From: Ignavibacteria bacterium
GTDB taxonomy: Bacteria > Bacteroidota > Ignavibacteria > UBA10030 > SZUA-254
Assembly: GCA_016178595.1 (NCBI GenBank)
Contig: JACOSY010000060.1
Location: 1 to 64,000 of the forward strand
DNA length: 64,000 bases
Direction of reading: 5' to 3'
Part shown: positions 1 through 64,000 of the stretch, in pieces
Position numbering within the stretch: the first letter of the stretch is position 1
How the letters are laid out: each line of letters opens with the position of its first letter
Made by a program: the position numbers and the translations under genes
The notes under the pieces: generated by a model
Told to the model about the DNA's origin: nothing
Seen by the model: only the letters and a program-made list of their open reading frames with translations
Databases searched by the model: none

Positions 1-94
1 CAAGGACATCCTTTACTCCTGCTCTGGTGAATGGAATGCTTCCCCGTGCAGGATATAGGGAATCTTCCAGCAATTTTCGTTTAGATTTTTCCAT
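1..94 (-). CDS. Truncated gene of unknown function (N-terminus only)
   Basis: Only the first 31 codons are inside the window; the gene continues past the left edge. Read on the minus strand, the ATG at 94 is preceded by a clear GGAGG ribosome site (103-107) nine bases upstream, and the frame stays open to base 1. The visible peptide starts MEKSKRKLLEDSLYPARGS. I do not recognise it. It is divergent from the sensor-kinase gene that follows, so the roughly 115 bases between them must hold both promoters. The call rests on the ribosome site and open frame alone. Confidence 0.5.
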   Translation of the reverse strand, partial: MEKSKRKLLEDSLYPARGSIPFTRAGVKDVL

Positions 95-209
95 GAGGCA
101 ATACCTCCGTTTTATTTAGATTTTTAATGAGTCAATGCGGTCGTTTGACGGCGTAGCGTTTTTTTCGTACATTCTGTGCAGTTTCAAGTTTTCAGTGATC
201 ACGCACGAG

Positions 210-3200
210 ATGGCATTGCATACGTTTACAACGGGCCTTCCTCACCTCGACAAATACATCGATGAGCCCCAGCCACGTGATTCAGTCCTGTTCTTCACTT
301 CCTCGGAGAACGTATGGCATGATATCGTCCGTGCGCTGGTAAGCTGCGAATCATCAGTTCCTGTTCTCTACGTGTCGATCGATAACTCGCTTCAACGTTT
401 TATTTCGGAAGCGAAGAAACATCACATCTTTCAACTCCCTTCAAAGAAGATTACATCGTCGAGTCTGCTGAGCAGCCTGAAGCGCTTTGTCTCGTCGAAA
501 CCGAAACAGTCTCTCCTCGTTCTTGATGAGCTTTCTGCCTGGAAGAAACTTCTCGGAAATGAGCATCGGGTGGTGGAATTCTTTCAAGGACTCGTGAACT
601 ATCTTGAACAGAGAAGTTCATTATTGTTTACAGCAGCTCTCAAGTCATCATTATCGCTCAATTCCCTCGCGGAACTGAAAGATACTGCGACAGTGTGTTT
701 GGATATTATCCAGCAGCGTGAGAAAGTTTATTTCTTTCCCCTGACTCTGAGAGGAAGGTACAAACCTGGTACGTTGCTGCCCCTTCAGCTCAATGCCGAT
801 GATCTGACTCGTGGACACACGCCTCACTCTTCAGGCGATATGGATATACAAGCTGTTGCTGAACGGGTAGATGAGGTACAGCGCTCACTCGTCGCGCCGG
901 ATGAGCGATACCGGAGATTCTTCCACGATCTCGTTGAGCCTGCTGTGTTGTTCGATCTGAGAGGAGAGTATCGAGAGTTCAACCTAAAAGCACAACAACT
1001 TCTCAATCGTTCTTCTGAAGAACTCCGGGTTGCGCATCCTCTAAGCTTTGTACGATCCGGACAGAAGTTCCGGCTCCTCCGGTCGCTCGCCGAATTACGA
1101 AGAAAGAAAAAAACCGTCATCAAACTCGATATCGTTAAAGGATCAACATCTCTTCCAGCAGAAATACATTTTCAAAACCTTGGTGATGCACTCGTCCTTG
1201 CTGTCATCCATGATATTTCGCATCGACTTCTGGGTGAAGAGCAGTTACAACGTCTGATCGAAGAATACGAGCGATTTTGCGAAAGCCATCCGTTCCCGCT
1301 TCTTCTTTTCCAGAACAACACCGTGCTGTACGCTAATCCTGCCTTCTTTCAAATTCTTCGAAGAGACAAAACCGACGATCTACTCGGGAAAGGGTTGAAG
1401 CAAATCTTCGACTCGCACTCTGTCAAGGCTTTGCAGAAAGTCCTTCGTGAACAGACCGAGCTGCATCGATCGACGACTGAGGTGACCCTCGTGCGCGCCG
1501 ACGGAAGCTCAGCTCGTTGTCTTGCAAAAATCTCGACGACGATCTTCCGCGGTAAACCGTGCACGCAGATTTGTCTCCTCGATATTTCCGAGATGAAGGA
1601 TCGCATTGAGCGTCTCACAAAGAGTGAGTCAACATATCGAACTCTCATTGAGCAGGCTCCGCAGGCAGTTGCAATCGTAGAAAGAAATTGCATCAATCAG
1701 TGTAATCGCGCTTTCGTAGAAATGTTCAATCTCCCATCTGCCGACCAGATCATCGGGAAGCCGTACACGACGGTCGAGGGTGAAGGTGCTGGAGATTGGC
1801 TGTCAGAGAAGAATGGTAAGCGCAGCTCTGCGAAGAACGATGCAATTGTTCATGAAACGGCGATACAAAGAACAGACGGTGCGGCATCCAATCTTCACAT
1901 CGTCGCATTGCCGTTCCACGAACAGCCCGAGCGCTTTATGCTCTTCTATCACGATATCACGGAACAAAAGCACTCGGCGGAAGAATTGAAGCAGCGCCAC
2001 CGTGAGATAGCGCTGCTGAAGGAAGTGAGCTACAGCGTACTCGGAACCACCGAACTGCAGAAACTTCTCCATGCGAGCCTTCACAAAATAATGGATGTGC
2101 TTGCGTGGGGCATCGGTGCAACGTACTTACTCGATGCAACGGCGAAAGAATTTCATCTTGCACATCACCGGAACTTCCCGGCAGAGCTCTTGACGAAGTT
2201 TTCATCACTTCCTCTCGAAGAAGGCATCGGAGGCTTCCTGGCAAAGACCCAAGAACCGCAGTTCATCCGGATTGACCGGTATCCAAGTTATCTTCCGTAC
2301 AAGGCACTCTTCAAGTTGCAGCAATTCCGAAAACTTTGTTTTGCCCCTCTTCTCGCTCACGAGAAAGTAGTTGGAATTCTTTTTCTTGGTGCGAAATCGT
2401 CGGCGCGAGAACCCATGTTTGCCCACGATCTTCTGGCAATGCTCGGCAATCAGCTCGGTTTGGCGATTTCAAATGCCCATGTGTTACGGAACCTCCAAGA
2501 AACGGCGGAACGATTCCAGCAACTCATGAGCACGAGTCCGGCTGCGCTTTACACGCAGGCCGCGAACGGAACAATCGAATTCATCAGTGACTCTGTGGAG
2601 AGCCTCCTTGGGTATTCTCCGAAAGAGTTTCGACGGAACAAATCGCTCTGGCTGAGCATTATGCATCCGGACGATAAGCGGATATTGCTCGAACGTACAG
2701 CAAACCTTAACGACCTTGAGCCATCTTCGGCGAGTGAATATCGGATGCTGCCGCGAGGAAGGGCTGTCCATAAGTGGGTTCGTGATGTCGTCAAGGTTGA
2801 ACGCGATTCCGATGGAGTTGTCATCCGAATTTATGGAACACTCAGTGATGTGACCGATTACCGTGAGCAAGTACACACGCTCGCCGAGGTGGGAACTTTT
2901 GCCAACAGTATTGTTTCAAATCTTGATGTGGGAGCTGTCGCGTTTGATTCGCACCTTACCTGCACGTACTGGAATACATCGATGGAGCAGATGACAGGAA
3001 GGCGGGGGAAGGATGCGGTCGGAAAATCCGCTATGGACATCCTTCCAAGATTTGAGGAACAAGGATTGAAAAAGCTGCTTGGGAACGTTCTCCTGGGCGA
3101 GCCGCGCGCATCGGTGACGCTTCGTCATCAGATTTCCAAATCGAAAGGAGACTGTGACTTGTGGTTACGCTTTTCTCCTCTTCACGATTCACGCGGCTCG

Positions 3201-6200
3201 ATCTCCGGCGTCGTCGGGACAATCTCGGATATCACCGAACAGAAGAAGCGTGAGGATGAGTTGCGCGAATCGGAACAACTCCTTCGTAATATTATCGACA
3301 CGATGGGGGATATCTTTATCATCACCGATCTGCAAGGTGGAATTCTTCAAACCAACAAATCGTTTGAGCGTATTCTCGGTTATTCTCGTGCGGAAGCATT
3401 TAGTCAAGCTTTTCCTTACCCCTGGCTGCTCGATGAAGAGATGGGCCGGTATGTGCTCTGGATAGCGAGCCTGAGGGAGAAAAACTGGCTGCATGATTTC
3501 GATATGACCTGGAAGGCAAAGGACGGCCAGCTGTTCCCGATGAGTCTCAGTACCACGCTCCTCCGCAACTCCATAGGTGAACCCATCGCGATGTTGAATA
3601 TCGCGCGCGACATTACAGAGCGCAAACGCCTGACGAAAGATCTTGAGAGTCGTAACAGGCAGATCGAGATGATCAACCGGATCATCAGCAGAGCGAATGA
3701 GACCATTGATTTCGACGAAATATTTTCAACGGTTATCGAAGAGATTCATAGCGTTACCCCGGTTGATATGGTGAATGTCGGTATCGTGAGTGAGGATGGG
3801 AAACTGATCCATGTATACGCTGACTCCGGGCAAACGTTCGCCAAGAAGGGCGCTACCATCCCGATGCAGCAGACCGTATCGCAGTTTGTGATCCGCGATC
3901 AGAAAACAATTATTATCGATGATCTGTTGGAAGAGGGGCATCGTGGCACGCTCATCTCGACGGCGAAAGGATTACGTTCCCAGATCTCTTTGCCAATCAC
4001 GCTGAAAGGACGGATTGTGGGCACACTGAACATTGCGAGTCGAAATCCCCGTACCTTCACGCAGATGCACGTTGAGATGTTTCAGCCGATTGCCCAACAT
4101 CTCGGAACGATTATCGATCGCGTTCGTCTCTTCCGTCAGGTTACTGACGACTCGACCTATATCCATAATCTCCTGAACTCTATCGACAATATCGTCTACA
4201 CGGTAGACAGGTATCACAAGATTCGTGAGGTGAACCAGGCATGGTACGAATTTGTTCGTCAGTGCGGCCTTACCCCGTTTGATGATTACGAGGGGAAAAA
4301 TCTTTTCGACGTTCTTCCCAGTGAAACTCTGAAAGTCACATACAAGAACGTGATAGACCAGCTCCTGAATGGCACTATTCATATTTTCTCCGAAGAATAC
4401 ATTCACCACTTCACGGCAGGTGACCGCGTTTACCAACTGACAGTAGCTTCAATGGTGGTAGATGATACGATCACGGGGCTTGTCTTCACACACACTGATA
4501 TTACGCCTCTCAAAGAAACCGAAGCAAAACTCAAGGAACACAACGAGCAGCTCTTAGCACTGAATGAGATCTCCGCGCTTATCAGTACCTCGCGGGATAT
4601 CAACGAGATGTTGCATTCAGCGGTTCCGCTTTTTAAGAAGACGACGCAGTCGGATGCGGTTATCGTATATCTCACTGACGATGAGAGCGGCGACTTGCTT
4701 GCCTTCAAACAAATCGGGTTCGAAAGTGTTTTGGACGCCAGCATCATGCGCTTGAAGCGGGTGAACTCTGCGACTGGTAAAGCGGTACAATCGAAGGAGC
4801 CGCTCTTTATTCCTGAGCGAGTGTATGCCGATGAGCGGATCGTACCCCAGAATCGAGAGGCACTTCGACAGATTCGGCTCGAAGCGATGGCAGTGATCCC
4901 ACTTTTTTCGAAAGACACCGTTATTGGGGCCCTCGATCTCTTCTATAAAAATCCTCATCCATTCACGGGCCAGGATAGGCAAGTTCTCACGCTCGTCGGT
5001 AATCAGCTTGGGTCTGCGATCGAGAACACGCGCCTGTATAGCGAGCTTCGATCGCAGATTGAGCGACTGACTACCCTCTACGAGCTCAGCCAGCAGCTCA
5101 CGTCGACTCTTGAAGTCGAACAAGTTCTTCGTGTCGTTGCGGAGAATACGCAGCGCATTGTTCCATTCGAAGAGTTGACGATCAGCGTATTTGATGACGA
5201 TGCATCAGCCAAACAAATGTTCGAGTATCACGTCAAAGCTGATGAAGACGGAATACTACGGATAACGAAGTCGGCAGAAGCGGTGACCATCGGGATAGAG
5301 AGAGCTGAGTGGCAAGTCGTCTTGAACAGGCAGCCATATCGAAATCCGGAATCTTCACTCATGTCTGTGCCAATGCTCTCGAAGGAAAGTATTCTCGGAA
5401 TCATGACCGTGCGTCAGGCTATGGATCAGGCATACACGATTGCAACGCAGCGAGCCTTGGAAAGCATCGCAAATCTCAGTGCGATTGCCCTCGAAAAGGC
5501 AAAACTCTATGAAGCAACTCTGCGCATCTCAGAAGAAATCCAGCGGCGGAACAAGGAGCTTGACGACTTCACTTATGTTGTTTCACATGACCTCAAGGAG
5601 CCGCTCATCAGCGTCGAGGGTTTCAGCCGTATCCTCCAAATGGATTACCAGGACACAATCCACCAGGACGGAAAAGAATATCTCGATTCGATTGTCGGCG
5701 CTACGACACGGATGAAAGGGCTCATCGACGATCTCCTCATGCTCTCTCGTGTCAGCCGGCCATCGGAAGCATTTAAACCCATCCCGATTAAGGAAGTGAT
5801 CGATGAGATTCGGACCGATATGGTATTTACGATCCGTCAGAAGGGCGTGAATCTGCTTGTTCCAGATAACTTGCCGATAGTTTGGGGAAATGAAACGCAA
5901 CTCAAAGTGGTCTTCCGGAATCTCATCGGCAACGCCGTTAAGTTCAATAATAAACCGAATCCGTTGGTAGAGATAGAATTTCGAAATACCGAAAATAATT
6001 CTTATCTTTTCAGCATCCGCGATAACGGCATCGGCATCGAAAAAGAGTTTTTTGAGAAGATTTTTGTTATTTTCCAACGACTCCACCGACGTGAAGAATA
6101 TGAAGGGAGCGGTGCCGGTCTCGCCATCGTGAAGAAGATTCTCGAAATACACAAGGGGACGATTTGGGTGGAATCTATTGTGGGACAAGGATCGACGTTT

Positions 6201-6230
6201 TTCTTCACACTTCCGAGAGCAACTGAATAG
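210..6230 (+). CDS. Giant multi-PAS/GAF sensor histidine kinase
   Basis: A very long cytoplasmic histidine kinase of about 2006 residues. In order: a RecA/KaiC-like domain (1-215) that begins TTGLPHLDKYI and keeps a Walker-B-like LLVLDE strand but has no P-loop; PAS (233-347), PAS (349-467), PAS (473-588), GAF (602-755), PAS (768-881), PAS (897-1010), PAS (1021-1136), GAF (1152-1298), PAS (1317-1431), GAF (1449-1601), GAF (1620-1760); then HisKA with the H-box SHDLKEP (His 1793, the predicted autophosphorylation site) and an HATPase domain with DNGIG and GAGLAIVKK motifs. Domain limits are approximate. There are no obvious membrane segments, so it should sense internal signals. The H-box resembles the phytochrome-like group. 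I prefer the ATG at 210, where the RecA-like fold begins; an in-frame ATG at 135 would add 25 residues. A response regulator follows 8 bases downstream. Confidence 0.9.
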   Translation: MALHTFTTGLPHLDKYIDEPQPRDSVLFFTSSENVWHDIVRALVSCESSVPVLYVSIDNSLQRFISEAKKHHIFQLPSKKITSSSLLSSLKRFVSSKPKQSLLVLDELSAWKKLLGNEHRVVEFFQGLVNYLEQRSSLLFTAALKSSLSLNSLAELKDTATVCLDIIQQREKVYFFPLTLRGRYKPGTLLPLQLNADDLTRGHTPHSSGDMDIQAVAERVDEVQRSLVAPDERYRRFFHDLVEPAVLFDLRGEYREFNLKAQQLLNRSSEELRVAHPLSFVRSGQKFRLLRSLAELRRKKKTVIKLDIVKGSTSLPAEIHFQNLGDALVLAVIHDISHRLLGEEQLQRLIEEYERFCESHPFPLLLFQNNTVLYANPAFFQILRRDKTDDLLGKGLKQIFDSHSVKALQKVLREQTELHRSTTEVTLVRADGSSARCLAKISTTIFRGKPCTQICLLDISEMKDRIERLTKSESTYRTLIEQAPQAVAIVERNCINQCNRAFVEMFNLPSADQIIGKPYTTVEGEGAGDWLSEKNGKRSSAKNDAIVHETAIQRTDGAASNLHIVALPFHEQPERFMLFYHDITEQKHSAEELKQRHREIALLKEVSYSVLGTTELQKLLHASLHKIMDVLAWGIGATYLLDATAKEFHLAHHRNFPAELLTKFSSLPLEEGIGGFLAKTQEPQFIRIDRYPSYLPYKALFKLQQFRKLCFAPLLAHEKVVGILFLGAKSSAREPMFAHDLLAMLGNQLGLAISNAHVLRNLQETAERFQQLMSTSPAALYTQAANGTIEFISDSVESLLGYSPKEFRRNKSLWLSIMHPDDKRILLERTANLNDLEPSSASEYRMLPRGRAVHKWVRDVVKVERDSDGVVIRIYGTLSDVTDYREQVHTLAEVGTFANSIVSNLDVGAVAFDSHLTCTYWNTSMEQMTGRRGKDAVGKSAMDILPRFEEQGLKKLLGNVLLGEPRASVTLRHQISKSKGDCDLWLRFSPLHDSRGSISGVVGTISDITEQKKREDELRESEQLLRNIIDTMGDIFIITDLQGGILQTNKSFERILGYSRAEAFSQAFPYPWLLDEEMGRYVLWIASLREKNWLHDFDMTWKAKDGQLFPMSLSTTLLRNSIGEPIAMLNIARDITERKRLTKDLESRNRQIEMINRIISRANETIDFDEIFSTVIEEIHSVTPVDMVNVGIVSEDGKLIHVYADSGQTFAKKGATIPMQQTVSQFVIRDQKTIIIDDLLEEGHRGTLISTAKGLRSQISLPITLKGRIVGTLNIASRNPRTFTQMHVEMFQPIAQHLGTIIDRVRLFRQVTDDSTYIHNLLNSIDNIVYTVDRYHKIREVNQAWYEFVRQCGLTPFDDYEGKNLFDVLPSETLKVTYKNVIDQLLNGTIHIFSEEYIHHFTAGDRVYQLTVASMVVDDTITGLVFTHTDITPLKETEAKLKEHNEQLLALNEISALISTSRDINEMLHSAVPLFKKTTQSDAVIVYLTDDESGDLLAFKQIGFESVLDASIMRLKRVNSATGKAVQSKEPLFIPERVYADERIVPQNREALRQIRLEAMAVIPLFSKDTVIGALDLFYKNPHPFTGQDRQVLTLVGNQLGSAIENTRLYSELRSQIERLTTLYELSQQLTSTLEVEQVLRVVAENTQRIVPFEELTISVFDDDASAKQMFEYHVKADEDGILRITKSAEAVTIGIERAEWQVVLNRQPYRNPESSLMSVPMLSKESILGIMTVRQAMDQAYTIATQRALESIANLSAIALEKAKLYEATLRISEEIQRRNKELDDFTYVVSHDLKEPLISVEGFSRILQMDYQDTIHQDGKEYLDSIVGATTRMKGLIDDLLMLSRVSRPSEAFKPIPIKEVIDEIRTDMVFTIRQKGVNLLVPDNLPIVWGNETQLKVVFRNLIGNAVKFNNKPNPLVEIEFRNTENNSYLFSIRDNGIGIEKEFFEKIFVIFQRLHRREEYEGSGAGLAIVKKILEIHKGTIWVESIVGQGSTFFFTLPRATE

Positions 6231-6238
6231 GCTTCTGT

Positions 6239-6913
6239 ATGAACGCAGATACAATCCACATATTGCTGGTCGAAGACAACAAAGACTTCGCGAAACTCGT
6301 GCAAGTCTATCTGCAGCGCTTCCAGAAAGATCTCTTCACCATCACGTGGAAGCAGAACCATGCAGATGCTCTTCAAGAACTCCAACCGAATAATGGCATC
6401 GATGTTGTGTTGATGGACTACTTCCTCCCAGGACGCAACGGCTTGGAGATTACACGCGAAATCAAAGAAAAGAAGATCGATGTTCCGATTATCTTTCTTA
6501 CCGTGAACAAAGACTTCGAACTTGCCCTTGACGTCATGAAGCTTGGTGTCGACGACTATCTTGTGAAGGAAGAAATCTCTTCACCCGTCCTGCCGAAGAC
6601 TGTTTTGAACGTTATCGAGAAGCACCGGCTGAAAAATCAGCTTGACCAGCTCGAGATCAGTCAGCAGCGCCTCAAAGCGATCCGCGAAACGCTTGCCAGC
6701 GTCTTGGACGAGTTTGAACCCCCCCTGCACGAGATGCACAAGATCGCCGGCCAGTTCAAGCAAAGTCCCTCTGCCGAGACCTATAAGAATTATCTCAAGA
6801 TCATCGAGGACAATGTCCTTCGCATCATGGATAAGCTTGAGAAGCTGAAGACGCTGAAGCAAGATAAGACCATCAAGTACATCAAAGATATCAAAATGCT
6901 CGATCTCTCCTGA
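6239..6913 (+). CDS. Response regulator with helical output region
   Basis: This is the likely partner of the upstream giant kinase, starting 8 bases after its stop codon. Residues 5-125 form a CheY-like receiver: acidic pair Glu12/Asp13, phospho-acceptor Asp60 in VVLMDYFLPG, Thr88 in IIFLT and Lys110 in YLVKE, so all key residues are present. Residues 130-224 are charged and helical with no recognisable DNA-binding or enzymatic domain. The conserved tail may pack against a partner protein or mediate dimerisation; that is inference. There is no terminator of note in the 150 bases that follow. Confidence 0.88.
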   Translation: MNADTIHILLVEDNKDFAKLVQVYLQRFQKDLFTITWKQNHADALQELQPNNGIDVVLMDYFLPGRNGLEITREIKEKKIDVPIIFLTVNKDFELALDVMKLGVDDYLVKEEISSPVLPKTVLNVIEKHRLKNQLDQLEISQQRLKAIRETLASVLDEFEPPLHEMHKIAGQFKQSPSAETYKNYLKIIEDNVLRIMDKLEKLKTLKQDKTIKYIKDIKMLDLS

Positions 6914-7063
6914 TGGATACCTCGTTCAACCTCGATTGATGTCGTCAATCCGTCATGCACATTCCTTCCTTAGGCTCCTCGGTTTTCAATGCGTCCGTTT
7001 TTGATTGTCTGATGACACGCTTCCACTTTGTACTTCTTTCAACATTGACAAACACTGAGTGAC

Positions 7064-7915
7064 ATGAAGTTCACAATCGCACTTGCACAGATCGATAACA
7101 CGCTTGGCGATCTCCGGAAGAACATCAAGCAACATGTCGATGTCATCCGCCGGGCGAAAGAGGGTGGAGCGGATATCGTTGTTTTCCCCGAGTTGAGTCT
7201 GAGCGGCTACGCGATCAAGGATATCAACTGGGATGTTGCGATTCGCGCTACTGACGATACAATATTGAAGCCGCTGCTCGATGAGAGCGATGACATTTCG
7301 ATCGTCGCCGGAACGGTGGAGGAATCGGAGGAGTATGGCATGTACAACTCTGCATTTTTTATTGAGAAGGGAAGAGTGGCGTACGTTCACCGGAAGGTGT
7401 ATCCTCCGACGTACGGGATGTTTGAAGAGTCTCGCTACTTCAGCTCCGGCAAAAGTGTGTGCGCATTCGATTCAACGCTCGGAAGGATGGGGATGCTTGT
7501 GTGCGAAGATCTCTGGCACGTTTCTCTCCCGTACATTCTTGCACAGGATGGCGCGCAGGCGATCATCGGGATCGCAGCGAGTCCAACGCGACTGAGCGGC
7601 GACGCTGCACGGATCCAAAACGCACAAGTGAACAGCGAACATCACAAGGCGTATGCGCGGTTGCTGAGCTCCTACGTCATCTTCTGTAACCGTGTTGGCT
7701 ATGAAGATGGAGTGAACTTCTGGGGCGGCTCGGAAGTTATCTCGCCGAACGGCGACATCATCGTCCAGGCAAAGCTCTTTGAGGAAGACCTTGTCTTTGC
7801 CGAGATCGACGGCAATGACGTTCGCCGCGCCCGGCGCTTCTCCCGCCACTTCATCGATGAAGATGTACAAATCGTCCTCGATGAGTTAGCGAAGATAAAG
7901 AAAGGCAGAAGATAG
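7064..7915 (+). CDS. Carbon-nitrogen hydrolase (nitrilase superfamily)
   Basis: A 283-residue member of the nitrilase superfamily, which hydrolyses C-N bonds in amides, nitriles or carbamoyl compounds. The catalytic triad can be seen: Glu43 in FPELSLSGY, Lys111 in HRKVYPPTYG and Cys147 in LVCEDLWH. The VCEDLWH form resembles the glutaminase domain of NAD synthetases and related amidases, but no synthetase domain is attached. The substrate cannot be told from sequence. It is a cytoplasmic protein of usual family length with no signal peptide. It stands alone, with about 150 bases upstream and a palindrome-rich gap downstream. Confidence 0.85.
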   Translation: MKFTIALAQIDNTLGDLRKNIKQHVDVIRRAKEGGADIVVFPELSLSGYAIKDINWDVAIRATDDTILKPLLDESDDISIVAGTVEESEEYGMYNSAFFIEKGRVAYVHRKVYPPTYGMFEESRYFSSGKSVCAFDSTLGRMGMLVCEDLWHVSLPYILAQDGAQAIIGIAASPTRLSGDAARIQNAQVNSEHHKAYARLLSSYVIFCNRVGYEDGVNFWGGSEVISPNGDIIVQAKLFEEDLVFAEIDGNDVRRARRFSRHFIDEDVQIVLDELAKIKKGRR

Positions 7916-7940
7916 GATAGGCGTCCGCACAAAGAAACGC

Positions 7941-8091
7941 GCTGTAGCACGAGATGCTATCTCGCGCCGAGCGAATCACCGATTCGCTCTACAATTTCTC
8001 CGCAGGCGACGTCACGTGACGTCGCCTGCGATAGTATCCGAACTAAGCTCTACGAGTCCTTCTGTTGTCCGACAGATCATCTGTCGGACAA
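7941..8091. repeat. Cluster of four strong palindromes
   Basis: The 483-base gap 7916-8398 holds no convincing gene but four successive inverted repeats. They are: CGAGAT-gct-ATCTCG (7950-7964), GAGCGAATC-acc-GATTCGCTC (7969-7989), a perfect 30-base palindrome (8001-8030), and TTGTCCGACAGAT-c-ATCTGTCGGACAA (8065-8091). The arms differ in sequence, yet all have almost no loop. Such dense, loop-poor palindromes are typical of REP-like or other non-autonomous palindromic repeats; they lack T-tracts, so they are poor terminators. The short open frames that cross this region are accidental. Confidence 0.75.
8001..8030. repeat. Perfect 30-base palindrome
   Basis: The 15 bases CGCAGGCGACGTCAC are followed directly by their exact reverse complement, with no spacer. 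It contains nested CACGTG and GACGTC sites. It is the central and longest element of the palindrome cluster. With no loop it is more likely a DNA-level element (binding or recombination site, or repeat unit) than an RNA hairpin. Confidence 0.9.
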
Positions 8092-8398
8092 AGAACAATT
8101 TCGGCAGTTCGACTGATCGAAGCACAGGAAATGTAGTGCGATGCCGACAGTGGGATCACGTTGATATGTACGCTGAGTTGAGATTGAAGAAACGTTTTAC
8201 TACTTTGGAGCGTTGTGGAGTGGGACGTGGAAGAAAGCAACCCGACTGGACGAACGAGCAAAACTGATTTTAATTAGTTCCGATTTGTTAAGTGCTCTCC
8301 AGACTTTGCTATGCCGGTAAACAACGAACAAGTTGGTAGACTTGTCAATTGTCTGATGAGAGGTTCTTAAATATCACTATCATCGAAAGGAGAAAATC

Positions 8399-8881
8399 AT
8401 GAGTAAGAGAGCCAATGTACTCGCAGAACGGATTGAGCAAGGAGCAAAAGCGCTGGTGACTTTTGCCGAAAGTCTTTCCGAAGCTGAATGGAAGACAGTC
8501 GTGCCTAAAGATGGCCGCACAGTGGGCGTGTTGATCCATCACGTGGCAAGCGTCTATCCGATTGAGGTGGACCTGGCTCGGTCTCTGGCGTCGAGCAAAC
8601 CTGTTGCCGGAGTAACCTGGGATGCCGTCGCTCAGATGAATGCCGAACATGCGCACGAGCATGCGGCAGTGGGCAAACAAGAAACGCTTTCATTCCTGCG
8701 GCAGAATAGTAAAGCAGCAGCAGACGCTGTTCGGAAGTTCACTGATGAGGAACTTGATAATGCGGCGGCGCTCTCACTCAATAGCGATGCACCAATGACT
8801 GCACAATTCGCTATCGAGGATCATGCCCTGCGCCACAGCTTCCATCACATGGCAAAGATACGGGCAGCCCTCAAGCGCTAA
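8399..8881 (+). CDS. DinB/YfiT-like four-helix protein
   Basis: A 160-residue protein of the DinB-like superfamily of four-helix bundles, whose members usually bind a metal through three histidines and often act as thiol-dependent transferases. Candidate metal ligands are the histidines in LIHHVAS (near residue 47) and in IEDHALRHSFHHMAKI near the C-terminus. A clear ribosome site AAAGGAG lies nine bases before the ATG. The substrate is unknown. It stands alone between the palindrome cluster and a secreted-protein gene. Confidence 0.7.
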   Translation: MSKRANVLAERIEQGAKALVTFAESLSEAEWKTVVPKDGRTVGVLIHHVASVYPIEVDLARSLASSKPVAGVTWDAVAQMNAEHAHEHAAVGKQETLSFLRQNSKAAADAVRKFTDEELDNAAALSLNSDAPMTAQFAIEDHALRHSFHHMAKIRAALKR

Positions 8882-9002
8882 TATGATTTTTACCCGCATG
8901 GATTCGATAAGTGAACTATAGCACGACTCCGACGTACAAGTATACATTCTTCATCTGTCATTGGAAGATCAATCTCAAAACAATAATATCAAGGAGTACA
9001 TC

Positions 9003-9749
9003 ATGCGCAGAGTAACGTTGGAAGTAGTTGTACTGCTGCTCATTGCCATATCCGCAAAGGCACAGACAGCCGAAGAAATTGTTGCCAAATACGTCAAGAC
9101 AATTGGCGGAATGGAAAAAATCCAAACCGTGAAGACGCTCCGTCGCACCGGCAAATTCACCGGAGGCGGTGGCTTCGAGGCAGCAATTCTCGAACAAAAC
9201 AAACGCCCGAACCTGGTGCGGCAGGAGTTTTCGTTGCAAGGTCTTACCGGCATCACCGCGTACGATGGCAAGGCCGGATGGAAAATTCAACCCTGGGGCG
9301 GCAAGAAGGACGCTGAGCCTCTTGGCGAGGAGGAAATGAAGAGCATCCTTGAGGACTCGGACTTCGATGGGCCGCTGATCAATTACCAGCAGAAGGGGAA
9401 CAAGGTCGAGTTCGTTGGCATGGAGCCGGTCGAGGGCACGGATGCTCTCAAGCTGAAGGTGACACTTGCCAACGGCGACATCCGATACTACTACATGGAC
9501 ACCGACTATTACGTACCGATCAAGATCGACATCAAACGAATGGTCCGAGGCGCAGAGCAGGAATATGAGACATCGCTTGGAGATTACAAGGAAGTGGAGG
9601 GATGGTACCTGCCGTTCTCGGTCGAAAATAATGTAAAGGGCAGCCAGGATAAGGGAAAAGTTACGTACGAAAAGATCGAAGCGAACGTGTCGATCGATGA
9701 CGACCAATTCCAGGCGCCAAAACCGGCTTCGAGCCCGGCCAACAAGTAG
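9003..9749 (+). CDS. Secreted LolA-like (outer-membrane lipoprotein-sorting-like) protein
   Basis: A 248-residue exported protein. The start is set at the ATG at 9003 because AAGGAG lies seven bases upstream and the next residues form a typical signal peptide (MRRVTLEVVVLLLIAISAKA, cut before Q). The mature part begins with TAEEIVAKYVKTIGGMEKI and continues as mostly beta strands, the pattern of the LolA/LolB-like lipoprotein-carrier fold seen in many FCB proteins of unknown role. An in-frame ATG at 8961 would bury the signal peptide and is unlikely. The gene lies 38 bases before a large secreted propeller protein and may be cotranscribed with it. Confidence 0.65.
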   Translation: MRRVTLEVVVLLLIAISAKAQTAEEIVAKYVKTIGGMEKIQTVKTLRRTGKFTGGGGFEAAILEQNKRPNLVRQEFSLQGLTGITAYDGKAGWKIQPWGGKKDAEPLGEEEMKSILEDSDFDGPLINYQQKGNKVEFVGMEPVEGTDALKLKVTLANGDIRYYYMDTDYYVPIKIDIKRMVRGAEQEYETSLGDYKEVEGWYLPFSVENNVKGSQDKGKVTYEKIEANVSIDDDQFQAPKPASSPANK

Positions 9750-9787
9750 AGCAATCAATTGACTTCATGACAAAAGGGGCAAACACT

Positions 9788-12700
9788 ATGAAAACGAAAA
9801 TAACGAAATGGCTCTCAGCGACGGCCATTGGCTTCATGCTTATCGGCGGCGCAGCGGCACAGAAACAAACTGCACAGGTAAAAATCGATGCGGAGACGAT
9901 CTCGGGTTTGGGAGCGCGCAACATCGGTTCAGCGGCGATGAGCGGTCGTGTTGCGGCACTCGATGCCGTGCAGGAAGGGAAGCGGCTCACTGTTTACATC
10001 GGCAGCGCGAGCGGCGGCGTGTGGAAATCGGTCAACGGCGGCACAACGTTCAAGCCGGTCTTCGATAAGCAGCCGGTGCTGTCCATAGGTGCGATCACGA
10101 TCGACCCCAAGAATCCGAAAGTGATCTGGGCAGGAACGGGTGAGTCGTGGACACGTAATAGTGTCTCGGTCGGTGATGGCATCTACAAGTCAACGGATGG
10201 TGGTGAGAATTGGACGAACATGGGCTTGAAGGAATCCGAGCGCATCGTCAAGATTCTCGTCGACTCGACGAACACCGACGTCGTGTATGTTGCCGTTCCA
10301 GGCAAGCTCTGGAGCGACAGCGATGAGCGCGGCGTCTACAAAACAACTGACGGCGGCAAAAACTGGACGAAAATTCTCAAAGGCGCCAACGCCTCGACGG
10401 GCTGTTCAATGATCTCCATGGACAGGCAGAATCCAAAGACGATCTATGCCGGAATGTGGGACTTCCGCAGAAAGGGGTGGACGTTCCGTTCCGGTGGTGA
10501 CAGCGCAGGCGTCTTCAGCGGCAGCGGCCTTTTGAAAACTACGGATGGAGGAATAACATGGAATGACCTCGACGAAAAAACCGTGAAGGGTCTTCCCTCG
10601 AAACCATGGGGACGTGTTGCAGTTGCCGTTGCTCCGTCGAAGTCGAATGTTGTCTATGCGTTTATCGAAGCGGAGCCGCCGAAGAACGGTCTGTATCGTT
10701 CCGACGACGGCGGACAAACCTGGCAGGCGCTTGATCGCAGCCAGGCAATGATTTGGCGGCCTTTCTATTTCGCCAACCTTATCGTCGATCCGAAGAATGA
10801 GAATAAGATTTACAAACCCGACGGGCCGCTCATTGTCAGCACGGATGGCGGGAAAAGTTTCAGCAACATCTCGGGTGGAGCGCATGGCGATTTTCACGAT
10901 ATCTGGATCGATACCAGCAACACTGATCACGTGATCACTGGAGATGACGGCGGCGTGTGGTACTCGTATGACGGCTGCAATCGGTGGTGGAAATCGGAGA
11001 ACCTGCCGATCTCGCAGTTCTATCACGTCAGTGTCGATATGGATATGCCGTATAATGTGTATGGCGGATTGCAGGATAACAGCTCGTGGGTCGGTGAATC
11101 CCAATACCCCGGCGGTATCACAAACAGTCGTTGGGAGAACATGTACGGTGGTGACGGCTTTTGGATGTTCGTCGATCCCTCGGATCCCAATTATATTTAT
11201 GCTGAGTCTCAGGGTGGATACATCGGGCGCATAAATCGGAAGACACACGAGTCGCGCGGTATCCAGCCTTTGCCACACTACGGCGAGGGGAAACTTCGTT
11301 TTAACTGGAACACACCGATTCATGTAAGCCCGACACAAAAGGGAACAATCTATATTGGAGCGCAATTCTTGTTCCGCTCACGCGATCATGGTCAGACGTG
11401 GGAACGCATTTCACCGGACTTGACGACAAATGATCCTGTGAAGCAGCAACAAGAACACTCCGGCGGCGTCACGGTCGATAATTCTTCCGCTGAAATGCAC
11501 ACGACAATTTTCTCAATCGCGGAATCGCCGCGGAACGCAAACGTTATCTGGGTCGGCACAGACGACGGCAATCTGCAAGTCACACGTGACGGTGGAAAAA
11601 CCTGGACAAATGTTGTCGGCAATATCCAGGGATTGCCGAAGAACCCCTGGGTATCTTCAGTTGAAGCAGGCCATTTCGCCGAAGGCACGGCATACGCAAC
11701 CTTCGACCTGCACACCTTTGGCGACATGCAACCCTTTGTGTACAAGACAACCGACTTTGGCAAAACATGGTCGCCGGTGGTCGACAAGGATAGCCCCGTG
11801 CGTGGGTATGCCCATGTGGTCAAAGAAGACCTCGTGAATAAAGATCTTTTATTTGTTGGAACCGAATTTGGTCTCTGGATTTCTCTCGACGGAGGCCGGG
11901 AGTGGGCGCAATATAAGGGCAGCGACTTCCCGAATGTTGCCGTTCGCGACCTTGCAATCCATCCACGCGATCATGACCTTGTCATCGCAACACATGGCCG
12001 CGGAATCTGGATCATCGACGACATCACGCCTCTCCGGGCGCTCACGCCGGAAAACCTTGTGAAGGATGCGGTCTTCATAAAGGCAAATCCTCCGGTGCAG
12101 CACATCTCTGCATCTGGCGGTTGGGCAAACGGCGATGCAGAGTTTTCAGGGCCTAACCCTCCTGACGATGCGACGATCACGTATTACCAGAAGAAGCGCC
12201 ACATCTTTGGCGATCTAAAGATCGAAGTCTTGGATGGGAGCGGCAAGTCGTTGGGTACAATTCCGAGCAGCAAGCGTCGCGGACTGAACCGTGCGACCTG
12301 GTCGATGCGTCTCAAGCCACCGAAGGTTCCGACGGCTGCAACTGCAACCGGTGCCTCCATTGGTCCCCGCGTTCTGCCCGGAACATACACCGTGAGAATG
12401 ACGAAGGACAAGAATGTCTACACGACCAAGCTCAAAGTAGTAGCCGATCCGCGTTCGAAGCATACAGCCGGGGACCGCAGGGCGCAATACGATCTATCGA
12501 TGAAGCTCTACAATATGCTTGGTGATATGACGTTTGCGGTAGACCGGATTAACGGCGTCCGCCTGGCGCTGGATGATCGGGCCTCGAAAGCGACGGCGGA
12601 TGAGCCGCTCGTTCAACGTCTCCGGAGTGCATCGACGCAGGTTGATGACCTCCGCAAGAAAATCGTTGCTACGAAAGAAGGCGGCATGATCACCGGCGAA

Positions 12701-12946
12701 GAGCGGCTGCGCGAGTTCCTCGCAAACCTTTACGGCGATGTCGTCGGTTACGAAGGGAAGCCTTCGCAGACAAATGTGGAGCGCACAGATGCGCTTGGCC
12801 GCGAGCTGTCGGATGTGGTAAAGGAGTTCGACACATGGACGGGGAAGAACCTTGCCGACGTAAACTCGGCACTAACGCAGAAAAATATGGAACAGATAAA
12901 GCCGCTCACTCGCGAGGAGTGGGAGAAGAAGGACGCGCCGAAGTAG
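9788..12946 (+). CDS. Large secreted BNR/VPS10-like beta-propeller protein
   Basis: A 1052-residue exported protein with a signal peptide (MKTKITKWLSATAIGFMLIG, cut near AAAQ). Residues about 30-750 hold many BNR/Asp-box repeats such as STDGGENW, KTTDGGKNW, KTTDGGITW, RSDDGGQTW and TRDGGKTW, which fold as one or two sortilin-type propellers. The last 250 residues carry a beta-rich FlgD-like segment (ILVLPGTYTVRM-type ending, near 820-870) and a helical tail. This family is common in Bacteroidota and is often labelled glycosyl hydrolase, but no glycosidase active site can be assigned. The start uses AAAAGGGG eight bases upstream; the ATG at 9767 would spoil the signal peptide. Confidence 0.8.
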   Translation: MKTKITKWLSATAIGFMLIGGAAAQKQTAQVKIDAETISGLGARNIGSAAMSGRVAALDAVQEGKRLTVYIGSASGGVWKSVNGGTTFKPVFDKQPVLSIGAITIDPKNPKVIWAGTGESWTRNSVSVGDGIYKSTDGGENWTNMGLKESERIVKILVDSTNTDVVYVAVPGKLWSDSDERGVYKTTDGGKNWTKILKGANASTGCSMISMDRQNPKTIYAGMWDFRRKGWTFRSGGDSAGVFSGSGLLKTTDGGITWNDLDEKTVKGLPSKPWGRVAVAVAPSKSNVVYAFIEAEPPKNGLYRSDDGGQTWQALDRSQAMIWRPFYFANLIVDPKNENKIYKPDGPLIVSTDGGKSFSNISGGAHGDFHDIWIDTSNTDHVITGDDGGVWYSYDGCNRWWKSENLPISQFYHVSVDMDMPYNVYGGLQDNSSWVGESQYPGGITNSRWENMYGGDGFWMFVDPSDPNYIYAESQGGYIGRINRKTHESRGIQPLPHYGEGKLRFNWNTPIHVSPTQKGTIYIGAQFLFRSRDHGQTWERISPDLTTNDPVKQQQEHSGGVTVDNSSAEMHTTIFSIAESPRNANVIWVGTDDGNLQVTRDGGKTWTNVVGNIQGLPKNPWVSSVEAGHFAEGTAYATFDLHTFGDMQPFVYKTTDFGKTWSPVVDKDSPVRGYAHVVKEDLVNKDLLFVGTEFGLWISLDGGREWAQYKGSDFPNVAVRDLAIHPRDHDLVIATHGRGIWIIDDITPLRALTPENLVKDAVFIKANPPVQHISASGGWANGDAEFSGPNPPDDATITYYQKKRHIFGDLKIEVLDGSGKSLGTIPSSKRRGLNRATWSMRLKPPKVPTAATATGASIGPRVLPGTYTVRMTKDKNVYTTKLKVVADPRSKHTAGDRRAQYDLSMKLYNMLGDMTFAVDRINGVRLALDDRASKATADEPLVQRLRSASTQVDDLRKKIVATKEGGMITGEERLREFLANLYGDVVGYEGKPSQTNVERTDALGRELSDVVKEFDTWTGKNLADVNSALTQKNMEQIKPLTREEWEKKDAPK

Positions 12947-13000
12947 TTAAGAGAATCCATGGCTGTAAAGATGAGCAATATGAGATCAGACAATTCGAAC

Positions 13001-13100
13001 TCACCTCGACGAGTCGAGTCGTCGACCTATAGTCCTTCCCTAAACTTAGAGAGGGACGAAGAGGCGTTGCTATCCCACCCATTCTCTCAAGTTAGAGAAG
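13001..13100. repeat. Intergenic inverted repeats
   Basis: The gap 12947-13235 has no gene. It contains TCGACGA-gtcgag-TCGTCGA near 13006-13026, an imperfect CCTTCCCT...AGAGAGGGA hairpin at 13034-13056, and TTCTCT-caagtt-AGAGAA at 13082-13099. The second and third are roughly inverted copies of each other. They resemble in form the purine/pyrimidine-rich hairpins at 21.7 kb and 62.8 kb. None has a T-tract. Confidence 0.5.
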
Positions 13101-13235
13101 GGACTTATTGACTTCAAGCGGGCGACACTGACGATCAAGAACCTCGCCTCGCTTCAGGAATTGGCGAACTAACCTACATTTGAATCTATCTTCTCCCTCC
13201 GGGAAGAAATACCCCACGATTGTTGTCTAATAAAT

Positions 13236-13820
13236 ATGGATCACGGTCAATCGGCACACCTACGCTTACTTAAGACGGTGGACGTTGATGTGCGGCTCGG
13301 CTTCGAGGAAGTGTTCCTCCACCACCTTGATGCGCTCTACCGCACGTCGCTCCGGCTTACGCGGAGCAAGGCTGATGCTGAGGATTTGCTCCAGGAGACA
13401 CTCCTGAGAGCTTTCAAGGGTTATCACCAGCTTCTCGATCACACAAAAGCTCGCGCGTGGCTCTTCCAGATATTGATCAACACGTTCTACAATTGGAAGA
13501 AGAAGCAAAAGAGAGAGCCACCGATTATTGATGTAGAACTCTCGGAAGACCTCGTTGCATCGTCACTCGACGTACCAGTGTACAATCCGGTAGAAGTCTT
13601 CGACAGTATGCTGACTGACGAGATCGAAGCCGCACTCGGGCAGTTACATTCGGAATTCAGACTTGTTGTCCTTCTTTACGACGTCGAAGGTTTGAGTTAC
13701 GATGAGATTGCTGAAGTTTGTCGGTGCTCAAAGGGTACTGTTGCGTCAAGACTTTACCGCGCCAGAGAGATACTTCGAGGTGCTCTCGAAGAGTATGCAC
13801 AGAGACATGGTTATCTGTAA
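13236..13820 (+). CDS. ECF-type RNA polymerase sigma factor
   Basis: A 194-residue sigma-70 family protein of the extracytoplasmic-function group. Sigma region 2 spans residues 20-90 (DALYRTSLRLTRSKADAEDL, then AWLFQILINTFYNWKKK), and region 4 spans about 130-185 with the helix-turn-helix LSYDEIAEVCRCSKGTVASR. It should direct RNA polymerase to a small regulon. The gene for its membrane anti-sigma factor follows after 14 bases, and an RND efflux operon follows that, so export stress is the likely theme. This is inferred from position only. Confidence 0.88.
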   Translation: MDHGQSAHLRLLKTVDVDVRLGFEEVFLHHLDALYRTSLRLTRSKADAEDLLQETLLRAFKGYHQLLDHTKARAWLFQILINTFYNWKKKQKREPPIIDVELSEDLVASSLDVPVYNPVEVFDSMLTDEIEAALGQLHSEFRLVVLLYDVEGLSYDEIAEVCRCSKGTVASRLYRAREILRGALEEYAQRHGYL

Positions 13821-13834
13821 GGAGGTATTTGAAA

Positions 13835-14638
13835 ATGGATGAGATGACGAATTGCATAAATGCCCGGACGATTTTTTTAGGAAAAGAGACAGGAATGCCC
13901 TCAGACAATGAGATTGCTGAGGCAGAGATTCATTTTTCCACCTGTGAGCATTGCAAGCGGTACTTCCAGTTTAACGAACAATTCCAGCAACTCCTCAAAG
14001 AGAAGCTGGCGAACACGGTGACACCTCCTTCGCTCCGGGAGTCTCTACTGCAGCTGGTGAGTGAACAATCGTCGAAGGATTTCAGATTCAGTCGATTGAT
14101 TCGAGCGAAACCACGATGGACCAATTGGGCAGCGGCGATCTTTGCTGTGTTCGTTATCGGGTTGGCAGCTTTCTATCTTGGATTGGTAAAGCACAGCGAC
14201 GAATCCGCGTCGCTCCTCCCGTCGCTCTTAATTCAGGACCACATTGAGTTGCAAATGCGAGAAAACCCTTACGATGTGCAGACATCCAACAAGACAGAAC
14301 TGGAGCAGTGGTTTTCCAAGCGGGTCGATTTCGCGGTGAATATTCCTGTCATTCAGAACGCCGAGCTACGGGGCGGAAGACTATGCTACTTACTCAAAAA
14401 GCGCGTGGTGTTCGTCGTGTTTGAAAAAGAGACCAGGCCGATCTCTGCATACATCCTTGACGGCGAGGGGATTGATCTCTCTTCACTTGATCAGTTATCA
14501 TCGTCTCACGGCAAGACGTTCTATTGGGATAGCCAGAACGGTTACAACGTTGTCCTGTGGAAATCGGGTGGTTTGATCTATGCGTTTGTTTCGAGTATCG
14601 ATTGCGATGAACTTCAGCAACTTGCTGCAGGACTGTAA
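13835..14638 (+). CDS. Membrane anti-sigma factor with zinc-finger-like motif
   Basis: A 267-residue protein whose start is fixed by AAGGAGG at 13819-13825, overlapping the end of the sigma-factor gene; a longer frame open from 13718 is an artefact of overlap. The N-terminus carries HFSTCEHC, the H-x3-C-x2-C pattern of zinc-associated anti-sigma domains, which bind and silence ECF sigma factors. A single membrane segment lies at about 105-127 (WAAAIFAVFVIGLAAFYLGL). The C-terminal 130 residues should face the periplasm and could sense a signal. Pairing with the upstream sigma factor is strongly suggested by adjacency. Confidence 0.78.
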   Translation: MDEMTNCINARTIFLGKETGMPSDNEIAEAEIHFSTCEHCKRYFQFNEQFQQLLKEKLANTVTPPSLRESLLQLVSEQSSKDFRFSRLIRAKPRWTNWAAAIFAVFVIGLAAFYLGLVKHSDESASLLPSLLIQDHIELQMRENPYDVQTSNKTELEQWFSKRVDFAVNIPVIQNAELRGGRLCYLLKKRVVFVVFEKETRPISAYILDGEGIDLSSLDQLSSSHGKTFYWDSQNGYNVVLWKSGGLIYAFVSSIDCDELQQLAAGL

Positions 14639-14679
14639 ATCGTTGTGAGACCTCAAGGTAAACTCAGAGGAATATCCGC

Positions 14680-17600
14680 ATGGTCCAAGCCGCCCTAAGA
14701 AATCCCTTCGCCGTCATCGTCATGGCGCTCGTTATCGTGATCATCGGCATTACAGTGTTGAACCGGATGCCGGTCGACATCCTGCCGAGCTTTCAAACGC
14801 CTGCCGTCCAGGTTCTCACGTTCTACCCCGGTATGCCTGCGGAGATCATGGAACGTGATCTCACAAACCGACTCGAGCGCTGGACCGGACAAGCGGACGG
14901 CATCGCCCGACAGGAATCCAAATCCATCGTTGGCGTAAGCATCGTGAAAGATTTCTTCCGTTCCGACATCGATCCGAACACAGCAATGTCACAGGTGACC
15001 TCGCTTGCCATGTCGGATCTGTTTTACCTACCGCCCGGAACAATCCCACCAATGGTCATGCTCTTCGATCCCACAGCATCGATTCCGTTAGCGCTTCTCA
15101 CGGTGAGCAGCGATTCGCTCGATGAGACCAAGCTGTACGACGTTGCATACTTCAATATTCGCAACCAGCTCAGCTCGGTTCCGGGTGTCATTGCTCCGGC
15201 TGTCTATGGTGGAAAGCTGCGGAGAATTCTTGTTTACCTCGATCCCGACAAAGTCCAGGCGCGCGGACTCTCGCCGCTCGATGTCGTGAATGCAATCCGC
15301 AGTTTCAACGTCCTCGTTCCCACCGGAGATGCAAAAATCGGAGACCTCGACTATAACATCAACGCCAACGGGATGGTCGAGAAAGTTGCCGACTTCAACA
15401 ATATCCCCATCAAGATGACGAACGGAGCGCCGGTGTTCGTCAAAGACGTCGGCCACGTCCAGGATGCTTATGCAATCCAAACGAACATCGTGCATGTCAA
15501 TGGAAAGCGGCAAGTGTACATTCCCATTTACCGGCGACCGGGAGCAAATACGATTCAGGCGGTCGAGGGAGTGAAAGAGATCATACCGACAGTACTCGCT
15601 CGCGTCCCAAACGGAATAAACCTCAACGTGATCTTCGATCAATCGACTTACGTGAGAAACTCGATCTCGGCGCTTGAGCACGAAGGTCTCCTCGGCGCAG
15701 CTCTTGCCGGACTGATGATCTTGATTTTCCTGGGAAGCGTTCGTTCGACAGGAATCATCATTCTCGCTCTTCCGCTTTCCATCCTCGCAGCGTTCATCGG
15801 ACTCTACTTCACCGGGCAGACGATCAACAGCATGACGCTCGGTGGCCTTGCGCTTGCCGTCGGCATGCTGATCGACAACGGCATCGTGGTGCTGGAAAAC
15901 ATCGACCGACACCTGAAACTTGGAGAGGTGCCCAAAGATGCAGCGCTGAATGCAGCAAAGGAAGTTGCTTTGCCCGTCTTGGTTTCTACCATTACAATCA
16001 TCGTTGTTTTCTTCCCGGTTATCTTTCTCACGGGCATGGGAAAGTTCCTCTTCACGCCACTCGCGCTAGCCGTGGCGTTCGCAATGGCGGCTTCCTACAT
16101 TATGGCCCAAACGCTTGTTCCTGTAGCTGCTGCGAAATTCTTGAAATTCCATACCGAAACTCCTGCTGGCAAGTTGTCAAGAACTCTGGCGCGGTTTGAG
16201 GGGAGTTTTGAACATCTCCGATCACGCTACGAGAATATCCTCACGAAAGCTCTTGCCCGTCGGAAGAAGGTCATCGTCGGGATCGTTGTCCTCTTCCTCC
16301 TATCGCTTGGATTGTATGCGTTCATCGGAACGGAGCTTTTCCCTGGCGTCGATGCAGGGCAATTCATGATCCGCGCACGGACAAACTCGGGTACGCGCGT
16401 GGAGAGAACCGCCGAGCTGGTCAATAAGACTGAACGGTTCATCCGTACGAAAATTCCGGCTGCGGAGATCCACACCATTGTCTCCAACATCGGTGTGCTG
16501 AACGACTGGCCTGCTGCCTATACTCCCAACTCCGGTCCACAGGATGCATTCATCAACGTTCAGCTCACGGAGAATCACAGCCGAAGCACGATGGAGTATG
16601 CAGCCATGCTGCGAGATGCTCTTGCCGAGGAATTTCCCGGCGTCGGGTTCGCATTCGATACGGGTGGACTCATCACGGCGGCGCTGAACTTTGGTCTTCC
16701 CTCGCCGATCGATATCCAGATCGAGGGGAACGATTTACAGGTGGCGCACGGAATCGCCGAACGGGTGCGGGACATCATGAAGAATACACCCGGCGCAGTT
16801 GACGTGCGCATTCACCAGCGGCTCGACTATCCACAGATCGACCTCGACGTTGATCGAACGAAAGTTGCAGCGGTCGGTCTCACGCAGGAACACGTTGTCA
16901 AGAACGTGGTGACTGCGCTGAATTCCAGCATCAACTTCCTGCCGTCGTTCTGGATCGACTACAAGACTGGCAACCACTACTTCGTCGGCGCAACGTATCA
17001 GGAAAAACTCATCGACTCGAAAGAAACGCTGATGAACATCCCCATCACGAGTCCGAACCAGTCCCAGCCGGTTCTTCTTCGGAACGTCAGCACCTTCAAG
17101 AGAACCACAGCGCCTATGGAGATCAACCATCTCAACATCACCCGTGTGACCGACGTGTACGCCAACGTGGACGGTCGGGACATCGGTTCGGCAGCGAACG
17201 AAATCCAGACGAAGATCGACAAACTTAGCCAGGACAAGTCCATCGTGCCGCCCGGATACTTCATCCGGATGCGAGGCGAGATTTCCAGCATGAACGAGTC
17301 GTTCAAAGGTTTGGGGTTCGGACTGATCCTCGCCGTCATTCTCGTCTATCTGGTGATGGTTCCGCTGTTCAAGTCGTTCCTCGATCCGTTCATCATTATG
17401 TTCTCGGTCCCGCTTGGCATCATGGGCGTTCTGTGGATGCTGTTCGTAACGGGAACGAACATCAACATCCAGTCGCTCATGGGCGTGATCATGATGGTGG
17501 GGATCTCAGTTTCGTACAGCGTTCTGCTGGTTGACTTTGCCAACAAGCTTCGCAGTGAAGGAATGAGCGTACGCGATGCGATTTTGAAAGCGGCGACGAT

Positions 17601-17814
17601 TCGTCTCCGCCCGATCCTCATGACGTCGCTCGCTGCCATCCTCGGTTTGCTGCCTATGGCAATCCGACTGGGAGCCGGGGGCGAAGCAAACCTCCCGCTC
17701 GCGCGCGCTGTCATCGGCGGACTGCTGGTCTCGACCGTGCTGACGCTGATTCTTGTGCCATTGTTGTATTCAGTTTTGAAGAAGGATAGTGTACAAGGTT
17801 CGGTTGCTTCATAA
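14680..17814 (+). CDS. RND efflux pump, inner-membrane permease
   Basis: A 1044-residue resistance-nodulation-division permease of full length with 12 expected membrane segments in two halves and large periplasmic loops. It starts MVQAALRNPFAVIVMALVI, a standard first helix. The fourth helix reads MLIDNGIVVLENIDRH: Asp399 is kept, but the neighbouring residue that is Asp in AcrB-type drug pumps is Asn400. It uses the proton gradient to export substrates together with the adaptor and channel encoded next. The operon order pump-adaptor-channel differs from the more usual adaptor-pump-channel order. The substrate is not predictable. Confidence 0.92.
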   Translation: MVQAALRNPFAVIVMALVIVIIGITVLNRMPVDILPSFQTPAVQVLTFYPGMPAEIMERDLTNRLERWTGQADGIARQESKSIVGVSIVKDFFRSDIDPNTAMSQVTSLAMSDLFYLPPGTIPPMVMLFDPTASIPLALLTVSSDSLDETKLYDVAYFNIRNQLSSVPGVIAPAVYGGKLRRILVYLDPDKVQARGLSPLDVVNAIRSFNVLVPTGDAKIGDLDYNINANGMVEKVADFNNIPIKMTNGAPVFVKDVGHVQDAYAIQTNIVHVNGKRQVYIPIYRRPGANTIQAVEGVKEIIPTVLARVPNGINLNVIFDQSTYVRNSISALEHEGLLGAALAGLMILIFLGSVRSTGIIILALPLSILAAFIGLYFTGQTINSMTLGGLALAVGMLIDNGIVVLENIDRHLKLGEVPKDAALNAAKEVALPVLVSTITIIVVFFPVIFLTGMGKFLFTPLALAVAFAMAASYIMAQTLVPVAAAKFLKFHTETPAGKLSRTLARFEGSFEHLRSRYENILTKALARRKKVIVGIVVLFLLSLGLYAFIGTELFPGVDAGQFMIRARTNSGTRVERTAELVNKTERFIRTKIPAAEIHTIVSNIGVLNDWPAAYTPNSGPQDAFINVQLTENHSRSTMEYAAMLRDALAEEFPGVGFAFDTGGLITAALNFGLPSPIDIQIEGNDLQVAHGIAERVRDIMKNTPGAVDVRIHQRLDYPQIDLDVDRTKVAAVGLTQEHVVKNVVTALNSSINFLPSFWIDYKTGNHYFVGATYQEKLIDSKETLMNIPITSPNQSQPVLLRNVSTFKRTTAPMEINHLNITRVTDVYANVDGRDIGSAANEIQTKIDKLSQDKSIVPPGYFIRMRGEISSMNESFKGLGFGLILAVILVYLVMVPLFKSFLDPFIIMFSVPLGIMGVLWMLFVTGTNINIQSLMGVIMMVGISVSYSVLLVDFANKLRSEGMSVRDAILKAATIRLRPILMTSLAAILGLLPMAIRLGAGGEANLPLARAVIGGLLVSTVLTLILVPLLYSVLKKDSVQGSVAS

Positions 17815-17856
17815 GTGCTGTTTATCAAAAGCATTGAACATTTTAGGAGTTAACGT

Positions 17857-18933
17857 ATGAATTTCAGAAAAAACATGTCCATCCTGCTTCTCGTTGTAAT
17901 GCTCGCTCTCTGCGGAGTACTGCTTGCGAATCGATTTCAAGCAGGTACAGATTCGCGAGAAACGTCTGCTCTGCCTCGCGTCCGGGTCGAGAAGCCACAA
18001 AGGAAATCTGTTTCGTCCGAGCTACAGCTCAATGGAGATGTCTTACCGTGGCAGCAGGCAACACTCTATTCCAAAGTTGCCGGTTATCTCAAAGAGATCA
18101 GAGTGGATAAAGGCGATTGGGTGAAACAAGGCGATGTCCTTGCGGTCATCGATGATCGCGAGACTGAGAAAGAGTACGAGCGTGCCGTTGCCGACTTTCA
18201 TCTTCAAGAGATCACCTATAATCGATTACAAGAAGCACTGCCCAAGACTCCCGACCTCGTCTCGAAACAGGACGTGGACGTAGCAGAGGCAAAGTACGAA
18301 TCGGCGAAGGCGGCGATGGAACGCCTAAAGGTGCTGGTGGATTATGCAACGATCCGGGCTCCGTTTGCTGGCGTCATCACGCAGCGATGGGTCGATCCCG
18401 GTGCGATGATCCAGGCGGCGAATATGTCGATGAACGCCATGGCAATCGTCAAGATTGCTTCAATGGACAAGCTCCGCATTCGTGTCGATGTCCCCGAGAG
18501 CGAAGTGCTGCTCGTCAAAGTAGGAACGAAAGCGAAGGTTTCTGTTCGCGAGTTGCCGGGGCACGAGTTTGAAGGAACCGTTGCTCGTTTTGGCGTTGCC
18601 CTCGAGCAGAGCACCCGAACCATGCAAGCAGAGATCGACCTTGCAAATTCCAAGCACACGCTCCGACCGGGGATGTTCGCACAAGTCACGCTCCATTTTC
18701 TCGCTGAAGAGAATGCTCTCACCTTGCCTGCTGCCGCTCTTGTCATCGAGAAGAATCAGACATTCGTCTACTGTGTCGAACAGAACACCGTGAAGAAGAA
18801 GCCTATTGTAATCGGGACAGACGACGGCGTCCATCCAGTCATCGCGCAGGGCTTGACGGGAGACGAGCTTGTCATCGTCTCAGGGAAAGAATTTGTCGTT
18901 GACGGCTCAAAAGTTAATCCTATACAGAAGTAA
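17857..18933 (+). CDS. RND efflux membrane-fusion (adaptor) protein
   Basis: A 358-residue periplasmic adaptor that links the RND pump to the outer-membrane channel. An N-terminal membrane anchor or signal (about 7-25) is followed by a lipoyl half-motif (YSKVAGYLKEIRVDKGDWVK), a helical hairpin (100-155), the second lipoyl half (DYATIRAPFAGVI), and beta-barrel and membrane-proximal domains. TAGGAGT lies seven bases before the ATG. It is 42 bases from the pump gene and 14 from the channel gene, so the three are one transcription unit. Confidence 0.92.
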   Translation: MNFRKNMSILLLVVMLALCGVLLANRFQAGTDSRETSALPRVRVEKPQRKSVSSELQLNGDVLPWQQATLYSKVAGYLKEIRVDKGDWVKQGDVLAVIDDRETEKEYERAVADFHLQEITYNRLQEALPKTPDLVSKQDVDVAEAKYESAKAAMERLKVLVDYATIRAPFAGVITQRWVDPGAMIQAANMSMNAMAIVKIASMDKLRIRVDVPESEVLLVKVGTKAKVSVRELPGHEFEGTVARFGVALEQSTRTMQAEIDLANSKHTLRPGMFAQVTLHFLAEENALTLPAAALVIEKNQTFVYCVEQNTVKKKPIVIGTDDGVHPVIAQGLTGDELVIVSGKEFVVDGSKVNPIQK

Positions 18934-18947
18934 ACAGGAGAGCAGAC

Positions 18948-20267
18948 ATGATTCGAACGCGATACTGCCTGTTGCTCCTCTACACCTTCGTGAATACGCT
19001 CGCCGCCCAGCCGCTCGGAGATTCATTGCAATTGTTCCCCATCGATCTGTCCACTGTACTCAAGCTCGCCGGTGCGAATAATCTCGAAATTCAACTTGCC
19101 GAACAGAAAGTGGAAGCTGCGCATGCACAGAGTTTGAGTGCAAACGAGAAGTACCTGCCGACATTCACACCGGGCATCTTTTACCTCCAGCACAACAATC
19201 GACTTCAGGCGACGGATGGAACGTTTCTCTTCGTGAACAAACACTCAATCCTCGGTGGAGTGAAAGGGGAAGTCTCGTGGGAATTACGTGATGCCATTTT
19301 CCAGTCGCTCGCAGCTCACCAGCGTTCGAACGCTAGCGAGTTTGCGTACGAGGCGACGACAAATGACATGCTTCTCCAAGCAGTGAACCAATACTACGAT
19401 CTTCTTCAGGCAAAACAAGCGGAGAAAGTAGCGGAAGAGTCAGCGACACTGTTTAAGGAACTCGGGAAGGAGATCGAGCACAAGGTTAACGTCGGGCTTG
19501 GTTCTCCCTCCGATCTTTATCTTGTTCGAGCGGAAGAGGCACACGCAAGGGTTCTGTTCGAGCAGGCAAGAGAGCAATCCGATCTTGCATCACTGCGGCT
19601 TGCCCAGACGCTGCGCCTCGATCCGATGGTCACGCTTGTTCCGGCAGACTCTCAGCTCGTCGAAGTCACGATCATTCCGAAAGACTCTTCAGCAAGGGCA
19701 TTGGTTGAAAGCGCCCGATCTCGACGCCCGGAATTGCTCTCGAGTCAATCGTTACTCAGCGCAGCGACGAGCGAAAAGAATGCAGCAATCTGGGGACCGC
19801 TGATTCCTTTAATCAAAGCTACAGTCGCGGGCGGTGGATTCGGACCGGAATTCGGCGACCTGAAGAATTCCAATGACATCGGGTTGGCGCTGCAGTGGAG
19901 CATCGGTCCCGGGGGACTGTTTGATTTCGGCCGGGGAAAGTTTGCCTCTGCACTGCAGAGGACATCGGAGCTTCAAGTTGAAAAAGCTCATGACCAAATC
20001 ACAACTGATGTACTCAGCGCCTACACGAGAGTACAGACCAAATCTCGTCAGTTAGTGGCGACGAAGCAGGGACTGAAGGATATTCAACAAGCTGTGAAGC
20101 TCGCGCAGGAACGCCAACGAACAGGCATCGGGATCGCTCTCGAGGTCGTTCAGGCGCTGAAGACATACTACACGGCAGAAAAAGACTACGTAGAGGCAGT
20201 GGGAGGTTACAACAAAGCGCAGTACGAGTTGTATAGAGCTATCGGCGTCCCAATAGAGGCGCGGTAG
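18948..20267 (+). CDS. TolC-family outer-membrane efflux channel
   Basis: A 439-residue outer-membrane efflux protein. A signal peptide (1-20, ending NTLAAQ) is followed by two long helical repeats typical of the TolC family (for example ATVLKLAGANNLEIQLAEQK-like segments near 35-55 and the second repeat from about 240). It completes the tripartite export system with the two genes upstream. The ribosome site ACAGGAG lies seven bases before the start. It is probably the last gene of the sigma-factor-linked cluster. Confidence 0.9.
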   Translation: MIRTRYCLLLLYTFVNTLAAQPLGDSLQLFPIDLSTVLKLAGANNLEIQLAEQKVEAAHAQSLSANEKYLPTFTPGIFYLQHNNRLQATDGTFLFVNKHSILGGVKGEVSWELRDAIFQSLAAHQRSNASEFAYEATTNDMLLQAVNQYYDLLQAKQAEKVAEESATLFKELGKEIEHKVNVGLGSPSDLYLVRAEEAHARVLFEQAREQSDLASLRLAQTLRLDPMVTLVPADSQLVEVTIIPKDSSARALVESARSRRPELLSSQSLLSAATSEKNAAIWGPLIPLIKATVAGGGFGPEFGDLKNSNDIGLALQWSIGPGGLFDFGRGKFASALQRTSELQVEKAHDQITTDVLSAYTRVQTKSRQLVATKQGLKDIQQAVKLAQERQRTGIGIALEVVQALKTYYTAEKDYVEAVGGYNKAQYELYRAIGVPIEAR

Positions 20268-20416
20268 TGATATTTTGTCTCAGGGAGGTGATCAAAAGGT
20301 ATCAAATCAAGATGAGGGAAGGGATAGTCGTCACTATCACGATCTTAAATCCCGAGGATTAATCAACTTCACCCGCAAAGATCTCCTCATCAAAGATTTC
20401 GATAAACTTCGGCATC

Positions 20417-20518
20417 TCAGCCGTTGAGTTTGTCGCGTAGCTGACACTTCCCAAAGATTTTCAACTTTGCATCGAGATCGGCTCGCTCGTTTGAGTTTAT
20501 CTTTGGAAAAGGGTACAT
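20417..20518 (-). pseudogene. Possible decayed coding fragment
   Basis: The 297-base gap 20268-20564 has no intact gene. On the minus strand a 33-codon frame begins MYPFPKINSNERADLDAK, and a second frame downstream ends MPKFIEIFDEEIFAGEVD. The first resembles, by memory only, the NSxERAxLDA-type C-terminal stretch of some restriction methylases. The two frames overlap out of phase, as expected for a frameshifted remnant. The call is weak and the stretch could be random. Confidence 0.2.
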
Positions 20519-20564
20519 TTTCGCGTCGAGCAATAGATCAAATCGAATAAGCGTTCAACGTAAA

Positions 20565-21119
20565 ATGAGTCTCCTGTACGAACGTCTCCTCGGACCGGCG
20601 TGGCGGGATCTCCCCGAACCCATTCGCCGGGCACATCTTAGCAGTGAGGAGCTTCATGGTAGTGGAGTGTTTCGCGTCGTGCACGGTCGGGGGCTCATCG
20701 TACATTTCCTGATCCGGCTGCTTCGCTTTCCATCTGCGGCAGATGCGGCGGATGTTCAACTGACAATCGTGCGACGATATCAGGGCGAACAATGGGTCCG
20801 CACATTCGGCGACCAGCATCTGGTGACGTTTCAACATGAAACTGCAAATGGTATGCTTGCAGATACGTTCGGCATGATCGAGTTTCATTCCCAGCTTATG
20901 ATCGTCAATGGAGCAATCGAGTATCACCAACGTGAGGCTGGGTTGTGCCTGGGGAAATTGTATCTGCCACTCCCACGATGGCTGTCGCCGCAAGTGGCGG
21001 CACGCGAAGAAGCTGTCCCCGGCAAAGATTGTTCACACGTCGTCGTGACATTCTCTCTTCCATTCATCGGTCTTCTCCTCAGCTATGAGGGTGAGCTACA
21101 CGTAGTGGAAACACGTTGA
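20565..21119 (+). CDS. DUF4166-family protein
   Basis: A 184-residue protein matching the DUF4166 pattern: an N-terminal LPEPIRRAH-type motif, a G-rich GxFRVVHGRGL segment, WVRTFGDQHLVTF, and a C-terminal FSLPFIGLLLSYEGELHVVE. It has no signal peptide or clear membrane helix. The family has no established biochemical role; members often sit beside predicted membrane proteins, as here. The stop overlaps the next start by one base (TGATG), so the two are translationally coupled. No ribosome site is evident. Confidence 0.7.
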   Translation: MSLLYERLLGPAWRDLPEPIRRAHLSSEELHGSGVFRVVHGRGLIVHFLIRLLRFPSAADAADVQLTIVRRYQGEQWVRTFGDQHLVTFQHETANGMLADTFGMIEFHSQLMIVNGAIEYHQREAGLCLGKLYLPLPRWLSPQVAAREEAVPGKDCSHVVVTFSLPFIGLLLSYEGELHVVETR

Positions 21120-21670
21120 TGACGATTGCACTCTGGCTCCTGGCGCTGCAAGGCATCATCGGCGCATTCGATACAGTGTACTACCACGAATGGCGGGCAC
21201 GGCTTCCTGCACGCGGATACGGCGCCGCATCGGAGCTCAAATTGCACGCCGCACGAGATTTCCTTTACGCAATGCTGTTTGGCACGCTGCCATGGCTTGC
21301 ATGGCAGGGCGCCTGGGTGATCGTGCTTGGTTTCGTTATTGTTGCCGAGATCATACTTACTCTTTGGGACTTCATTGTAGAAATCACTGTACGGAAGGCG
21401 CTTGGCGATGTCTACGCCGGCGAGCGCGTCACCCATGCAGTCATGGGTATACTGTACGGAGGAATGCTCGCAAACCTGATCCCGACACTCGTGCAATGGT
21501 GGAGTTTGCCAACCGAACTCAACGTTTCTCACACCGAGATTTCAGAATTGTTGCGATGGAGTTTGTCGATGATGGCGACGGGCGTATTCATTTCGGGGCT
21601 GAGAGACTTGTATGCGGCGTATGAACTCCCGTGTGGTTCCTGGCCGTGGAGGAAAATCGAACTATCGTAG
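21119..21670 (+). CDS. Small integral membrane protein, unknown function
   Basis: A 183-residue protein with about four to five hydrophobic segments (near 3-20, 48-66, 68-90, 115-135 and 150-170). The ATG at 21119 shares its A with the stop of the DUF4166 gene; a TTG three bases earlier is possible. Conserved-looking polar features such as FDTVYYHEW and LHAARDFLYA near the start suggest a real family, but I cannot name it. Tight coupling implies that it works with the DUF4166 protein. Confidence 0.6.
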   Translation: MTIALWLLALQGIIGAFDTVYYHEWRARLPARGYGAASELKLHAARDFLYAMLFGTLPWLAWQGAWVIVLGFVIVAEIILTLWDFIVEITVRKALGDVYAGERVTHAVMGILYGGMLANLIPTLVQWWSLPTELNVSHTEISELLRWSLSMMATGVFISGLRDLYAAYELPCGSWPWRKIELS

Positions 21671-21731
21671 TATATCATCAAAGACATTCTGGTAGTGCCT
21701 CACTTTCATTTTTCCCGACCCCACCTTCCGT

Positions 21732-21782
21732 CCTCCCCTTGGTAAGGGGAGGAAACTTCTCCCCCTTGACATAGGGGGAGAA
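21732..21782. repeat. Pair of GC-rich hairpins
   Basis: Two adjacent perfect hairpins lie between the membrane-protein gene and asnS: CCTCCCCTT-ggt-AAGGGGAGG (21732-21752) and TTCTCCCCCT-tgacat-AGGGGGAGAA (21757-21782). Neither is followed by a T-tract. They have the same form as hairpins at 62.8 kb and probably belong to one family of dispersed intergenic repeats. Confidence 0.7.
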
Positions 21783-21844
21783 CACAAGAGAGGGTCAGAC
21801 GTGAACGACGCGACTTCGAACTGAGGCACTACCCGTAACTTCTT

Positions 21845-21873
21845 TTGTACATCTCCCATTTCTTTCGTATATT
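21845..21873 (+). promoter_or_regulatory. Predicted promoter of asnS
   Basis: TTGTAC (21845-21850) and TATATT (21868-21873) are separated by exactly 17 bases, a good match to the housekeeping sigma-70 consensus. The predicted transcription start is near 21880, about 30 bases before the asnS start. Confidence 0.5.
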
Positions 21874-21909
21874 TTTCGCACATTTCATCCATCAATCCAT
21901 TACAACTGT

Positions 21910-23205
21910 ATGGCACGAGTTTATATCGAGGATTTACGGAACCACGTAGGCGAAGAAGTTACAATTCACGGTTGGGTGTATAACAAACGCTCAAGCGGTA
22001 AGGTTCGCTTTCTCGTCGTCCGCGACGGTACCGGCATTCTCCAGTGCGTGATGGTGAAAGGAGTGGTGTCGGAAGAAGTCTTCAATCACTCCGACGCGCT
22101 CACGCAAGAATCATCACTGGCAGTTACCGGCAAGGTCAAGAAGGATGATCGTGCCCCCGGTGGTTACGAGATGGAGCTTTCCAACATCCGCATTTACCAG
22201 ATCGCCAGAGACTATCCGATCACGCCCAAAGAGCACGGCACTGATTTCCTGATGGACATTCGACATTTATGGCTGCGATCGGCACGACAGCATGCGATTC
22301 TTCGCGTTCGACATGAAATCATCAAATCGATCAGGGAGTTCTTCGATAACCGCGGCTTCACACTCTTGGATGCGCCGATCTTTACACCGGCGGCATGTGA
22401 GGGGACGAGCACACTCTTCGAGACGGAATACTTCGACCTTGGCAAAGCATACCTCACGCAATCCGGCCAGCTCTACGGCGAAGCCGGAGCAATGGCGCTG
22501 GGGAAAGTGTACGTCTTCGGCCCGACGTTCCGCGCTGAGAAGTCCAAGACGCGCCGGCATCTTACGGAATTCTGGATGGTCGAGCCGGAAGTTGCATTCA
22601 ATGACCTGAACGACAACATGGAACTCGCGGAGGAATTCCTCGAACATATCGTTTCATCTGTTTTGAAAAATCGACCGAAAGAATTGCTGGCACTCGAACG
22701 GAACACCGCGTTTCTCGAAAATGTCAAGAAGCCTCTTCCGAAAATATCCTACAGCGAAGCCGTTGAAATTCTCAAGAAGAAGGGACATGCATTCGAGTGG
22801 GGAAACGATTTTGGCGGAACCGACGAGACGGTCATTTCGGAAGAGTTCGATCGTCCTGTAATCGTTCATCGCTATCCTTCACAAATCAAAGCCTTTTATA
22901 TGAAGCGTGATCCACAGAATAAAGACCTTGCTCTTGCAATGGACGTCCTTGCACCCGAAGGTTACGGCGAGATCATCGGAGGAAGCCAGCGCGAAGATGA
23001 TTACGATATGCTCGTACAACGCATCAAGGAACACGACTTGCCGCAGTCGGCATTCGAATGGTACTTAGACCTTCGCCGATATGGCTCGGTGCCGCATGCA
23101 GGCTTCGGTCTCGGCGTCGAACGAACCGTATCGTGGATTTGCGGACTCGAACACGTGCGAGAGACAATTCCATTCCCGCGCATGATCTACCGCTTAACTC
23201 CGTAG
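21910..23205 (+). CDS. asnS: Asparaginyl-tRNA synthetase
   Basis: A 431-residue class IIb synthetase that charges tRNA-Asn with asparagine. The N-terminal OB-fold anticodon-binding domain (1-100) is followed by the catalytic domain with the AsnRS-typical TSTLFET and [11 protein letters not shown], motif 2 [19 protein letters not shown] (about 203-221) and motif 3 [16 protein letters not shown] (about 398-413). These favour AsnRS over AspRS. Length is normal. A sigma-70-like promoter lies just upstream, and an ABC transporter operon starts six bases after the stop. Confidence 0.93.
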
Positions 23206-23211
23206 TTCTCC

Positions 23212-24135
23212 ATGCTGAATGTTTCCCACGTCCGCAAACAGTACTCGACAGTTCTTGCTGTCGATGATGTATCGCTTACTGTGCAGCGTGGACAAATCCT
23301 GGGTCTCCTCGGACCCAACGGCGCCGGCAAGACGACGACCATAAGAATGATTCTCAATATCATCCGACCGGATGCCGGCATGATTACATTCGATGGCAAG
23401 CTATTCGACGAAACGATCCGCAATAACTGGGGTTACCTTCCTGAAGAGCGTGGACTCTACCGGAAGAGCACACTCCTCAATACAATTCTCTACTTCGCAA
23501 GCCTTAAAGGAATGGAGAAGAATGAAGCGAAGCGTCGCGCATACGATTGGCTCAAGCGATTCGACCTGCTGAACTGCTTCAATCAGCCTGTTGAAGCGCT
23601 CTCGAAGGGAAATCAGCAGAAAGTACAATTCATTATTTCCATCCTGCACCAACCACATCTCGTCATACTCGATGAACCGTTTTCAGGCTTGGACCCGCTC
23701 AACCAAATCCTCCTGAAAGATATCTTGATGGAGTTGAAGCATCAGGAGAGAGCGATTATCTTTTCGACGCATCAGATGGATCAAGCGGAAAAACTGTGCG
23801 ACATTCTCTGCCTTATCAGCAAGGGAAGAGTTGTTCTTGACGGTGAAGTTGCCGCGGTAAAGAACCGGTATGGGAACAACACCGTCCATCTTGAATATGA
23901 CGGTGACGGTTCTTTCCTGAAAATGCTTGCATCGATCAAGACTGCACATATCTACGAAAATTTCGCGGAATTAATCCTCGAAGACCATTCCTCACCATCG
24001 GACGTGCTAAGAGAAATTGCGCAGAAGGTCGATGTTAAAAAATTTGAGATGTCACAGCCCTCACTCAATGCAATCTTCCTTGCTCTCGTTGGAAATCCCG
24101 GCCCGACCGAGAAGACCACAGAGGTTACTCAATGA
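23212..24135 (+). CDS. ABC transporter ATP-binding protein (NatA-like)
   Basis: A 307-residue ATPase subunit. Walker A GPNGAGKT is at residues 34-41, the signature LSKGNQQKVQF at about 129-139 and Walker B LVILDEPFSGLDP at about 149-161, followed by a STHQMDQAEKLC switch region. The QQK signature variant and C-terminal extension fit the NatA/ABC-2 export class. It overlaps the permease gene by four bases (ATGA), so the two form one exporter. Sodium or drug export has been shown for NatAB systems, but the substrate here is unknown. Confidence 0.88.
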   Translation: MLNVSHVRKQYSTVLAVDDVSLTVQRGQILGLLGPNGAGKTTTIRMILNIIRPDAGMITFDGKLFDETIRNNWGYLPEERGLYRKSTLLNTILYFASLKGMEKNEAKRRAYDWLKRFDLLNCFNQPVEALSKGNQQKVQFIISILHQPHLVILDEPFSGLDPLNQILLKDILMELKHQERAIIFSTHQMDQAEKLCDILCLISKGRVVLDGEVAAVKNRYGNNTVHLEYDGDGSFLKMLASIKTAHIYENFAELILEDHSSPSDVLREIAQKVDVKKFEMSQPSLNAIFLALVGNPGPTEKTTEVTQ

Positions 24136-25376
24136 CGAAAGCATTTGTCGTTGCACGCTGGGAATATTTCGAGAAGATCAAGTCGAAGGCATTTCTCATT
24201 TCACTCTTCCTCACGCCTGCGCTGATGGTTGCAATGAGCGTGCTTCCGGCACTTTTGGCAAGCAGAGCCGATACCGAAAGCAAAGTGATCGGAATTATCG
24301 ATCAATCCGGTGAGGTCGCCACACCATTGTCCAAGATACTTGAGGAGCGGTTCAAGCTGCCGGATGGCGAGCCGAACTATATTCTCCAGCCGATCGGGCA
24401 GGCTTCCGATCTCAGTGCCGGGAAGAGAATAGCAGATTCGCTTGTGCTTGCCGAGTCAATGGAGGGGTACGTGGTTGTCGGAAAGTCGGTCATGACGGAT
24501 TCAATTGTCGAGTATCGTTCCGAGAACATCGGCAATATTCGAGTCACCGAGAACATCAACAGCGCTCTGCGCGATCTTATCGTAGAAAAGAAACTGACGG
24601 CGCAGGGAATTGATCCAAAGATCGTAAAGGATCTCACGAAACCGATCGACTTGAAGACGATAAAACTGGCCAAGTCGGGTAAAGAAGAAGAATCCGGATT
24701 TGGCCAAGTGTTCTTCACCGCGTATATCTTCATGATGATAATGTTTGTCCTCATTCTTACCTCAGGGCAAATACTTGTCAGAAGTATGTTGGAAGAAAAA
24801 TCGAACCGGGTTGTTGAAATTCTGATGTCATCATGTTCGGCAAGGGAACTGATGACGGGAAAAATTCTTGGCCTCAGTGGGCTTGGGCTGACACAGATGT
24901 CATTCTGGGTTTTGATGGGACTTCTCCTCAAGCTGAAACTTGCCATTCCAATGATTCCGGTTGGAAGTCTCTTGTTGATTCTGCTCTACATCATCCTCGG
25001 CTACGTGTTGTATGCCGCGATTTTCGTTGCGGCAGGATCGCCCGTCTCGACAGAGCAAGAAGCACAGCAGATTACCAGCTACCTGGTCATGATTCTTGTC
25101 ATTCCGATCGTCTTTGCTTTCACAGTCACGCAGAATCCAAACACGACGCTGGTGAAAGTGCTCTCGTTCATTCCGCTCCTATCGCCGTCGATGATGATCA
25201 TGCGGATTCCCAACCAGATGCCGTCGGTAGAAGAAATTGTTCTCACACTGATCTTAGTCGCACTTACTGCTGTTGCATTTATGTGGGTTGCTGGAAAGGT
25301 ATTCCGCACGACGATCCTGATGTACGGAAAGCGTCCAAGCCTGAAAGAGCTTCTTGTTCTCATACGAGCTGCATAG
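24132..25376 (+). CDS. ABC-2 type permease (NatB-like)
   Basis: A 414-residue permease partnered with the preceding ATPase. A first membrane segment at about 20-42 is followed by a large external domain (45-190) and then a cluster of five membrane helices (near 195-400), the NatB/ABC-2 layout. SRADTESKVIGIIDQSGEV marks the start of the external domain, and LEEKSNRVVEILMSS is the cytoplasmic motif typical of this family. The start codon overlaps the ATPase stop. Confidence 0.85.
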   Translation: MTKAFVVARWEYFEKIKSKAFLISLFLTPALMVAMSVLPALLASRADTESKVIGIIDQSGEVATPLSKILEERFKLPDGEPNYILQPIGQASDLSAGKRIADSLVLAESMEGYVVVGKSVMTDSIVEYRSENIGNIRVTENINSALRDLIVEKKLTAQGIDPKIVKDLTKPIDLKTIKLAKSGKEEESGFGQVFFTAYIFMMIMFVLILTSGQILVRSMLEEKSNRVVEILMSSCSARELMTGKILGLSGLGLTQMSFWVLMGLLLKLKLAIPMIPVGSLLLILLYIILGYVLYAAIFVAAGSPVSTEQEAQQITSYLVMILVIPIVFAFTVTQNPNTTLVKVLSFIPLLSPSMMIMRIPNQMPSVEEIVLTLILVALTAVAFMWVAGKVFRTTILMYGKRPSLKELLVLIRAA

Positions 25377-25396
25377 GGCATAGAGATAGAGGCATT

Positions 25397-25891
25397 ATGA
25401 AGATCGTCGCTTCCATCATGGTTTGCACCCTTCTTGTGCTCGGCACTGTTTCCGGACAGGTGACCGTATTGCCGGAACAACATAAGCACATTGACCGGTC
25501 GATTTTTGGTCTGGGTCTCTCTGCCGGAGTTGCAAGCGGTTTCGGCATAAGCTTCCGTCATCATTTGCCCGGAGATTTTTCCTACCAGCTTGTCGGTGGG
25601 ATTATCAAGACCGATAGGAAAACGCACGCTACGATCGGCGGTGAGATGCAGGTAGATTTTGTTCGAGGCGAGAGCGTTCGGTTTTTCGGCGATGGCGCAG
25701 TCGGATATTTTTTCTCAGGTGAGCAGGGAAACAATGATCTCGATGCACCGCTTCGATTCGGTCTGGGCGTAGGGGCGGAATGGAGAAGCGGCGAACTTTT
25801 TCACCTGACGGGGGAATTGCTCTTCACATACTTTAGTGATGGAACGATACTGCCCCTGCCGCAAGTGAGTGCTCATTACTATTTCTTTTGA
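25397..25891 (+). CDS. Small exported outer-membrane-type protein
   Basis: A 164-residue protein with a signal peptide (MKIVASIMVCTLLVLGTVSG, cut before Q). The rest consists of short alternating strands rich in glycine and aromatics and ends in HYYFF, the usual C-terminal signal of outer-membrane beta barrels. It could be an eight-stranded barrel. A longer open frame from 24833 is out of register with the permease gene and is not real upstream of 25397. Function is unknown; it may be cotranscribed with the ABC exporter, 20 bases away. Confidence 0.65.
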   Translation: MKIVASIMVCTLLVLGTVSGQVTVLPEQHKHIDRSIFGLGLSAGVASGFGISFRHHLPGDFSYQLVGGIIKTDRKTHATIGGEMQVDFVRGESVRFFGDGAVGYFFSGEQGNNDLDAPLRFGLGVGAEWRSGELFHLTGELLFTYFSDGTILPLPQVSAHYYFF

Positions 25892-25949
25892 AACGTGGGA
25901 GTTTTTTGGTATCTTAAGAGCGATTGACTGACGATCTTCTGCATTGTAC

Positions 25950-26462
25950 ATGATTCTTGACACGGTTTTCTTCTTCCTCATCGCGGCTCTCGCAGTTGCA
26001 TCCGCACTCATGATGATCACTCGCCGTAACCCCGTTAAAGGAGTGCTCTTTCTCATCGTAAATTTCTTCTGCCTGGCCGTGATGTATCTGATGCTCCAGG
26101 CTCAGTTCATCGCGATCATCCAGATCCTTGTCTACGCCGGCGCGATCATGGTGCTGTTCCTGTTTGTCATGATGCTTCTGAATCTTGGCGATGAAAAGCT
26201 TCTGGCCGAGCGGCGATCCTATCGAAAAACGATCGCTTATGTTTTGGGCGCTGTCGTTCTTTCAGAGATTGTCGTGGGGCTGCGCCTGCCTTCGGGAAAT
26301 GGAGCGATCTCACTCCATCCGGAAGCTGCTCACATGGGAACCGTCGAGTTCATCGGAACGTCACTCTACACCGAGTACCTCCTTCCGTTCGAAGTGACAT
26401 CGATTCTCCTCCTTGCCGCGATGGTCGGCGTTATTGTTCTTGCAAAGAAAAACTTTCGGTGA
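25950..26462 (+). CDS. nuoJ: NADH-quinone oxidoreductase subunit J
   Basis: A 170-residue membrane subunit of respiratory complex I. It has five hydrophobic helices, with the family segment [20 protein letters not shown] near residues 50-70. It helps build the membrane arm next to the quinone site. I use the ATG at 25950; a TTG two codons earlier is possible. No nuoA-I genes precede it here: an unrelated outer-membrane gene lies upstream, so the complex I genes are split in this genome. Confidence 0.9.
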
Positions 26463-26476
26463 GGATGAGATGTGAG

Positions 26477-26785
26477 ATGATAGACATTCCGCTAAACTAC
26501 TATCTATCGTTGAGTGCCATTCTCTTCACCATTGGCGTTGTAGGCGTTTTGACGCGCCGCAACGCAATCATTGTATTCATGTGCGTCGAGTTAATGCTCA
26601 ACTCGGTGAATCTCACGCTCGTTGCCTTTTCCTCATACCTCGGCAATATCAACGGCCAGATACTGGTCTTCTTCGTCATGGCGGTTGCTGCTGCAGAGGC
26701 AGCGATCGGGCTCGCGATTATTATCGCGTTGTTCCGGAATAAGCAAACAGTGAACATCGATGAAATCAATATCATGAAATGGTGA
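26477..26785 (+). CDS. nuoK: NADH-quinone oxidoreductase subunit K
   Basis: A 102-residue complex I subunit (MrpC-like) with three membrane helices. The conserved [12 protein letters not shown] segment holds the helix-2 glutamate used in the proton path, and [10 protein letters not shown] holds the second conserved glutamate. The ATG at 26477 gives the normal family length and has GAGG about 12 bases upstream; earlier in-frame starts overlap nuoJ. Confidence 0.93.
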
Positions 26786-26854
26786 TCGGATCGGTCATTG
26801 CGAATTCCGAGAATGCAACGTTGACAATGCGAAATTCAAAACCGAAAATTGTGC

Positions 26855-28795
26855 ATGTATAGTCTGACCCCTTACATAGTACTCTTTCCTCTCATTGGCT
26901 TTCTGATCAATGGCTTGTTTGGAAAAAAACTGAATTCCGAAAAGTTGAGCGGTATCATCGGCAGTGGTACAATTGGAATTTCCTTCGTGTTTGCCGCGTT
27001 GATTTTCTTCAATATGCTTGGCCAGCCGTCTGAGGAACGCTCTCACATCGTCAGTATCTTCAACTGGATTGCAGCAGGATCGTTCTCAGCCGACGTGGCA
27101 TACCAGGTCGATCAGCTTTCCATTCTGATGACGCTGGTTGTCACCGGCGTGGGTTTTCTTATTCACGTTTATTCGATTGGATATATGCACGGAGATGCAG
27201 GGTTCTGGAGGTTCTTCAGCTATCTGAATCTCTTCATCTTCATGATGTTGAACCTCGTGCTTGCCAATAACTTCTTGCTGATGTTCTTGGGATGGGAAGG
27301 AGTGGGATTGTGCTCGTTTCTGCTGATCGGTTTCTGGCACGATCAGAAATTCGATACCGGAGGCTATCAGCCCGGATCGGCGATGACAACGGACGCAGCA
27401 AAAAAGGCTTTCATCGTAAACCGTATCGGCGACTTTGGGTTTCTTATCGCGATGTTTCTGATCTTCAATCTCTTTGGAAGTCTCAAGTTCGACGATGTCT
27501 TTTCGCGAGCCTCGTCGCTCGCAGCATTGGGCGACACAGCTATCTTCTGGGTTACACTCTTATTGTTCCTCGGTGCAACGGGGAAGTCGGCGCAGATTCC
27601 GCTCTTCATTTGGCTGCCGGATGCAATGGCAGGACCGACACCCGTCAGCGCACTCATCCATGCGGCCACGATGGTCACGGCCGGCGTCTACATGGTGGCG
27701 CGCTGCTCTATTCTCTACGCACTCGCACCGGCAACAATGGAGATAGTCGCGGTCGTCGGTGCTGCGACTGCATTCTTTGCGGCCACGATGGGCCTCGTGC
27801 AGAACGACATCAAGAAAGTTCTTGCATACTCGACCGTCAGCCAGCTCGGGTATATGTTCCTCGCTCTCGGTGTCGGCAGTTTTACCGCAGGCATCTTCCA
27901 TGTAATGACTCATGCGTTCTTCAAGGCGCTGCTCTTTCTTGGAGCAGGGTCGGTTATCCATGCGCTGCACGAGCAGGATATTCAAAAGATGGGTGGATTG
28001 AAATCTGCGATGCCGACAACCTATAAGACGTTCCTCATCGCGGCGTTGGCCATCGCCGGCATTCCACCGCTCTCGGGATTCTTCAGCAAGGATGAAATTC
28101 TTTTCCGCGCGTTTTCTCAAGGGTCAACCGTTCTCTGGCTCGTCGCTTGGGTAACGGCCGGCTTGACGGCATTCTACATGTTTCGGCTGGTCTTGCTGAC
28201 GTTTGAAGGAGACCTTCGATGGAGTCACGAGAAGCATCCCCATGAATCGCCAAAAGTTATGACTGTTCCGCTTCTTGTGCTTGCCGCGCTCTCAGTGATA
28301 GGAGGATTTATCGGAATTCCTTCCAGTCTCGGTGGAGAAAATGCGATCGAGCGGTGGCTTGAGCCTGTCTTCCAACGTGCCGAGTCACAGTTGGCGCTTA
28401 CTCAAGGAGTAAGCTATCTGACAGAATACGTGTTGATGGCTCTCTCGGTCGTGGCCGGTGTTGCGGGCATCGCGCTTGCACGTCGGATGTACTTACAGAA
28501 AGATCGCGCTCTCATTCAGCCTAAAGGCGCGTTCTATAAGTTACTCTGGAATAAGTACTACGTCGACGAAGTGTACGATGCGGCTATTGTAGCACCCATG
28601 GTGAAGGGTTCGGAAAAACTGTTGTGGCGAGGATTCGATGTTGCGATTATTGACGGTATCGTGAACGGAGTTGCAAAACTCATAGGATTGCTGAGCGATC
28701 AGTTGCGCAAGATTCAAGTCGGTGTCGCCCAAACGTATGCGCTTGCATTCGTTATCGGTATTATCGTGGTGTTGGGAATTTTGGTGTTTCGTTAA
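26855..28795 (+). CDS. nuoL: NADH-quinone oxidoreductase subunit L
   Basis: A 646-residue antiporter-like complex I subunit, the distal proton-pumping module. Visible family features are MFLGWEGVGLCSFLLIGFW, with the key glutamate, the IWLPDAMAGPTPVSALIHAA segment with HAATMVTAGVY, and a long C-terminal lateral helix region (about 570-646). The start at 26855 follows a weak TTG in the same frame. It sits between nuoK and nuoM in the usual order. Confidence 0.94.
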   Translation: MYSLTPYIVLFPLIGFLINGLFGKKLNSEKLSGIIGSGTIGISFVFAALIFFNMLGQPSEERSHIVSIFNWIAAGSFSADVAYQVDQLSILMTLVVTGVGFLIHVYSIGYMHGDAGFWRFFSYLNLFIFMMLNLVLANNFLLMFLGWEGVGLCSFLLIGFWHDQKFDTGGYQPGSAMTTDAAKKAFIVNRIGDFGFLIAMFLIFNLFGSLKFDDVFSRASSLAALGDTAIFWVTLLLFLGATGKSAQIPLFIWLPDAMAGPTPVSALIHAATMVTAGVYMVARCSILYALAPATMEIVAVVGAATAFFAATMGLVQNDIKKVLAYSTVSQLGYMFLALGVGSFTAGIFHVMTHAFFKALLFLGAGSVIHALHEQDIQKMGGLKSAMPTTYKTFLIAALAIAGIPPLSGFFSKDEILFRAFSQGSTVLWLVAWVTAGLTAFYMFRLVLLTFEGDLRWSHEKHPHESPKVMTVPLLVLAALSVIGGFIGIPSSLGGENAIERWLEPVFQRAESQLALTQGVSYLTEYVLMALSVVAGVAGIALARRMYLQKDRALIQPKGAFYKLLWNKYYVDEVYDAAIVAPMVKGSEKLLWRGFDVAIIDGIVNGVAKLIGLLSDQLRKIQVGVAQTYALAFVIGIIVVLGILVFR

Positions 28796-28838
28796 CAACG
28801 CATTGGAAATCCACATTCTACAACCGTAAACTTTTCGG

Positions 28839-30374
28839 ATGTTGCATCTCCTCACAATCCTGATTTTTCTCCCGCTCATCGGCGGGCTTCTCATTCTCTT
28901 TTTCAAAAAAGGAAACCCAAATGCTATCAAGATAGCAGGCATTGCTCTCAGCACTGTTACGCTCATCGTATCTCTCATCGTCTACGTTGGGTTCGATGCA
29001 TCGAACCCGGGCATGCAGTTTACACATAAGACTGTATGGATTTCATCATTCGACATTTCGTATTCCGTCGGGATCGATGGGATGTCGCTTCTTCTCGTCA
29101 TGCTCACGACATTTCTTACACCGATCGCAATGCTGTCATCATGGAACTCGATTGAGAAACGCGTGAAAGAGTTTACGATCATGATGCTGCTCTTAGAGAC
29201 AGGAATAATCGGGGTTTTCTGCTCGCTTGATCTCTTCCTGTTCTACATTTTCTGGGAAGCAATGCTCATCCCGATGTATTTTCTTATTGGCATCTGGGGT
29301 GGAGAAAACCGGATCTATGCAGCAATCAAATTTTTCGTATATACGATGTTCGGGAGCTTGTTGATGCTTATCGCCATACTCTGGCTTGGGTATTACGCAT
29401 CGATGCAGCCGGGCGGACAATTTACGACCGATCTTTTGCAACTCTACACTGTTGGCCCCACGATTCCCTTTGCGATTCAGATGTGGATGTTCCTCGCATT
29501 CACACTGAGTTTTGCAATTAAAGTACCGTTATTCCCGTTCCATACATGGCTGCCGGATGCGCACGTCGAAGCGCCGACGGCGGGGAGCGTTATCCTTGCC
29601 GGCGTGTTACTCAAGATGGGAACGTACGGCTTACTGCGGTTCTGCCTCCCGTTGTTTCCACAATCATCTGTCAAGTTCGGACCGTACATCGCGGCTCTGG
29701 CAGTCGTCGGCGTCATCTACGGCGCACTTGTTTCAATGGTGCAGACTGATATGAAGAAGCTCGTTGCGTATTCATCGGTAAGTCATCTCGGGTTTGTCGT
29801 GCTTGGCATTTTTTCGTTTACGGAAGAGGGAATCCAGGGAAGCATGATCCAAATGGTCAATCACGGCCTTTCGACAGGCGCGCTCTTCTTGATCGTTGGG
29901 ATGATTTATGACAGGCGCCATACTCGTATGATTTCGGAATTTGGGGGACTGGCAAAGGTGATGCCGCTGATGTCGACTTTCTTTATGATCGTTTCACTAT
30001 CCTCAATCGGGCTGCCGGGGCTCAATGGTTTCATTGGAGAATTCCTGATTCTCCTCGGTGCATTCCGTTCAACATTTCTCAGTCAGTGGTACTCCATGCT
30101 CGCCGCAACCGGGGTGATACTCGCTGCCGTCTACCTGCTCTGGATGTACCAGCGAGTGATCTTTGGGAAGGTGACGAATCCTGCCAATCAATCATTGCAA
30201 GATATCTCGACACGCGAGATCGTCGTGCTGGTGCCCATCGTACTCTTCATCGTCTGGATCGGTGTCTATCCGGGTACGTTCCTACAGCAATCTTCGACCA
30301 CGACGAGGCACATCGTTTCAGTCGTTCAGTCACAACGTGCTCATGACGTAGCACTGATTCCTGCTCCGAAATAA
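28839..30374 (+). CDS. nuoM: NADH-quinone oxidoreductase subunit M
   Basis: A 511-residue antiporter-like proton-pumping subunit of complex I with about 14 membrane helices. The conserved glutamate is in FYIFWEAMLIPMYF, and PLFPFHTWLPDAHVEAPTAG plus ILAGVLLKMGTYG mark the core lysine helix. It follows nuoL after 43 bases. It would normally be followed by nuoN, which here lies about 6.2 kb further on. Confidence 0.94.
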   Translation: MLHLLTILIFLPLIGGLLILFFKKGNPNAIKIAGIALSTVTLIVSLIVYVGFDASNPGMQFTHKTVWISSFDISYSVGIDGMSLLLVMLTTFLTPIAMLSSWNSIEKRVKEFTIMMLLLETGIIGVFCSLDLFLFYIFWEAMLIPMYFLIGIWGGENRIYAAIKFFVYTMFGSLLMLIAILWLGYYASMQPGGQFTTDLLQLYTVGPTIPFAIQMWMFLAFTLSFAIKVPLFPFHTWLPDAHVEAPTAGSVILAGVLLKMGTYGLLRFCLPLFPQSSVKFGPYIAALAVVGVIYGALVSMVQTDMKKLVAYSSVSHLGFVVLGIFSFTEEGIQGSMIQMVNHGLSTGALFLIVGMIYDRRHTRMISEFGGLAKVMPLMSTFFMIVSLSSIGLPGLNGFIGEFLILLGAFRSTFLSQWYSMLAATGVILAAVYLLWMYQRVIFGKVTNPANQSLQDISTREIVVLVPIVLFIVWIGVYPGTFLQQSSTTTRHIVSVVQSQRAHDVALIPAPK

Positions 30375-30392
30375 CCATTCACACGAGGGGTG

Positions 30393-31892
30393 ATGAATCG
30401 AATAGCCGCACATATACTCCTGCTCATCATCCTTACTCTTGTTGTAACACCCTTCACTCATGCAGATGAAGCTGTTGTTCACGATGTTAGTCCTCTGATG
30501 ATCTCACCATTTATTCTCCTGCTTCTTGCAATCGCGCTCATGCCATTCATTAGCAAACATTGGTGGGAAAGGTACTATCCGCATGTTTCGGTCGGTCTGG
30601 GGGCAATAACGGTCGTTTACTACCTATTGTTTGCAGGCGACGCAGCGCGTATGCTTCTCACAGGCGCCGAGTATCTAAGTTTTATTATTTTGATCGGCTC
30701 GCTGTTTGTCGTTGCAGGAGGGATCCATATTCGCATCAAGGGAAAATCGGCGCCGATGACGAACGTCATCATTCTCGCGAGTGGTGCAATCATTTCCAAT
30801 TTTCTCGGAACGACCGGCGCCTCCATGATTCTCATCCGGCCGTACCTTCGTGTGAACAAATACCGTCTTCGCGGATTTCATGTTGTTTTTTTTATTTTCG
30901 TCGTCAGCAATATCGGCGGCGCACTCACACCAATCGGCGATCCGCCGCTCTTTCTCGGTTACCTGAAGGGTGTTCCTTTCTTCTGGGTGCTCGAATATGT
31001 TTGGCAGATGTGGGCAATTGCGATTGGGTTGGTCCTTCTCGTCTTTTTCGTCGTTGATTGGAACAGCTTCAAGAACCATGAAGCGCATCGAAAGCTTCAT
31101 CGAATGGAAGAATTCCATGAAGAGGCAGAGGTGAAAGGATTGTTCAATGTATTTTTTCTTGCCGTTATACTGATCGCCGTCTTTATACAGAATCCTCCAT
31201 TCCTGCGTGAAGCGCTCATGGTAGTCGCTGCGGCCGGCTCGTATTACACGACAAAACCTGAAATCCATCGGAAGAACGATTTCAATTTCATTCCAATCAA
31301 AGAAGTGGCCATCCTGTTCATCGGAATTTTTGCAACGATGGTCCCTGCGCTCGATTGGCTGGAACACAACGCGACGAGCGTCGGTATCACAACTCCAGGG
31401 CAATTTTATTGGGGCGCTGGAATTCTCTCAAGCTTCCTCGATAATGCACCGACCTATCTCAATTTCCTCAGCGCTTCGATCGGACTCTTTGTTGACCAGA
31501 ATATTATTCAGCAAGTGGAGCACCTTGTTGCGACGCGAGGCGCCGATATCGGAAGCGTTGCGGGAGTGCACGCGGGAGAAATTCGAAATACGTTTGCAGC
31601 GCTCATGAAGTACCATGGCGACCTGGTTGCCTCCGGGCATGTTCCCATCAATGATATCCAGATTTCATATCTCATCGGCAATCAGAATATGTATTTGAAG
31701 GCGATCTCCATTGCGGCAGTATTCTTCGGAGCCAACACCTACATTGGCAATGGACCGAACTTCATGGTGAAGTCGATTGCAGAGCATGCCGGTCTGAAGA
31801 CCCCCACGTTCCTCGGCTACATCGGAAAGTATTCCTTGCCGATCCTTCTCCCTATTTTCCTCGTGATCTGGCTGCTCTTTTTCAGGAGTTAA
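30393..31892 (+). CDS. NhaD-type sodium/proton antiporter
   Basis: A 499-residue membrane protein of the ion-transporter superfamily. After a signal-like first helix (ending TPFTHADE) come about 11 membrane segments. SNIGGALTPIGDPPLFLGYL and ILSSFLDNAPTYLNFL are the two re-entrant-type motifs typical of NhaD and related sodium/proton antiporters. It starts 19 bases after nuoM, so it is probably in the complex I transcription unit, linking sodium and proton circulation. The ATG at 30393 has GAGGGG unusually close; GTG at 30390 is the alternative. Confidence 0.8.
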   Translation: MNRIAAHILLLIILTLVVTPFTHADEAVVHDVSPLMISPFILLLLAIALMPFISKHWWERYYPHVSVGLGAITVVYYLLFAGDAARMLLTGAEYLSFIILIGSLFVVAGGIHIRIKGKSAPMTNVIILASGAIISNFLGTTGASMILIRPYLRVNKYRLRGFHVVFFIFVVSNIGGALTPIGDPPLFLGYLKGVPFFWVLEYVWQMWAIAIGLVLLVFFVVDWNSFKNHEAHRKLHRMEEFHEEAEVKGLFNVFFLAVILIAVFIQNPPFLREALMVVAAAGSYYTTKPEIHRKNDFNFIPIKEVAILFIGIFATMVPALDWLEHNATSVGITTPGQFYWGAGILSSFLDNAPTYLNFLSASIGLFVDQNIIQQVEHLVATRGADIGSVAGVHAGEIRNTFAALMKYHGDLVASGHVPINDIQISYLIGNQNMYLKAISIAAVFFGANTYIGNGPNFMVKSIAEHAGLKTPTFLGYIGKYSLPILLPIFLVIWLLFFRS

Positions 31893-31921
31893 ACAGCTGA
31901 CTCACAATGGATTATAGGATT

Positions 31922-31945
31922 AACGGATTGGCGCCTCAATCCGTT
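31922..31945. terminator. Hairpin between convergent genes
   Basis: AACGGATTG-gcgcct-CAATCCGTT lies between the stops of the antiporter gene (plus strand) and the cellulase-like gene (minus strand). An outer TCACAA/TTGTGA pairing flanks it. There is no T-tract on either side, so it may be a weak bidirectional terminator or a repeat. Confidence 0.4.
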
Positions 31946-31959
31946 GTGCCGTTGTGAAA

Positions 31960-34923
31960 CTATTTCGTGAGAATCAGCTTCTTCGTTTCCGTAAATGCAC
32001 TCGTACTGAGGCGATAAAAATACACTCCGCTTGCCAGATGAGATGCATTCCACGTTCTTCCATATTCACCCGGTGGAAGTACATCATTCACAATCGTCGC
32101 CACTTCTCTTCCTAGTACGTCGAAAACGTTCATGGAGACAAATCCGAAATCCGAAATCCGAAATTTAAAATTCGTTGTGGGATTAAATGGATTGGGATAA
32201 TTTTGTTGGAGTGAGGAATGAGTCGGTAGTTCTCGATGAACGGAGAGGTCTTTTGGCGGTGACGGCGGAATTTCCGATGTAAGAAGAATGCGGATTGTCC
32301 CGCCGTGAGATGCAAGAGGAGTTGATTGCAAAATGAGCTTGCCATCCTGCACAACCTTGACCCAATAGCCGCTTGCAGGAAGCATAGTATCTGAAGTCGC
32401 ATAGGTTCCGTTGTACGTGAAAAAGTTCGATGTGACCAAACCGGGTGGAAGGGAAGTAATAGACGACACAATAATCGGGAGGCTAATGGAGCCGATAAGA
32501 TTCCATCCTGTAACGACAGCAATCGTGTCGGTGAGAATCGAATCACCAACAATGTTCATCGTCAGATCCGCCCCGAATCGGATCCAGTATCCAATACCAT
32601 TCACAAGTGTATCCTTGACGCTATACCCGCTTCCTCCATCATACGCGAAAGCAGGTGAGAGCGCAGTCGGAAAGAGCGTCGCTTTCGATGCATCGGGAAC
32701 TTTCAACGGGACGGAAATCATTTTCCAATGGCTGGGAATTACGAAGGTGAACCGTTGTACAGCAGACCAGGCGCTGTTGTCCGCGGCATTTCTTGCTCGT
32801 ACACGCCAATAGTAGGTAGTGTTGTTTATGAGCGGAGAAACCAATAGTGACGTGTCTGTTAGTGTGGAATCCTCAGCGATGATGGTACTGAATAGAGAAT
32901 CTGTTGATACCTGCAGACGATAGAAATCGGCGCCGGTCGAAGCTGTCCATCGAAAAAGAGCAGGCGATAATTCGATGATGGACATGTCGGGGGGAGCGAG
33001 AAGCATTGGCACTGCAGGCGGCGACAATTGAAGAAACTCAAACTTCGAAATGATTACATCTATTTCGGCGCTGTCTGTCGGTGCGTGACCTCCCGAAAGC
33101 CACAAGTTCATCCGCGCGTTCTCGTTGCCCGCAGATGGAATGTCGGGCCCCGTGTAGTTCCAGGATGAGAGTATAGAATCAACAGGTGAAACGGATTGGC
33201 TTCCTTTCGCTCCAATGAATGAGACCTTGTCGGGATTCCAGTCGAATGAACTGGTAGAGGTGTCGAGCGCAGGGGGAATTCTCCATCGGATGAGATTTCC
33301 GGAATGGAAGTACGGCTGCACGGTGAATTGTGCGTTGAGTGTGTCCGTCGAATCGCTCCAGCGGGAAAACTCGATATCGATCTCGCGATGATTCTCCTGC
33401 GGCGCATCGTCCCACGTGAAAAGACCGAGCACGACGTTCGGATCAAGGCTGCCAACGTTGCTCGCGAGATGAAAAACGTAACGTCTATAACCATGAGATC
33501 GATTCAGCACAACTTCGCTGCAATACCACTTACCATTGACCTTCGTGATCTTCAAGTGAAGCTGGCCCAATGAATCGACCCATACATTCGATGTGCTGTC
33601 GGAAAAGTAGTTCGGTCCCGGGCCAACTTTTCCGGTGCTTGTCTTTACATTCCACGCATATCCGGAAAAGAGAATTGTTCGCTGAGTCTCCGGACTCCAC
33701 CAATTGCCTGAGACAACAATCATCGAGAGGAGCTTCAGTGTATTTTGGTAGTACTGGTCGGATGAAAAAGAATATGTTCGTATGAACGACCACAACGCGT
33801 TGAGCCAGCTTTGGTTCGAGGGATCAGCCATTGCACCGACGGCGAGCGGAGCGGTGAAGGAAGCATCGCTGTAATTGTTTCCAACAATGTCGGTTCCGTT
33901 GAGTTTGTAGCCGGAACGGATCTGGGTGGGATCGTTTCCTGTTTTAGATTTAATCCAGATATTGAGATTGTCGAGTGCAGTCTTCGCACGGGAATCGCCG
34001 GAGATAAGGTAGTCGGCAGCAAGCCGCCACGGATCGCGGCAGGCATTGTAGTAGTACGAGCCGTCATTCGGTGATTCCAAAAAATTCGATGATGCCGGAG
34101 CCGGAGTTGTATTAGTGTGCTGGATAAAATCGGGGAGGAGGCCTGTGGATGCGCTGTAGTTCGTTTGCATCGCGCTCACGAGCGAATAGCATTCATCGAT
34201 AACGTTCGACCATCGACTGTCGCCTGTGGCTTGCCGGAAAGCGCGAAAATGATCCATCATGAAATCCGAGGTGCGTGTGCCGTAATAGTAATTCGTTCCC
34301 GATGAGGTACTCCAATCTCCTAATTTCACCGACCACGTTACCGGATTAATTTCATCCTGCATGATCGCGTCGATGATACGCACGGCCTCTTGAAGATAGT
34401 TGATCGATCCTTGACTGCCCCATTGATTATCAGCAAGGAGCAGCGAGAAGGCGGCGTCGAGATCGCCATCGGTGGCGGCATCGAGACCTGAGGCTGCATC
34501 ACTCATGCAACCGGTGATTTGCTTCCACGCCATGAGGTTTGGATTGATCGAGCTTGGGTGTGTTTTGTAGAAATTATAGAGACCATCGAAGTACGTCTGC
34601 GCGTTCGGATCGTAGCCTGCCATGATCGCGGTGATGAGCATGCCGTACCCTTGTCCCTCCGAGACGCAGATTGTGTTTCCTCCTTCATCCCATCCGACGT
34701 AGTACAGATTGGCCCCGCAATCGTTCTTCAGATAACGAGCCATCCACCGATCATAAAACGCGGCGGTAGAGTCATCCAATTGCTGCTGGGTGACATTGTT
34801 GGGTTTGATTGATCCTGCAGTGTAGCTCGTGTGCTGGGGGAATGGTCGTTGCGGTGATGAACTTTGTGCAACACAAATGGCTGAAACGATCAAGAGGCAG
34901 ACGAATGGTTTGCGCATCGACAT
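31960..34923 (-). CDS. Secreted GH8 plus GH16-like enzyme with T9SS sorting domain
   Basis: A 987-residue secreted polysaccharide-degrading enzyme. A signal peptide (1-20) precedes a GH8-type domain (about 30-410): SEGQGYGML holds the probable general acid Glu89, and ATDGDLDAAFSLLLADNQW (150-168) is the GH8 signature aspartate block. A jelly-roll region (about 425-645) contains EIDIEF near 516-521, the ExDxE core of GH16-type domains. Then come a fibronectin-III-like domain (650-735), a beta region, and the C-terminal sorting domain (905-987) with NYPNPFNPTT and SGVYFYRLST, which sends proteins through the type IX system. It is flanked by unrelated genes and read against the surrounding strand. 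Confidence 0.85.
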   Translation of the reverse strand: MSMRKPFVCLLIVSAICVAQSSSPQRPFPQHTSYTAGSIKPNNVTQQQLDDSTAAFYDRWMARYLKNDCGANLYYVGWDEGGNTICVSEGQGYGMLITAIMAGYDPNAQTYFDGLYNFYKTHPSSINPNLMAWKQITGCMSDAASGLDAATDGDLDAAFSLLLADNQWGSQGSINYLQEAVRIIDAIMQDEINPVTWSVKLGDWSTSSGTNYYYGTRTSDFMMDHFRAFRQATGDSRWSNVIDECYSLVSAMQTNYSASTGLLPDFIQHTNTTPAPASSNFLESPNDGSYYYNACRDPWRLAADYLISGDSRAKTALDNLNIWIKSKTGNDPTQIRSGYKLNGTDIVGNNYSDASFTAPLAVGAMADPSNQSWLNALWSFIRTYSFSSDQYYQNTLKLLSMIVVSGNWWSPETQRTILFSGYAWNVKTSTGKVGPGPNYFSDSTSNVWVDSLGQLHLKITKVNGKWYCSEVVLNRSHGYRRYVFHLASNVGSLDPNVVLGLFTWDDAPQENHREIDIEFSRWSDSTDTLNAQFTVQPYFHSGNLIRWRIPPALDTSTSSFDWNPDKVSFIGAKGSQSVSPVDSILSSWNYTGPDIPSAGNENARMNLWLSGGHAPTDSAEIDVIISKFEFLQLSPPAVPMLLAPPDMSIIELSPALFRWTASTGADFYRLQVSTDSLFSTIIAEDSTLTDTSLLVSPLINNTTYYWRVRARNAADNSAWSAVQRFTFVIPSHWKMISVPLKVPDASKATLFPTALSPAFAYDGGSGYSVKDTLVNGIGYWIRFGADLTMNIVGDSILTDTIAVVTGWNLIGSISLPIIVSSITSLPPGLVTSNFFTYNGTYATSDTMLPASGYWVKVVQDGKLILQSTPLASHGGTIRILLTSEIPPSPPKDLSVHRELPTHSSLQQNYPNPFNPTTNFKFRISDFGFVSMNVFDVLGREVATIVNDVLPPGEYGRTWNASHLASGVYFYRLSTSAFTETKKLILTK

Positions 34924-35120
34924 TCACGTTGATGAGAATGATGATGAATTTACAAGAAAGGGGAGTGAATTGCAATTTGGCACATGTAGCTGTGGTGTTC
35001 TCATTCTCTTCAGTCAATCAAGCAAAACGAGTAATAACAATAAACTTCTGCTTGATTGTCTCAGCAAACTTCCATACCTTTTAGTCATCCGCACTAGTCA
35101 TAATTTCCCATGAGGTTAAC

Positions 35121-36431
35121 GTGAAATCACTGCTCTTTGTCTCATTTGTTAGTCTTGCGCTTGTAATCGGAGGGTGCTCGTCTTCGGATAACCCGACAAG
35201 TCCGGCCACAACTCCAGATGCATCAGTCGAGGCGCAACGTACATTTGTTCTAAGCTTGCCTTCAGATCCGCGCCTGCCATTGCCCATGGTGGAAGACCAA
35301 CAAGCCACCGATAATGAGCGCGCGTTCTGTGCTCAGGCTCAGCCGGACATGGACGGTCCGCGCGTGGACACGCCGCCGCCGGAGGTGCCTCCCATGCTCT
35401 GGAATAGGGTTACAACGCGGCTTGGACTGGCAGCGAAACTTCCACCGCCGAAATTCTCCCGCGCATACGCTCTCGTGCATGTGGCAATCTATGATGCATT
35501 GCTCGCAGCACATCAAACGAACCGGCACGATCTCTTGGATAACGCCGTCTCCGCAGGTGCTGCAACGACAGTCTTGGAGTATCTCTTTCCGAGTGATTCC
35601 GCAAGCATCTTTGAGTTTGTACGCGGTCAACTCCGCGCACCGCATGGTCTTGCGATCGGTCGAGTCGTGCGAAGCTGGGTGTTGGGTCGAAGGGTTGGAG
35701 AGTTGGTTGTCGATCATGGTAAGCTTGATGGCTCTAATGTGCCGTTTACTGGGACACCGCCATCCGGCGATGGAATTTGGACGGGAACAAATCCTGTGCT
35801 ACCCACCTGTGGCGATTGGCAGACATGGATTACAACATCCGGCGGTGAATTCCAGCCCGAGCCTCCGTATCCATTCGGTTCGCATGCAGATTCCGTCGAG
35901 GTTCAGCAAGTATACGACGTCTCTCTGCATCGCACGCCTGAGCAGATTGCCATCGTACATAAGTGGGCAGATACACCTCCACCAACAATCTGGAATGCCA
36001 TTCTGAATGACCGCATCACGAGCAACTCGCTCAACACCATGCACGCGGCACGAGCGTACGCATACCTGAACGTGGCTATGTACGATGCGTTTGTCTCCTG
36101 CTGGAAGACGAAGTATATCTACTGGATTGCGCGTCCATTCCAAAGAACTCCCGGTCTCGTTACCGTCATTACCACACCAAATTTTCCAAGCTATACATCC
36201 GGACACTCTACAATTTCCGGAGCCGCCGCAATTGTCATGGGCGAGCTTTTCTCATCGGAAGCAAGCTACTTCAGCGCTCAAGCTGATGAAGCTGCAATCT
36301 CACGACTGTATGGAGGAATTCACTTCCAGCACGATAACGATCAGGGACTTGCGGTTGGACACCAGATCGGCAATAAAGTCGTTGGCGTGATGCAGCATGA
36401 TGGCACTCATGCGTTGATGGCGATAAACTAA
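35121..36431 (+). CDS. Vanadium-haloperoxidase-like PAP2 lipoprotein
   Basis: A 436-residue exported lipoprotein: hydrophobic signal with lipobox VIGGC (Cys19). The C-terminal half has the complete phosphatase/haloperoxidase signature: KYIYWIARP (K-x6-RP), PSYTSGH (PSxxSGH) and SRLYGGIHFQHD (SR-x5-H-x3-D). These residues bind vanadate in haloperoxidases or phosphate in PAP2 phosphatases. The long N-terminal helical part favours the vanadium chloroperoxidase group. Halogen specificity cannot be judged. The GTG start at 35121 is supported by GAGG six bases upstream. A strong terminator follows. Confidence 0.8.
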   Translation: MKSLLFVSFVSLALVIGGCSSSDNPTSPATTPDASVEAQRTFVLSLPSDPRLPLPMVEDQQATDNERAFCAQAQPDMDGPRVDTPPPEVPPMLWNRVTTRLGLAAKLPPPKFSRAYALVHVAIYDALLAAHQTNRHDLLDNAVSAGAATTVLEYLFPSDSASIFEFVRGQLRAPHGLAIGRVVRSWVLGRRVGELVVDHGKLDGSNVPFTGTPPSGDGIWTGTNPVLPTCGDWQTWITTSGGEFQPEPPYPFGSHADSVEVQQVYDVSLHRTPEQIAIVHKWADTPPPTIWNAILNDRITSNSLNTMHAARAYAYLNVAMYDAFVSCWKTKYIYWIARPFQRTPGLVTVITTPNFPSYTSGHSTISGAAAIVMGELFSSEASYFSAQADEAAISRLYGGIHFQHDNDQGLAVGHQIGNKVVGVMQHDGTHALMAIN

Positions 36432-36470
36432 CGCCTCACCGGTTCTCTCGTTTAACTTACTCTTCGTTCC

Positions 36471-36506
36471 AAACCCCGACCAGTTCCATGGCCGGGGTTT
36501 CTTTTT
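36471..36506 (+). terminator. Rho-independent terminator
   Basis: AAACCCCG (36471-36478) pairs with CGGGGTTT (36493-36500), extended by one mismatch and two more pairs, followed by CTTTTT. It ends the haloperoxidase-like transcript about 40 bases after the stop. Confidence 0.8.
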
Positions 36507-36534
36507 GAACACTTGCCGCTGAACAGATCATCAT

Positions 36535-36566
36535 TTTGTTTTTTTGTCAAAAATTTCATAATTTTG
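36535..36566 (+). promoter_or_regulatory. Possible Bacteroidota-type promoter of nuoN
   Basis: TTTG (36535-36538) and TAATTTTG (36559-36566) are 20 bases apart, matching the Bacteroidota consensus of a -33 TTTG and a -7 TAnnTTTG. It lies about 55 bases before nuoN and after the terminator, so nuoN is probably transcribed separately from nuoJKLM. A chance match in AT-rich DNA is possible. Confidence 0.35.
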
Positions 36567-36620
36567 CTGAACATGATCGTTTATCGTACCAGCAATGACA
36601 GAGAATAGCCCTCCGCGAGA

Positions 36621-38039
36621 ATGAATATCTCCGAACTCTTTGCAGTCGCACCAATTAGCACGCTTGCCGTTTTTTCCCTCATTGTTCTCCTCATTGAAAC
36701 ATTCGTTAAAGAGAGTGAACGAATCACTTTTTGGATAAGCGTCATCGGGCTGATCCTTTGCACCATCCTTTCGCTTGTAACGATTGACCTGACCGGGACT
36801 GTGTTTCGCAACATGATCTTTGTTGGAGGGCTTGGCAGTTTCTTTGCAGCTCTCTTCTCAATCGCTGCAGTAGTCACTGTGATACTCTCGCGTGACTATC
36901 TTCAAAAAGAACATGTTTACTTCGGCGAGTTTTACTTGCTCATTCTTTTTGCTACACTCGGAATGATGCTGATGGCATCAGCCGCCGATCTCATCATGAT
37001 CTTCTTGGGTTTGGAATTGATGTCGATTTGTTTGTACGTACTTGCCGGATTCATGCGCACGCGGATGATTTCGAATGAGTCGGCGCTGAAGTATTTCCTG
37101 CTCGGGGCATTTGCGACGGGATTTTTACTTTATGGGATTGCCTTACTGTATGGAGCTTCGGGAACGACTAACATTCCAACAATCGTAGCGAACTACTCCG
37201 CACTTTCATCATCGACGTTCTTTTGGATAGGATTAGGATTACTTCTTGTTGGATTGGCATTCAAAGTCGGCGCCGTCCCGTTCCACATGTGGATTCCGGA
37301 TGTGTATCAAGGTTCACCGACGACGGCTGCAGGATTCATGGCAACGGGCGCGAAGGCTGCCGCGTTCGCTGCGTTCATACTTGTCTTTGCTCATCAGCAA
37401 TTTGAAAGCGCACTGAAGATCAAAGCCATTCTTGCTCTCCTCTCCGCCGCTTCGATGATTGTTGGTAACGTGGTTGCACTCTCGCAATCGAACATCAAGC
37501 GAATGCTTGCCTATTCAAGCGTCGCCCACGCAGGCTACATGCTCGCGGGACTTGCCGCAGGAAACCAAATTGGGCGGTCGGGCGTCCTCTTCTACATTGT
37601 TGCGTACACGTTCATGAATCTTGGCGCGTTCGGCATCCTCTCGCTTCTTGAACGGGAGGAAGAGAAGAACCTCTTGTTCGATGACTATGCCGGCCTCGGA
37701 ACGAAGAGGCCATTTCTTGCTGCGCTCATGGCGATCTTCATGATCTCGCTTGCAGGAATTCCTCCTTTCGCTGGATTCTTCGGGAAGTACTACGTTTTCC
37801 TTGCCGCGATTCATGCAGACTTAACGTGGCTCGCGATTCTCGGTGTTCTCACCAGCGTCGTTTCCATCTACTACTATCTCCGCCTCGTTGTGGTAATGTA
37901 TTTTCAGGAAGGTGACATGCAGATCGCTGTCACATTTTCGCGAACGAGCATGGTCGTGCTGATGATTGCTGCATTCGCTGTTATCGGGTTGGGTCTCTAT
38001 CCATCGCCCGTCCTTGCCATCATCAACAACTTGTACTGA
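36621..38039 (+). CDS. nuoN: NADH-quinone oxidoreductase subunit N
   Basis: A 472-residue antiporter-like proton-pumping subunit of complex I. Family features include FLGLELMSICLYVLAGF with the conserved glutamate, VGAVPFHMWIPDVYQGSPT and RMLAYSSVAHAGYMLAG. It completes the J-K-L-M-N set of membrane-arm subunits but is separated from nuoM by three unrelated genes. It is 10 bases from the next gene. Confidence 0.94.
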   Translation: MNISELFAVAPISTLAVFSLIVLLIETFVKESERITFWISVIGLILCTILSLVTIDLTGTVFRNMIFVGGLGSFFAALFSIAAVVTVILSRDYLQKEHVYFGEFYLLILFATLGMMLMASAADLIMIFLGLELMSICLYVLAGFMRTRMISNESALKYFLLGAFATGFLLYGIALLYGASGTTNIPTIVANYSALSSSTFFWIGLGLLLVGLAFKVGAVPFHMWIPDVYQGSPTTAAGFMATGAKAAAFAAFILVFAHQQFESALKIKAILALLSAASMIVGNVVALSQSNIKRMLAYSSVAHAGYMLAGLAAGNQIGRSGVLFYIVAYTFMNLGAFGILSLLEREEEKNLLFDDYAGLGTKRPFLAALMAIFMISLAGIPPFAGFFGKYYVFLAAIHADLTWLAILGVLTSVVSIYYYLRLVVVMYFQEGDMQIAVTFSRTSMVVLMIAAFAVIGLGLYPSPVLAIINNLY

Positions 38040-38049
38040 CGCCGTGGAA

Positions 38050-39621
38050 ATGCTCGTCACATCGGCTGAGATGCAAGCATGTGACCGTTTCGCGATCGAG
38101 ACTCTCCATATTTCCAGCGTAACGCTCATGGAGAACGCCGGAAGGGGAGTTGTCGACGCCATGGAAGGTCACTTCGGTCCACTCGCCGGAAAATCTGTAA
38201 TCATCTGCTGTGGAAAAGGGAACAACGGCGGTGATGGATTCGTTGCGGCAAGACATTTGCAGCTTCGAGGTGCACGAGTTTCAGTCATTCTTGCAGGAAA
38301 AGGTAATGAGCTGAAAGCCGATGCGAAGACGAATTATGAGATACTGAAAAACATCCAGCGGAAATCTGCCGCTATTACAAAACTTCGCATCATAGAGGCA
38401 CCCTCTTTGCGGAAACTCGAGGCAATTCCCAAAGTCGACATTATCGTTGACGCAATCTTTGGAACGGGCTTCTCAGGCAAAGTTCAAGGATACCATAAGA
38501 AAATTATTGAATGGATGAACGGAAGAGAAGAAAAGAAAGTTGCTATTGATATTCCATCGGGAGTGAATGCAGATAACGGAGACATTTGCACCGTAGCTCC
38601 AAAGGTGGACATTACTGTGACGATGCAAATGAAAAAGGTAGGTCTCGTCACGGGCAACGCTCTTAATTATACAGGGGCGATTGAAGTTGTTGATATCGGA
38701 TTCTCGATAGACGTTCTCGACCTGAAGAAAGTACAAACGTATTTGATTTCCTCAGATGATGTGAGAATGGTTTTACCGCATCGACCGCTGCATGCACACA
38801 AACATAGCGTTGGAAAGATATTTGTCCTTGCGGGATCGCGGGGACTTACAGGTGCGGCAGCGATGGCTTCATCGAGCGCGATGAGGGCGGGTGCCGGTGC
38901 TGTAATTCTTGGAACGCCGGCATCTGTCTACCCGATTCTTGCCAAGAAGCTGACCGAAGTGATGGTCGAGCCGCTTTCCGATACTTCAGAAGGAAGTGTA
39001 AGCTTCGGTGCGCTTGATCAGATCAAGAAACATCTTCAATGGGCAGATGTTGTCGTAGTCGGTCCCGGGCTTTCACGAAATCCCGATACAGTTAAGCTTG
39101 TTCACCATATTGTTGCAAATCATGAGGGTCGCATTCTCGTCGACGCAGATGGATTGAATGCATTGGCGGAAAACAATTCCATCTTGAAAAAACATAAGAG
39201 TAAAAACGTCATCATTACACCACACACCGGTGAATTATCGCGTCTTACAGGAATCCCATCTGCGGAGATCGACCGGAATCGAGTTACTGTTGCTCGAGAC
39301 GTTGCGCGTCAATTCAAGCTCACACTTGTCTTGAAAGGTGCACCAACAGTAACGGCAACGCCGAGAGGTAACGTATTCGTAAACTCGACCGGTAATCCGG
39401 GGATGGCTACAGCAGGCTCGGGGGATGTACTCACCGGAATTATTGCAGGGCTGTGGGGACAAGGAATGAATTTGCACGAAGCTGCATACGCCGGCGTGTA
39501 CGTGCATGGCCTAGCAGGCGATAATGCACGCGTGCAATTCGGTGAGAAAGGATTGCTCGCAATGGATATCCACGATTATCTGCCGAAAGCCTTCCAGCAG
39601 TTGGAAGCAGGTATTGTCTGA
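38050..39621 (+). CDS. nnr: Bifunctional NAD(P)HX epimerase/dehydratase
   Basis: A 523-residue enzyme that repairs damaged hydrated NADH and NADPH. The N-terminal YjeF_N epimerase domain (about 1-215) shows CGKGNNGGDGFVAARHL; the C-terminal ADP-dependent dehydratase domain (about 230-520) shows VVVGPGLS, the GELSRL region and GNPGMATAGSGDVLTGI near 450. ATG at 38050 fits the family start; GTG at 38044 is an alternative. Its position next to nuoN links repair to NADH use. It overlaps the next gene (TGATG). Confidence 0.92.
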   Translation: MLVTSAEMQACDRFAIETLHISSVTLMENAGRGVVDAMEGHFGPLAGKSVIICCGKGNNGGDGFVAARHLQLRGARVSVILAGKGNELKADAKTNYEILKNIQRKSAAITKLRIIEAPSLRKLEAIPKVDIIVDAIFGTGFSGKVQGYHKKIIEWMNGREEKKVAIDIPSGVNADNGDICTVAPKVDITVTMQMKKVGLVTGNALNYTGAIEVVDIGFSIDVLDLKKVQTYLISSDDVRMVLPHRPLHAHKHSVGKIFVLAGSRGLTGAAAMASSSAMRAGAGAVILGTPASVYPILAKKLTEVMVEPLSDTSEGSVSFGALDQIKKHLQWADVVVVGPGLSRNPDTVKLVHHIVANHEGRILVDADGLNALAENNSILKKHKSKNVIITPHTGELSRLTGIPSAEIDRNRVTVARDVARQFKLTLVLKGAPTVTATPRGNVFVNSTGNPGMATAGSGDVLTGIIAGLWGQGMNLHEAAYAGVYVHGLAGDNARVQFGEKGLLAMDIHDYLPKAFQQLEAGIV

Positions 39622-40028
39622 TGGGTGTTTCACGATCTTCCTTCGTTCGTTATCGACTTCCTGCAATTCTATGGGCGATGCTCATCTTCATTGGCTCTTC
39701 CATTCCGGCGAAGGCATTTCCCATGCTGAAGATTTTTGATTTCGATAAGCTCATTCACGTTGTCATCTTCTTTGGTTTCGGAACACTTGTCTACCGAGCG
39801 CTTGCGCCTTCTATAGGAAACCCTACATTCAGTTGGCGTCGAGCCATCGTTGCCATTCTTGTTGTAGGCGCCTACGGGATATTGGATGAATTTCATCAGA
39901 GCTTCGTCCCTGGACGAACTCCCGACATCTGGGATGCAACTGCAGATACGATTGGCGGGATCGTTTCTGTCATCAGCATCTACATTTACTACCGCTGGAA
40001 GTCGATCAAGCCTCAAACAGAGGCCTGA
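39621..40028 (+). CDS. VanZ-like membrane protein
   Basis: A 135-residue protein with three to four membrane segments and the VanZ-family features FDKLIHVVIFFGFGTLVYR and DEFHQSFVPGRTPDIWD near residues 92-108. VanZ proteins are linked to teicoplanin resistance in one case, but most members have no known role. The ATG shares its A with the stop of the upstream gene, so the two are coupled. Confidence 0.82.
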   Translation: MGVSRSSFVRYRLPAILWAMLIFIGSSIPAKAFPMLKIFDFDKLIHVVIFFGFGTLVYRALAPSIGNPTFSWRRAIVAILVVGAYGILDEFHQSFVPGRTPDIWDATADTIGGIVSVISIYIYYRWKSIKPQTEA

Positions 40029-40210
40029 TGGTAATGTTACAGTTTGAATTTGTGTGCGGTAGCTATGGCCTTGTTGCATTACTAAACTAAAGTCATTATG
40101 TTAGAAATGAGCCTAAAAAATGAGGAATACGGGTCACATCCTACTTGCAAATGAGTTAGGAGAGATGTACCTTAATACTCGCATCCAGAGATAAATTTCC
40201 TCAAACGGGC

Positions 40211-40627
40211 ATGTTTATCAGATATTCGTTTCTTGCTGATACTGTAACGGTAGATGCAAGCGGGAAGCTCAATGCAATCGGAATTTTTGATAACATTTTT
40301 GCAGCCCAATTCCCGAGCATCCACAGAGATATGACCCTCGTGATTAACTTAGAGGGAACAGTCGCAGAAAAAGGAGAACACGATCTCTCCGTCGAGTTAA
40401 GAGATGATAAGGCTAACCGGCTTGCCGCTTTTGACCAAAAGATCAACATTCAAAACGCAGCGATAACAAAAGGAAGTCTCAGAGCAAACGTCATATTCAA
40501 GTTGCAAGATCTTCCCTTTCAACGGCATGGACAATATGAATTTGTTTTTTTTATAGATGGTCGTTTCCTGGGACGAGTTTTATTTATCGTTCAGCGTGTC
40601 GATATTAAAAAGGCAGGAGAGGCATGA
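40211..40627 (+). CDS. DUF6941-like protein
   Basis: A 138-residue soluble protein, mostly beta strands, beginning MFIRYSFLADTVTVDASGKL and continuing NAIGIFDNIFA. This opening is characteristic of the DUF6941 family as I remember it, which has no assigned function. It overlaps the HicA-like gene by four bases (ATGA), which is unusual for this family and suggests a three-gene unit with the toxin-antitoxin-like pair. No clear ribosome site precedes the ATG. Confidence 0.6.
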   Translation: MFIRYSFLADTVTVDASGKLNAIGIFDNIFAAQFPSIHRDMTLVINLEGTVAEKGEHDLSVELRDDKANRLAAFDQKINIQNAAITKGSLRANVIFKLQDLPFQRHGQYEFVFFIDGRFLGRVLFIVQRVDIKKAGEA

Positions 40628-40923
40628 ATGGAAGGGCGGCTCAAAAGCTGCTGGAAAGAATGCGGAATACGTCTTCCGGCTGGAGACAAAAAGATTTTGA
40701 ACATTTACTACTGGGTTTCGGATTTGAATATAAGGAGGGGAAAAAACATCGACTTTACAGGCATCCTCAGTTCACAGAATTGTCTATCAGCGTTCCCCGA
40801 CATGATACGCTAAAGGAGTGGGTAGCTCGGGAAGCCGTTAAGCTAATACACGACTTAATTGATCAAACGAAAGAGAAGGAAGATGATAATGGAACAGACA
40901 GCGAAGAATCTCGAATATTATAA
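40624..40923 (+). CDS. HicA-like toxin (mRNA interferase fold)
   Basis: A 99-residue protein of the HicA type, small double-stranded-RNA-binding-fold ribonucleases that inhibit translation. The core is FEHLLLGFGFEYKEGKKHRLYRHP, with the catalytic-position histidine in KKHRLY, followed by ISVPRHDTLKEWVAREAVKLI. A long charged C-terminal tail overlaps the next gene by 35 bases. AGGAG lies just upstream of the ATG. Toxicity is inferred from family and from the HicB-like neighbour. Confidence 0.68.
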   Translation: MNGRAAQKLLERMRNTSSGWRQKDFEHLLLGFGFEYKEGKKHRLYRHPQFTELSISVPRHDTLKEWVAREAVKLIHDLIDQTKEKEDDNGTDSEESRIL

Positions 40924-41257
40924 GCGTCTACCTTATACGCTCTATGTCGAACCATTGCGTGATTCCGATGGTAGTAGCTATTGGACTGCCCAATACAACG
41001 AATTGCGAGGCTGCAAAACAGATGGACTAACAGAGGCAGAGGCGATAGCCAATTTACAGGAATTGTTTGATGAATATATTCTGGATGGAATTGAAAAGGA
41101 AATCAAAATTCCAGAACCAGTTCAGTTAGAAAGTAAGGTTGAATCCGCCTTGATAGTCATTGAACTTCGAGCGGGCGTGGATGTTACTTTGCAAACAGTC
41201 GGTGAAACTAAGCCAGAAATATCAACGCCTCATAGAGAATTGGTAGATGCTGCATAG
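40889..41257 (+). CDS. HicB-like antitoxin
   Basis: A 122-residue HicB-type protein. LPYTLYVEPLRDSDGSSYW, YNELRGCKTDGLTEAEAIAN and IKIPEP match the partial RNase-H-like HicB fold that blocks HicA. The C-terminal 50 residues do not show an obvious helix-turn-helix or ribbon-helix-helix, so self-repression is uncertain. I choose ATG 40889, eight bases after AAGGAAG; ATG 40883 is also in frame. It overlaps the HicA-like gene. Confidence 0.68.
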   Translation: MEQTAKNLEYYKRLPYTLYVEPLRDSDGSSYWTAQYNELRGCKTDGLTEAEAIANLQELFDEYILDGIEKEIKIPEPVQLESKVESALIVIELRAGVDVTLQTVGETKPEISTPHRELVDAA

Positions 41258-41468
41258 CGACAATTCTTACAATCCGTCGGAGTTAGCACTAAGCCACTCC
41301 CAGCTATATTTCCTATGTTGCTTGCTACTTTTGTCCCCATGTTAGTAAGCCTTCCCGCGACCAAAGCCTATTTGTGACTTTGGCTTCCATTGCTGGTGTC
41401 ACCCTCAGCGTACTGTGAATCTTCACAACCCTGACTGCATCTTTGCTTTTTCAGCGATAAATCTGTAA

Positions 41469-42611
<1,143 letters not shown>

Positions 42612-42640
42612 CTATTCATACGAACACATTGGAGGTTCAC

Positions 42641-42976
42641 TTGAACGTATTACAATTTATTGCGATGACCCCACAACAGGGCGGTGGCGGGATGTTCAGT
42701 ACCGTCATCATGTTCGGCCTGATCATACTCATTTTCTATTTCATGATCCTGAGACCCCAGCAGAAAAAACAGAAAGAACGCCAGCAACTGCTCGAGAGCG
42801 TACAGAAGGGGGACAAAGTCGTCACGGTCGGTGGTTTGCACGGAACTGTCATTGGGCTTGAGGATAAGACAGTGTTAGTGCAAGTTGCCGACAACGTAAA
42901 GCTGAAATTCGAAAAGTCAGCGATATCGAGCATTACGCGTCCGGGAACTGAAACGGCAGTCGGAAAGACAAGTTAA
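42641..42976 (+). CDS. yajC: Preprotein translocase accessory subunit YajC
   Basis: A small inner-membrane protein of 111 residues associated with SecDF. One membrane helix ([20 protein letters not shown]) is followed by the conserved [21 protein letters not shown] and a short beta domain. The start is probably TTG at 42641: GGAGG at 42631-42635 is correctly spaced for it, while ATG 42665 has no ribosome site. Confidence 0.88.
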
Positions 42977-43001
42977 CACTTTTACACGGAAGGTGCTTCA
43001 G

Positions 43002-44228
43002 ATGCAACGCGAGGAATGGAAATTCAGCAGCATTGAAAATGCCGTTAAGGATATCCACGAAGGGAAAGTTGTCGTCATAGTTGATGACGAAGACAGAGAG
43101 AACGAGGGTGATTTTGCCATCGCCGCAGAGAAATGTACGCCTGAGATCGTTAACTTCATGGCGAAGCATGCTCGCGGTATCATTTGCGCTGCTCTTACTC
43201 CAGAACGGACGAAAGAGCTTGTCCTCGATATGATGGTTGAGAGCAATACCTCTTTGCATGAAACTTCCTTTACCGTGAGTGTCGATTACATCCACGGCAC
43301 GAGTTCAGGCGTATCCGCCCACGATCGTGCCGCAACCGTAATGTCATTGATTGACCCGCGGACGAAACCAGCCGACCTCGCACGCCCCGGTCACATCTTC
43401 CCACTTCGTGCAATGGAGGGAGGAGTACTCCGGAGAGCCGGCCATACTGAAGCCGTCGTTGATCTCTGTCGACTTGCCGGCCTTCATGCGGCAGGCGTCA
43501 TCTGCGAGATCATGAATGAAGATGGCTCGATGGCACGTGTTCCCGAATTAATGTCGATCGCGAAACAATTTAGCCTTCACATCATCACTGTAAAGGATCT
43601 GATTCAATATCGTATGGAACGGGAGAAACTCGTTCACCGGATTGTTTCGACAACACTTCCGACTAATTATGGCACCTTTGAAATTTACGTCTATAAAAGT
43701 GAGACGGACAGTAAAGAACATGTTGCTCTCGTAAAGGGGGAGATTCGTGAGGATACACCGGTCCTTGTACGCGTTCACTCGGAATGCCTTACTGGAGACG
43801 TTTTTGGTTCTATGCGGTGTGACTGTAATGATCAACTCATTGCTGCGATGAAACTTGTTGAGCAGGAGGGAAACGGGGTCGTCTTGTACATGCGGCAAGA
43901 GGGGCGCGGGATCGGTTTATCCAACAAACTCAAAGCGTACAAGCTTCAGGACGAAGGTATGGATACAGTTGAAGCGAATGAGAAGCTGGGCTTTAGGCCC
44001 GATCTTCGCGACTATGGCATAGGTGCACAGATTCTACGCGATCTCGGCGTTGGCAAAATTCGGCTGATGACCAACAACCCCAAAAAGGTTGTTGGACTCC
44101 ACGGCTATGGACTGGATATCGTGGAACGAGTCCCCCTTGAAGCAGAAGCTCATGCACTGAATGAGAAGTATTTGAAAACAAAGCGCGATAAACTCGGGCA
44201 CTTGATCCTCATCAACAAGAAAAAATAG
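43002..44228 (+). CDS. ribBA: Bifunctional riboflavin enzyme RibBA
   Basis: A 408-residue enzyme that starts both branches of riboflavin synthesis. The N-terminal DHBP synthase domain (1-205) has [11 protein letters not shown] and [10 protein letters not shown], with DHAAT-type HDRAATV; the C-terminal GTP cyclohydrolase II domain has the zinc ligands [15 protein letters not shown] and the catalytic [14 protein letters not shown] 43002 is eight bases after GGAAGG. There is no room for an FMN riboswitch upstream. A terminator follows. Confidence 0.95.
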
Positions 44229-44290
44229 TTGCATTTTTCACTTGATTTTATAATTTCCAGATTGTAGATTACAAAGTAGACGATCTGTTC

Positions 44291-44326
44291 AGCCATCACT
44301 GTTTCGGGTGATGGCTTTTATTTTTC
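44291..44326 (+). terminator. Rho-independent terminator after ribBA
   Basis: AGCCATCAC (44291-44299), an eight-base loop and GTGATGGCT (44308-44316) form a perfect nine-pair stem followed by TTTTATTTTT. It lies 62 bases after the ribBA stop. Confidence 0.85.
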
Positions 44327-44378
44327 GCTGTACCATACGGAGAGTAAACTGTATGAATATATTTTTTACAGAGTTGTT

Positions 44379-44870
44379 ATGAGCGATAGCAATAAGAATA
44401 ACGGCGTTGTGTATCTGACGCGTGAACGGCTTGTTGAGCTTGAGCATGAGCTTCATCGGCTCAAAGTCACCGGCAGGGCGGAGATGGCTCAAAAAATTGG
44501 CGAAGCGCGCGGTCATGGAGATCTCTCAGAAAATGCAGAATACGACGCAGCGAAAGAAGAGCAGCAACACTTAGAGTTGCGAATTGCAAAGCTCGAACAG
44601 ACACTTTCTCGTGCTCGTATCATCGAGAGTAAGGAACTGCCAAACGACAAAGTGTACATCCTTTCCAAGGTGAAACTGAAGGACTTGAGGACAGACGAGA
44701 TTGTTCATTACGTGCTCGTCTCACCCGAAGAAGCCGATTTCGAGAAGAATAAGATCTCTGTCACTTCACCAATAGGTCGAGGTTTAATGGGGAAGACCCA
44801 GGGAGAGACCGTAAAAATCCCCGTTCCCGCCGGATCGCTTGAATATCAAATTCTTGAGATTACACGTTGA
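44379..44870 (+). CDS. greA: Transcription elongation factor GreA
   Basis: A 163-residue factor that rescues backtracked RNA polymerase by stimulating transcript cleavage. The N-terminal coiled coil carries ARGHGDLSENAEYDAAKEEQ, the family signature with the acidic tip, and the C-terminal FKBP-like domain ends SPIGRGLMGKTQGETVKIPV. Length is typical. It is a single-gene unit between the ribBA terminator and the tRNA cluster. Confidence 0.95.
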   Translation: MSDSNKNNGVVYLTRERLVELEHELHRLKVTGRAEMAQKIGEARGHGDLSENAEYDAAKEEQQHLELRIAKLEQTLSRARIIESKELPNDKVYILSKVKLKDLRTDEIVHYVLVSPEEADFEKNKISVTSPIGRGLMGKTQGETVKIPVPAGSLEYQILEITR

Positions 44871-45031
44871 AAAAACTCCACCATCTGTCGGATTCGCCCG
44901 CAACGCTTGTCAGTAAAAGTCGAGGATGATCGAATTATTCTTCAGATGATGCAAGTAGCAATGTGGATCTTTTTTGCAGTAATCGAAATACATTCTTCCA
45001 CCATTTTAGAGATTATGATACTTTCTTTCAG

Positions 45032-45060
45032 TTGCACAAGGTAGGGAAATTTAGTATATT
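45032..45060 (+). promoter_or_regulatory. Promoter of the tRNA cluster
   Basis: TTGCAC (45032-45037) and TATATT (45055-45060) are separated by 17 bases, a strong sigma-70-type promoter. Transcription should start near 45067, eight bases before tRNA-Gly. Confidence 0.65.
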
Positions 45061-45074
45061 ATCAGCCGTTCATT

Positions 45075-45147
45075 GCGGGAATAGCTCAGTTGGTAGAGCG
45101 TCACCTTGCCAAGGTGAATGTCGCGGGTTCGAATCCCGTTTCCCGCT
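45075..45147 (+). tRNA. tRNA-Gly (GCC)
   Basis: The cloverleaf is complete: acceptor GCGGGAA pairs with TTCCCGC (45140-45146), with discriminator T. The anticodon stem TCACC/GGTGA encloses loop TTGCCAA, anticodon GCC at 45108-45110. The T-loop is TTCGAAT. CCA is not encoded. Confidence 0.97.
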
Positions 45148-45210
45148 CGAGGTAATCTATCAAGGGTTACCACGATCCCGACGGATGGGATCGAGTCGAG
45201 TATATATGTT

Positions 45211-45253
45211 GCCCCGCCGATCCCAATTCTACCAGGTGGCGTGGCTTTTTTTT
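45211..45253 (+). terminator. Terminator after tRNA-Gly
   Basis: GCCCCGCC (45211-45218) pairs, with one mismatch, with GGCGTGGC (45238-45245), followed by eight T residues. It suggests that tRNA-Gly can end as its own transcript. The 160 bases between tRNA-Gly and tRNA-Cys hold no other feature. Confidence 0.6.
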
Positions 45254-45307
45254 GAACGCTCTTTACTCATTTTTATTGAGTGCTCGGTGGGGAAACGATT
45301 TTGAAAT

Positions 45308-45379
45308 GGCGCCGTACCCAAGTGGTAAGGGAGAGGTCTGCAAAACCTTTATGCGGCGGTTCGAATCCGTCCGGCGCCT
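45308..45379 (+). tRNA. tRNA-Cys (GCA)
   Basis: The acceptor stem GGCGCCG pairs with CGGCGCC (45372-45378), with the U discriminator expected for tRNA-Cys. The anticodon loop CTGCAAA holds GCA at 45340-45342. CCA is not encoded. Confidence 0.96.
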
Positions 45380-45403
45380 CGAGTGAGTTACATAGGTACT
45401 TGG

Positions 45404-45474
45404 TTAACTGGATGATTCGTTCTCGCTGTGTGCACCGCGGGACACGTGCTGTCATTCGCGACAGCACCAGTTAA
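45404..45474 (+). other. Nested inverted repeats in tRNA spacer
   Basis: Between tRNA-Cys and tRNA-Leu, TTAACTGG (45404-45411) pairs with CCAGTTAA (45467-45474) and encloses a strong hairpin GTGCTGTC-attcgc-GACAGCAC (45446-45467). The two share base 45467, so they may compete. There is no T-tract. It could be a processing signal or a remnant. Confidence 0.4.
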
Positions 45475-45493
45475 TTGCACGTCGCTAAACCAT

Positions 45494-45579
45494 GCCGGGG
45501 TGGCGAAACTGGTAGACGCACGAGACTTAAAATCTCGTTCTCCGCAAGGGGAGTGCCGGTTCGATTCCGGTCCCCGGCA
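45494..45579 (+). tRNA. tRNA-Leu (TAA)
   Basis: An 86-base class II tRNA: acceptor GCCGGGG pairs with CCCCGGC (45572-45578), discriminator A. Anticodon loop CTTAAAA has TAA at 45528-45530, and the long variable arm TTCTCCGCAAGGGGAGT is present. CCA is not encoded. Confidence 0.96.
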
Positions 45580-45601
45580 CGCACAACTGATGATGCGTTC
45601 C

Positions 45602-45675
<74 letters not shown>

Positions 45676-45779
45676 CAGTGAAAGGAGTGGCTAAAGAATT
45701 TCAGACGAAACAGATCATACGTTCCTGTATCCTGCGTTCACTGAAACCGGATTCACTCCGATTTTTTATTTTGATCTTC

Positions 45780-47702
45780 ATGCCAACGATTAAACTTACA
45801 TTCCCTGATGGATCTGTTCGCGAATTCGAGCAAGGTGCAACGGGTCTCGATGTCGCGAAGAGTATCAGCTCAGGTCTTGCCCGAGAAGCGCTCGCCGTCG
45901 AGTTCAATGGTGAAGTATGGGATTTATCGAGGAATTTTTTCCAGAATGGAACCCTCAAGATTCTTAAGTGGACTGATGACGGTGGGAAGTTCGCCTACTG
46001 GCACAGCTCCGCTCACCTCATGGCAGAAGCCATAGAGTCTCTCTTCCCGGGCACGCGGTTCGGTATTGGTCCACCCATTGAGAACGGCTTCTACTATGAC
46101 ATCGACATGGGTGACCACGCTTTATCGCCCGACGATCTCAGCACGATCGAGGAAAAAATGTACGAGTTGACAAAACGAGACGTGCCCTACGTTCGAGAAG
46201 AGAAATCGTGGGACGACGCTGTCTCCTACTTTCAAAAAAAAGGTGATCCGTACAAACTTGAGCTTCTTGCCGGCTTGAAAGATAAGACGATTTCTTTTTA
46301 CCATCAGGGAAATTTCACGGATCTCTGCTACGGTCCGCACATTCCTTCTACAGGCAGAATCAAAGCTATCAAACTGCTGAGTGTGGCAGGCGCATACTGG
46401 CGCGGCAGTGAAAAGAACAAGATGCTTCAGCGCATCTATGGCATCACCTTTCCGTTGAAGAAGGAGTTGGATGATTATCTCTTCAGGCTCGAAGAGGCAA
46501 AACGCAGGGATCATCGAAAGCTTGGAAAGGAACTCGATCTTTTTGTCTTCCACGATATTGCGCCGGGCGCACCATTCTGGCTGCCGAAGGGCATGATCGT
46601 CTTCCGCGAGCTTGAGAAGCTCATTCGTGAGGAGCTTGATATGCGCGGTTACCAGGAGATCAGTACTCCTATCATGGTGAAGAAAGATTTATGGGAACAG
46701 TCGGGGCACTGGACGCATTACCAAGAGAACATGTTCCTGATAGAGTCAGAGGAGACAACTTATAGCCTGAAGCCGATGAACTGTCCCGAGAGTACGTTCG
46801 TCTACAAGCACAAGCTTCGCAGTTACAAGGATCTTCCGTTACGTTTCTCAGAACTTGGGCGGTTGCATCGCAACGAGCTTTCTGGTGCACTCGGCGGCAT
46901 GTTTCGTGTTCGTCAGATCACGATGGACGACGCACACATCTACTGTCGTCCGGACCAAATTTTCTCGGAGATCAATCAACTCATCGAGCTTGTCACACAC
47001 GTCTATTCGATGTTTGGGTTGAAGCCGATGTTCAATCTTGCAACGAAACCGGACAAGGGTATGGGTGATCCTCTGTTGTGGGAGAAGGCTGAAGCGAGCT
47101 TGAAGCAAGCACTGGAAACGAATAACATTGCGTACAAGCTCAAGCCGAAAGACGGTGCGTTCTACGGCCCGAAGATCGATATCCAGATTGAAGATGCAAT
47201 CGGACGCGAATGGCAAGTTGCAACAATCCAGCTTGACTTTGTGATGCTACCCGAGCGTTTTCATCTCGAATATGTTGCCGAAGACGGCTCACGTCAGCAG
47301 CCGGTAGCGATACACCGTGCCGTGTTCGGATCGTTTGAGCGCTTCATCGGAATCATTACGGAACATTTTGCCGGATCGTTCCCAACATGGCTTTCACCGA
47401 TTCAAGCTGTTGTCCTTCCGATCACTGATGCACACGTCGATTACGCGAAAAACGTTTTTGATTGTCTTGCAGCAGGCGGCGTTCGGATCGAGTTGGATGA
47501 CCGGAATGAGAAAGTGAATTACAAGATTCGTGACTGGGAAACTAAGAAAGTTCCCTACATGCTTGTCGTAGGAGAAAAAGAAAAGAGCGGTGGCTCCGTT
47601 GCCGTTCGCCAACATAAAAAAGGCGACATTGGCATGATGCCGCTTGGAGAGTTTATTGGCAAAATTCGATCGGAAATCGCACAAAAGATAATCACATCTT
47701 AG
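45780..47702 (+). CDS. thrS: Threonyl-tRNA synthetase
   Basis: A 640-residue class II synthetase. The N-terminal TGS domain (MPTIKLTFPDGSVREF) is followed by the editing domain with HSSAHLMAEA, the catalytic core with motif 2 RFSELGRLHRNELSGALGG, and the C-terminal anticodon domain. ATG 45780 matches the family start; the frame is open further upstream into tRNA-Val, which is accidental. It begins the conserved thrS-infC-rpmI-rplT cluster. The 104-base leader contains competing inverted repeats and a T-tract. Confidence 0.95.
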   Translation: MPTIKLTFPDGSVREFEQGATGLDVAKSISSGLAREALAVEFNGEVWDLSRNFFQNGTLKILKWTDDGGKFAYWHSSAHLMAEAIESLFPGTRFGIGPPIENGFYYDIDMGDHALSPDDLSTIEEKMYELTKRDVPYVREEKSWDDAVSYFQKKGDPYKLELLAGLKDKTISFYHQGNFTDLCYGPHIPSTGRIKAIKLLSVAGAYWRGSEKNKMLQRIYGITFPLKKELDDYLFRLEEAKRRDHRKLGKELDLFVFHDIAPGAPFWLPKGMIVFRELEKLIREELDMRGYQEISTPIMVKKDLWEQSGHWTHYQENMFLIESEETTYSLKPMNCPESTFVYKHKLRSYKDLPLRFSELGRLHRNELSGALGGMFRVRQITMDDAHIYCRPDQIFSEINQLIELVTHVYSMFGLKPMFNLATKPDKGMGDPLLWEKAEASLKQALETNNIAYKLKPKDGAFYGPKIDIQIEDAIGREWQVATIQLDFVMLPERFHLEYVAEDGSRQQPVAIHRAVFGSFERFIGIITEHFAGSFPTWLSPIQAVVLPITDAHVDYAKNVFDCLAAGGVRIELDDRNEKVNYKIRDWETKKVPYMLVVGEKEKSGGSVAVRQHKKGDIGMMPLGEFIGKIRSEIAQKIITS

Positions 47703-47705
47703 GAG
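47701..47705 (+). promoter_or_regulatory. Ribosome site that fixes the AUU start of infC
   Basis: AGGAG at 47701-47705 overlaps the thrS stop codon and lies seven bases before the ATT at 47713. It is not at a useful distance from the first in-frame ATG at 47800, nor from the out-of-frame ATG at 47741. Confidence 0.75.
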
Positions 47706-47712
47706 TAAGACT

Positions 47713-48288
47713 ATTAAAGGATCAGACCGCGTACGCATCAATGAAGACATCAAAGTTCCCCAAATTCGCGTCATCGATGACAGTGGGCAACTTGGTGTCA
47801 TGAGTCCAACGGAGGCGATCAAGATCGCGCGGCAGCGTGGTCTTGACCTTATCGAGATCGTGCCGAACGCAACTCCACCTGTATGTAAGGTTATGGACTT
47901 CGGCAAGTTCAAATACGAGCAGACTAAAAAAGACAAGCTCCAACGAAAGCACCAGCATGTTTCTCTGCTCAAAGAACTGCGCTTCCATCCAAATACCGAT
48001 GACCACGACTTTGAATTTAAAGTTCGTCATGGCCGGAGATTCCTGGAAGAAGGACACAAATTGAAAGCGACAGTCGTTTTCAAGGGGAGGGAAATCACAT
48101 ACAAAGAACATGGCGAGGAGCTCCTCAAGCGTCTTGCAGAGCAACTCGCAGATGTTGCCAAAGTTGACCAGGTCGCGAAGTTGGAGGGCAGAAGCATGGC
48201 AATGATATTCGCTCCTGACAAGATCGGAAAGAAGAAAACAGAAGGAAAGTCGAAAACACAAGGAAAGCAGAAATCTGTCGAAACCTAA
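47713..48288 (+). CDS. infC: Translation initiation factor IF-3
   Basis: A 191-residue factor that keeps ribosomal subunits apart and checks start codons. Translation most likely begins at ATT (47713). From there the frame reads straight into VRINEDIKVPQIRVIDDSG and QLGVMSPTEA, the universal IF-3 N-terminus; starting at the ATG 47800 would delete it. A rare AUU start is known in E. coli infC, where IF-3 represses its own synthesis by rejecting it. The C-domain shows KVMDFGKFKYEQ and KELRFHPNTDDHDFEFK, with a lysine-rich tail. Confidence 0.92.
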   Translation: MKGSDRVRINEDIKVPQIRVIDDSGQLGVMSPTEAIKIARQRGLDLIEIVPNATPPVCKVMDFGKFKYEQTKKDKLQRKHQHVSLLKELRFHPNTDDHDFEFKVRHGRRFLEEGHKLKATVVFKGREITYKEHGEELLKRLAEQLADVAKVDQVAKLEGRSMAMIFAPDKIGKKKTEGKSKTQGKQKSVET

Positions 48289-48306
48289 TTAATATGAAAG
48301 ACTCTT

Positions 48307-48501
48307 ATGCCTAAAATGAAGACGAATTCCGGAGCGAAGAAACGTTTCACTACAACTGCATCGGGGAAGTTGAAGCGTCATAAGGCGTTTCGTAGTCACA
48401 TTCTCTCCTCGAAGTCGCAGAAACGAAAGCGTCATCTACGGAAAGCAACGTTGGTATCGCCGGAGGAGCAGAGGCGCTTGCATATTTTGATTCAGTCGTA
48501 G
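48307..48501 (+). CDS. rpmI: Ribosomal protein L35
   Basis: A 64-residue basic protein of the large ribosomal subunit. [20 protein letters not shown] and [13 protein letters not shown] are the standard family sequence, and the length is typical. It is 18 bases after infC and in the conserved infC-rpmI-rplT order. Confidence 0.96.
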
Positions 48502-48569
48502 GAACTTCGAAACAAGAGTAACATACTAAATCATAAAATCCATTCACATGAGGAAAGGAAAGAGCAACT

Positions 48570-48917
48570 ATGCCACGCTCGCAGAATAAAGTTGCCTCCC
48601 ACCGTCGTCGCAAGCGGATATTAGCGCGTGCGAAAGGCTACTGGGGTGCGAGAAGTAAAGTCCTCACGGTTGCAAAACACCACATCGACAAGGCGGAACA
48701 GCACGCCTACCGTGATCGACGCTTAAAGAAACGAGAGTTCCGTTCACTTTGGATTGCTCGCATCAATGCAGCCGCCCGAATGCACGGAACAACCTATTCA
48801 CGTTTGATGGACGCGCTCAACAAGAAGCAGGTAGAAATCAATCGCAAGGTCTTGGCCGACCTCGCAGCACGAAGTCCTGAGGCGTTTGCTGAAATTGTGA
48901 AGTTCGTTCAAGCGTAA
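48570..48917 (+). CDS. rplT: Ribosomal protein L20
   Basis: A 115-residue RNA-binding protein needed for early 50S assembly. [19 protein letters not shown] and [18 protein letters not shown], then [19 protein letters not shown]-type sequence, are diagnostic. GAGGAAAGGA precedes the ATG. In some bacteria L20 represses this operon; no leader structure for that is obvious here. A terminator-like hairpin follows. Confidence 0.96.
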
Positions 48918-48941
48918 TGCATCTTCATATCGAACGCGAAG

Positions 48942-48976
48942 GGAGGGGTACATGATGCTACCCCTCCATCATTTTT
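48942..48976 (+). terminator. Terminator between rplT and pheS
   Basis: GGAGGGGTA (48942-48950) pairs perfectly with TACCCCTCC (48959-48967) around an eight-base loop, followed by ATCATTTTT. The T-tract is interrupted, so read-through into pheS is possible. Confidence 0.7.
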
Positions 48977-49015
48977 GCGTTGACGGTGTGAAGATTGTTT
49001 TTCGCCGGCCCCTTT

Positions 49016-50029
49016 ATGATCGATCAAATAGAACAGATACGACGAGCTGCGGCGACTGAGATTGAAGCAGCATCAGACTTGCAGGCACTTGATATTACCC
49101 GCGTCAAGTATCTGGCGCGGAAAGGCGCGATTGCTAATCTCTTCGATAATCTGAAAACGATTTCCGCAACAGATCGACCGGCGATGGGAAAAGCTCTCAA
49201 CGAGCTACGCCAGTCTGTTCAAAGCCTTTTCGATCAAAAGAAAGCCTCTTTGGATTTGGCTGCAATGCCACAGCAGACCTCCTACGATCTAACGCTTCCA
49301 GGACGGATGCGATGGATCGGTTCAAAGCATCCCATCACACAAACAATCGATGAGATCAAGCGTATCTTCATTGGGATGGGTTTTCAAGTTGCGACGGGGC
49401 CCGAGATCGAAGACGATTACCACAATTTCGAAGCGCTAAACTTTCCTCCCGATCATCCTGCACGTGATATGCAGGATACGTTCTTTATCACAGACAAGAT
49501 ATTGCTGAGAACGCATACCTCACCCGTTCAGATTCGCGTCATGGAGAATCAGAAGCCGCCAGTTCGCGTGATCATTCCGGGTCGAGTATATCGGAATGAA
49601 GCCATCAGTGCCCGCAGCTATTGCCTCTTCCATCAGGTCGAAGGACTCTACGTTGACAAAGGTGTCACGTTCAGCGAACTCAAAGGCACGCTTCTCACCT
49701 TTGCTCGACAGTTTTACGGGAGTAGCATCAAATACCGTTTCCGTCCAAGCTTTTTTCCATTTACGGAGCCGAGTGCAGAGATGGATATTACGTGCTATCT
49801 CTGCTCAGGTAAGGGATGCAGAGTCTGCAAGCAAACTGGCTGGCTTGAGATTCTTGGATGTGGGATGGTTCATCCTAACGTCTTCAAGAATGTGAATTAT
49901 GATCCGGAAGAGGTGACTGGATATGCGTTTGGTATGGGTATTGAGCGAATCACAATGCTAAGGTATGGCGTGGATGATATCCGAACGCTCTTTGAAAATG
50001 ACACCCGATTTCTGAAACAATTCCGCTAA
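49016..50029 (+). CDS. pheS: Phenylalanyl-tRNA synthetase alpha subunit
   Basis: A 337-residue catalytic subunit of the alpha2-beta2 enzyme. An N-terminal coiled coil (1-85) precedes the class II core: [19 protein letters not shown], motif 2 [20 protein letters not shown] and motif 3 [17 protein letters not shown]. An internal [19 protein letters not shown] stretch resembles a zinc-ribbon, as in many PheS proteins. ATG 49016 gives the usual start; the frame opens seven codons earlier with TTG. pheT follows after 10 bases. Confidence 0.95.
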
Positions 50030-50039
50030 CCTTTTTTCT

Positions 50040-52475
50040 ATGAGAGTTTCACTCCATTGGCTAAAGGAATACGTTGACTTTACGCTATCTGCTGAAGATC
50101 TTGCTGAGTGTCTGACGATGGTAGGTCTTGAAGTTGAAAGCATTGAGTATCAAGGTAAAAAGTATGAGAAGTTTGTAGTAGGGGAGGTGCTCGAGATTGC
50201 CAAGCATCCCAATGCAGATAGGCTGTCGGTCTGCAAAGTAAATACAGGTAAGGAAGCCCATCAAGTTGTTTGTGGTGCACCCAATGTTGCAGAGGGCCAG
50301 AAAGTAGCTGTAGGCTTGGTGGGAGCAGTTGTCCCTCACAATCAGCATGATCCCGACGGCAAGCCATTTGCCCTCTCGCATGTCAAGGTACGGAATGTCG
50401 ATTCCTATGGAATGATTTGTTCAGCATATGAGCTTGATCTGGGCGATGACAGGAACGGCATCATAGTCTTGGATTCAAATGCCAAGCCGGGCATTCCACT
50501 TGCACGATATCTTGGTCGTGAAGATACAGTTATAGAAGTTGGGATTACTCCGAACCGCCCTGATGCCATGAGCCATATAGGAATTGCTCGTGAAGTAGCC
50601 GCATTGTTGGGAAAAAGAATCAGGCTGCCAAAGGTAAAGGTAAAAAAGGGATCCGTTCCGATCAAAAAAGTACTGACGGTAGTAGTCGAGGATACACAGA
50701 GATGTCCTCGCTATACTGCACGAGTTATTCGCAATCTTCAAGTTGTGCCATCGCCTGGATGGCTACAGAATAGATTGAATTCCATTGGTATTCGACCAGT
50801 TAATAATATAGTTGACATAACGAATTATGTATTAATGGAAATCGGTCATCCACTTCATGCATTTGATTATGATAAAGTTGCGGGACAGAAAATTGTTGTT
50901 CGACTCGCTCAACAGGATGAGTTGTTCGTTACACTTGATCATAAGCAGCGTTCTCTTCGATCAGACACTTTACTGATTTGCGATGCTGAGCGGCCCATTG
51001 CCGTTGCTGGAGTGATGGGAGGTGAGAACAGCGAGATCTCTTCATCCACTACGGCGATTGTGATTGAGAGTGCCTATTTCATTCCTCAGTGCATTCGTAG
51101 TAGCTCGAAAGCCTTTAGTTTAAGTACAGATGCATCACAACGATTTGAGCGAGGAGCAGATCCCAATATCACTCTTTGGGCTGTCGATCGAGCAGCCTCG
51201 CTTATTCAGTCGATAGCCGGTGGTGAAGTTTTGAAAGGCGTGATCGATGTATATCCTAAGAAGATTCAACCCAAACGAATCACTCTTCGCCCTACAAGAG
51301 TCAATGAAGTCCTTGGTACAACTCTTAACCATAAAGAAGTTTCAGCTTTATTACAGAAGTTAAATATCAGAGTTGCTGGAAAGGCTCGTAAGAAAGTTGT
51401 ATCGTCTACTTCCTATGTGGTTCCTACCTATCGTCCCGACATCACGGAGGAGATTGATCTCGTTGAGGAGGTTGCTCGTGTATACGGTTACAACAATATC
51501 GATACGAAGACTGAATCGCTGATCAAATTTTATAGTTATGCTCCAGAATGGGAATTTGCCGATGAACTTCGGAACTGCCTCATCGGTGGCGGATACAGCG
51601 AAGTCATTGTGAACAGTATGCAGGAGAAATCTCAGGCACGACTCGCCTCCGACAAAGTTGTGGAAATTGCCAACCCGATCAGTAAAGATATGGGGGCACT
51701 TCGAACAAGCCTGATTCCAAGTATGCTCGGGGTCATCCGCCATAATATCTTTCACGGTGTTAAGGACCTCAGATTATTCGAAATAGGGAAGGCGTATTTT
51801 CATGATCCATCAATTGCTGATGGGACGTCTCTGCAAGGGTTTGTTGAAAAAGAACGGCTTTTATTGGCCCTCACGGGGATAGTTGAGCCTGTTTCCTGGG
51901 GTCGAAAACCGCGTTCCGTTGACATCTTTGATGCCAAAGGAGAGCTTCAAGTCCTCTTCAACAAGATTTCCCTTGACAAAATTAAATTTATTCCTTATTC
52001 TACTACCGACGCTTTAATTGATACCGGTCTACATGTTGAAATTAATGGGCAACATGTCGGTATGGTTGGATCAATACGTAAGGGACTTTTGTCAATGTTT
52101 GAGATCGAACAAGATGTCTACATAGGTGAACTTACACTCGATCCATTAAAGATGAACCGACTGCGAGCTCGAACGTATCAGTTACTTCCGAAGTTTCCGC
52201 CAGTTGTTCGAGATGTCGCATTCATTGTTGATGGCGCTATTTCGTCGGAAGTTCTTGAGTCTGCAATTCGTAATGCTGGGAAGCCGCTACTTACGTCTAT
52301 AAAGCTCTTTGATATTTATACTGGTGAACAAATTGAAAATGGGAAAAAGAGTTGTGCGTTTTCACTTCAATTTTTATCTGAGACGCGTACGCTGACGCAG
52401 GAAGAAGTCGATCGCACGATGCAACATGTTATTGTGCAGATTTCCTCTACGTTCGGCGCGACGTTGAGACAATAG
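50040..52475 (+). CDS. pheT: Phenylalanyl-tRNA synthetase beta subunit
   Basis: An 811-residue subunit with the normal domain order: N-terminal region MRVSLHWLKEYVDF, EMAP/OB-fold tRNA-binding domain (about 40-150), B3/B4 editing domain (about 215-380), B5 domain (about 410-475), synthetase-like core and C-terminal anticodon-binding (FDX-ACB) domain (720-811). It is noticeably more AT-rich than its neighbours by eye but intact. Confidence 0.95.
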   Translation: MRVSLHWLKEYVDFTLSAEDLAECLTMVGLEVESIEYQGKKYEKFVVGEVLEIAKHPNADRLSVCKVNTGKEAHQVVCGAPNVAEGQKVAVGLVGAVVPHNQHDPDGKPFALSHVKVRNVDSYGMICSAYELDLGDDRNGIIVLDSNAKPGIPLARYLGREDTVIEVGITPNRPDAMSHIGIAREVAALLGKRIRLPKVKVKKGSVPIKKVLTVVVEDTQRCPRYTARVIRNLQVVPSPGWLQNRLNSIGIRPVNNIVDITNYVLMEIGHPLHAFDYDKVAGQKIVVRLAQQDELFVTLDHKQRSLRSDTLLICDAERPIAVAGVMGGENSEISSSTTAIVIESAYFIPQCIRSSSKAFSLSTDASQRFERGADPNITLWAVDRAASLIQSIAGGEVLKGVIDVYPKKIQPKRITLRPTRVNEVLGTTLNHKEVSALLQKLNIRVAGKARKKVVSSTSYVVPTYRPDITEEIDLVEEVARVYGYNNIDTKTESLIKFYSYAPEWEFADELRNCLIGGGYSEVIVNSMQEKSQARLASDKVVEIANPISKDMGALRTSLIPSMLGVIRHNIFHGVKDLRLFEIGKAYFHDPSIADGTSLQGFVEKERLLLALTGIVEPVSWGRKPRSVDIFDAKGELQVLFNKISLDKIKFIPYSTTDALIDTGLHVEINGQHVGMVGSIRKGLLSMFEIEQDVYIGELTLDPLKMNRLRARTYQLLPKFPPVVRDVAFIVDGAISSEVLESAIRNAGKPLLTSIKLFDIYTGEQIENGKKSCAFSLQFLSETRTLTQEEVDRTMQHVIVQISSTFGATLRQ

Positions 52476-52485
52476 GAGACATGAA

Positions 52486-52863
52486 TTGAACCAACAGCAA
52501 CCTGAAATCGAAGTTGGTATGTCAAAGGATATAAATGTTCTCGATGACGTCTTTAAAGTGATTTGGGAGAGAATACGAGCTGCTACCGATTTGATTGGCC
52601 AGCTAAGGGAAGAAAGACGGATGCTTACCGATCAGCTCCGCGAAGTGGAACAGTCATACGCTGATCGGCTGAAGGCTTTTGAGAAAGAAATCATTATCTT
52701 GCGGTCAGATCTGATGACCAGGGACCAAGAACTCAAGCGACTCCGCGCCCAGCATACACAGTTGCTTAACGTGAATGGTCATCATTCATTTTCAGAAGAG
52801 GAACGAGAAATACTCAAGAGTAGGATTCGTGACTTAGTCACAAAGATCAACTCGTATTTGTAG
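52486..52863 (+). CDS. Coiled-coil protein next to zapA (ZapB-like candidate)
   Basis: A 125-residue protein with an almost continuous coiled coil (about 30-95, from IGQLREERRMLTDQLREVE onward) and a short helical tail. The start is TTG 52486, eight bases after AGGAG; a nearby ATG (52481) runs into a stop. Position directly before zapA suggests a cell-division partner that bundles FtsZ, in the manner of ZapB, but sequence alone does not show this. I do not recognise a named family. Confidence 0.6.
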   Translation: MNQQQPEIEVGMSKDINVLDDVFKVIWERIRAATDLIGQLREERRMLTDQLREVEQSYADRLKAFEKEIIILRSDLMTRDQELKRLRAQHTQLLNVNGHHSFSEEEREILKSRIRDLVTKINSYL

Positions 52864-52948
52864 TAAATCTGTTTGGTTGTACAAATGCTTAATATGTTTG
52901 ATCGGGAAGAAATTCAATACCAACCATGAAGGATTGAGATAAAAAGTT

Positions 52949-53245
52949 ATGGCAGCCGATGGCAAAAGCATTAAAGTGAAGATATTTGGTTCGGAATATC
53001 CACTCCGCGGCGAGAGCGAAGAGCTCACGAAACGAGTGGCCAGTTATGTGGATCAGATGATCAGTACCATCCATAATAAGATTCCGGAGCAACCACCTCT
53101 CACCGTTGCCGTCCTCTCAGCGCTCAATATCACAGAGGATTTATTCAAGGAGCGGGAAAAAAACCGATCCCTGACGACTCTTGTTGAAAGTGAGGTTGCA
53201 AGGATCAGTGAGTACCTCGATCAGTTCTTGAATACCGGCGTGTAA
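52949..53245 (+). CDS. zapA: Cell division protein ZapA
   Basis: A 98-residue FtsZ-ring stabiliser. KVKIFGSEYPLRGESEEL and VASYVDQMISTI are the ZapA N-terminal beta-alpha domain, and TVAVLSALNITEDLFKERE starts the dimerising coiled coil. Length and layout are typical. It follows the coiled-coil gene and precedes a structured RNA candidate. Confidence 0.88.
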   Translation: MAADGKSIKVKIFGSEYPLRGESEELTKRVASYVDQMISTIHNKIPEQPPLTVAVLSALNITEDLFKEREKNRSLTTLVESEVARISEYLDQFLNTGV

Positions 53246-53284
53246 GAAATTTCTTCCTGTTCTTTACCATAGAAGATGGTGCAA

Positions 53285-53566
53285 TGATATCGATTCGGAA
53301 AACCGCACCGTCAGCCGCAAGCCGAAGCTGAAAAGCTTCGGTGACTGAGTCAAACATATTAAAGAATCTTACAGTTACTTTAATAGGGAACTCGACTCAT
53401 GGGCGTCATATTACGGGCCTCGACTCGCTCGCGCGGGATCTGCTTAACCCCAAAACATCGGGAAGCGGCGGACAGTGGATGTAAGAAACGTTCAGGGGAG
53501 TACCCACCGTGTTTTGAAAGAGATTCTTCAATACACTAGACGAAGTCGGCTGCGTGCGGTTTTTTG
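53285..53566 (+). ncRNA. Structured RNA candidate between zapA and rny
   Basis: The 376-base gap 53246-53621 has no gene but a consistent RNA fold. AAAACCGCAC (53299-53308) pairs with GTGCGGTTTT (53554-53563), extended by CAGCCG (53312-53317) with CGGCTG (53547-53552), closing a domain of about 265 bases that ends in six T residues. Inside are CCGAAGCT-gaaa-AGCTTCGG (53322-53341) and a two-part arm TGAGTC...TATTAAAG / CTTTAATA...GACTCA (53346-53399). It lacks the hallmark sequences of tmRNA, RNase P RNA and SRP RNA. Position after zapA recalls 6S RNA genes of other bacteria, but the fold looks branched and is longer than usual 6S RNA. The 5' end is not known. Confidence 0.6.
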
Positions 53567-53621
53567 TTTCCCGTTGCGCGACCAAATCTTTCACAATCGC
53601 CAATCCTGAGATGGAGCTATT

Positions 53622-55190
53622 ATGTTGTACGAAGCGTATATTCTGATCCCCATAGTCGTTGTTCTTGTTGGAGCTTCCTTCGCGGTTGGATGGTATGTCA
53701 ACATTCGAATCGGGCAGAGTAAAGTTTCCAGTGCCGAAGAACGGGCAAAAAAAATTATTAGCGATGCCGAGAAAGACTCCCAGGGTATTAAGAAGGAAAA
53801 ACTTCTCGAAGTCAAGGATGAATGGTATAAGAAGAAGCAGGAGTTTGAGCACGATGCCAATCAGAAGCGCAACAAGCTTCAGTCATTTGAGAAACAGCTT
53901 CAGGGGAGAGAGGATAATGTCGAGCGTAAAGTTGACCTTCTGAACAAGAAGGAAAAGGACACTAATGAAGTTAAGCGACAGTTGGACGAACGATTGAAAC
54001 AGGCCGAGGAGAAGCAAGCGGCGCTTCATCGGCTTATTCAAGAAGAAAATCAGCGACTCGAAAGAGTTTCCTCCCTTTCTCGCGAGGAGGCAAAAAAACT
54101 TCTTCTCGATAACTTAACAAATGAGACGAAAGTTGAAGCCGCGCAAATGCTCAAGGATATACGCGATACGGCGCGTCTTGAAGCAAAGAAGGATGCTCAA
54201 AAGATTGTTATCCAGGCTATTCAGCGTACAGCCGCCGACCATTGCGTTGAAACAACCGTGAGTGTGCTCCACATCCAGAATGATGAAATGAAGGGGCGCA
54301 TCATTGGAAAAGAAGGAAGAAACATTCGTGCGTTCGAAGCTGCCACGGGAGTTGATGTGATTGTAGATGACACACCGGAAGCGGTTATCCTCTCCGGTTT
54401 TGATCCGCTCCGTCGTGAAGTTGCGCGCCTCTCTCTTGAGCGACTCATCGCCGATGGACGAATCCATCCTGCGCGCATTGAAGAAGTTGTTGAAAAGGTT
54501 CGTAAGGAACTTGATGAAGAACTATTACACACGGGTGAAAACGCTTTGCTTGAAGCGGGATTACATGGCGGCCATCAAGAAATTCTCAAACATATCGGAC
54601 GGATGAAGTACCGTTCCAGCTATGGACAAAACCTCCTTGCACATAGTCTCGAGGTTGCATATCTCACAGGCTTGATGGCGGCGGAATTTGGATTCGATGC
54701 CAACCTTGCCAAGCGAGCGGGACTTCTTCACGATATTGGAAAAACAGTCGATCGCAGTGTCGAAGGACCCCACGCGCTTCTTGGTTTCGACTTGACGAAA
54801 AAATTTGGCGAGCATCCGCTTGTTGTCAATGCCGTTGGCTCGCATCACGAAGATATTCCGATGGAACATCCGATTGCGGCACTCGTTCAAGCAGCCGATG
54901 CCATCAGCGGAGCACGACCCGGTGCTCGTCGGGAATCGGTCGAAGGCTATGCGAAGCGACTCGAACAACTGGAAAGTATGGCCAAATCGTTTGACGGCGT
55001 TGCAACGACATACGCAATCCAGGCTGGACGCGAAATCCGCGTGATTGTCGAGCATGATAAAATTGATGATGCCATGGCTGACCAGCTTGCACACGATATC
55101 GCAAAGAAAATTCAGCAGGAAATGGGTTACCCCGGCCAAATCAAAGTCATAGTAATTCGTGAGAGACGCTCGATTGCATACGCGAAGTAG
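53622..55190 (+). CDS. rny: Ribonuclease Y
   Basis: A 522-residue membrane-anchored endoribonuclease that starts mRNA decay. It has an N-terminal membrane helix (7-27), a long coiled coil (30-200), a KH RNA-binding domain (GRIIGKEGRNIRAFEAATG, about 225-243) and an HD phosphohydrolase domain with LLHDIGKTVDR and GSHHED. The ATG is five bases after GGAG. It follows the structured RNA and ends in a strong terminator. Confidence 0.95.
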   Translation: MLYEAYILIPIVVVLVGASFAVGWYVNIRIGQSKVSSAEERAKKIISDAEKDSQGIKKEKLLEVKDEWYKKKQEFEHDANQKRNKLQSFEKQLQGREDNVERKVDLLNKKEKDTNEVKRQLDERLKQAEEKQAALHRLIQEENQRLERVSSLSREEAKKLLLDNLTNETKVEAAQMLKDIRDTARLEAKKDAQKIVIQAIQRTAADHCVETTVSVLHIQNDEMKGRIIGKEGRNIRAFEAATGVDVIVDDTPEAVILSGFDPLRREVARLSLERLIADGRIHPARIEEVVEKVRKELDEELLHTGENALLEAGLHGGHQEILKHIGRMKYRSSYGQNLLAHSLEVAYLTGLMAAEFGFDANLAKRAGLLHDIGKTVDRSVEGPHALLGFDLTKKFGEHPLVVNAVGSHHEDIPMEHPIAALVQAADAISGARPGARRESVEGYAKRLEQLESMAKSFDGVATTYAIQAGREIRVIVEHDKIDDAMADQLAHDIAKKIQQEMGYPGQIKVIVIRERRSIAYAK

Positions 55191-55213
55191 TATATCTTTC
55201 ATTACCCTGTGGA

Positions 55214-55252
55214 AGCCAGTACCTGTCTTGTTGAGGATACTGGCTTTTTTTT
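55214..55252 (+). terminator. Rho-independent terminator after rny
   Basis: AGCCAGTA (55214-55221) pairs with TACTGGCT (55238-55245), with a further CCT/AGG inside, followed by eight T residues. It lies 24 bases after the rny stop. Confidence 0.9.
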
Positions 55253-55270
55253 GATCATTCGAAGAACAGG

Positions 55271-55888
55271 ATGAAACCACTTGCGATCGGGGTTACGGGC
55301 GGCATTGGCGGCGGAAAGACTACAGTTGTCGGTATCTTTGCGTCGATAGGTGGGCATGTTCTCTACGCGGACCAAATGGCACAAAAGATTGTCAACACCG
55401 ACGACACTGTTCGGCGACGGATCAAACGCCAGTTCGGTGATCACGTGTATTCGATGAACGGCACACTCGACCGGAAACAAATGGCACGGTTTGTCTTTAC
55501 CGATCCGCTTGCCCTCGATACACTGAACGAGATTGTTCATCCATCCGTTCTCCGATCGCTTGAAAAAGAAATCATATCCTTCAAACAAAAGGAACAGAAC
55601 TGTTTGCTCTTCGTAGAGGCAGCACTGCTCTTCGAAGTCGAAGCGGACACGATGTTCGATTACATGATTGTCGTTGACGCGGAAGAGGAGGAGCGTATCC
55701 GACGCGTGATGAGCCGCGATAAGAGCGCGCGGTCGGATGTTCTCCAACGGGTCAAGACACAGATGCCTGTATCGGAGAAGATGGCCCGGGCCGATTTTGT
55801 CATACACAATACGCAAGATATGAAAGTGTTGAAGGAGAAATGTCGATTTATTTATAAACTCCTTCACGCGATTGCTCGCACATCCTAA
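55271..55888 (+). CDS. coaE: Dephospho-CoA kinase
   Basis: A 205-residue P-loop kinase for the last step of coenzyme A synthesis. The P-loop is [13 protein letters not shown] (7-19), with [11 protein letters not shown], the conserved LNEIVHPSV lid region and [17 protein letters not shown] following. Length is typical. It is nine bases before nadB. Confidence 0.93.
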
Positions 55889-55896
55889 GGCCGTTT

Positions 55897-57504
55897 ATGA
55901 TTGAAATTCGTTCAGATGTGTTGGTGATCGGCAGTGGAATAGCCGGGCTTTCCTTCGCGCTAAAAGCGGCAGAGATGGGAACGGTTTCACTCATCACCAA
56001 GAAACAGAAGGCTGAGTCGAACACGAACTATGCCCAGGGTGGCATTGCTGCCGTAAGCTCGCCCGATGATTCCTTCGACTTACATATCCACGATACATTG
56101 AGTGCCGGCGTGGGACTTTGCCACAGGGACGCAGTTGAAATACTGGTGAAGGAGGGACCGAATCGTCTTAAGGAACTGGTGCACATTGGTGTCGACTTTA
56201 CGACGAACAAAGGAAAGCTTGATCTGGGACGTGAAGGAGGACACTCGCGGCACCGCATTGTCCACTCGCACGATAGGAGCGGTTCGGAGATCGAACGAGC
56301 GCTTCTCCATGCGATTGCAGCTCATCCCAACATCACCGTCTATGAAAATCATCTCGCAATCGATCTTGTCACCGAGCATCATTTAGGCGAGAAACTCGCG
56401 AAGGATACGCCGGTTCATTGCTGGGGAGCGTACGCACTTGATGTTGAATCAAACATCGTCAAGACTGTTCTCACATCCATCACCGTGTTATGTAGCGGTG
56501 GACTCGGACAGGCCTATCTCCATACGACAAATCCCTCCATTGCAACCGGTGATGGCGTTGCGATGGCGTTTCGGGCAGGTGCGCGCATCGGCAATATGGA
56601 GTTTATCCAATTCCACCCGACGACACTCTACAACTCGGGCTCTCCGGCATTTCTTATCTCTGAAGCCATTCGGGGTTTCGGCGGGATTCTGAAGACGAAG
56701 AACGGAGAGGAGTTCATGAATCGTTACGATGAACGTGGATCGCTCGCTCCACGCGATATCGTCGCCCGTGCGATCGATACCGAGCTTAAACGGAAAGGCG
56801 ATGAGTATGTCCTTCTCGATCTGCGTCATTTGCAAACCGATGATGTGAAGTCGCACTTTCCGCACATCTACGAAACCTGTCTCACCAAGTACAAGCTTGA
56901 CATCACGAACGAGCCGATACCCGTGGTTCCTGCGGCTCACTATTCGTGCGGTGGTGTTCTGACCGATCTCAACGGACGTACATCCATCCAAAACCTTTAT
57001 GCATGTGGCGAAGTGGCGATGACGGGCGTGCATGGAGCGAACCGCCTCGCAAGCAATTCGTTGCTGGAAGCCGTTGTCTTCTCCGACCGCGCCTTTCGCG
57101 ATGCACAGCATGTCCTTGAAACTCAGCGGCCCCGCGTGCCCGATATCCCTGCGTGGGATGATAGCGGAACGTTCGACGCAGAGGAATGGGTGTTGATCTC
57201 ACACGATTGCCGGGAAATCCAGGAGATCATGTGGGACTACGTCGGCATCGTTCGTTCCGATCTTCGTCTTGAACGCGCACAGCGCCGGCTGAAGTTCATC
57301 CGGAATGAAATCGAAAACTTTTACAAGCGAACGAAAGTGGTGGAAGGACTCATCGAGCTGCGCAACCTTTCCACCGTTGCCGATCTGATCGTTCGTTGTG
57401 CGCTGATGCGGAAAGAGAGCAGAGGACTCCACTACACAACCGATTATCCTGAGCGAAACGATCGGGAGTGGTTGAAGGATACTGTGGTAACGATGTGGGA
57501 GTAA
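55897..57504 (+). CDS. nadB: L-aspartate oxidase
   Basis: A 535-residue flavoenzyme that oxidises aspartate to iminoaspartate, the first step of NAD synthesis. The N-terminal FAD site is [17 protein letters not shown]; the catalytic region has [19 protein letters not shown]; the capping and FAD regions include [11 protein letters not shown] and [16 protein letters not shown]. The C-terminal helical domain (430-535) is that of NadB rather than succinate dehydrogenase, and no iron-sulfur subunit lies nearby. Confidence 0.92.
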
Positions 57505-57533
57505 GGATCAAATTATTACTCTGCACGCCTTTT

Positions 57534-58160
57534 TTACTGCAAGAATACGATCCCGCCATCGATACCAAACGTGCTGATGCTGTTTGCCACCGAGACCGAT
57601 GGCGTGAGCACGATGCGTGTCGCCTTTCCTGCGCGAAGGATCCATGACAATCCGAAACCGTAGAAGCCCGCCGATTGGGAAATGTTCTCAACCGATGTGT
57701 TGCTTGTTCCCGCCTCAACCAATGGTTCGATGGCAACGGAGGGTGCAAGCTGCAACCTCGCACCAGCAGTTCCTCCAATAAGAAACGTGCTGCCGGTAAT
57801 ATCCCGACTTCCATATCCGTAGGGACTATACGTTGAGCCGAAATTGAGGCTCGTATACGCAGCATCAACCGCCAGGACCGGGCCGGTAGAGCTATCCGGA
57901 TTCAGCATGTAGAGAGAAATAGTGGGTCCCCAGAATGTCAGATCTGAGTTTGATCCTGTGCCGTTCCCGATGCCTGCGGTCAATCCAACATCGAATGTTT
58001 CCTTGAACGAATGGCCAATCAGAATTCCTTCGGCAGTGGCATGTTGTGTGGATGCGTATGAAACTTGCAGCATGGTCGCACTTTGTCCCCGGTTGACGTA
58101 CAGTCCTTGAGCCGGGCACAGAGAACTCGACAGTATCAGAAGTATGAAAATATTCCTCAC
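57534..58160 (-). CDS. Exported outer-membrane beta-barrel-like protein
   Basis: A 208-residue protein whose start is GTG at 58160: AAGGAA lies about seven bases upstream on that strand, and the next residues form a signal peptide (VRNIFILLILSSSLCPAQG). A longer frame from 58298 has no ribosome site and would hide the signal. The mature part shows alternating strands with many glycines and aromatics (YGFGLSWILRAG near the end), as in small outer-membrane barrels. No named family is recognised. It converges on nadB. Confidence 0.65.
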   Translation of the reverse strand: MRNIFILLILSSSLCPAQGLYVNRGQSATMLQVSYASTQHATAEGILIGHSFKETFDVGLTAGIGNGTGSNSDLTFWGPTISLYMLNPDSSTGPVLAVDAAYTSLNFGSTYSPYGYGSRDITGSTFLIGGTAGARLQLAPSVAIEPLVEAGTSNTSVENISQSAGFYGFGLSWILRAGKATRIVLTPSVSVANSISTFGIDGGIVFLQ

Positions 58161-58592
58161 GATGATTTCCTTCGCTTGGTAGAAGAGTGTGTAGACGATG
58201 AGAAGCATTTTTAGGTGACACGAGGAGGAACGATGTAAAAGCTTTCCTCTTCGAATAAACGTTGCTGCAAAAATAGGGAAATGGATTGAAAGATGCAAGG
58301 ATGTCGAGAGTTTTCACAATAGAGTAATCAGATGAAGCGGATGCGGGTAGTTACTGATCCATTGGCACTCACTTTGTGTCGGGAGTTTTCTGGAATTGCA
58401 AGAAAGAGTGTATTGAACCTGTCGACAAATTTACGTATGTTAAAGCCGATGCAATGCAGGAGACGGAGAGTCGTAAGAGCTGAGCATCGAGAACTCGCAT
58501 GGAGATTGGATGGCGCGAAAAGGCAGCCGCCAAAGGATGTGCGGGATTTTTTTGAAAAAGAAAACCACCAGGTCGTGGTTCACTCTTCAACT
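58161..58592. other. Divergent intergenic region
   Basis: These 432 bases separate the minus-strand barrel gene from the ABC-F gene and should hold two promoters. The ABC-F frame is open back to an ATG at 58332, but that 87-codon extension is arginine-rich, unlike any ABC-F start, and is probably noncoding. A small hairpin AACCAC-caggtc-GTGGTT lies at 58563-58580. I see no gene here. Confidence 0.5.
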
Positions 58593-60500
58593 ATGTCGAA
58601 CGCCATAAGCCCCGTCATTGTTGCCGCGCATGAACTCGCCGTTCGCTTCGGAGAACAGATTGTTTTGCAAAATGCGGCATTGAGCCTTCATGAAAACGAT
58701 AGAATCGGATTGATCGGAAACAATGGTTCCGGCAAATCGACGCTGTTGAAGATTCTTGCCGGCATCATGGAGCCGGATTCAGGAACGGTGACCCGCAGGA
58801 GAGACCTTGTTACAGGATACCTCTCCCAGGATTTTCAACTCGATCCCTCGCTATCGGTGTACGAGAATATTGTGGAGGGAGCGCACGATGTCATCGCAAT
58901 CCTCAGGGAGTACGACTCTCTTCCGTTCACATCAAAACGACGTCATCTTCTTGAAGGACACATTCATCACCGGGACGGATGGAACCTGGAAAACAGGATT
59001 GAAGCGGCGATGCATTCGCTGAATGCACCTGAGAAGAATCGTGATATTACGACGCTCTCCGGCGGGGAGAAGCGGCGTGTTGCATTGTGCAAGGCAATCA
59101 TCTCCCGTCCCGATCTCCTCATCCTTGACGAACCGACGAACCATCTCGATACGGAATCGATAGAGTGGACGGAGGAATTCCTGGTGAATTACTCCGGCGC
59201 ATGTCTCTTTGTAACGCACGACAGGTATTTTCTCGATTCGATTGCGACCCGGATCGTCGAGCTTGCAGAAGGTGTGTGTCATACGCACGCCGGAAATTAT
59301 ACGGACTTCCTGCTTGACAAGGCGGAACGTGAATCGCAGTTGGAGACGGAAGAACACAAAAGAAACCGCTTCCTTTGCCGCGAGCTTGAATGGGTGCGCA
59401 AGGGGCCGCGGGCAAGAAGAACCAAATCAAAAAGCCGGCTCAGCAAGTATTTTGAAGAGGTGGAAAAGAAGGGACATGAGCCGGAGGCGGAGGTTGAGCT
59501 GATAATTCCCCCGGCAGTACCGCTTGGTTCAAAAATTCTGAACTTGAAGCATGTAGGAATGAAGCTGGGTGGCAAAAAATTATTCGGCGGCGTGGATTTC
59601 AATTTCGACAAAAAAAGAAAGTTAGGCATCATCGGCCGCAACGGTCTTGGCAAAACCACGCTGCTGAAAATCATCCTCGGAGAGCTGCACGCTACGGAAG
59701 GCCGCACGGAAGTCGGGGACAGAACACTATTCAATTATGTCGATCAATCCCGTGTGGCGCTGAACGATGAGAGTACCGTCCTGCAGGAAATTGGCGAAGG
59801 GAACGAGTGGATTGTCTTTGGCGAGGAACGCCTGACGGTGTGGAAATATCTGCGGCGGTTCCTGTTTGCCGACGAGAGGATGCAGACGAAGGTCGGGAAA
59901 CTCTCAGGCGGAGAACGAAGCCGGCTCTTACTCGCAAAGATATTGAAGAACGGCGGGAATTTTCTGATCCTGGACGAGCCGACGAACGACCTCGACCTGG
60001 CGACGCTGCGAGTTCTGGAAGAGGCACTTACAGCATTCGACGGATGTGTGATTGCTGTGAGCCACGACAGGTACTTCCTGAACCGCGTATGCAACGGCAT
60101 TCTTGCATTCGAAGGGGAAGAATATGTGCATTTCAGCGAAGGCGACTACGACTATTATATTGAGAAGCGCAATGCCCGGTTCGCTTCAGCCGCAGCACAA
60201 TCCGCTGTGGTTGATGCCACGAAACCGCGCGGCACGCAGTTGACACTCCAGTCCAATAAACCGTCTAAGAAATTAAAATGGAAAGAAGCGAGGGAACTGG
60301 AGACAATCGAGCAGGACATTCTGCGCGCAGAGGCGGAGGTGCAACGCATTGAGGCAATCTTCTCGGCGCAGGATTTCTATGAGAAGCATGGTGATCAAAC
60401 CGTGCAATTGACTGAAGACCTCGCCGCCGCGAAAGAACAAGTGACGCGACTCTACGCCCGATGGCATGAACTTGAAGAATTACGGGCGGGGATTCAATGA
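58593..60500 (+). CDS. ABC-F family ATPase (Uup-like)
   Basis: A 635-residue soluble protein with two ABC ATPase domains and no membrane part. Domain 1: Walker A GNNGSGKST (about 42-50), signature LSGGEKRR and Walker B LLILDEPTNHLD. Domain 2: GRNGLGKTT (about 348-356), LSGGERSR and FLILDEPTNDLD. The linker between them is long and charged, and the C-terminus (570-635) is a coiled coil like that of Uup. ABC-F proteins act on ribosomes or, for Uup, on DNA structures. The last 53 bases of the gene recur in damaged form at 62012-62062. Confidence 0.9.
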   Translation: MSNAISPVIVAAHELAVRFGEQIVLQNAALSLHENDRIGLIGNNGSGKSTLLKILAGIMEPDSGTVTRRRDLVTGYLSQDFQLDPSLSVYENIVEGAHDVIAILREYDSLPFTSKRRHLLEGHIHHRDGWNLENRIEAAMHSLNAPEKNRDITTLSGGEKRRVALCKAIISRPDLLILDEPTNHLDTESIEWTEEFLVNYSGACLFVTHDRYFLDSIATRIVELAEGVCHTHAGNYTDFLLDKAERESQLETEEHKRNRFLCRELEWVRKGPRARRTKSKSRLSKYFEEVEKKGHEPEAEVELIIPPAVPLGSKILNLKHVGMKLGGKKLFGGVDFNFDKKRKLGIIGRNGLGKTTLLKIILGELHATEGRTEVGDRTLFNYVDQSRVALNDESTVLQEIGEGNEWIVFGEERLTVWKYLRRFLFADERMQTKVGKLSGGERSRLLLAKILKNGGNFLILDEPTNDLDLATLRVLEEALTAFDGCVIAVSHDRYFLNRVCNGILAFEGEEYVHFSEGDYDYYIEKRNARFASAAAQSAVVDATKPRGTQLTLQSNKPSKKLKWKEARELETIEQDILRAEAEVQRIEAIFSAQDFYEKHGDQTVQLTEDLAAAKEQVTRLYARWHELEELRAGIQ

Positions 60501-60517
60501 AGCTTCTTGCGGAGAAT

Positions 60518-60615
60518 GCCACGAAGACACCAAGACACCAAGAAAGATAACGATATTGTTTTGAAATCGTATATTATTTCTTTGTGATATCTTCGTGCCT
60601 TTATGACTTGGTGGC
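60518..60615. repeat. Imperfect inverted repeat of the CACCAAGACACCAAG type
   Basis: A left arm GCCACGAAGACACCAAGACA... (60518-60545) faces a right arm (60577-60615) whose reverse complement begins GCCACCAAGTCATAAAGGCA. The arms are similar rather than identical. Sequences of this CACCAAGACAC kind occur in intergenic regions of many environmental bacteria. It lies between the ABC-F and DinB-like genes. Confidence 0.55.
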
Positions 60616-60713
60616 AAAATTCAGTTAAGTCGGAAGAGTACCTCTTGCTAATATCATTCGTATTCTTTATTGTATTGTCGGATGATTTTCTTCACGACAG
60701 GACATTTCTTACA

Positions 60714-61205
60714 ATGCAAATCATGCTCGCCGTAGCACAACATCTGAGAGAGACCATTGATGGTGCGAAGCCTCGACTTCTCTCCATTGCGGAGAGCCGC
60801 GCCTCCGAAAAACCTTATCCGGGCAAGTGGTCCATTAAGGAAATTCTTGGCCACCTCGTCGACTCGGCAAGCAACAACCACCAGCGCATTGTCCGGATGC
60901 AGGAAGTTGCCGACATCGGGGCGTTCTCGTATGCACAAATGCACTGGGTGAGTTCCCAGCACTACCGGTCGGAACAGTGGAACGACCTGGTGAATATGTG
61001 GTATTTCTACAACAAGCATCTCGCGCACATCATTGAACACATCGATCCAAAATCGTTGACCAACGTCTGCGACATGGATTATCTAAAACCGGCGACGCTA
61101 CAGTTTGTTGCAGAAGATTATATTCGCCACTTGCAACATCACTTGGACCAGATCTTCAGCGATGCCGATCCACGGGAGAGAGCGAAGTGGATGGTGGTGC
61201 AGTAA
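60714..61205 (+). CDS. DinB-like metal-binding protein
   Basis: A 163-residue member of the DinB_2 branch of four-helix proteins. PGKWSIKEILGHLVDSASNN is the diagnostic segment; candidate metal ligands are His in ILGHLVD and the histidines of YIRHLQHHLDQIF near the C-terminus. The role is unknown; relatives include thiol transferases. I start at ATG 60714 because the frame open from 60603 begins inside the repeat arm and adds a hydrophobic stretch foreign to the family. Confidence 0.75.
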   Translation: MQIMLAVAQHLRETIDGAKPRLLSIAESRASEKPYPGKWSIKEILGHLVDSASNNHQRIVRMQEVADIGAFSYAQMHWVSSQHYRSEQWNDLVNMWYFYNKHLAHIIEHIDPKSLTNVCDMDYLKPATLQFVAEDYIRHLQHHLDQIFSDADPRERAKWMVVQ

Positions 61206-61246
61206 ACAATAACTAACTGACGTTACGCATGGACGTCTTCTTGATC

Positions 61247-61390
61247 CGAAAGCACGAAGCACCAAGCCCTAAATTCTAAACAAATCCGAAATCCTAATGT
61301 TGGAAATGTTCCAAATCTGCTTGACTTGAGCATTGTGGATTTAGTGCTTCGAATTTGTTTCGAGCTTCGAAATTAGAATTTAGGATTTTT
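61247..61390. repeat. Imperfect inverted repeat with CCTAAATTCTAAA arms
   Basis: The gap 61206-61442 holds a left arm with GCACGAAGCACCAAGCCCTA and AAATTCTAAACAAATCCGAA (61250-61292) and a right arm (61340-61390) whose reverse complement contains AAATCCTAAATTCTAATTTC. A short hairpin TTGGAA-atg-TTCCAA lies between. This is another widespread environmental intergenic repeat type. The AAATCCGAAATCC unit also appears inside the cellulase-like gene near 32.15 kb. Confidence 0.55.
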
Positions 61391-61442
61391 CAGTTCAACG
61401 CTATCCGGTGCGTAACATCGGTAACTAATTGGAGGAGGCTGT

Positions 61443-62003
61443 ATGAAGAAATCGAGAACATTGATTCCTGAGGTAATAGAACGGCGGATACTCTTGATCC
61501 GGGGACAGAAGGTTTTGCTTGATGGGCATCTTGCTGGATTGTACGGGGTATCCACCAAAGTCCTCGTTCAGGCAGTCAAGCGCAACATCGCCAGGTTCCC
61601 TTCGGATTTCATGTTCCAGTTGAGTCGTGAAGAAGTGGAGACGCTCGCCCGTTCAAGGTCACAATCTGTGACCTTGAAGCGTGGGAAGAACATCAAGTAT
61701 CGTCCGTACGCGTTCACCGAACACGGTGCCATCATGGCGGCAACTGTGCTCAACAGCCCGCGTGCAGTGCAGATGAGCGTGTTTGTTGTCCGTGCTTTCG
61801 TGCGAATGAGAGAGGCGATGATTGCGCACCGGGATGTGGCCGAAAAGCTCAGAGAGCTTGAGCGAAGAGTCGGCAAACATGACGAGCATATTCAGGCAAT
61901 CATTGACGTCATCCGCCAGCTTATGGCTCCACCCAACCCACCAAAGCGACGGATTGGCTTCGGCGTTGAGGAGCCGAAGGTGAAGTACCGGATTGCGAGA
62001 TGA
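61443..62003 (+). CDS. ORF6N-domain DNA-binding-like protein
   Basis: A 186-residue protein of the ORF6N type, related to phage and virus KilA-N/Bro-like DNA-binding proteins. The domain (about 10-100) shows IRGQKVLLDGHLAGLYGVST, VKRNIARFPSDFMFQLSREE and PYAFTEHGAIMAATVL. A coiled region (115-165) and a tail KRRIGFGVEEPKVKYRIAR follow. GGAGGAGG precedes the ATG. Such genes are common and mobile in FCB genomes. Two further copies of its 3' tail lie downstream, a sign of gene duplication and loss. Confidence 0.82.
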   Translation: MKKSRTLIPEVIERRILLIRGQKVLLDGHLAGLYGVSTKVLVQAVKRNIARFPSDFMFQLSREEVETLARSRSQSVTLKRGKNIKYRPYAFTEHGAIMAATVLNSPRAVQMSVFVVRAFVRMREAMIAHRDVAEKLRELERRVGKHDEHIQAIIDVIRQLMAPPNPPKRRIGFGVEEPKVKYRIAR

Positions 62004-62011
62004 AAACCGGA

Positions 62012-62062
62012 CGCCTCTCTGCACGATGGCATGAGCTTGAGGAATTACGGGGGATTGAATGA
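62012..62062 (+). pseudogene. Duplicated 3' tail of the ABC-F gene
   Basis: These bases closely match the last 53 bases of the ABC-F gene (60448-60500): both contain CGATGGCATGA, CTTGA, GAATTACGG and GGGATT-AATGA, with a two-base deletion and scattered changes. The copy encodes a damaged form of the terminal ARWHELEELR peptide. Nothing else of the ABC-F gene precedes it. Confidence 0.75.
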
Positions 62063-62348
62063 ATGCTGATATGTGAGTCTACCTGGAAGAGGCAAACCGC
62101 CTTCCTTGATTCTCTCGCGACAGAAAGGTACCTTGCTTTCCTCGCAAGGTCAGGGATGATGTGGGAGAGAGAAGAAACGAGGGATTTTCAACGGATTATT
62201 GGATGATACGGATGCGGGGATGGATTGACTTGGGATGAAGCGGGAGAAATCTTTTCGAATTCGAAACGCTCACGTCGATCTACTGAAATGGGCATCGAGT
62301 TTCTAACTGTAATTATCATGTGTTGAACTTTTTATGAGGTGAATTTCG
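62063..62348. other. Gap without a recognisable gene
   Basis: There is no convincing coding sequence. A small hairpin CCTTGC-tttcctc-GCAAGG lies near 62130-62150. The segment before 62348 carries the promoter and ribosome site (ATGAGGTGA) of the following receiver gene. Confidence 0.4.
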
Positions 62349-62717
62349 ATGTCAGAGAAAGTGCGCATTCTTGTTGCTGAAGACGACACACAATTGCGAG
62401 AGAGCCTGGACCATCATCTCTCTGAGCAAGGGTACGATGTAACTTCCGCATCGGATGGAAACGAAGCCATCCCTCTCATCCATGGAAGAGAATTCCATCT
62501 CGTCATTCTCGATCTCAAGATGCCGTATATCGACGGCTTCGAAATCTTGAAGTTTATTAAATCGACCTTCCCCAATACCAAAGTGATCGTCCTTACTGCC
62601 TATGCGGACCTTATGACTACGGAACGGTGCAAGAGCCTCAACGCAGATGAAGTGATCGGGAAACCGTACAATGTTCAAGACTTGTTTGATGTCATCGAAG
62701 GCATGATGAAGAAGTAG
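62349..62717 (+). CDS. Single-domain response regulator
   Basis: A 122-residue CheY-like receiver with no output domain. All key residues are present: Asp12/Asp13 in AEDDTQ, phospho-acceptor Asp55 in VILDLKMP, Thr83 in VIVLTAYAD and Lys105 in VIGKPY. No kinase gene is adjacent, so its partner is elsewhere. It sits among repeat fragments in the accessory region. Confidence 0.88.
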   Translation: MSEKVRILVAEDDTQLRESLDHHLSEQGYDVTSASDGNEAIPLIHGREFHLVILDLKMPYIDGFEILKFIKSTFPNTKVIVLTAYADLMTTERCKSLNADEVIGKPYNVQDLFDVIEGMMKK

Positions 62718-62752
62718 AGCGGCAAAAGGGCCTCGCAATGACTGATAAGAGG

Positions 62753-62797
62753 TTCGGCGTCGAAGAGCCGAAGGTGAAGTACCAGGTTGCGAGATGA
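62753..62797 (+). pseudogene. Second copy of the ORF6N gene tail
   Basis: Fifteen codons read FGVEEPKVKYQVAR-stop, matching the end of the ORF6N protein with two amino-acid changes and several silent ones. The upstream part of the gene is missing. Silent differences suggest that it came from a related but not identical ORF6N gene. Confidence 0.75.
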
Positions 62798-62802
62798 AAA
62801 CA

Positions 62803-62897
62803 TCCTCTCCTATTAGGAGAGGATTATAGGTGAGGTCTAAAAAGAATGCGCGACGAACGATGAGACCCCATCCTAACCTTCCCCTAAGAGGGGAAGG
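62803..62897. repeat. Pair of CT-rich hairpins
   Basis: TCCTCTCCT-att-AGGAGAGGA (62803-62823) and CCTTCCCCT-aag-AGGGGAAGG (62877-62897) are perfect nine-pair stems with three-base loops. They match in design the hairpins at 21.73 kb. The segment between them has no gene. Confidence 0.7.
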
Positions 62898-62906
62898 GAC
62901 ATCGCA

Positions 62907-62999
62907 CCGAAGCGACGGATTGGCTTTGGCGTTGAGGAGCCGAAAGTGAAGTACCGGGTGAAGAGAAAAGAAACCCATAACTCGAACGAAAAGTATTAA
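62907..62999 (+). pseudogene. Third copy of the ORF6N gene tail
   Basis: Thirty-one codons begin PKRRIGFGVEEPKVKYR, as in the ORF6N protein, and then diverge to VKRKETHNSNEKY-stop. It is a 3' fragment of another ORF6N gene lying 15 bases before the Z1-family gene. Confidence 0.75.
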
Positions 63000-63014
63000 C
63001 CATGTGAGGTACAT

Positions 63015-64000
63015 ATGCCACTAAACTTGAATGGGATGTTCTATCGGAACTATACAAACGATGCTGAGCGTTACTCCGACGGGGACAAAGTTTGTATAGA
63101 GCAATCGGTTGAGAGGTTGCAGTCTATTGAGACAAGTGCTGAAAAGCCAGGGATGTTGTTGGGGAAGATCCAATCTGGGAAAACAAAAACGTTTCTTGCA
63201 ATGATTGCATTAGTTTTCGACAACGGTTACGACATTGCAGTTATTCTGACAAAAGGGACAAAAGCGCTTACGAGGCAGACACTTGAAAGGGTTCGTCGTG
63301 AGTTTGCGGCATTCAACGAACGTGACCAACTACAGATATTTGATATTATGACGGTGCCTCAAGGACTCACCGGATATGAACTCAACCAAAAGCTGATATT
63401 TGTTTCAAAGAAACAATCTGACAACCTAGATAGGCTTGCGGTTCTCTTGCGGGATACATATCCTCAACTCGCAAGGAAACGTGTGCTAATAATCGATGAT
63501 GAAGCTGACTACGCCAGCATTGGTTTCCGTAACACGAAGCAGCAGGGATTATTGATCAATACGACGACGCGGCAGATTGAAGCCCTCCGTCAGATTCTCG
63601 CGGCATCCGCGTTTCTTCAGGTGACTGCAACACCATATTCACTGTACCTCCAGCCTGAGAATTTCGCGCCTCAGGGAGTTGAATTTCGACCTGTAAGACC
63701 AGCATTCACAGCGTTGGTTCCTGTAAACCCCAGGTATATCGGCAGTGACTACTACTTTGACCGCAGCCAAGAAGGTAACTCTGTCGCATCTTTCATTTAT
63801 CAACCAGTCAGTGTCAACGAACTGGAAGTCTTGCGACAAGCTGATCGTCGCCGCTTCCGATTAGAAGATTGTCTAACAAGTGATGCCATCCCTGCATTAC
63901 GTTCAGCCCTTTGCAACTTCGTCGTTGGCGGGTGCATCAGGCGTCTCCAAGACAGAAATGCTAATCGAGATCCTAAGAGATTTAGTTTTCTTATTCATAC
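63015..64000 (+). CDS. Z1-family P-loop ATPase/helicase-like protein (truncated by window)
   Basis: The first 328 codons of a large protein that runs off the right edge. Walker A is GKIQSGKT (50-57), Walker B IIDDEAD (159-165), and VTATP (203-207) is a helicase motif III-like element. QSGKT, DDEAD and TATP together are characteristic of the Z1 (superfamily 2 helicase-like) group. Such proteins are reported beside GHKL ATPases, methylases and PD-(D/E)XK nucleases in restriction-type loci. GAGG lies six bases before the ATG. The Z1 domain itself would be beyond the window. The family call is by motif only. Confidence 0.75.
   Translation, partial: MPLNLNGMFYRNYTNDAERYSDGDKVCIEQSVERLQSIETSAEKPGMLLGKIQSGKTKTFLAMIALVFDNGYDIAVILTKGTKALTRQTLERVRREFAAFNERDQLQIFDIMTVPQGLTGYELNQKLIFVSKKQSDNLDRLAVLLRDTYPQLARKRVLIIDDEADYASIGFRNTKQQGLLINTTTRQIEALRQILAASAFLQVTATPYSLYLQPENFAPQGVEFRPVRPAFTALVPVNPRYIGSDYYFDRSQEGNSVASFIYQPVSVNELEVLRQADRRRFRLEDCLTSDAIPALRSALCNFVVGGCIRRLQDRNANRDPKRFSFLIH

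What the first reader, a model, noticed from the sequence alone, without database searches (positions are those of the whole stretch)
53285..53566. Unassigned structured RNA of about 265 bases between zapA and rny
The gap carries no gene, yet its two ends pair over 16 bases, two internal arms are perfectly paired, and the 3' strand runs into six T residues, as expected for a stable transcript ending at a terminator. It does not show tmRNA, RNase P or SRP signatures. A location after zapA is where 6S RNA sits in some bacteria, so it may be a divergent 6S RNA or a lineage-specific RNA. Proximity to RNase Y might be functional.
Basis: partly seen in the sequence, partly recalled or inferred. Interest (0 to 1): 0.7.

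Follow-up and report, generated by a model that had tools for sequence, protein, structure and literature searches.

The report
Divergent 6S RNA gene in Ignavibacteria
The unlabelled gap between zapA and rny holds a 6S RNA, a long-known small RNA that bacteria use to hold back their RNA polymerase, in a form so divergent that the standard Rfam model does not detect it in this genome.

Summary
In detail: window 53299-53565 (+) is a stable, non-coding fold (z -4.75) with a 16-pair outer stem running into six T. It is a divergent 6S (SsrS) RNA.

The window's own copy scores nothing with Rfam. Its orthologues in order- and class-mates, at the same zapA-rny site, pass the curated RF00013 cut-off (55.7, 49.8, 47.1 and 46.9 bits against 46.4). 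The first of these is the very place the window's DNA hits by BLAST. Other families of the phylum carry 6S-Flavo in the same gap (30 of 30 loci beside rny).

In 55 related sequences the closing stem, central bubble and terminal stem show strong compensatory change (194 two-sided cells against 62 in shuffles). A model built from them finds the RNA in 137 of 248 genomes of the phylum, beside rny in 106 of 107 comparable cases.

Inferred mechanism: it mimics an open promoter, traps the housekeeping RNA polymerase, and is released by copying a short pRNA, predicted 5'-GUAAGAUUCUUUAAUA from C53372. Hairpins in both bubble strands compete with the closing helix.

Less certain: a boxA-like GTTCTTTA (53259-53266) upstream suggests Nus-factor antitermination. 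Overall: a new, unannotated member of a known kind.

The parts
53299..53565 (+). 6S RNA (ssrS) gene, from the closing stem to the end of the U tract
   Evidence: nhmmer/CM homologues at the same site, RF00013 in order-mates, model R1 hit 53302-53569 at 198.8 bits
53299..53316 (+). P1 outer stem, 5' strand (pairs with 53548-53563)
   Evidence: six core pairs nearly all kept, with compensatory changes (GC to AU, AU to UA, CG to UA and GC)
53548..53565 (+). P1 3' strand and terminal U run (53560-53565)
53321..53342 (+). Extra hairpin arm on the 5' strand, seen only in the window's closest relatives; sequence changes but pairing persists
53357..53370 (+). P2 (closing stem next to the bubble), 5' strand; predicted pRNA template
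   Evidence: 89% of cells paired in the inner nine pairs; CG to UA in 13 sequences; aligns with the 6S P2 helix
53520..53533 (+). P2 3' strand
53372..53372 (+). Predicted pRNA start (template C); pRNA 5'-GUAAGAUUCUUUAAUA
   Evidence: inference: model column of E. coli U44 carried over through L235
53357..53385 (+). P3 hairpin in the 5' bubble strand, competing with P2
   Evidence: mean z -2.4 over 82 sequences; no signal in 21 from other lineages
53386..53391 (+). Conserved bubble motif GGGAAC (GGGAGC in most relatives; GGGagc in the 6S consensus)
53400..53406 (+). P4 5' strand (pairs with 53488-53494)
   Evidence: 94.8% of cells paired, 7 of 7 pairs with changes on both sides
53411..53414 (+). 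P5 5' strand (pairs with 53481-53484)
   Evidence: 97.7% of cells paired, 3 of 4 pairs with changes on both sides
53418..53421 (+). P6 5' strand CCUC (pairs with GUGG 53475-53478)
   Evidence: also CCAC/GUGG, CCCC/GGGG and CUUC/GUAG variants
53422..53474 (+). Variable terminal hairpins
53475..53494 (+). 3' strands of P6, P5 and P4 with the conserved GUGGA block (GUGGAAG in most relatives)
53503..53511 (+). Conserved 3' bubble strand CCCACCGUG (CACCCACC in the 6S consensus)
53509..53536 (+). P7 hairpin in the 3' bubble strand, competing with P2 (possible counterpart of the E. coli release hairpin)
53259..53266 (+). boxA-like GTTCTTTA between the zapA stop codon and the 6S RNA
   Evidence: role inferred
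52949..53245 (+). zapA, the shared upstream neighbour of 6S RNA
53622..55190 (+). rny (RNase Y), the downstream neighbour in this phylum

Best explanation
The element is the 6S RNA of this Ignavibacteria lineage. It folds into a rod: an outer closing stem (P1-P2), a large central bubble and a terminal stem (P4-P6). By homology it lies in the active-site cleft of RNA polymerase carrying the housekeeping sigma factor as if it were melted promoter DNA, so it lowers transcription when it accumulates. When nucleotides become plentiful the polymerase copies a short pRNA from the 5' bubble strand into P2. That opens P2, frees its 3' strand to close the P7 hairpin, and ejects the RNA. Shown here: homology, synteny, structure and the competition between P2 and P3/P7 in predicted folds. 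Inferred from known 6S biology: polymerase binding, pRNA synthesis, release and growth-phase role.
For: The window's DNA hits G049 contig C117 at 9542-9591 and 9699-9769 by BLAST; RF00013 hits the same place, 9520-9763, at 55.7 bits against a cut-off of 46.4, and three more class genomes pass. Conserved blocks GGGAGC, GCC, GGAAG, CACCCACC and GGUUC coincide with the 6S consensus. 6S-Flavo sits beside rny in 30 of 30 loci of other families. Strong covariation of all stems: 86% of cells paired against 36-47% when slid by 1-3 columns, 194 against 62 two-sided cells. Model R1 finds 137 of 248 genomes, 106 of 107 directly upstream of rny on the same strand, including the short gaps L198 and L203. 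P2 state -92.1 and P3+P7 state -94.6 kcal/mol, nearly equal. Bacteroides 6S RNA and its pRNAs were detected by dRNA-seq (PMC7366714).
Against: The window's own sequence and most of its family give no RF00013 match. R1 does not hit E. coli 6S at E up to 1 and hits 6S-Flavo loci only weakly (E 0.012 at best), so the link runs through intermediates. No expression or binding data were found for this lineage. In the predicted minimum-energy fold P2 is open, although 6S binding is thought to need it closed; energies of free RNA do not settle this.
Confidence: 0.93

Rival explanations
1. A lineage-specific structured RNA of unknown kind that merely shares the zapA-rny site with 6S RNA.
For: No Rfam match for the window sequence itself up to E 10 other than chance hits; size of 265 nt against about 184 in E. 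coli; extra hairpins.
Against: The BLAST/nhmmer orthologues in the same order are themselves RF00013 matches over the curated cut-off, end to end of the model; the conserved bubble motifs are those of the 6S consensus.
Confidence: 0.03
2. A cis-acting leader of rny: a structured 5' UTR through which RNase Y controls its own mRNA, in the manner of the rne leader of E. coli.
For: It lies directly upstream of rny on the same strand in 106 of 107 genomes.
Against: The RNA ends in its own stem plus U run before rny; the same RNA family sits before fau, not rny, in E. coli and has a known trans-acting role; genomes without a detected rny (family f17) still carry it.
Confidence: 0.01
3. A 6S-related RNA that binds core RNA polymerase rather than the holoenzyme, as Ms1 of mycobacteria does.
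For: Ms1 also has a 6S-like structure (PMC4191392 and PMC9130861, abstracts).
Against: This RNA's relatives pass the RF00013 model and keep the 6S bubble motifs and the P2 template region; pRNAs are reported for Bacteroides 6S.
Confidence: 0.03

Closest known systems
6S / SsrS RNA, Rfam RF00013 (E. coli ssrS)
   Same: Gene order zapA-6S; rod with closing stem, central bubble and terminal stem; motifs GGGAGC, GCC, GGAAG, CACCCACC and GGUUC; a 3'-bubble hairpin that competes with P2.
   Different: About 265 nt instead of 184; an extra 5'-bubble hairpin P3 and an extra 5' arm; followed by rny instead of fau; the window's copy scores nothing with the RF00013 model directly.
6S-Flavo, RF01685
   Same: Same gap between zapA and rny; P1, then a P2 helix AAACUC/GAGUUU where this lineage has AAGAACCU/AGGUUCUU; often a GTTCTTT upstream.
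   Different: Shorter, with a reduced terminal stem; direct similarity to model R1 only marginal (E 0.012).
Bacteroidales-1, RF01693 (noted in Rfam as '6S-Bacteroidales RNA suggested')
   Same: Matches the zapA-rny gap of family f23 loci L149 and L150, where RF01685 also matches.
   Different: Matches there lie below its own cut-off; no match in the window's lineage was seen.
B. subtilis 6S-1 and mycobacterial Ms1
   Same: 6S-type structure that binds RNA polymerase (PMC8876501, PMC4191392).
   Different: 6S-1 lacks the extended competing 3'-bubble hairpin and uses a bubble-collapse helix instead (PMC8876501); Ms1 binds the core enzyme.

Membership tests
6S RNA (SsrS) | Homology to recognised 6S RNAs | tested here: met
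   Orthologues in the same order and class match RF00013 over the full model, four above the cut-off, at the site the window's DNA hits
6S RNA (SsrS) | Closing stem, large central bubble, interrupted terminal stem | tested here: met
   Covariation of P1, P2, P4, P5, P6 around a conserved bubble
6S RNA (SsrS) | Conserved bubble motifs of the family | tested here: met
   Alignments to the RF00013 consensus; same columns conserved in A1
6S RNA (SsrS) | Genomic linkage seen in known 6S genes (downstream of zapA; beside rny in this phylum) | tested here: met
6S RNA (SsrS) | Single copy in the genome (usual, not obligatory) | tested here: met
   One match in G000 with DNA and with R1
Rfam RF00013 automatic detection (a threshold of the model, not a biological feature of 6S RNA) | The window sequence itself scores at least 46.4 bits | tested here: not met
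   No match up to E 10 and none in the genome; orthologues in order-mates pass
6S RNA (SsrS) | Binds the housekeeping RNA polymerase holoenzyme | not testable with these tools
   needs co-immunoprecipitation or gel shift
6S RNA (SsrS) | Serves as template for pRNA and is released by it | not testable with these tools
   predicted start C53372 and sequence given; needs small-RNA sequencing
6S-Flavo RF01685 | Score over the family cut-off (85 bits) | tested here: not met
   No match in G000 or its order; relation is by synteny and shared 6S origin only
tmRNA, RNase P RNA, SRP RNA | Match to the family model at this site | tested here: not met
   None at this site; RNase P and SRP RNA lie elsewhere in the genome

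The most novel reading that the evidence does not exclude
The 6S gene of this phylum is often placed behind a boxA element, so that zapA-6S transcripts are made by a Nus-factor antitermination complex as rRNA is. This would shield an untranslated RNA from Rho and tie the supply of the polymerase inhibitor to the machinery that makes ribosomes.
Probability: 0.35. Interest if true: 0.55.

Novelty: new member of a known kind. Interest (0 to 1): 0.35.

Why it matters
It fills a gap in the map of a global regulator: much of this phylum appears to lack 6S RNA when searched with the standard model, and it does not. It joins RF00013, 6S-Flavo and possibly Bacteroidales-1 through shared synteny and intermediates, and model R1 could serve to annotate it. 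The zapA-6S linkage holds in both Proteobacteria and this phylum, which suggests it is old. A competing 3'-bubble hairpin outside the gamma-proteobacteria bears on whether the E. coli type of release is derived or ancestral. The boxA-like element, if it works, would add a new layer of control.

Tried and rejected
Rfam scan of the element alone at E up to 10: only chance hits (STnc220, DUF805b). tmRNA, RNase P and SRP RNA as identities: none match here, and RNase P and SRP RNA are elsewhere in the genome. I first read the AAGAAUCU/AGAUUCUU pairing as a pseudoknot with hairpin P3; in families without P3 it is simply the continuous closing helix P2, so a competing fold is the simpler reading, though a kissing contact between the loops of P3 and P7 is not excluded. 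GTTCTTT as a -35 promoter box: its distance to P1 varies (28-52 nt in this lineage; about 25 nt in 6S-Flavo loci, read), which argues against a fixed promoter element. GTTCTTT is not universal: absent where zapA abuts P1 and from the E. coli zapA-ssrS gap. Wehner et al. 2014 on 6S dissemination, the likeliest place for an earlier prediction in this lineage, is not held. No held paper mentions 6S RNA with Ignavibacteria or Chlorobaculum tepidum or boxA with 6S RNA.

Full report
What is there. The window comes from a 3.10-Mb genome of 61 contigs whose nearest named relatives are Ignavibacteria. Between zapA (52949-53245) and rny (53622-55190) no conserved gene is found. The RNA strand 53285-53575 folds at -105.6 kcal/mol against -81.3 for shuffles, z -4.75.

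Conservation. A BLAST of the gap finds it in 45 of 60 relatives, mostly once per genome or as two pieces of one place. An iterated nucleotide profile finds it in 109 of 110 loci, including the rny loci fetched independently with RNase Y as the query. The alignment shows conserved blocks separated by variable hairpins.

Structure. On 55 sequences the named structure (P1, P2, P4, P5, P6) pairs in 86.1% of cells, against 36-47% when the 3' strand is slid by one to three columns, and has 194 two-sided changes against 62.5 in shuffles. P4 shows two-sided changes in all seven pairs, P5 in three of four (UUAC/GUAA to GCAC/GUGU or UUGC/GCAA). P6 changes from CCUC/GUGG to CCAC/GUGG, and in more distant members to CCCC/GGGG or CUUC/GUAG. 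Shuffles do not remove relatedness, but the slid controls do keep it, and the excess is large.

Identity. The Rfam scan of the element itself gives nothing useful and RF00013 is silent on the own genome. The synteny gave the first lead: the 6S-Flavo family lies beside rny in 30 of 30 loci from other families of the phylum, with a zapA-sized ORF upstream in the two inspected. I then took zapA-rny gaps from many families of the phylum and scanned a sample with Rfam. L182, a genome of the same class, matches RF00013 at 47.1 bits, over the cut-off, in that gap. A class-wide search gave ten genomes with RF00013 matches, four over the cut-off. The best, G049 C117:9520-9763 at 55.7 bits, covers the places that the window's own DNA hit by BLAST in that genome, 9542-9591 and 9699-9769. 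The alignments place GGGAGC, GCC, GGAAG, CACCCACC and GGUUC of this family on the same blocks of the 6S consensus, and our P2 on the 6S P2. In E. coli the order is zapA-ssrS-fau.

Spread. A covariance model from the 55 sequences (R1) finds the RNA in 137 of 248 genomes of the phylum. Where both coordinates were printed, 106 of 107 lie 19-623 nt upstream of rny on the same strand; the exception has its rny fragment on another contig. R1 also reaches the short gaps L198 (E 4.7e-7) and L203 (6.1e-5), and weakly the 6S-Flavo loci L125 and L128 at the right place (E 0.012 and 0.033). It does not reach E. coli 6S, so the chain to E. coli runs through RF00013.

Mechanism. Shown: homology, position, rod structure. 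Inferred from 6S biology: binding to the housekeeping holoenzyme, copying of a pRNA, release. The model column of E. coli U44, the known pRNA start (position from my own knowledge), was identified and carried through L235 to window C53372; the pRNA would be 5'-GUAAGAUUCUUUAAUA. The exact start may be off by one or two bases, because the alignment has a gap nearby. Bacteroides 6S RNA and pRNAs were seen by dRNA-seq (PMC7366714), so the mechanism is at work in this phylum.

The switch. Helix P2 (53357-53370 with 53520-53533) competes with a hairpin in each bubble strand: P3 (53357-53385) and P7 (53509-53536). Both have compensatory changes. P3 has a mean z of -2.4 over 82 sequences of this lineage and no signal in 21 from other lineages (-0.3); P7 has -1.8 and -1.1. 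The two folds differ by 2.5 kcal/mol (-92.1 and -94.6). In gamma-proteobacteria an extended 3'-bubble hairpin forms when P2 opens and drives release, while B. subtilis and Aquifex 6S RNAs lack it (PMC8876501). P7 looks like a counterpart of that hairpin, although here part of the P2 strand sits in the loop rather than the stem. A kissing contact between the two loops is possible and not excluded.

boxA. GTTCTTTA lies at 53259-53266. GYTCTTT precedes the RNA in 45 of 89 sequences of this lineage, most of those with room between zapA and P1, and in 23 of 30 6S-Flavo loci. It occurs in one of 18 zapA-rny or upstream-of-rny gaps that gave no R1 match. The rRNA leaders of eight genomes, own genome included, all have GTTCTTTGA about 80-145 nt before 16S, the usual place of boxA. 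These counts are not corrected for relatedness. I take it as a lead, not a result.

Novelty. The kind is known. What is new here is the recognition of 6S RNA in this lineage, the link between RF00013 and 6S-Flavo through intermediates, the competing hairpins and the boxA-like element. Weinberg et al. 2010 already treat 6S-Flavo as a 6S RNA (PMC2864571). Whether Wehner et al. 2014 list a 6S RNA for this lineage could not be checked.

Noticed in passing
window 53259-53266; L121-L150; L246: boxA-like GTTCTTT just after the zapA stop codon and before 6S RNA in many genomes of this phylum, identical in core to the boxA-like element of the rRNA leaders of relatives and of the own genome.
   Followed up: partly
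L149 1480-1628; L150 1478-1625: The same zapA-rny RNA matches both RF01685 (6S-Flavo) and RF01693 (Bacteroidales-1); the Rfam copy lists no clan joining them or RF00013.
   Followed up: partly
window 52486-52863: A 125-residue coiled-coil ORF directly upstream of zapA looks ZapB-like, so the order zapB-zapA-6S would parallel the one described for beta- and gamma-proteobacteria (PMC7641849).
   Followed up: no
whole genome G000: No tmRNA found in the window's genome, although 19 of 21 genomes in the same search have one; most likely a gap in the assembly.
   Followed up: partly
window 55218-55251: A strong stem plus U run after the rny stop codon, reported by Rfam as a chance RybB match, looks like the rny terminator.
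   Followed up: no
families f21, f33, f44, f25, f31, f32 of the phylum: In these families the gap before rny is short or carries no 6S RNA that model R1 detects; where their 6S gene lies was not traced.
   Followed up: no

Follow-up and report, generated by a model that had tools for sequence, protein, structure and literature searches.

Does a restriction-type DNA motor gene that lies at the end of a stretch of Ignavibacteria DNA head a multi-gene defence locus, as an earlier note had proposed, or could the motor act without one? The gene starts with an ATG at 63015 on the + strand and crosses the right edge of the window, by which we mean the whole stretch analysed, 64,000 nucleotides, corresponding to bases 1-64000 of a 78,883-bp contig. 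Its stop lies on the same contig, at base 65195, and the complete protein has 726 aa and is free of internal stops. The part inside the window and its motor motifs, whose conservation we judged in an alignment of 31 relatives (A1), are as follows:

63015..64000, + strand: lone DEAD-Z1-C motor gene, its 5' 986 bases (Pfam Z1, PADLOC Helicase_II)
63171..63185, + strand: Walker A motif QSGKT, aa 53-57, conserved in A1
63495..63509, + strand: Walker B (DExx) motif DDEAD, aa 161-165, nearly invariant in A1
63624..63635, + strand: SF2 motif III TATP, aa 204-207, nearly invariant in A1

In Pfam, the motor half (ResIII) spans aa 36-208 and scores 26.2 bits (cut-off 22.5), and the Z1 domain (PF10593) spans aa 295-511 and scores 79.9 bits (cut-off 25). 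A search of the whole 61-contig assembly scored this domain at 83 bits and found no second Z1. The PADLOC family Helicase_II covers the protein end to end (aa 36-709, 160.9 bits). The available text of Iyer 2008 (PMC2292703) gives DThhQXuRhFG as a motif of Z1 helicases, and DTVLQHSRMFG at aa 462-472 fits it, is intact and is conserved among the 31 relatives. On its Z1 score, its SF2 motifs and this motif, the protein is a DEAD-Z1 protein. The earlier note had read a Z1-group gene from QSGKT, DDEAD and TATP and had proposed extending the contig rightwards and searching with PF10593, and the full protein does carry a true Z1 domain with all these motifs intact.

The full protein, modelled from a 31-row alignment (mean pLDDT 85.3), is predicted to form an SF2 two-RecA motor followed by a separate C-terminal domain. 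The best VIA matches of the full model were Mfd (Z 18.3, rmsd 3.7 over 343 residues) and FANCM (Z 17.0), and RadD also scored 16.6. For the C-terminal 215 residues, predicted alone with a pLDDT of 86.5, the sole Foldseek match in the PDB below 0.001 was 6f1s, the C-terminal domain of the CglI H subunit (E 2.1e-4), and VIA aligned the two with Z 12.6 and an rmsd of 2.9 over 139 of 146 residues, the next PDB match having Z 3.2. An Hjc-like nuclease was also considered for this domain and rejected, the match being too weak (Z 2.5) and the expected conserved lysine not being seen in A1. Sequence searches of the PDB returned no match for the full protein, one for profile A1 (E 0.17, judged chance) and six for profile A3 (all E 0.13 or worse); the link to 6f1s was obtained by fold comparison and through L139, a CglI-like plasmid locus of Lactiplantibacillus with dcm, PLD nuclease and Z1 genes. 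Profile comparison joined the window protein to the L139 Z1 protein with a probability of 99.9 and an E of 4.8e-33 over 580 columns at about 26% identity, residues 21-710 aligning with residues 17-608 of 614. The L139 Z1 protein in turn matches 6f1s at 3.6e-11, and its neighbour matches R.NgoVII structures. This bridge, together with the C-domain match, indicates that the window protein has the H-subunit architecture end to end. By sequence and predicted structure it is a motor of the CglI H-subunit type, with DEAD, Z1 and C-terminal domain in one chain, and there is good support for reading it as an H-type DEAD-Z1-C motor that stands alone. Toliusis 2018 is reportedly a paper on this H subunit.

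How far does the likeness to known systems go? H.CglI/N.CglI (NCgl1705) and N.NgoAVII are the DEAD-Z1-C motor subunits of the ATP-dependent CglI/NgoAVII restriction systems. The window protein shares their three-part architecture and their C-terminal fold, although it is longer than the CglI-like H protein of L139 (726 against 614 aa), and its assembly lacks both the R (PLD-B3) nuclease family and the C5 methylase family. RE_NgoFVII gave no match in the assembly, whereas the control, Corynebacterium glutamicum, was detected, and PF00145 gave none; neither the R protein (PLD nuclease plus B3) nor the cognate 5-methylcytosine methylase of a CglI-type restriction-modification (R-M) system is there. 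In the available text of PMC4267653 and PMC5737866, the CglI complex has the composition R2N2 (R2H2 in another notation), and motor function needs the aspartate-glutamate pair of DEAD; the former adds that the motor hydrolyses ATP only when complexed with the R protein. Without a partner, a lone motor of the H type may therefore idle. MzaC, the Z1 component of the anti-phage system MZA, shares its Z1 region with the window protein, but the latter's 59.2 bits lie far below the equivalog cut-off of 1500, and MZA neighbours were not identified, which argues against membership of that system. It carries the motif given for the Z1 helicases of MORC/paraMORC R-M operons in the available text of PMC2292703, yet neither a GHKL ATPase nor a restriction-fold nuclease was found among the neighbours scanned. 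With the dsDNA translocases Mfd and FANCM it shares the SF2 motor fold, whereas the C-terminal part, which matches CglI H, and the genomic setting differ.

We then asked what surrounds such motors elsewhere. From 84,980 species genomes, one scan recovered 68 loci, and L003-L034 among them fall in the window protein's clade (35-75% identical); further relatives came from a viral scan (L072), a second viral scan (L141, L143-L147), a phage collection (L157) and a search of the phylum (L128, L129). Forty that are full-length or nearly so were counted, with L009 and L034 set aside as partial and L142 recognized as the same contig as L072. Neighbours were judged within the fetched stretch, up to 10 kb per side and often less. 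Eighteen of the 40 lie by R-M genes, which differ widely in type, four by other defence, modification or hotspot genes, 16 by none that we found, and two are on contigs too short to judge (L004, L013). An N6_N4 methylase and a ResIII protein (Mod-Res) lie downstream of four (L005, L006, L008 and L017), and the same pair, divergent, accompanies L072 and L143; that a pair of one kind recurs beside six relatives speaks for coupling. HsdM, S and R adjoin L144, a type ISP enzyme adjoins L007, and R-M genes adjoin L011, L014, L024, L033, L146, L147 and L157. Three links are less sure: a C5 methylase 4.1 kb from L010, a Mod remnant at L023, and a Res-like fragment at the contig end of L025. As a yardstick, about ten methylase places in the 3.1 Mb of the window's assembly would, as a rough estimate, put one in about 4% of 12-kb stretches, against 18 of 40 here, the relatives not being independent of one another. 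The other four settings are Thoeris ThsA/ThsB (L018), AbiH (L129), a phage contig on which the motor stands just before a Mom-type DNA-modification gene and terminase (L145, 8007-11277), and a P2-type portal gene on a contig that ends short of gpA (L141). For P2-like phages, the available text of PMC9122126 describes gpA-gpQ as a defence hotspot with the P2-type portal gene at one edge. The Thoeris, AbiH and type ISP attributions come from named scans. With 22 of 40 full-length relatives adjoining R-M, other defence or DNA-modification genes or a P2-type hotspot, the earlier note's view of this Z1 protein as of a restriction-associated kind is borne out.

The 16 relatives counted as partnerless are L003, L012, L015, L016, L019-L022, L026-L032 and L128, the flanks of L012, L015 and L028 being short on one side. 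A PADLOC scan covered 115 of the 137 listed neighbours, the others being the 11 of L023 and 11 ORFs that are small or antisense. In all, 141 families had a match among the 115, the matching member not being given, and some loci counted as partnerless may hold candidate defence genes. At L010 (5848-9461), three genes stand upstream of Z1, the last encoding a DUF6339 protein; PDC-M33A, B and C each had one match among the 115 scanned neighbours, possibly these three genes.

On a tree of 39 rows (the window protein and 38 of the 40 relatives, the broken L022 and L027, which falls outside the alignment, being left out), partnerless and linked members are intermingled, and the partnerless state needs at least eight changes, five of them forced by well-supported branches; placement of the long branches L129, L145 and L072 is unsure. 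The partnerless label is more clustered than in shuffles (9 of 500 as low), because of near-copies. In two partnerless clades dN/dS was low: 0.08-0.10 in three pairs of the Macrococcus group L019-L021 and 0.11-0.16 in eight pairs of the gut clade L026-L032. These values, 0.08-0.16 in 11 pairs, indicate that both clades are under purifying selection and are not decaying. Counter to this, L012 and L013 gave 0.47 at very low divergence, and L022 has an in-frame stop. The DEAD-Z1-C motor is a mobile module that has joined R-M systems of many types, and separated from them, repeatedly.

Our main reading, to which we give a probability of roughly 0.65, is that the window gene encodes an intact ATP-driven dsDNA motor of the CglI H type, likely self-contained or loosely partnered, that acts against incoming DNA. 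The chain runs from SF2 RecA lobe 1, through a Z1 region with RecA lobe 2, to the H-type C-terminal domain. Family and fold suggest that the motor translocates on DNA with ATP hydrolysis, like the CglI complex, and the neighbours of its relatives suggest that it defends the cell by acting against incoming DNA. Given how varied its neighbours are in other genomes, and that partnerless clades are under selection, it would most likely be a self-contained or loosely partnered module and not half of a fixed complex. In this genome it is single-gene cargo, and no dedicated partner lies next to it. That the motor defends on its own is a hypothesis with moderate support. In its fullest form, which we put forward tentatively, the proposal is one of defence against phages or plasmids by a single gene: a self-sufficient DEAD-Z1-C translocase, with no nuclease or methylase of its own, would move between phages, prophages and chromosomes and would be recruited recurrently as an add-on motor by unrelated R-M types (type I, type III-like, ISP, Eco57I-like, Dcm and McrBC). 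To our knowledge, no experiment has shown defence by any member of this DEAD-Z1-C clade, and we found no description of a lone Z1 protein as a defence gene in the open-licence literature.

An alternative that we consider rather unlikely, if still a serious one, is that the motor has lost its own Mod-Res pair and works in trans, either helping or being helped by a different R-M system of the genome. The tree gives this some force, as the window protein falls in a set of six (support 96) with the R-M-linked L005, L006 and L017, all with Mod-Res downstream, the partnerless L003 and the short-contig L004. At L023 (4441-4953), a 170-aa mini-Mod ends directly upstream of Z1; it consists of two C-terminal Mod pieces with 40% and 53% identity to the L017 Mod, the methylase domain is missing, and the locus is possibly an intermediate in partner loss. 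The assembly also has other DNA methylases that might serve in trans, with PF01555 at seven places (six over the cut-off) and PF02384 at four, two of them in one frame, some PF02384 frames exceeding 1,000 aa. However, the best match to an L005-type Mod in the assembly was 17.1 bits over 64 residues, the CglI-type nuclease and methylase families are absent from it, and other clades persist long without an adjacent partner. In a tblastn search for relics of R-M genes, 16 R-M proteins of related loci were compared with the window and with L002, and the best E was 0.17.

It is improbable that the gene is a neutral relic, recently uncoupled cargo drifting towards loss. Partners are absent, and the L022 copy of Macrococcus epidermidis (10001-12154) has an in-frame stop after 223 codons, whereas the copies of its sister species are intact. 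The window copy, however, is intact with all motifs present, and it differs from its full-length nearest relatives at only 20-21% of nonsynonymous sites despite saturation of synonymous sites, relatives too distant for a branch-specific test; the purifying selection on partnerless clades also argues against drift.

Quite improbable, too, is a DNA-maintenance translocase of the Mfd or RadD kind with no defence role. The top matches of the whole model, to Mfd and FANCM, with RadD at 16.6, would suit it, but the C-terminal domain matches CglI H alone and about half of the relatives adjoin R-M or defence genes. Nor does the distribution fit, as within its family the gene occurs in one of 15 genomes (its own), and of 395 genomes in the phylum three, counting its own, have full-length members (seven of 395 have any match at 1e-20). 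Record titles place close relatives in Nitrospirae, Proteobacteria and other phyla, which together with the patchy distribution points to horizontal gain.

That the gene lies at the edge of a Z1-led defence locus of several genes, as the earlier note had it, is scarcely credible, for while the Z1 family and motifs are present, the next 13.7 kb of the contig hold housekeeping or metabolic-looking genes only, essentially the finding that the note had named as refuting it. A 146-aa ORF with no Pfam match follows Z1, then a 281-aa methyltransferase, then tRNA-Ser. Beyond it lie what we take, from reading the ORFs, to be gltX, glnS, folB and folK, and further metabolic-looking ORFs. The note had suggested inspecting the neighbours for methylase, GHKL and PD-(D/E)XK domains; among those scanned beside Z1 we identified no GHKL ATPase, DNA methylase or PD-(D/E)XK (restriction-fold) nuclease, and the methyltransferase matches Methyltransf_31/11/25 and UbiE but no DNA-methylase family in Pfam. 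Its 77 bits to mad2, and the Z1 protein's E of 0.004 to mad8, were put down to generic fold similarity, a MADS set being absent. GC3 is 0.44 in the Z1 gene, 0.58-0.62 in its immediate neighbours and 0.46 in gltX. A clean empty site could not be defined: tRNA-Ser(gct) lies directly by gltX in five of nine family stretches and 1.1-1.2 kb off in two more, whereas the ABC-F orthologue stretches of seven relatives contained none of the window genes from around Z1 and no gltX. The tRNA-Ser as an integration site was considered and rejected, as L002 holds no repeat of any 14-mer from the tRNA and Z1 lies on the 5' side of the tRNA.

Upstream of Z1 lie two genes that we considered to be outside the Z1 unit:

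61443..62003, + strand: ORF6N gene, an intact neighbour (Pfam ORF6N, 102.5 bits)
62349..62717, + strand: stand-alone response-regulator receiver (Pfam Response_reg, 92.4 bits)

The earlier note had seen ORF6N fragments, repeats and a lone receiver here, a setting it took as typical of mobile or defence DNA. ORF6N sequence and repeats are indeed present, but as one whole gene plus two copies of its tail: the final 49-53 bases of the gene are present at three nearby sites (61939-61991, 62753-62801 and 62905-62957; 92-94% identical). These copies flank the receiver gene and recur just before Z1, and the genome-wide search listed them nowhere else. The assembly has four ORF6N copies, and PADLOC PDC-S05 matches the ORF6N gene. 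The receiver is also where the note placed it, but it appears ordinary, since a homologue with 62% identity occurs in G011, one of the nine stretches fetched from the family. Two further features were observed: a 38-base palindromic intergenic element at about 62801-62838, which contains CTCTCCTATTAGGAGAGG and occurs at about ten places in the assembly; and an ABC-F ORF (58332-60500) whose start is probably over-extended, as residue 87-88 is where its alignment with seven orthologues from the family (70-83% identical) begins.

In the available text on the CglI system, H.CglI is described as half of a restriction enzyme, with an ATPase that depends on the nuclease. A broad clade of motors of this type is maintained under selection without partners and, in other genomes, adjoins unrelated R-M systems. 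The finding makes a question testable: can a restriction-type DNA motor defend the cell without its nuclease?
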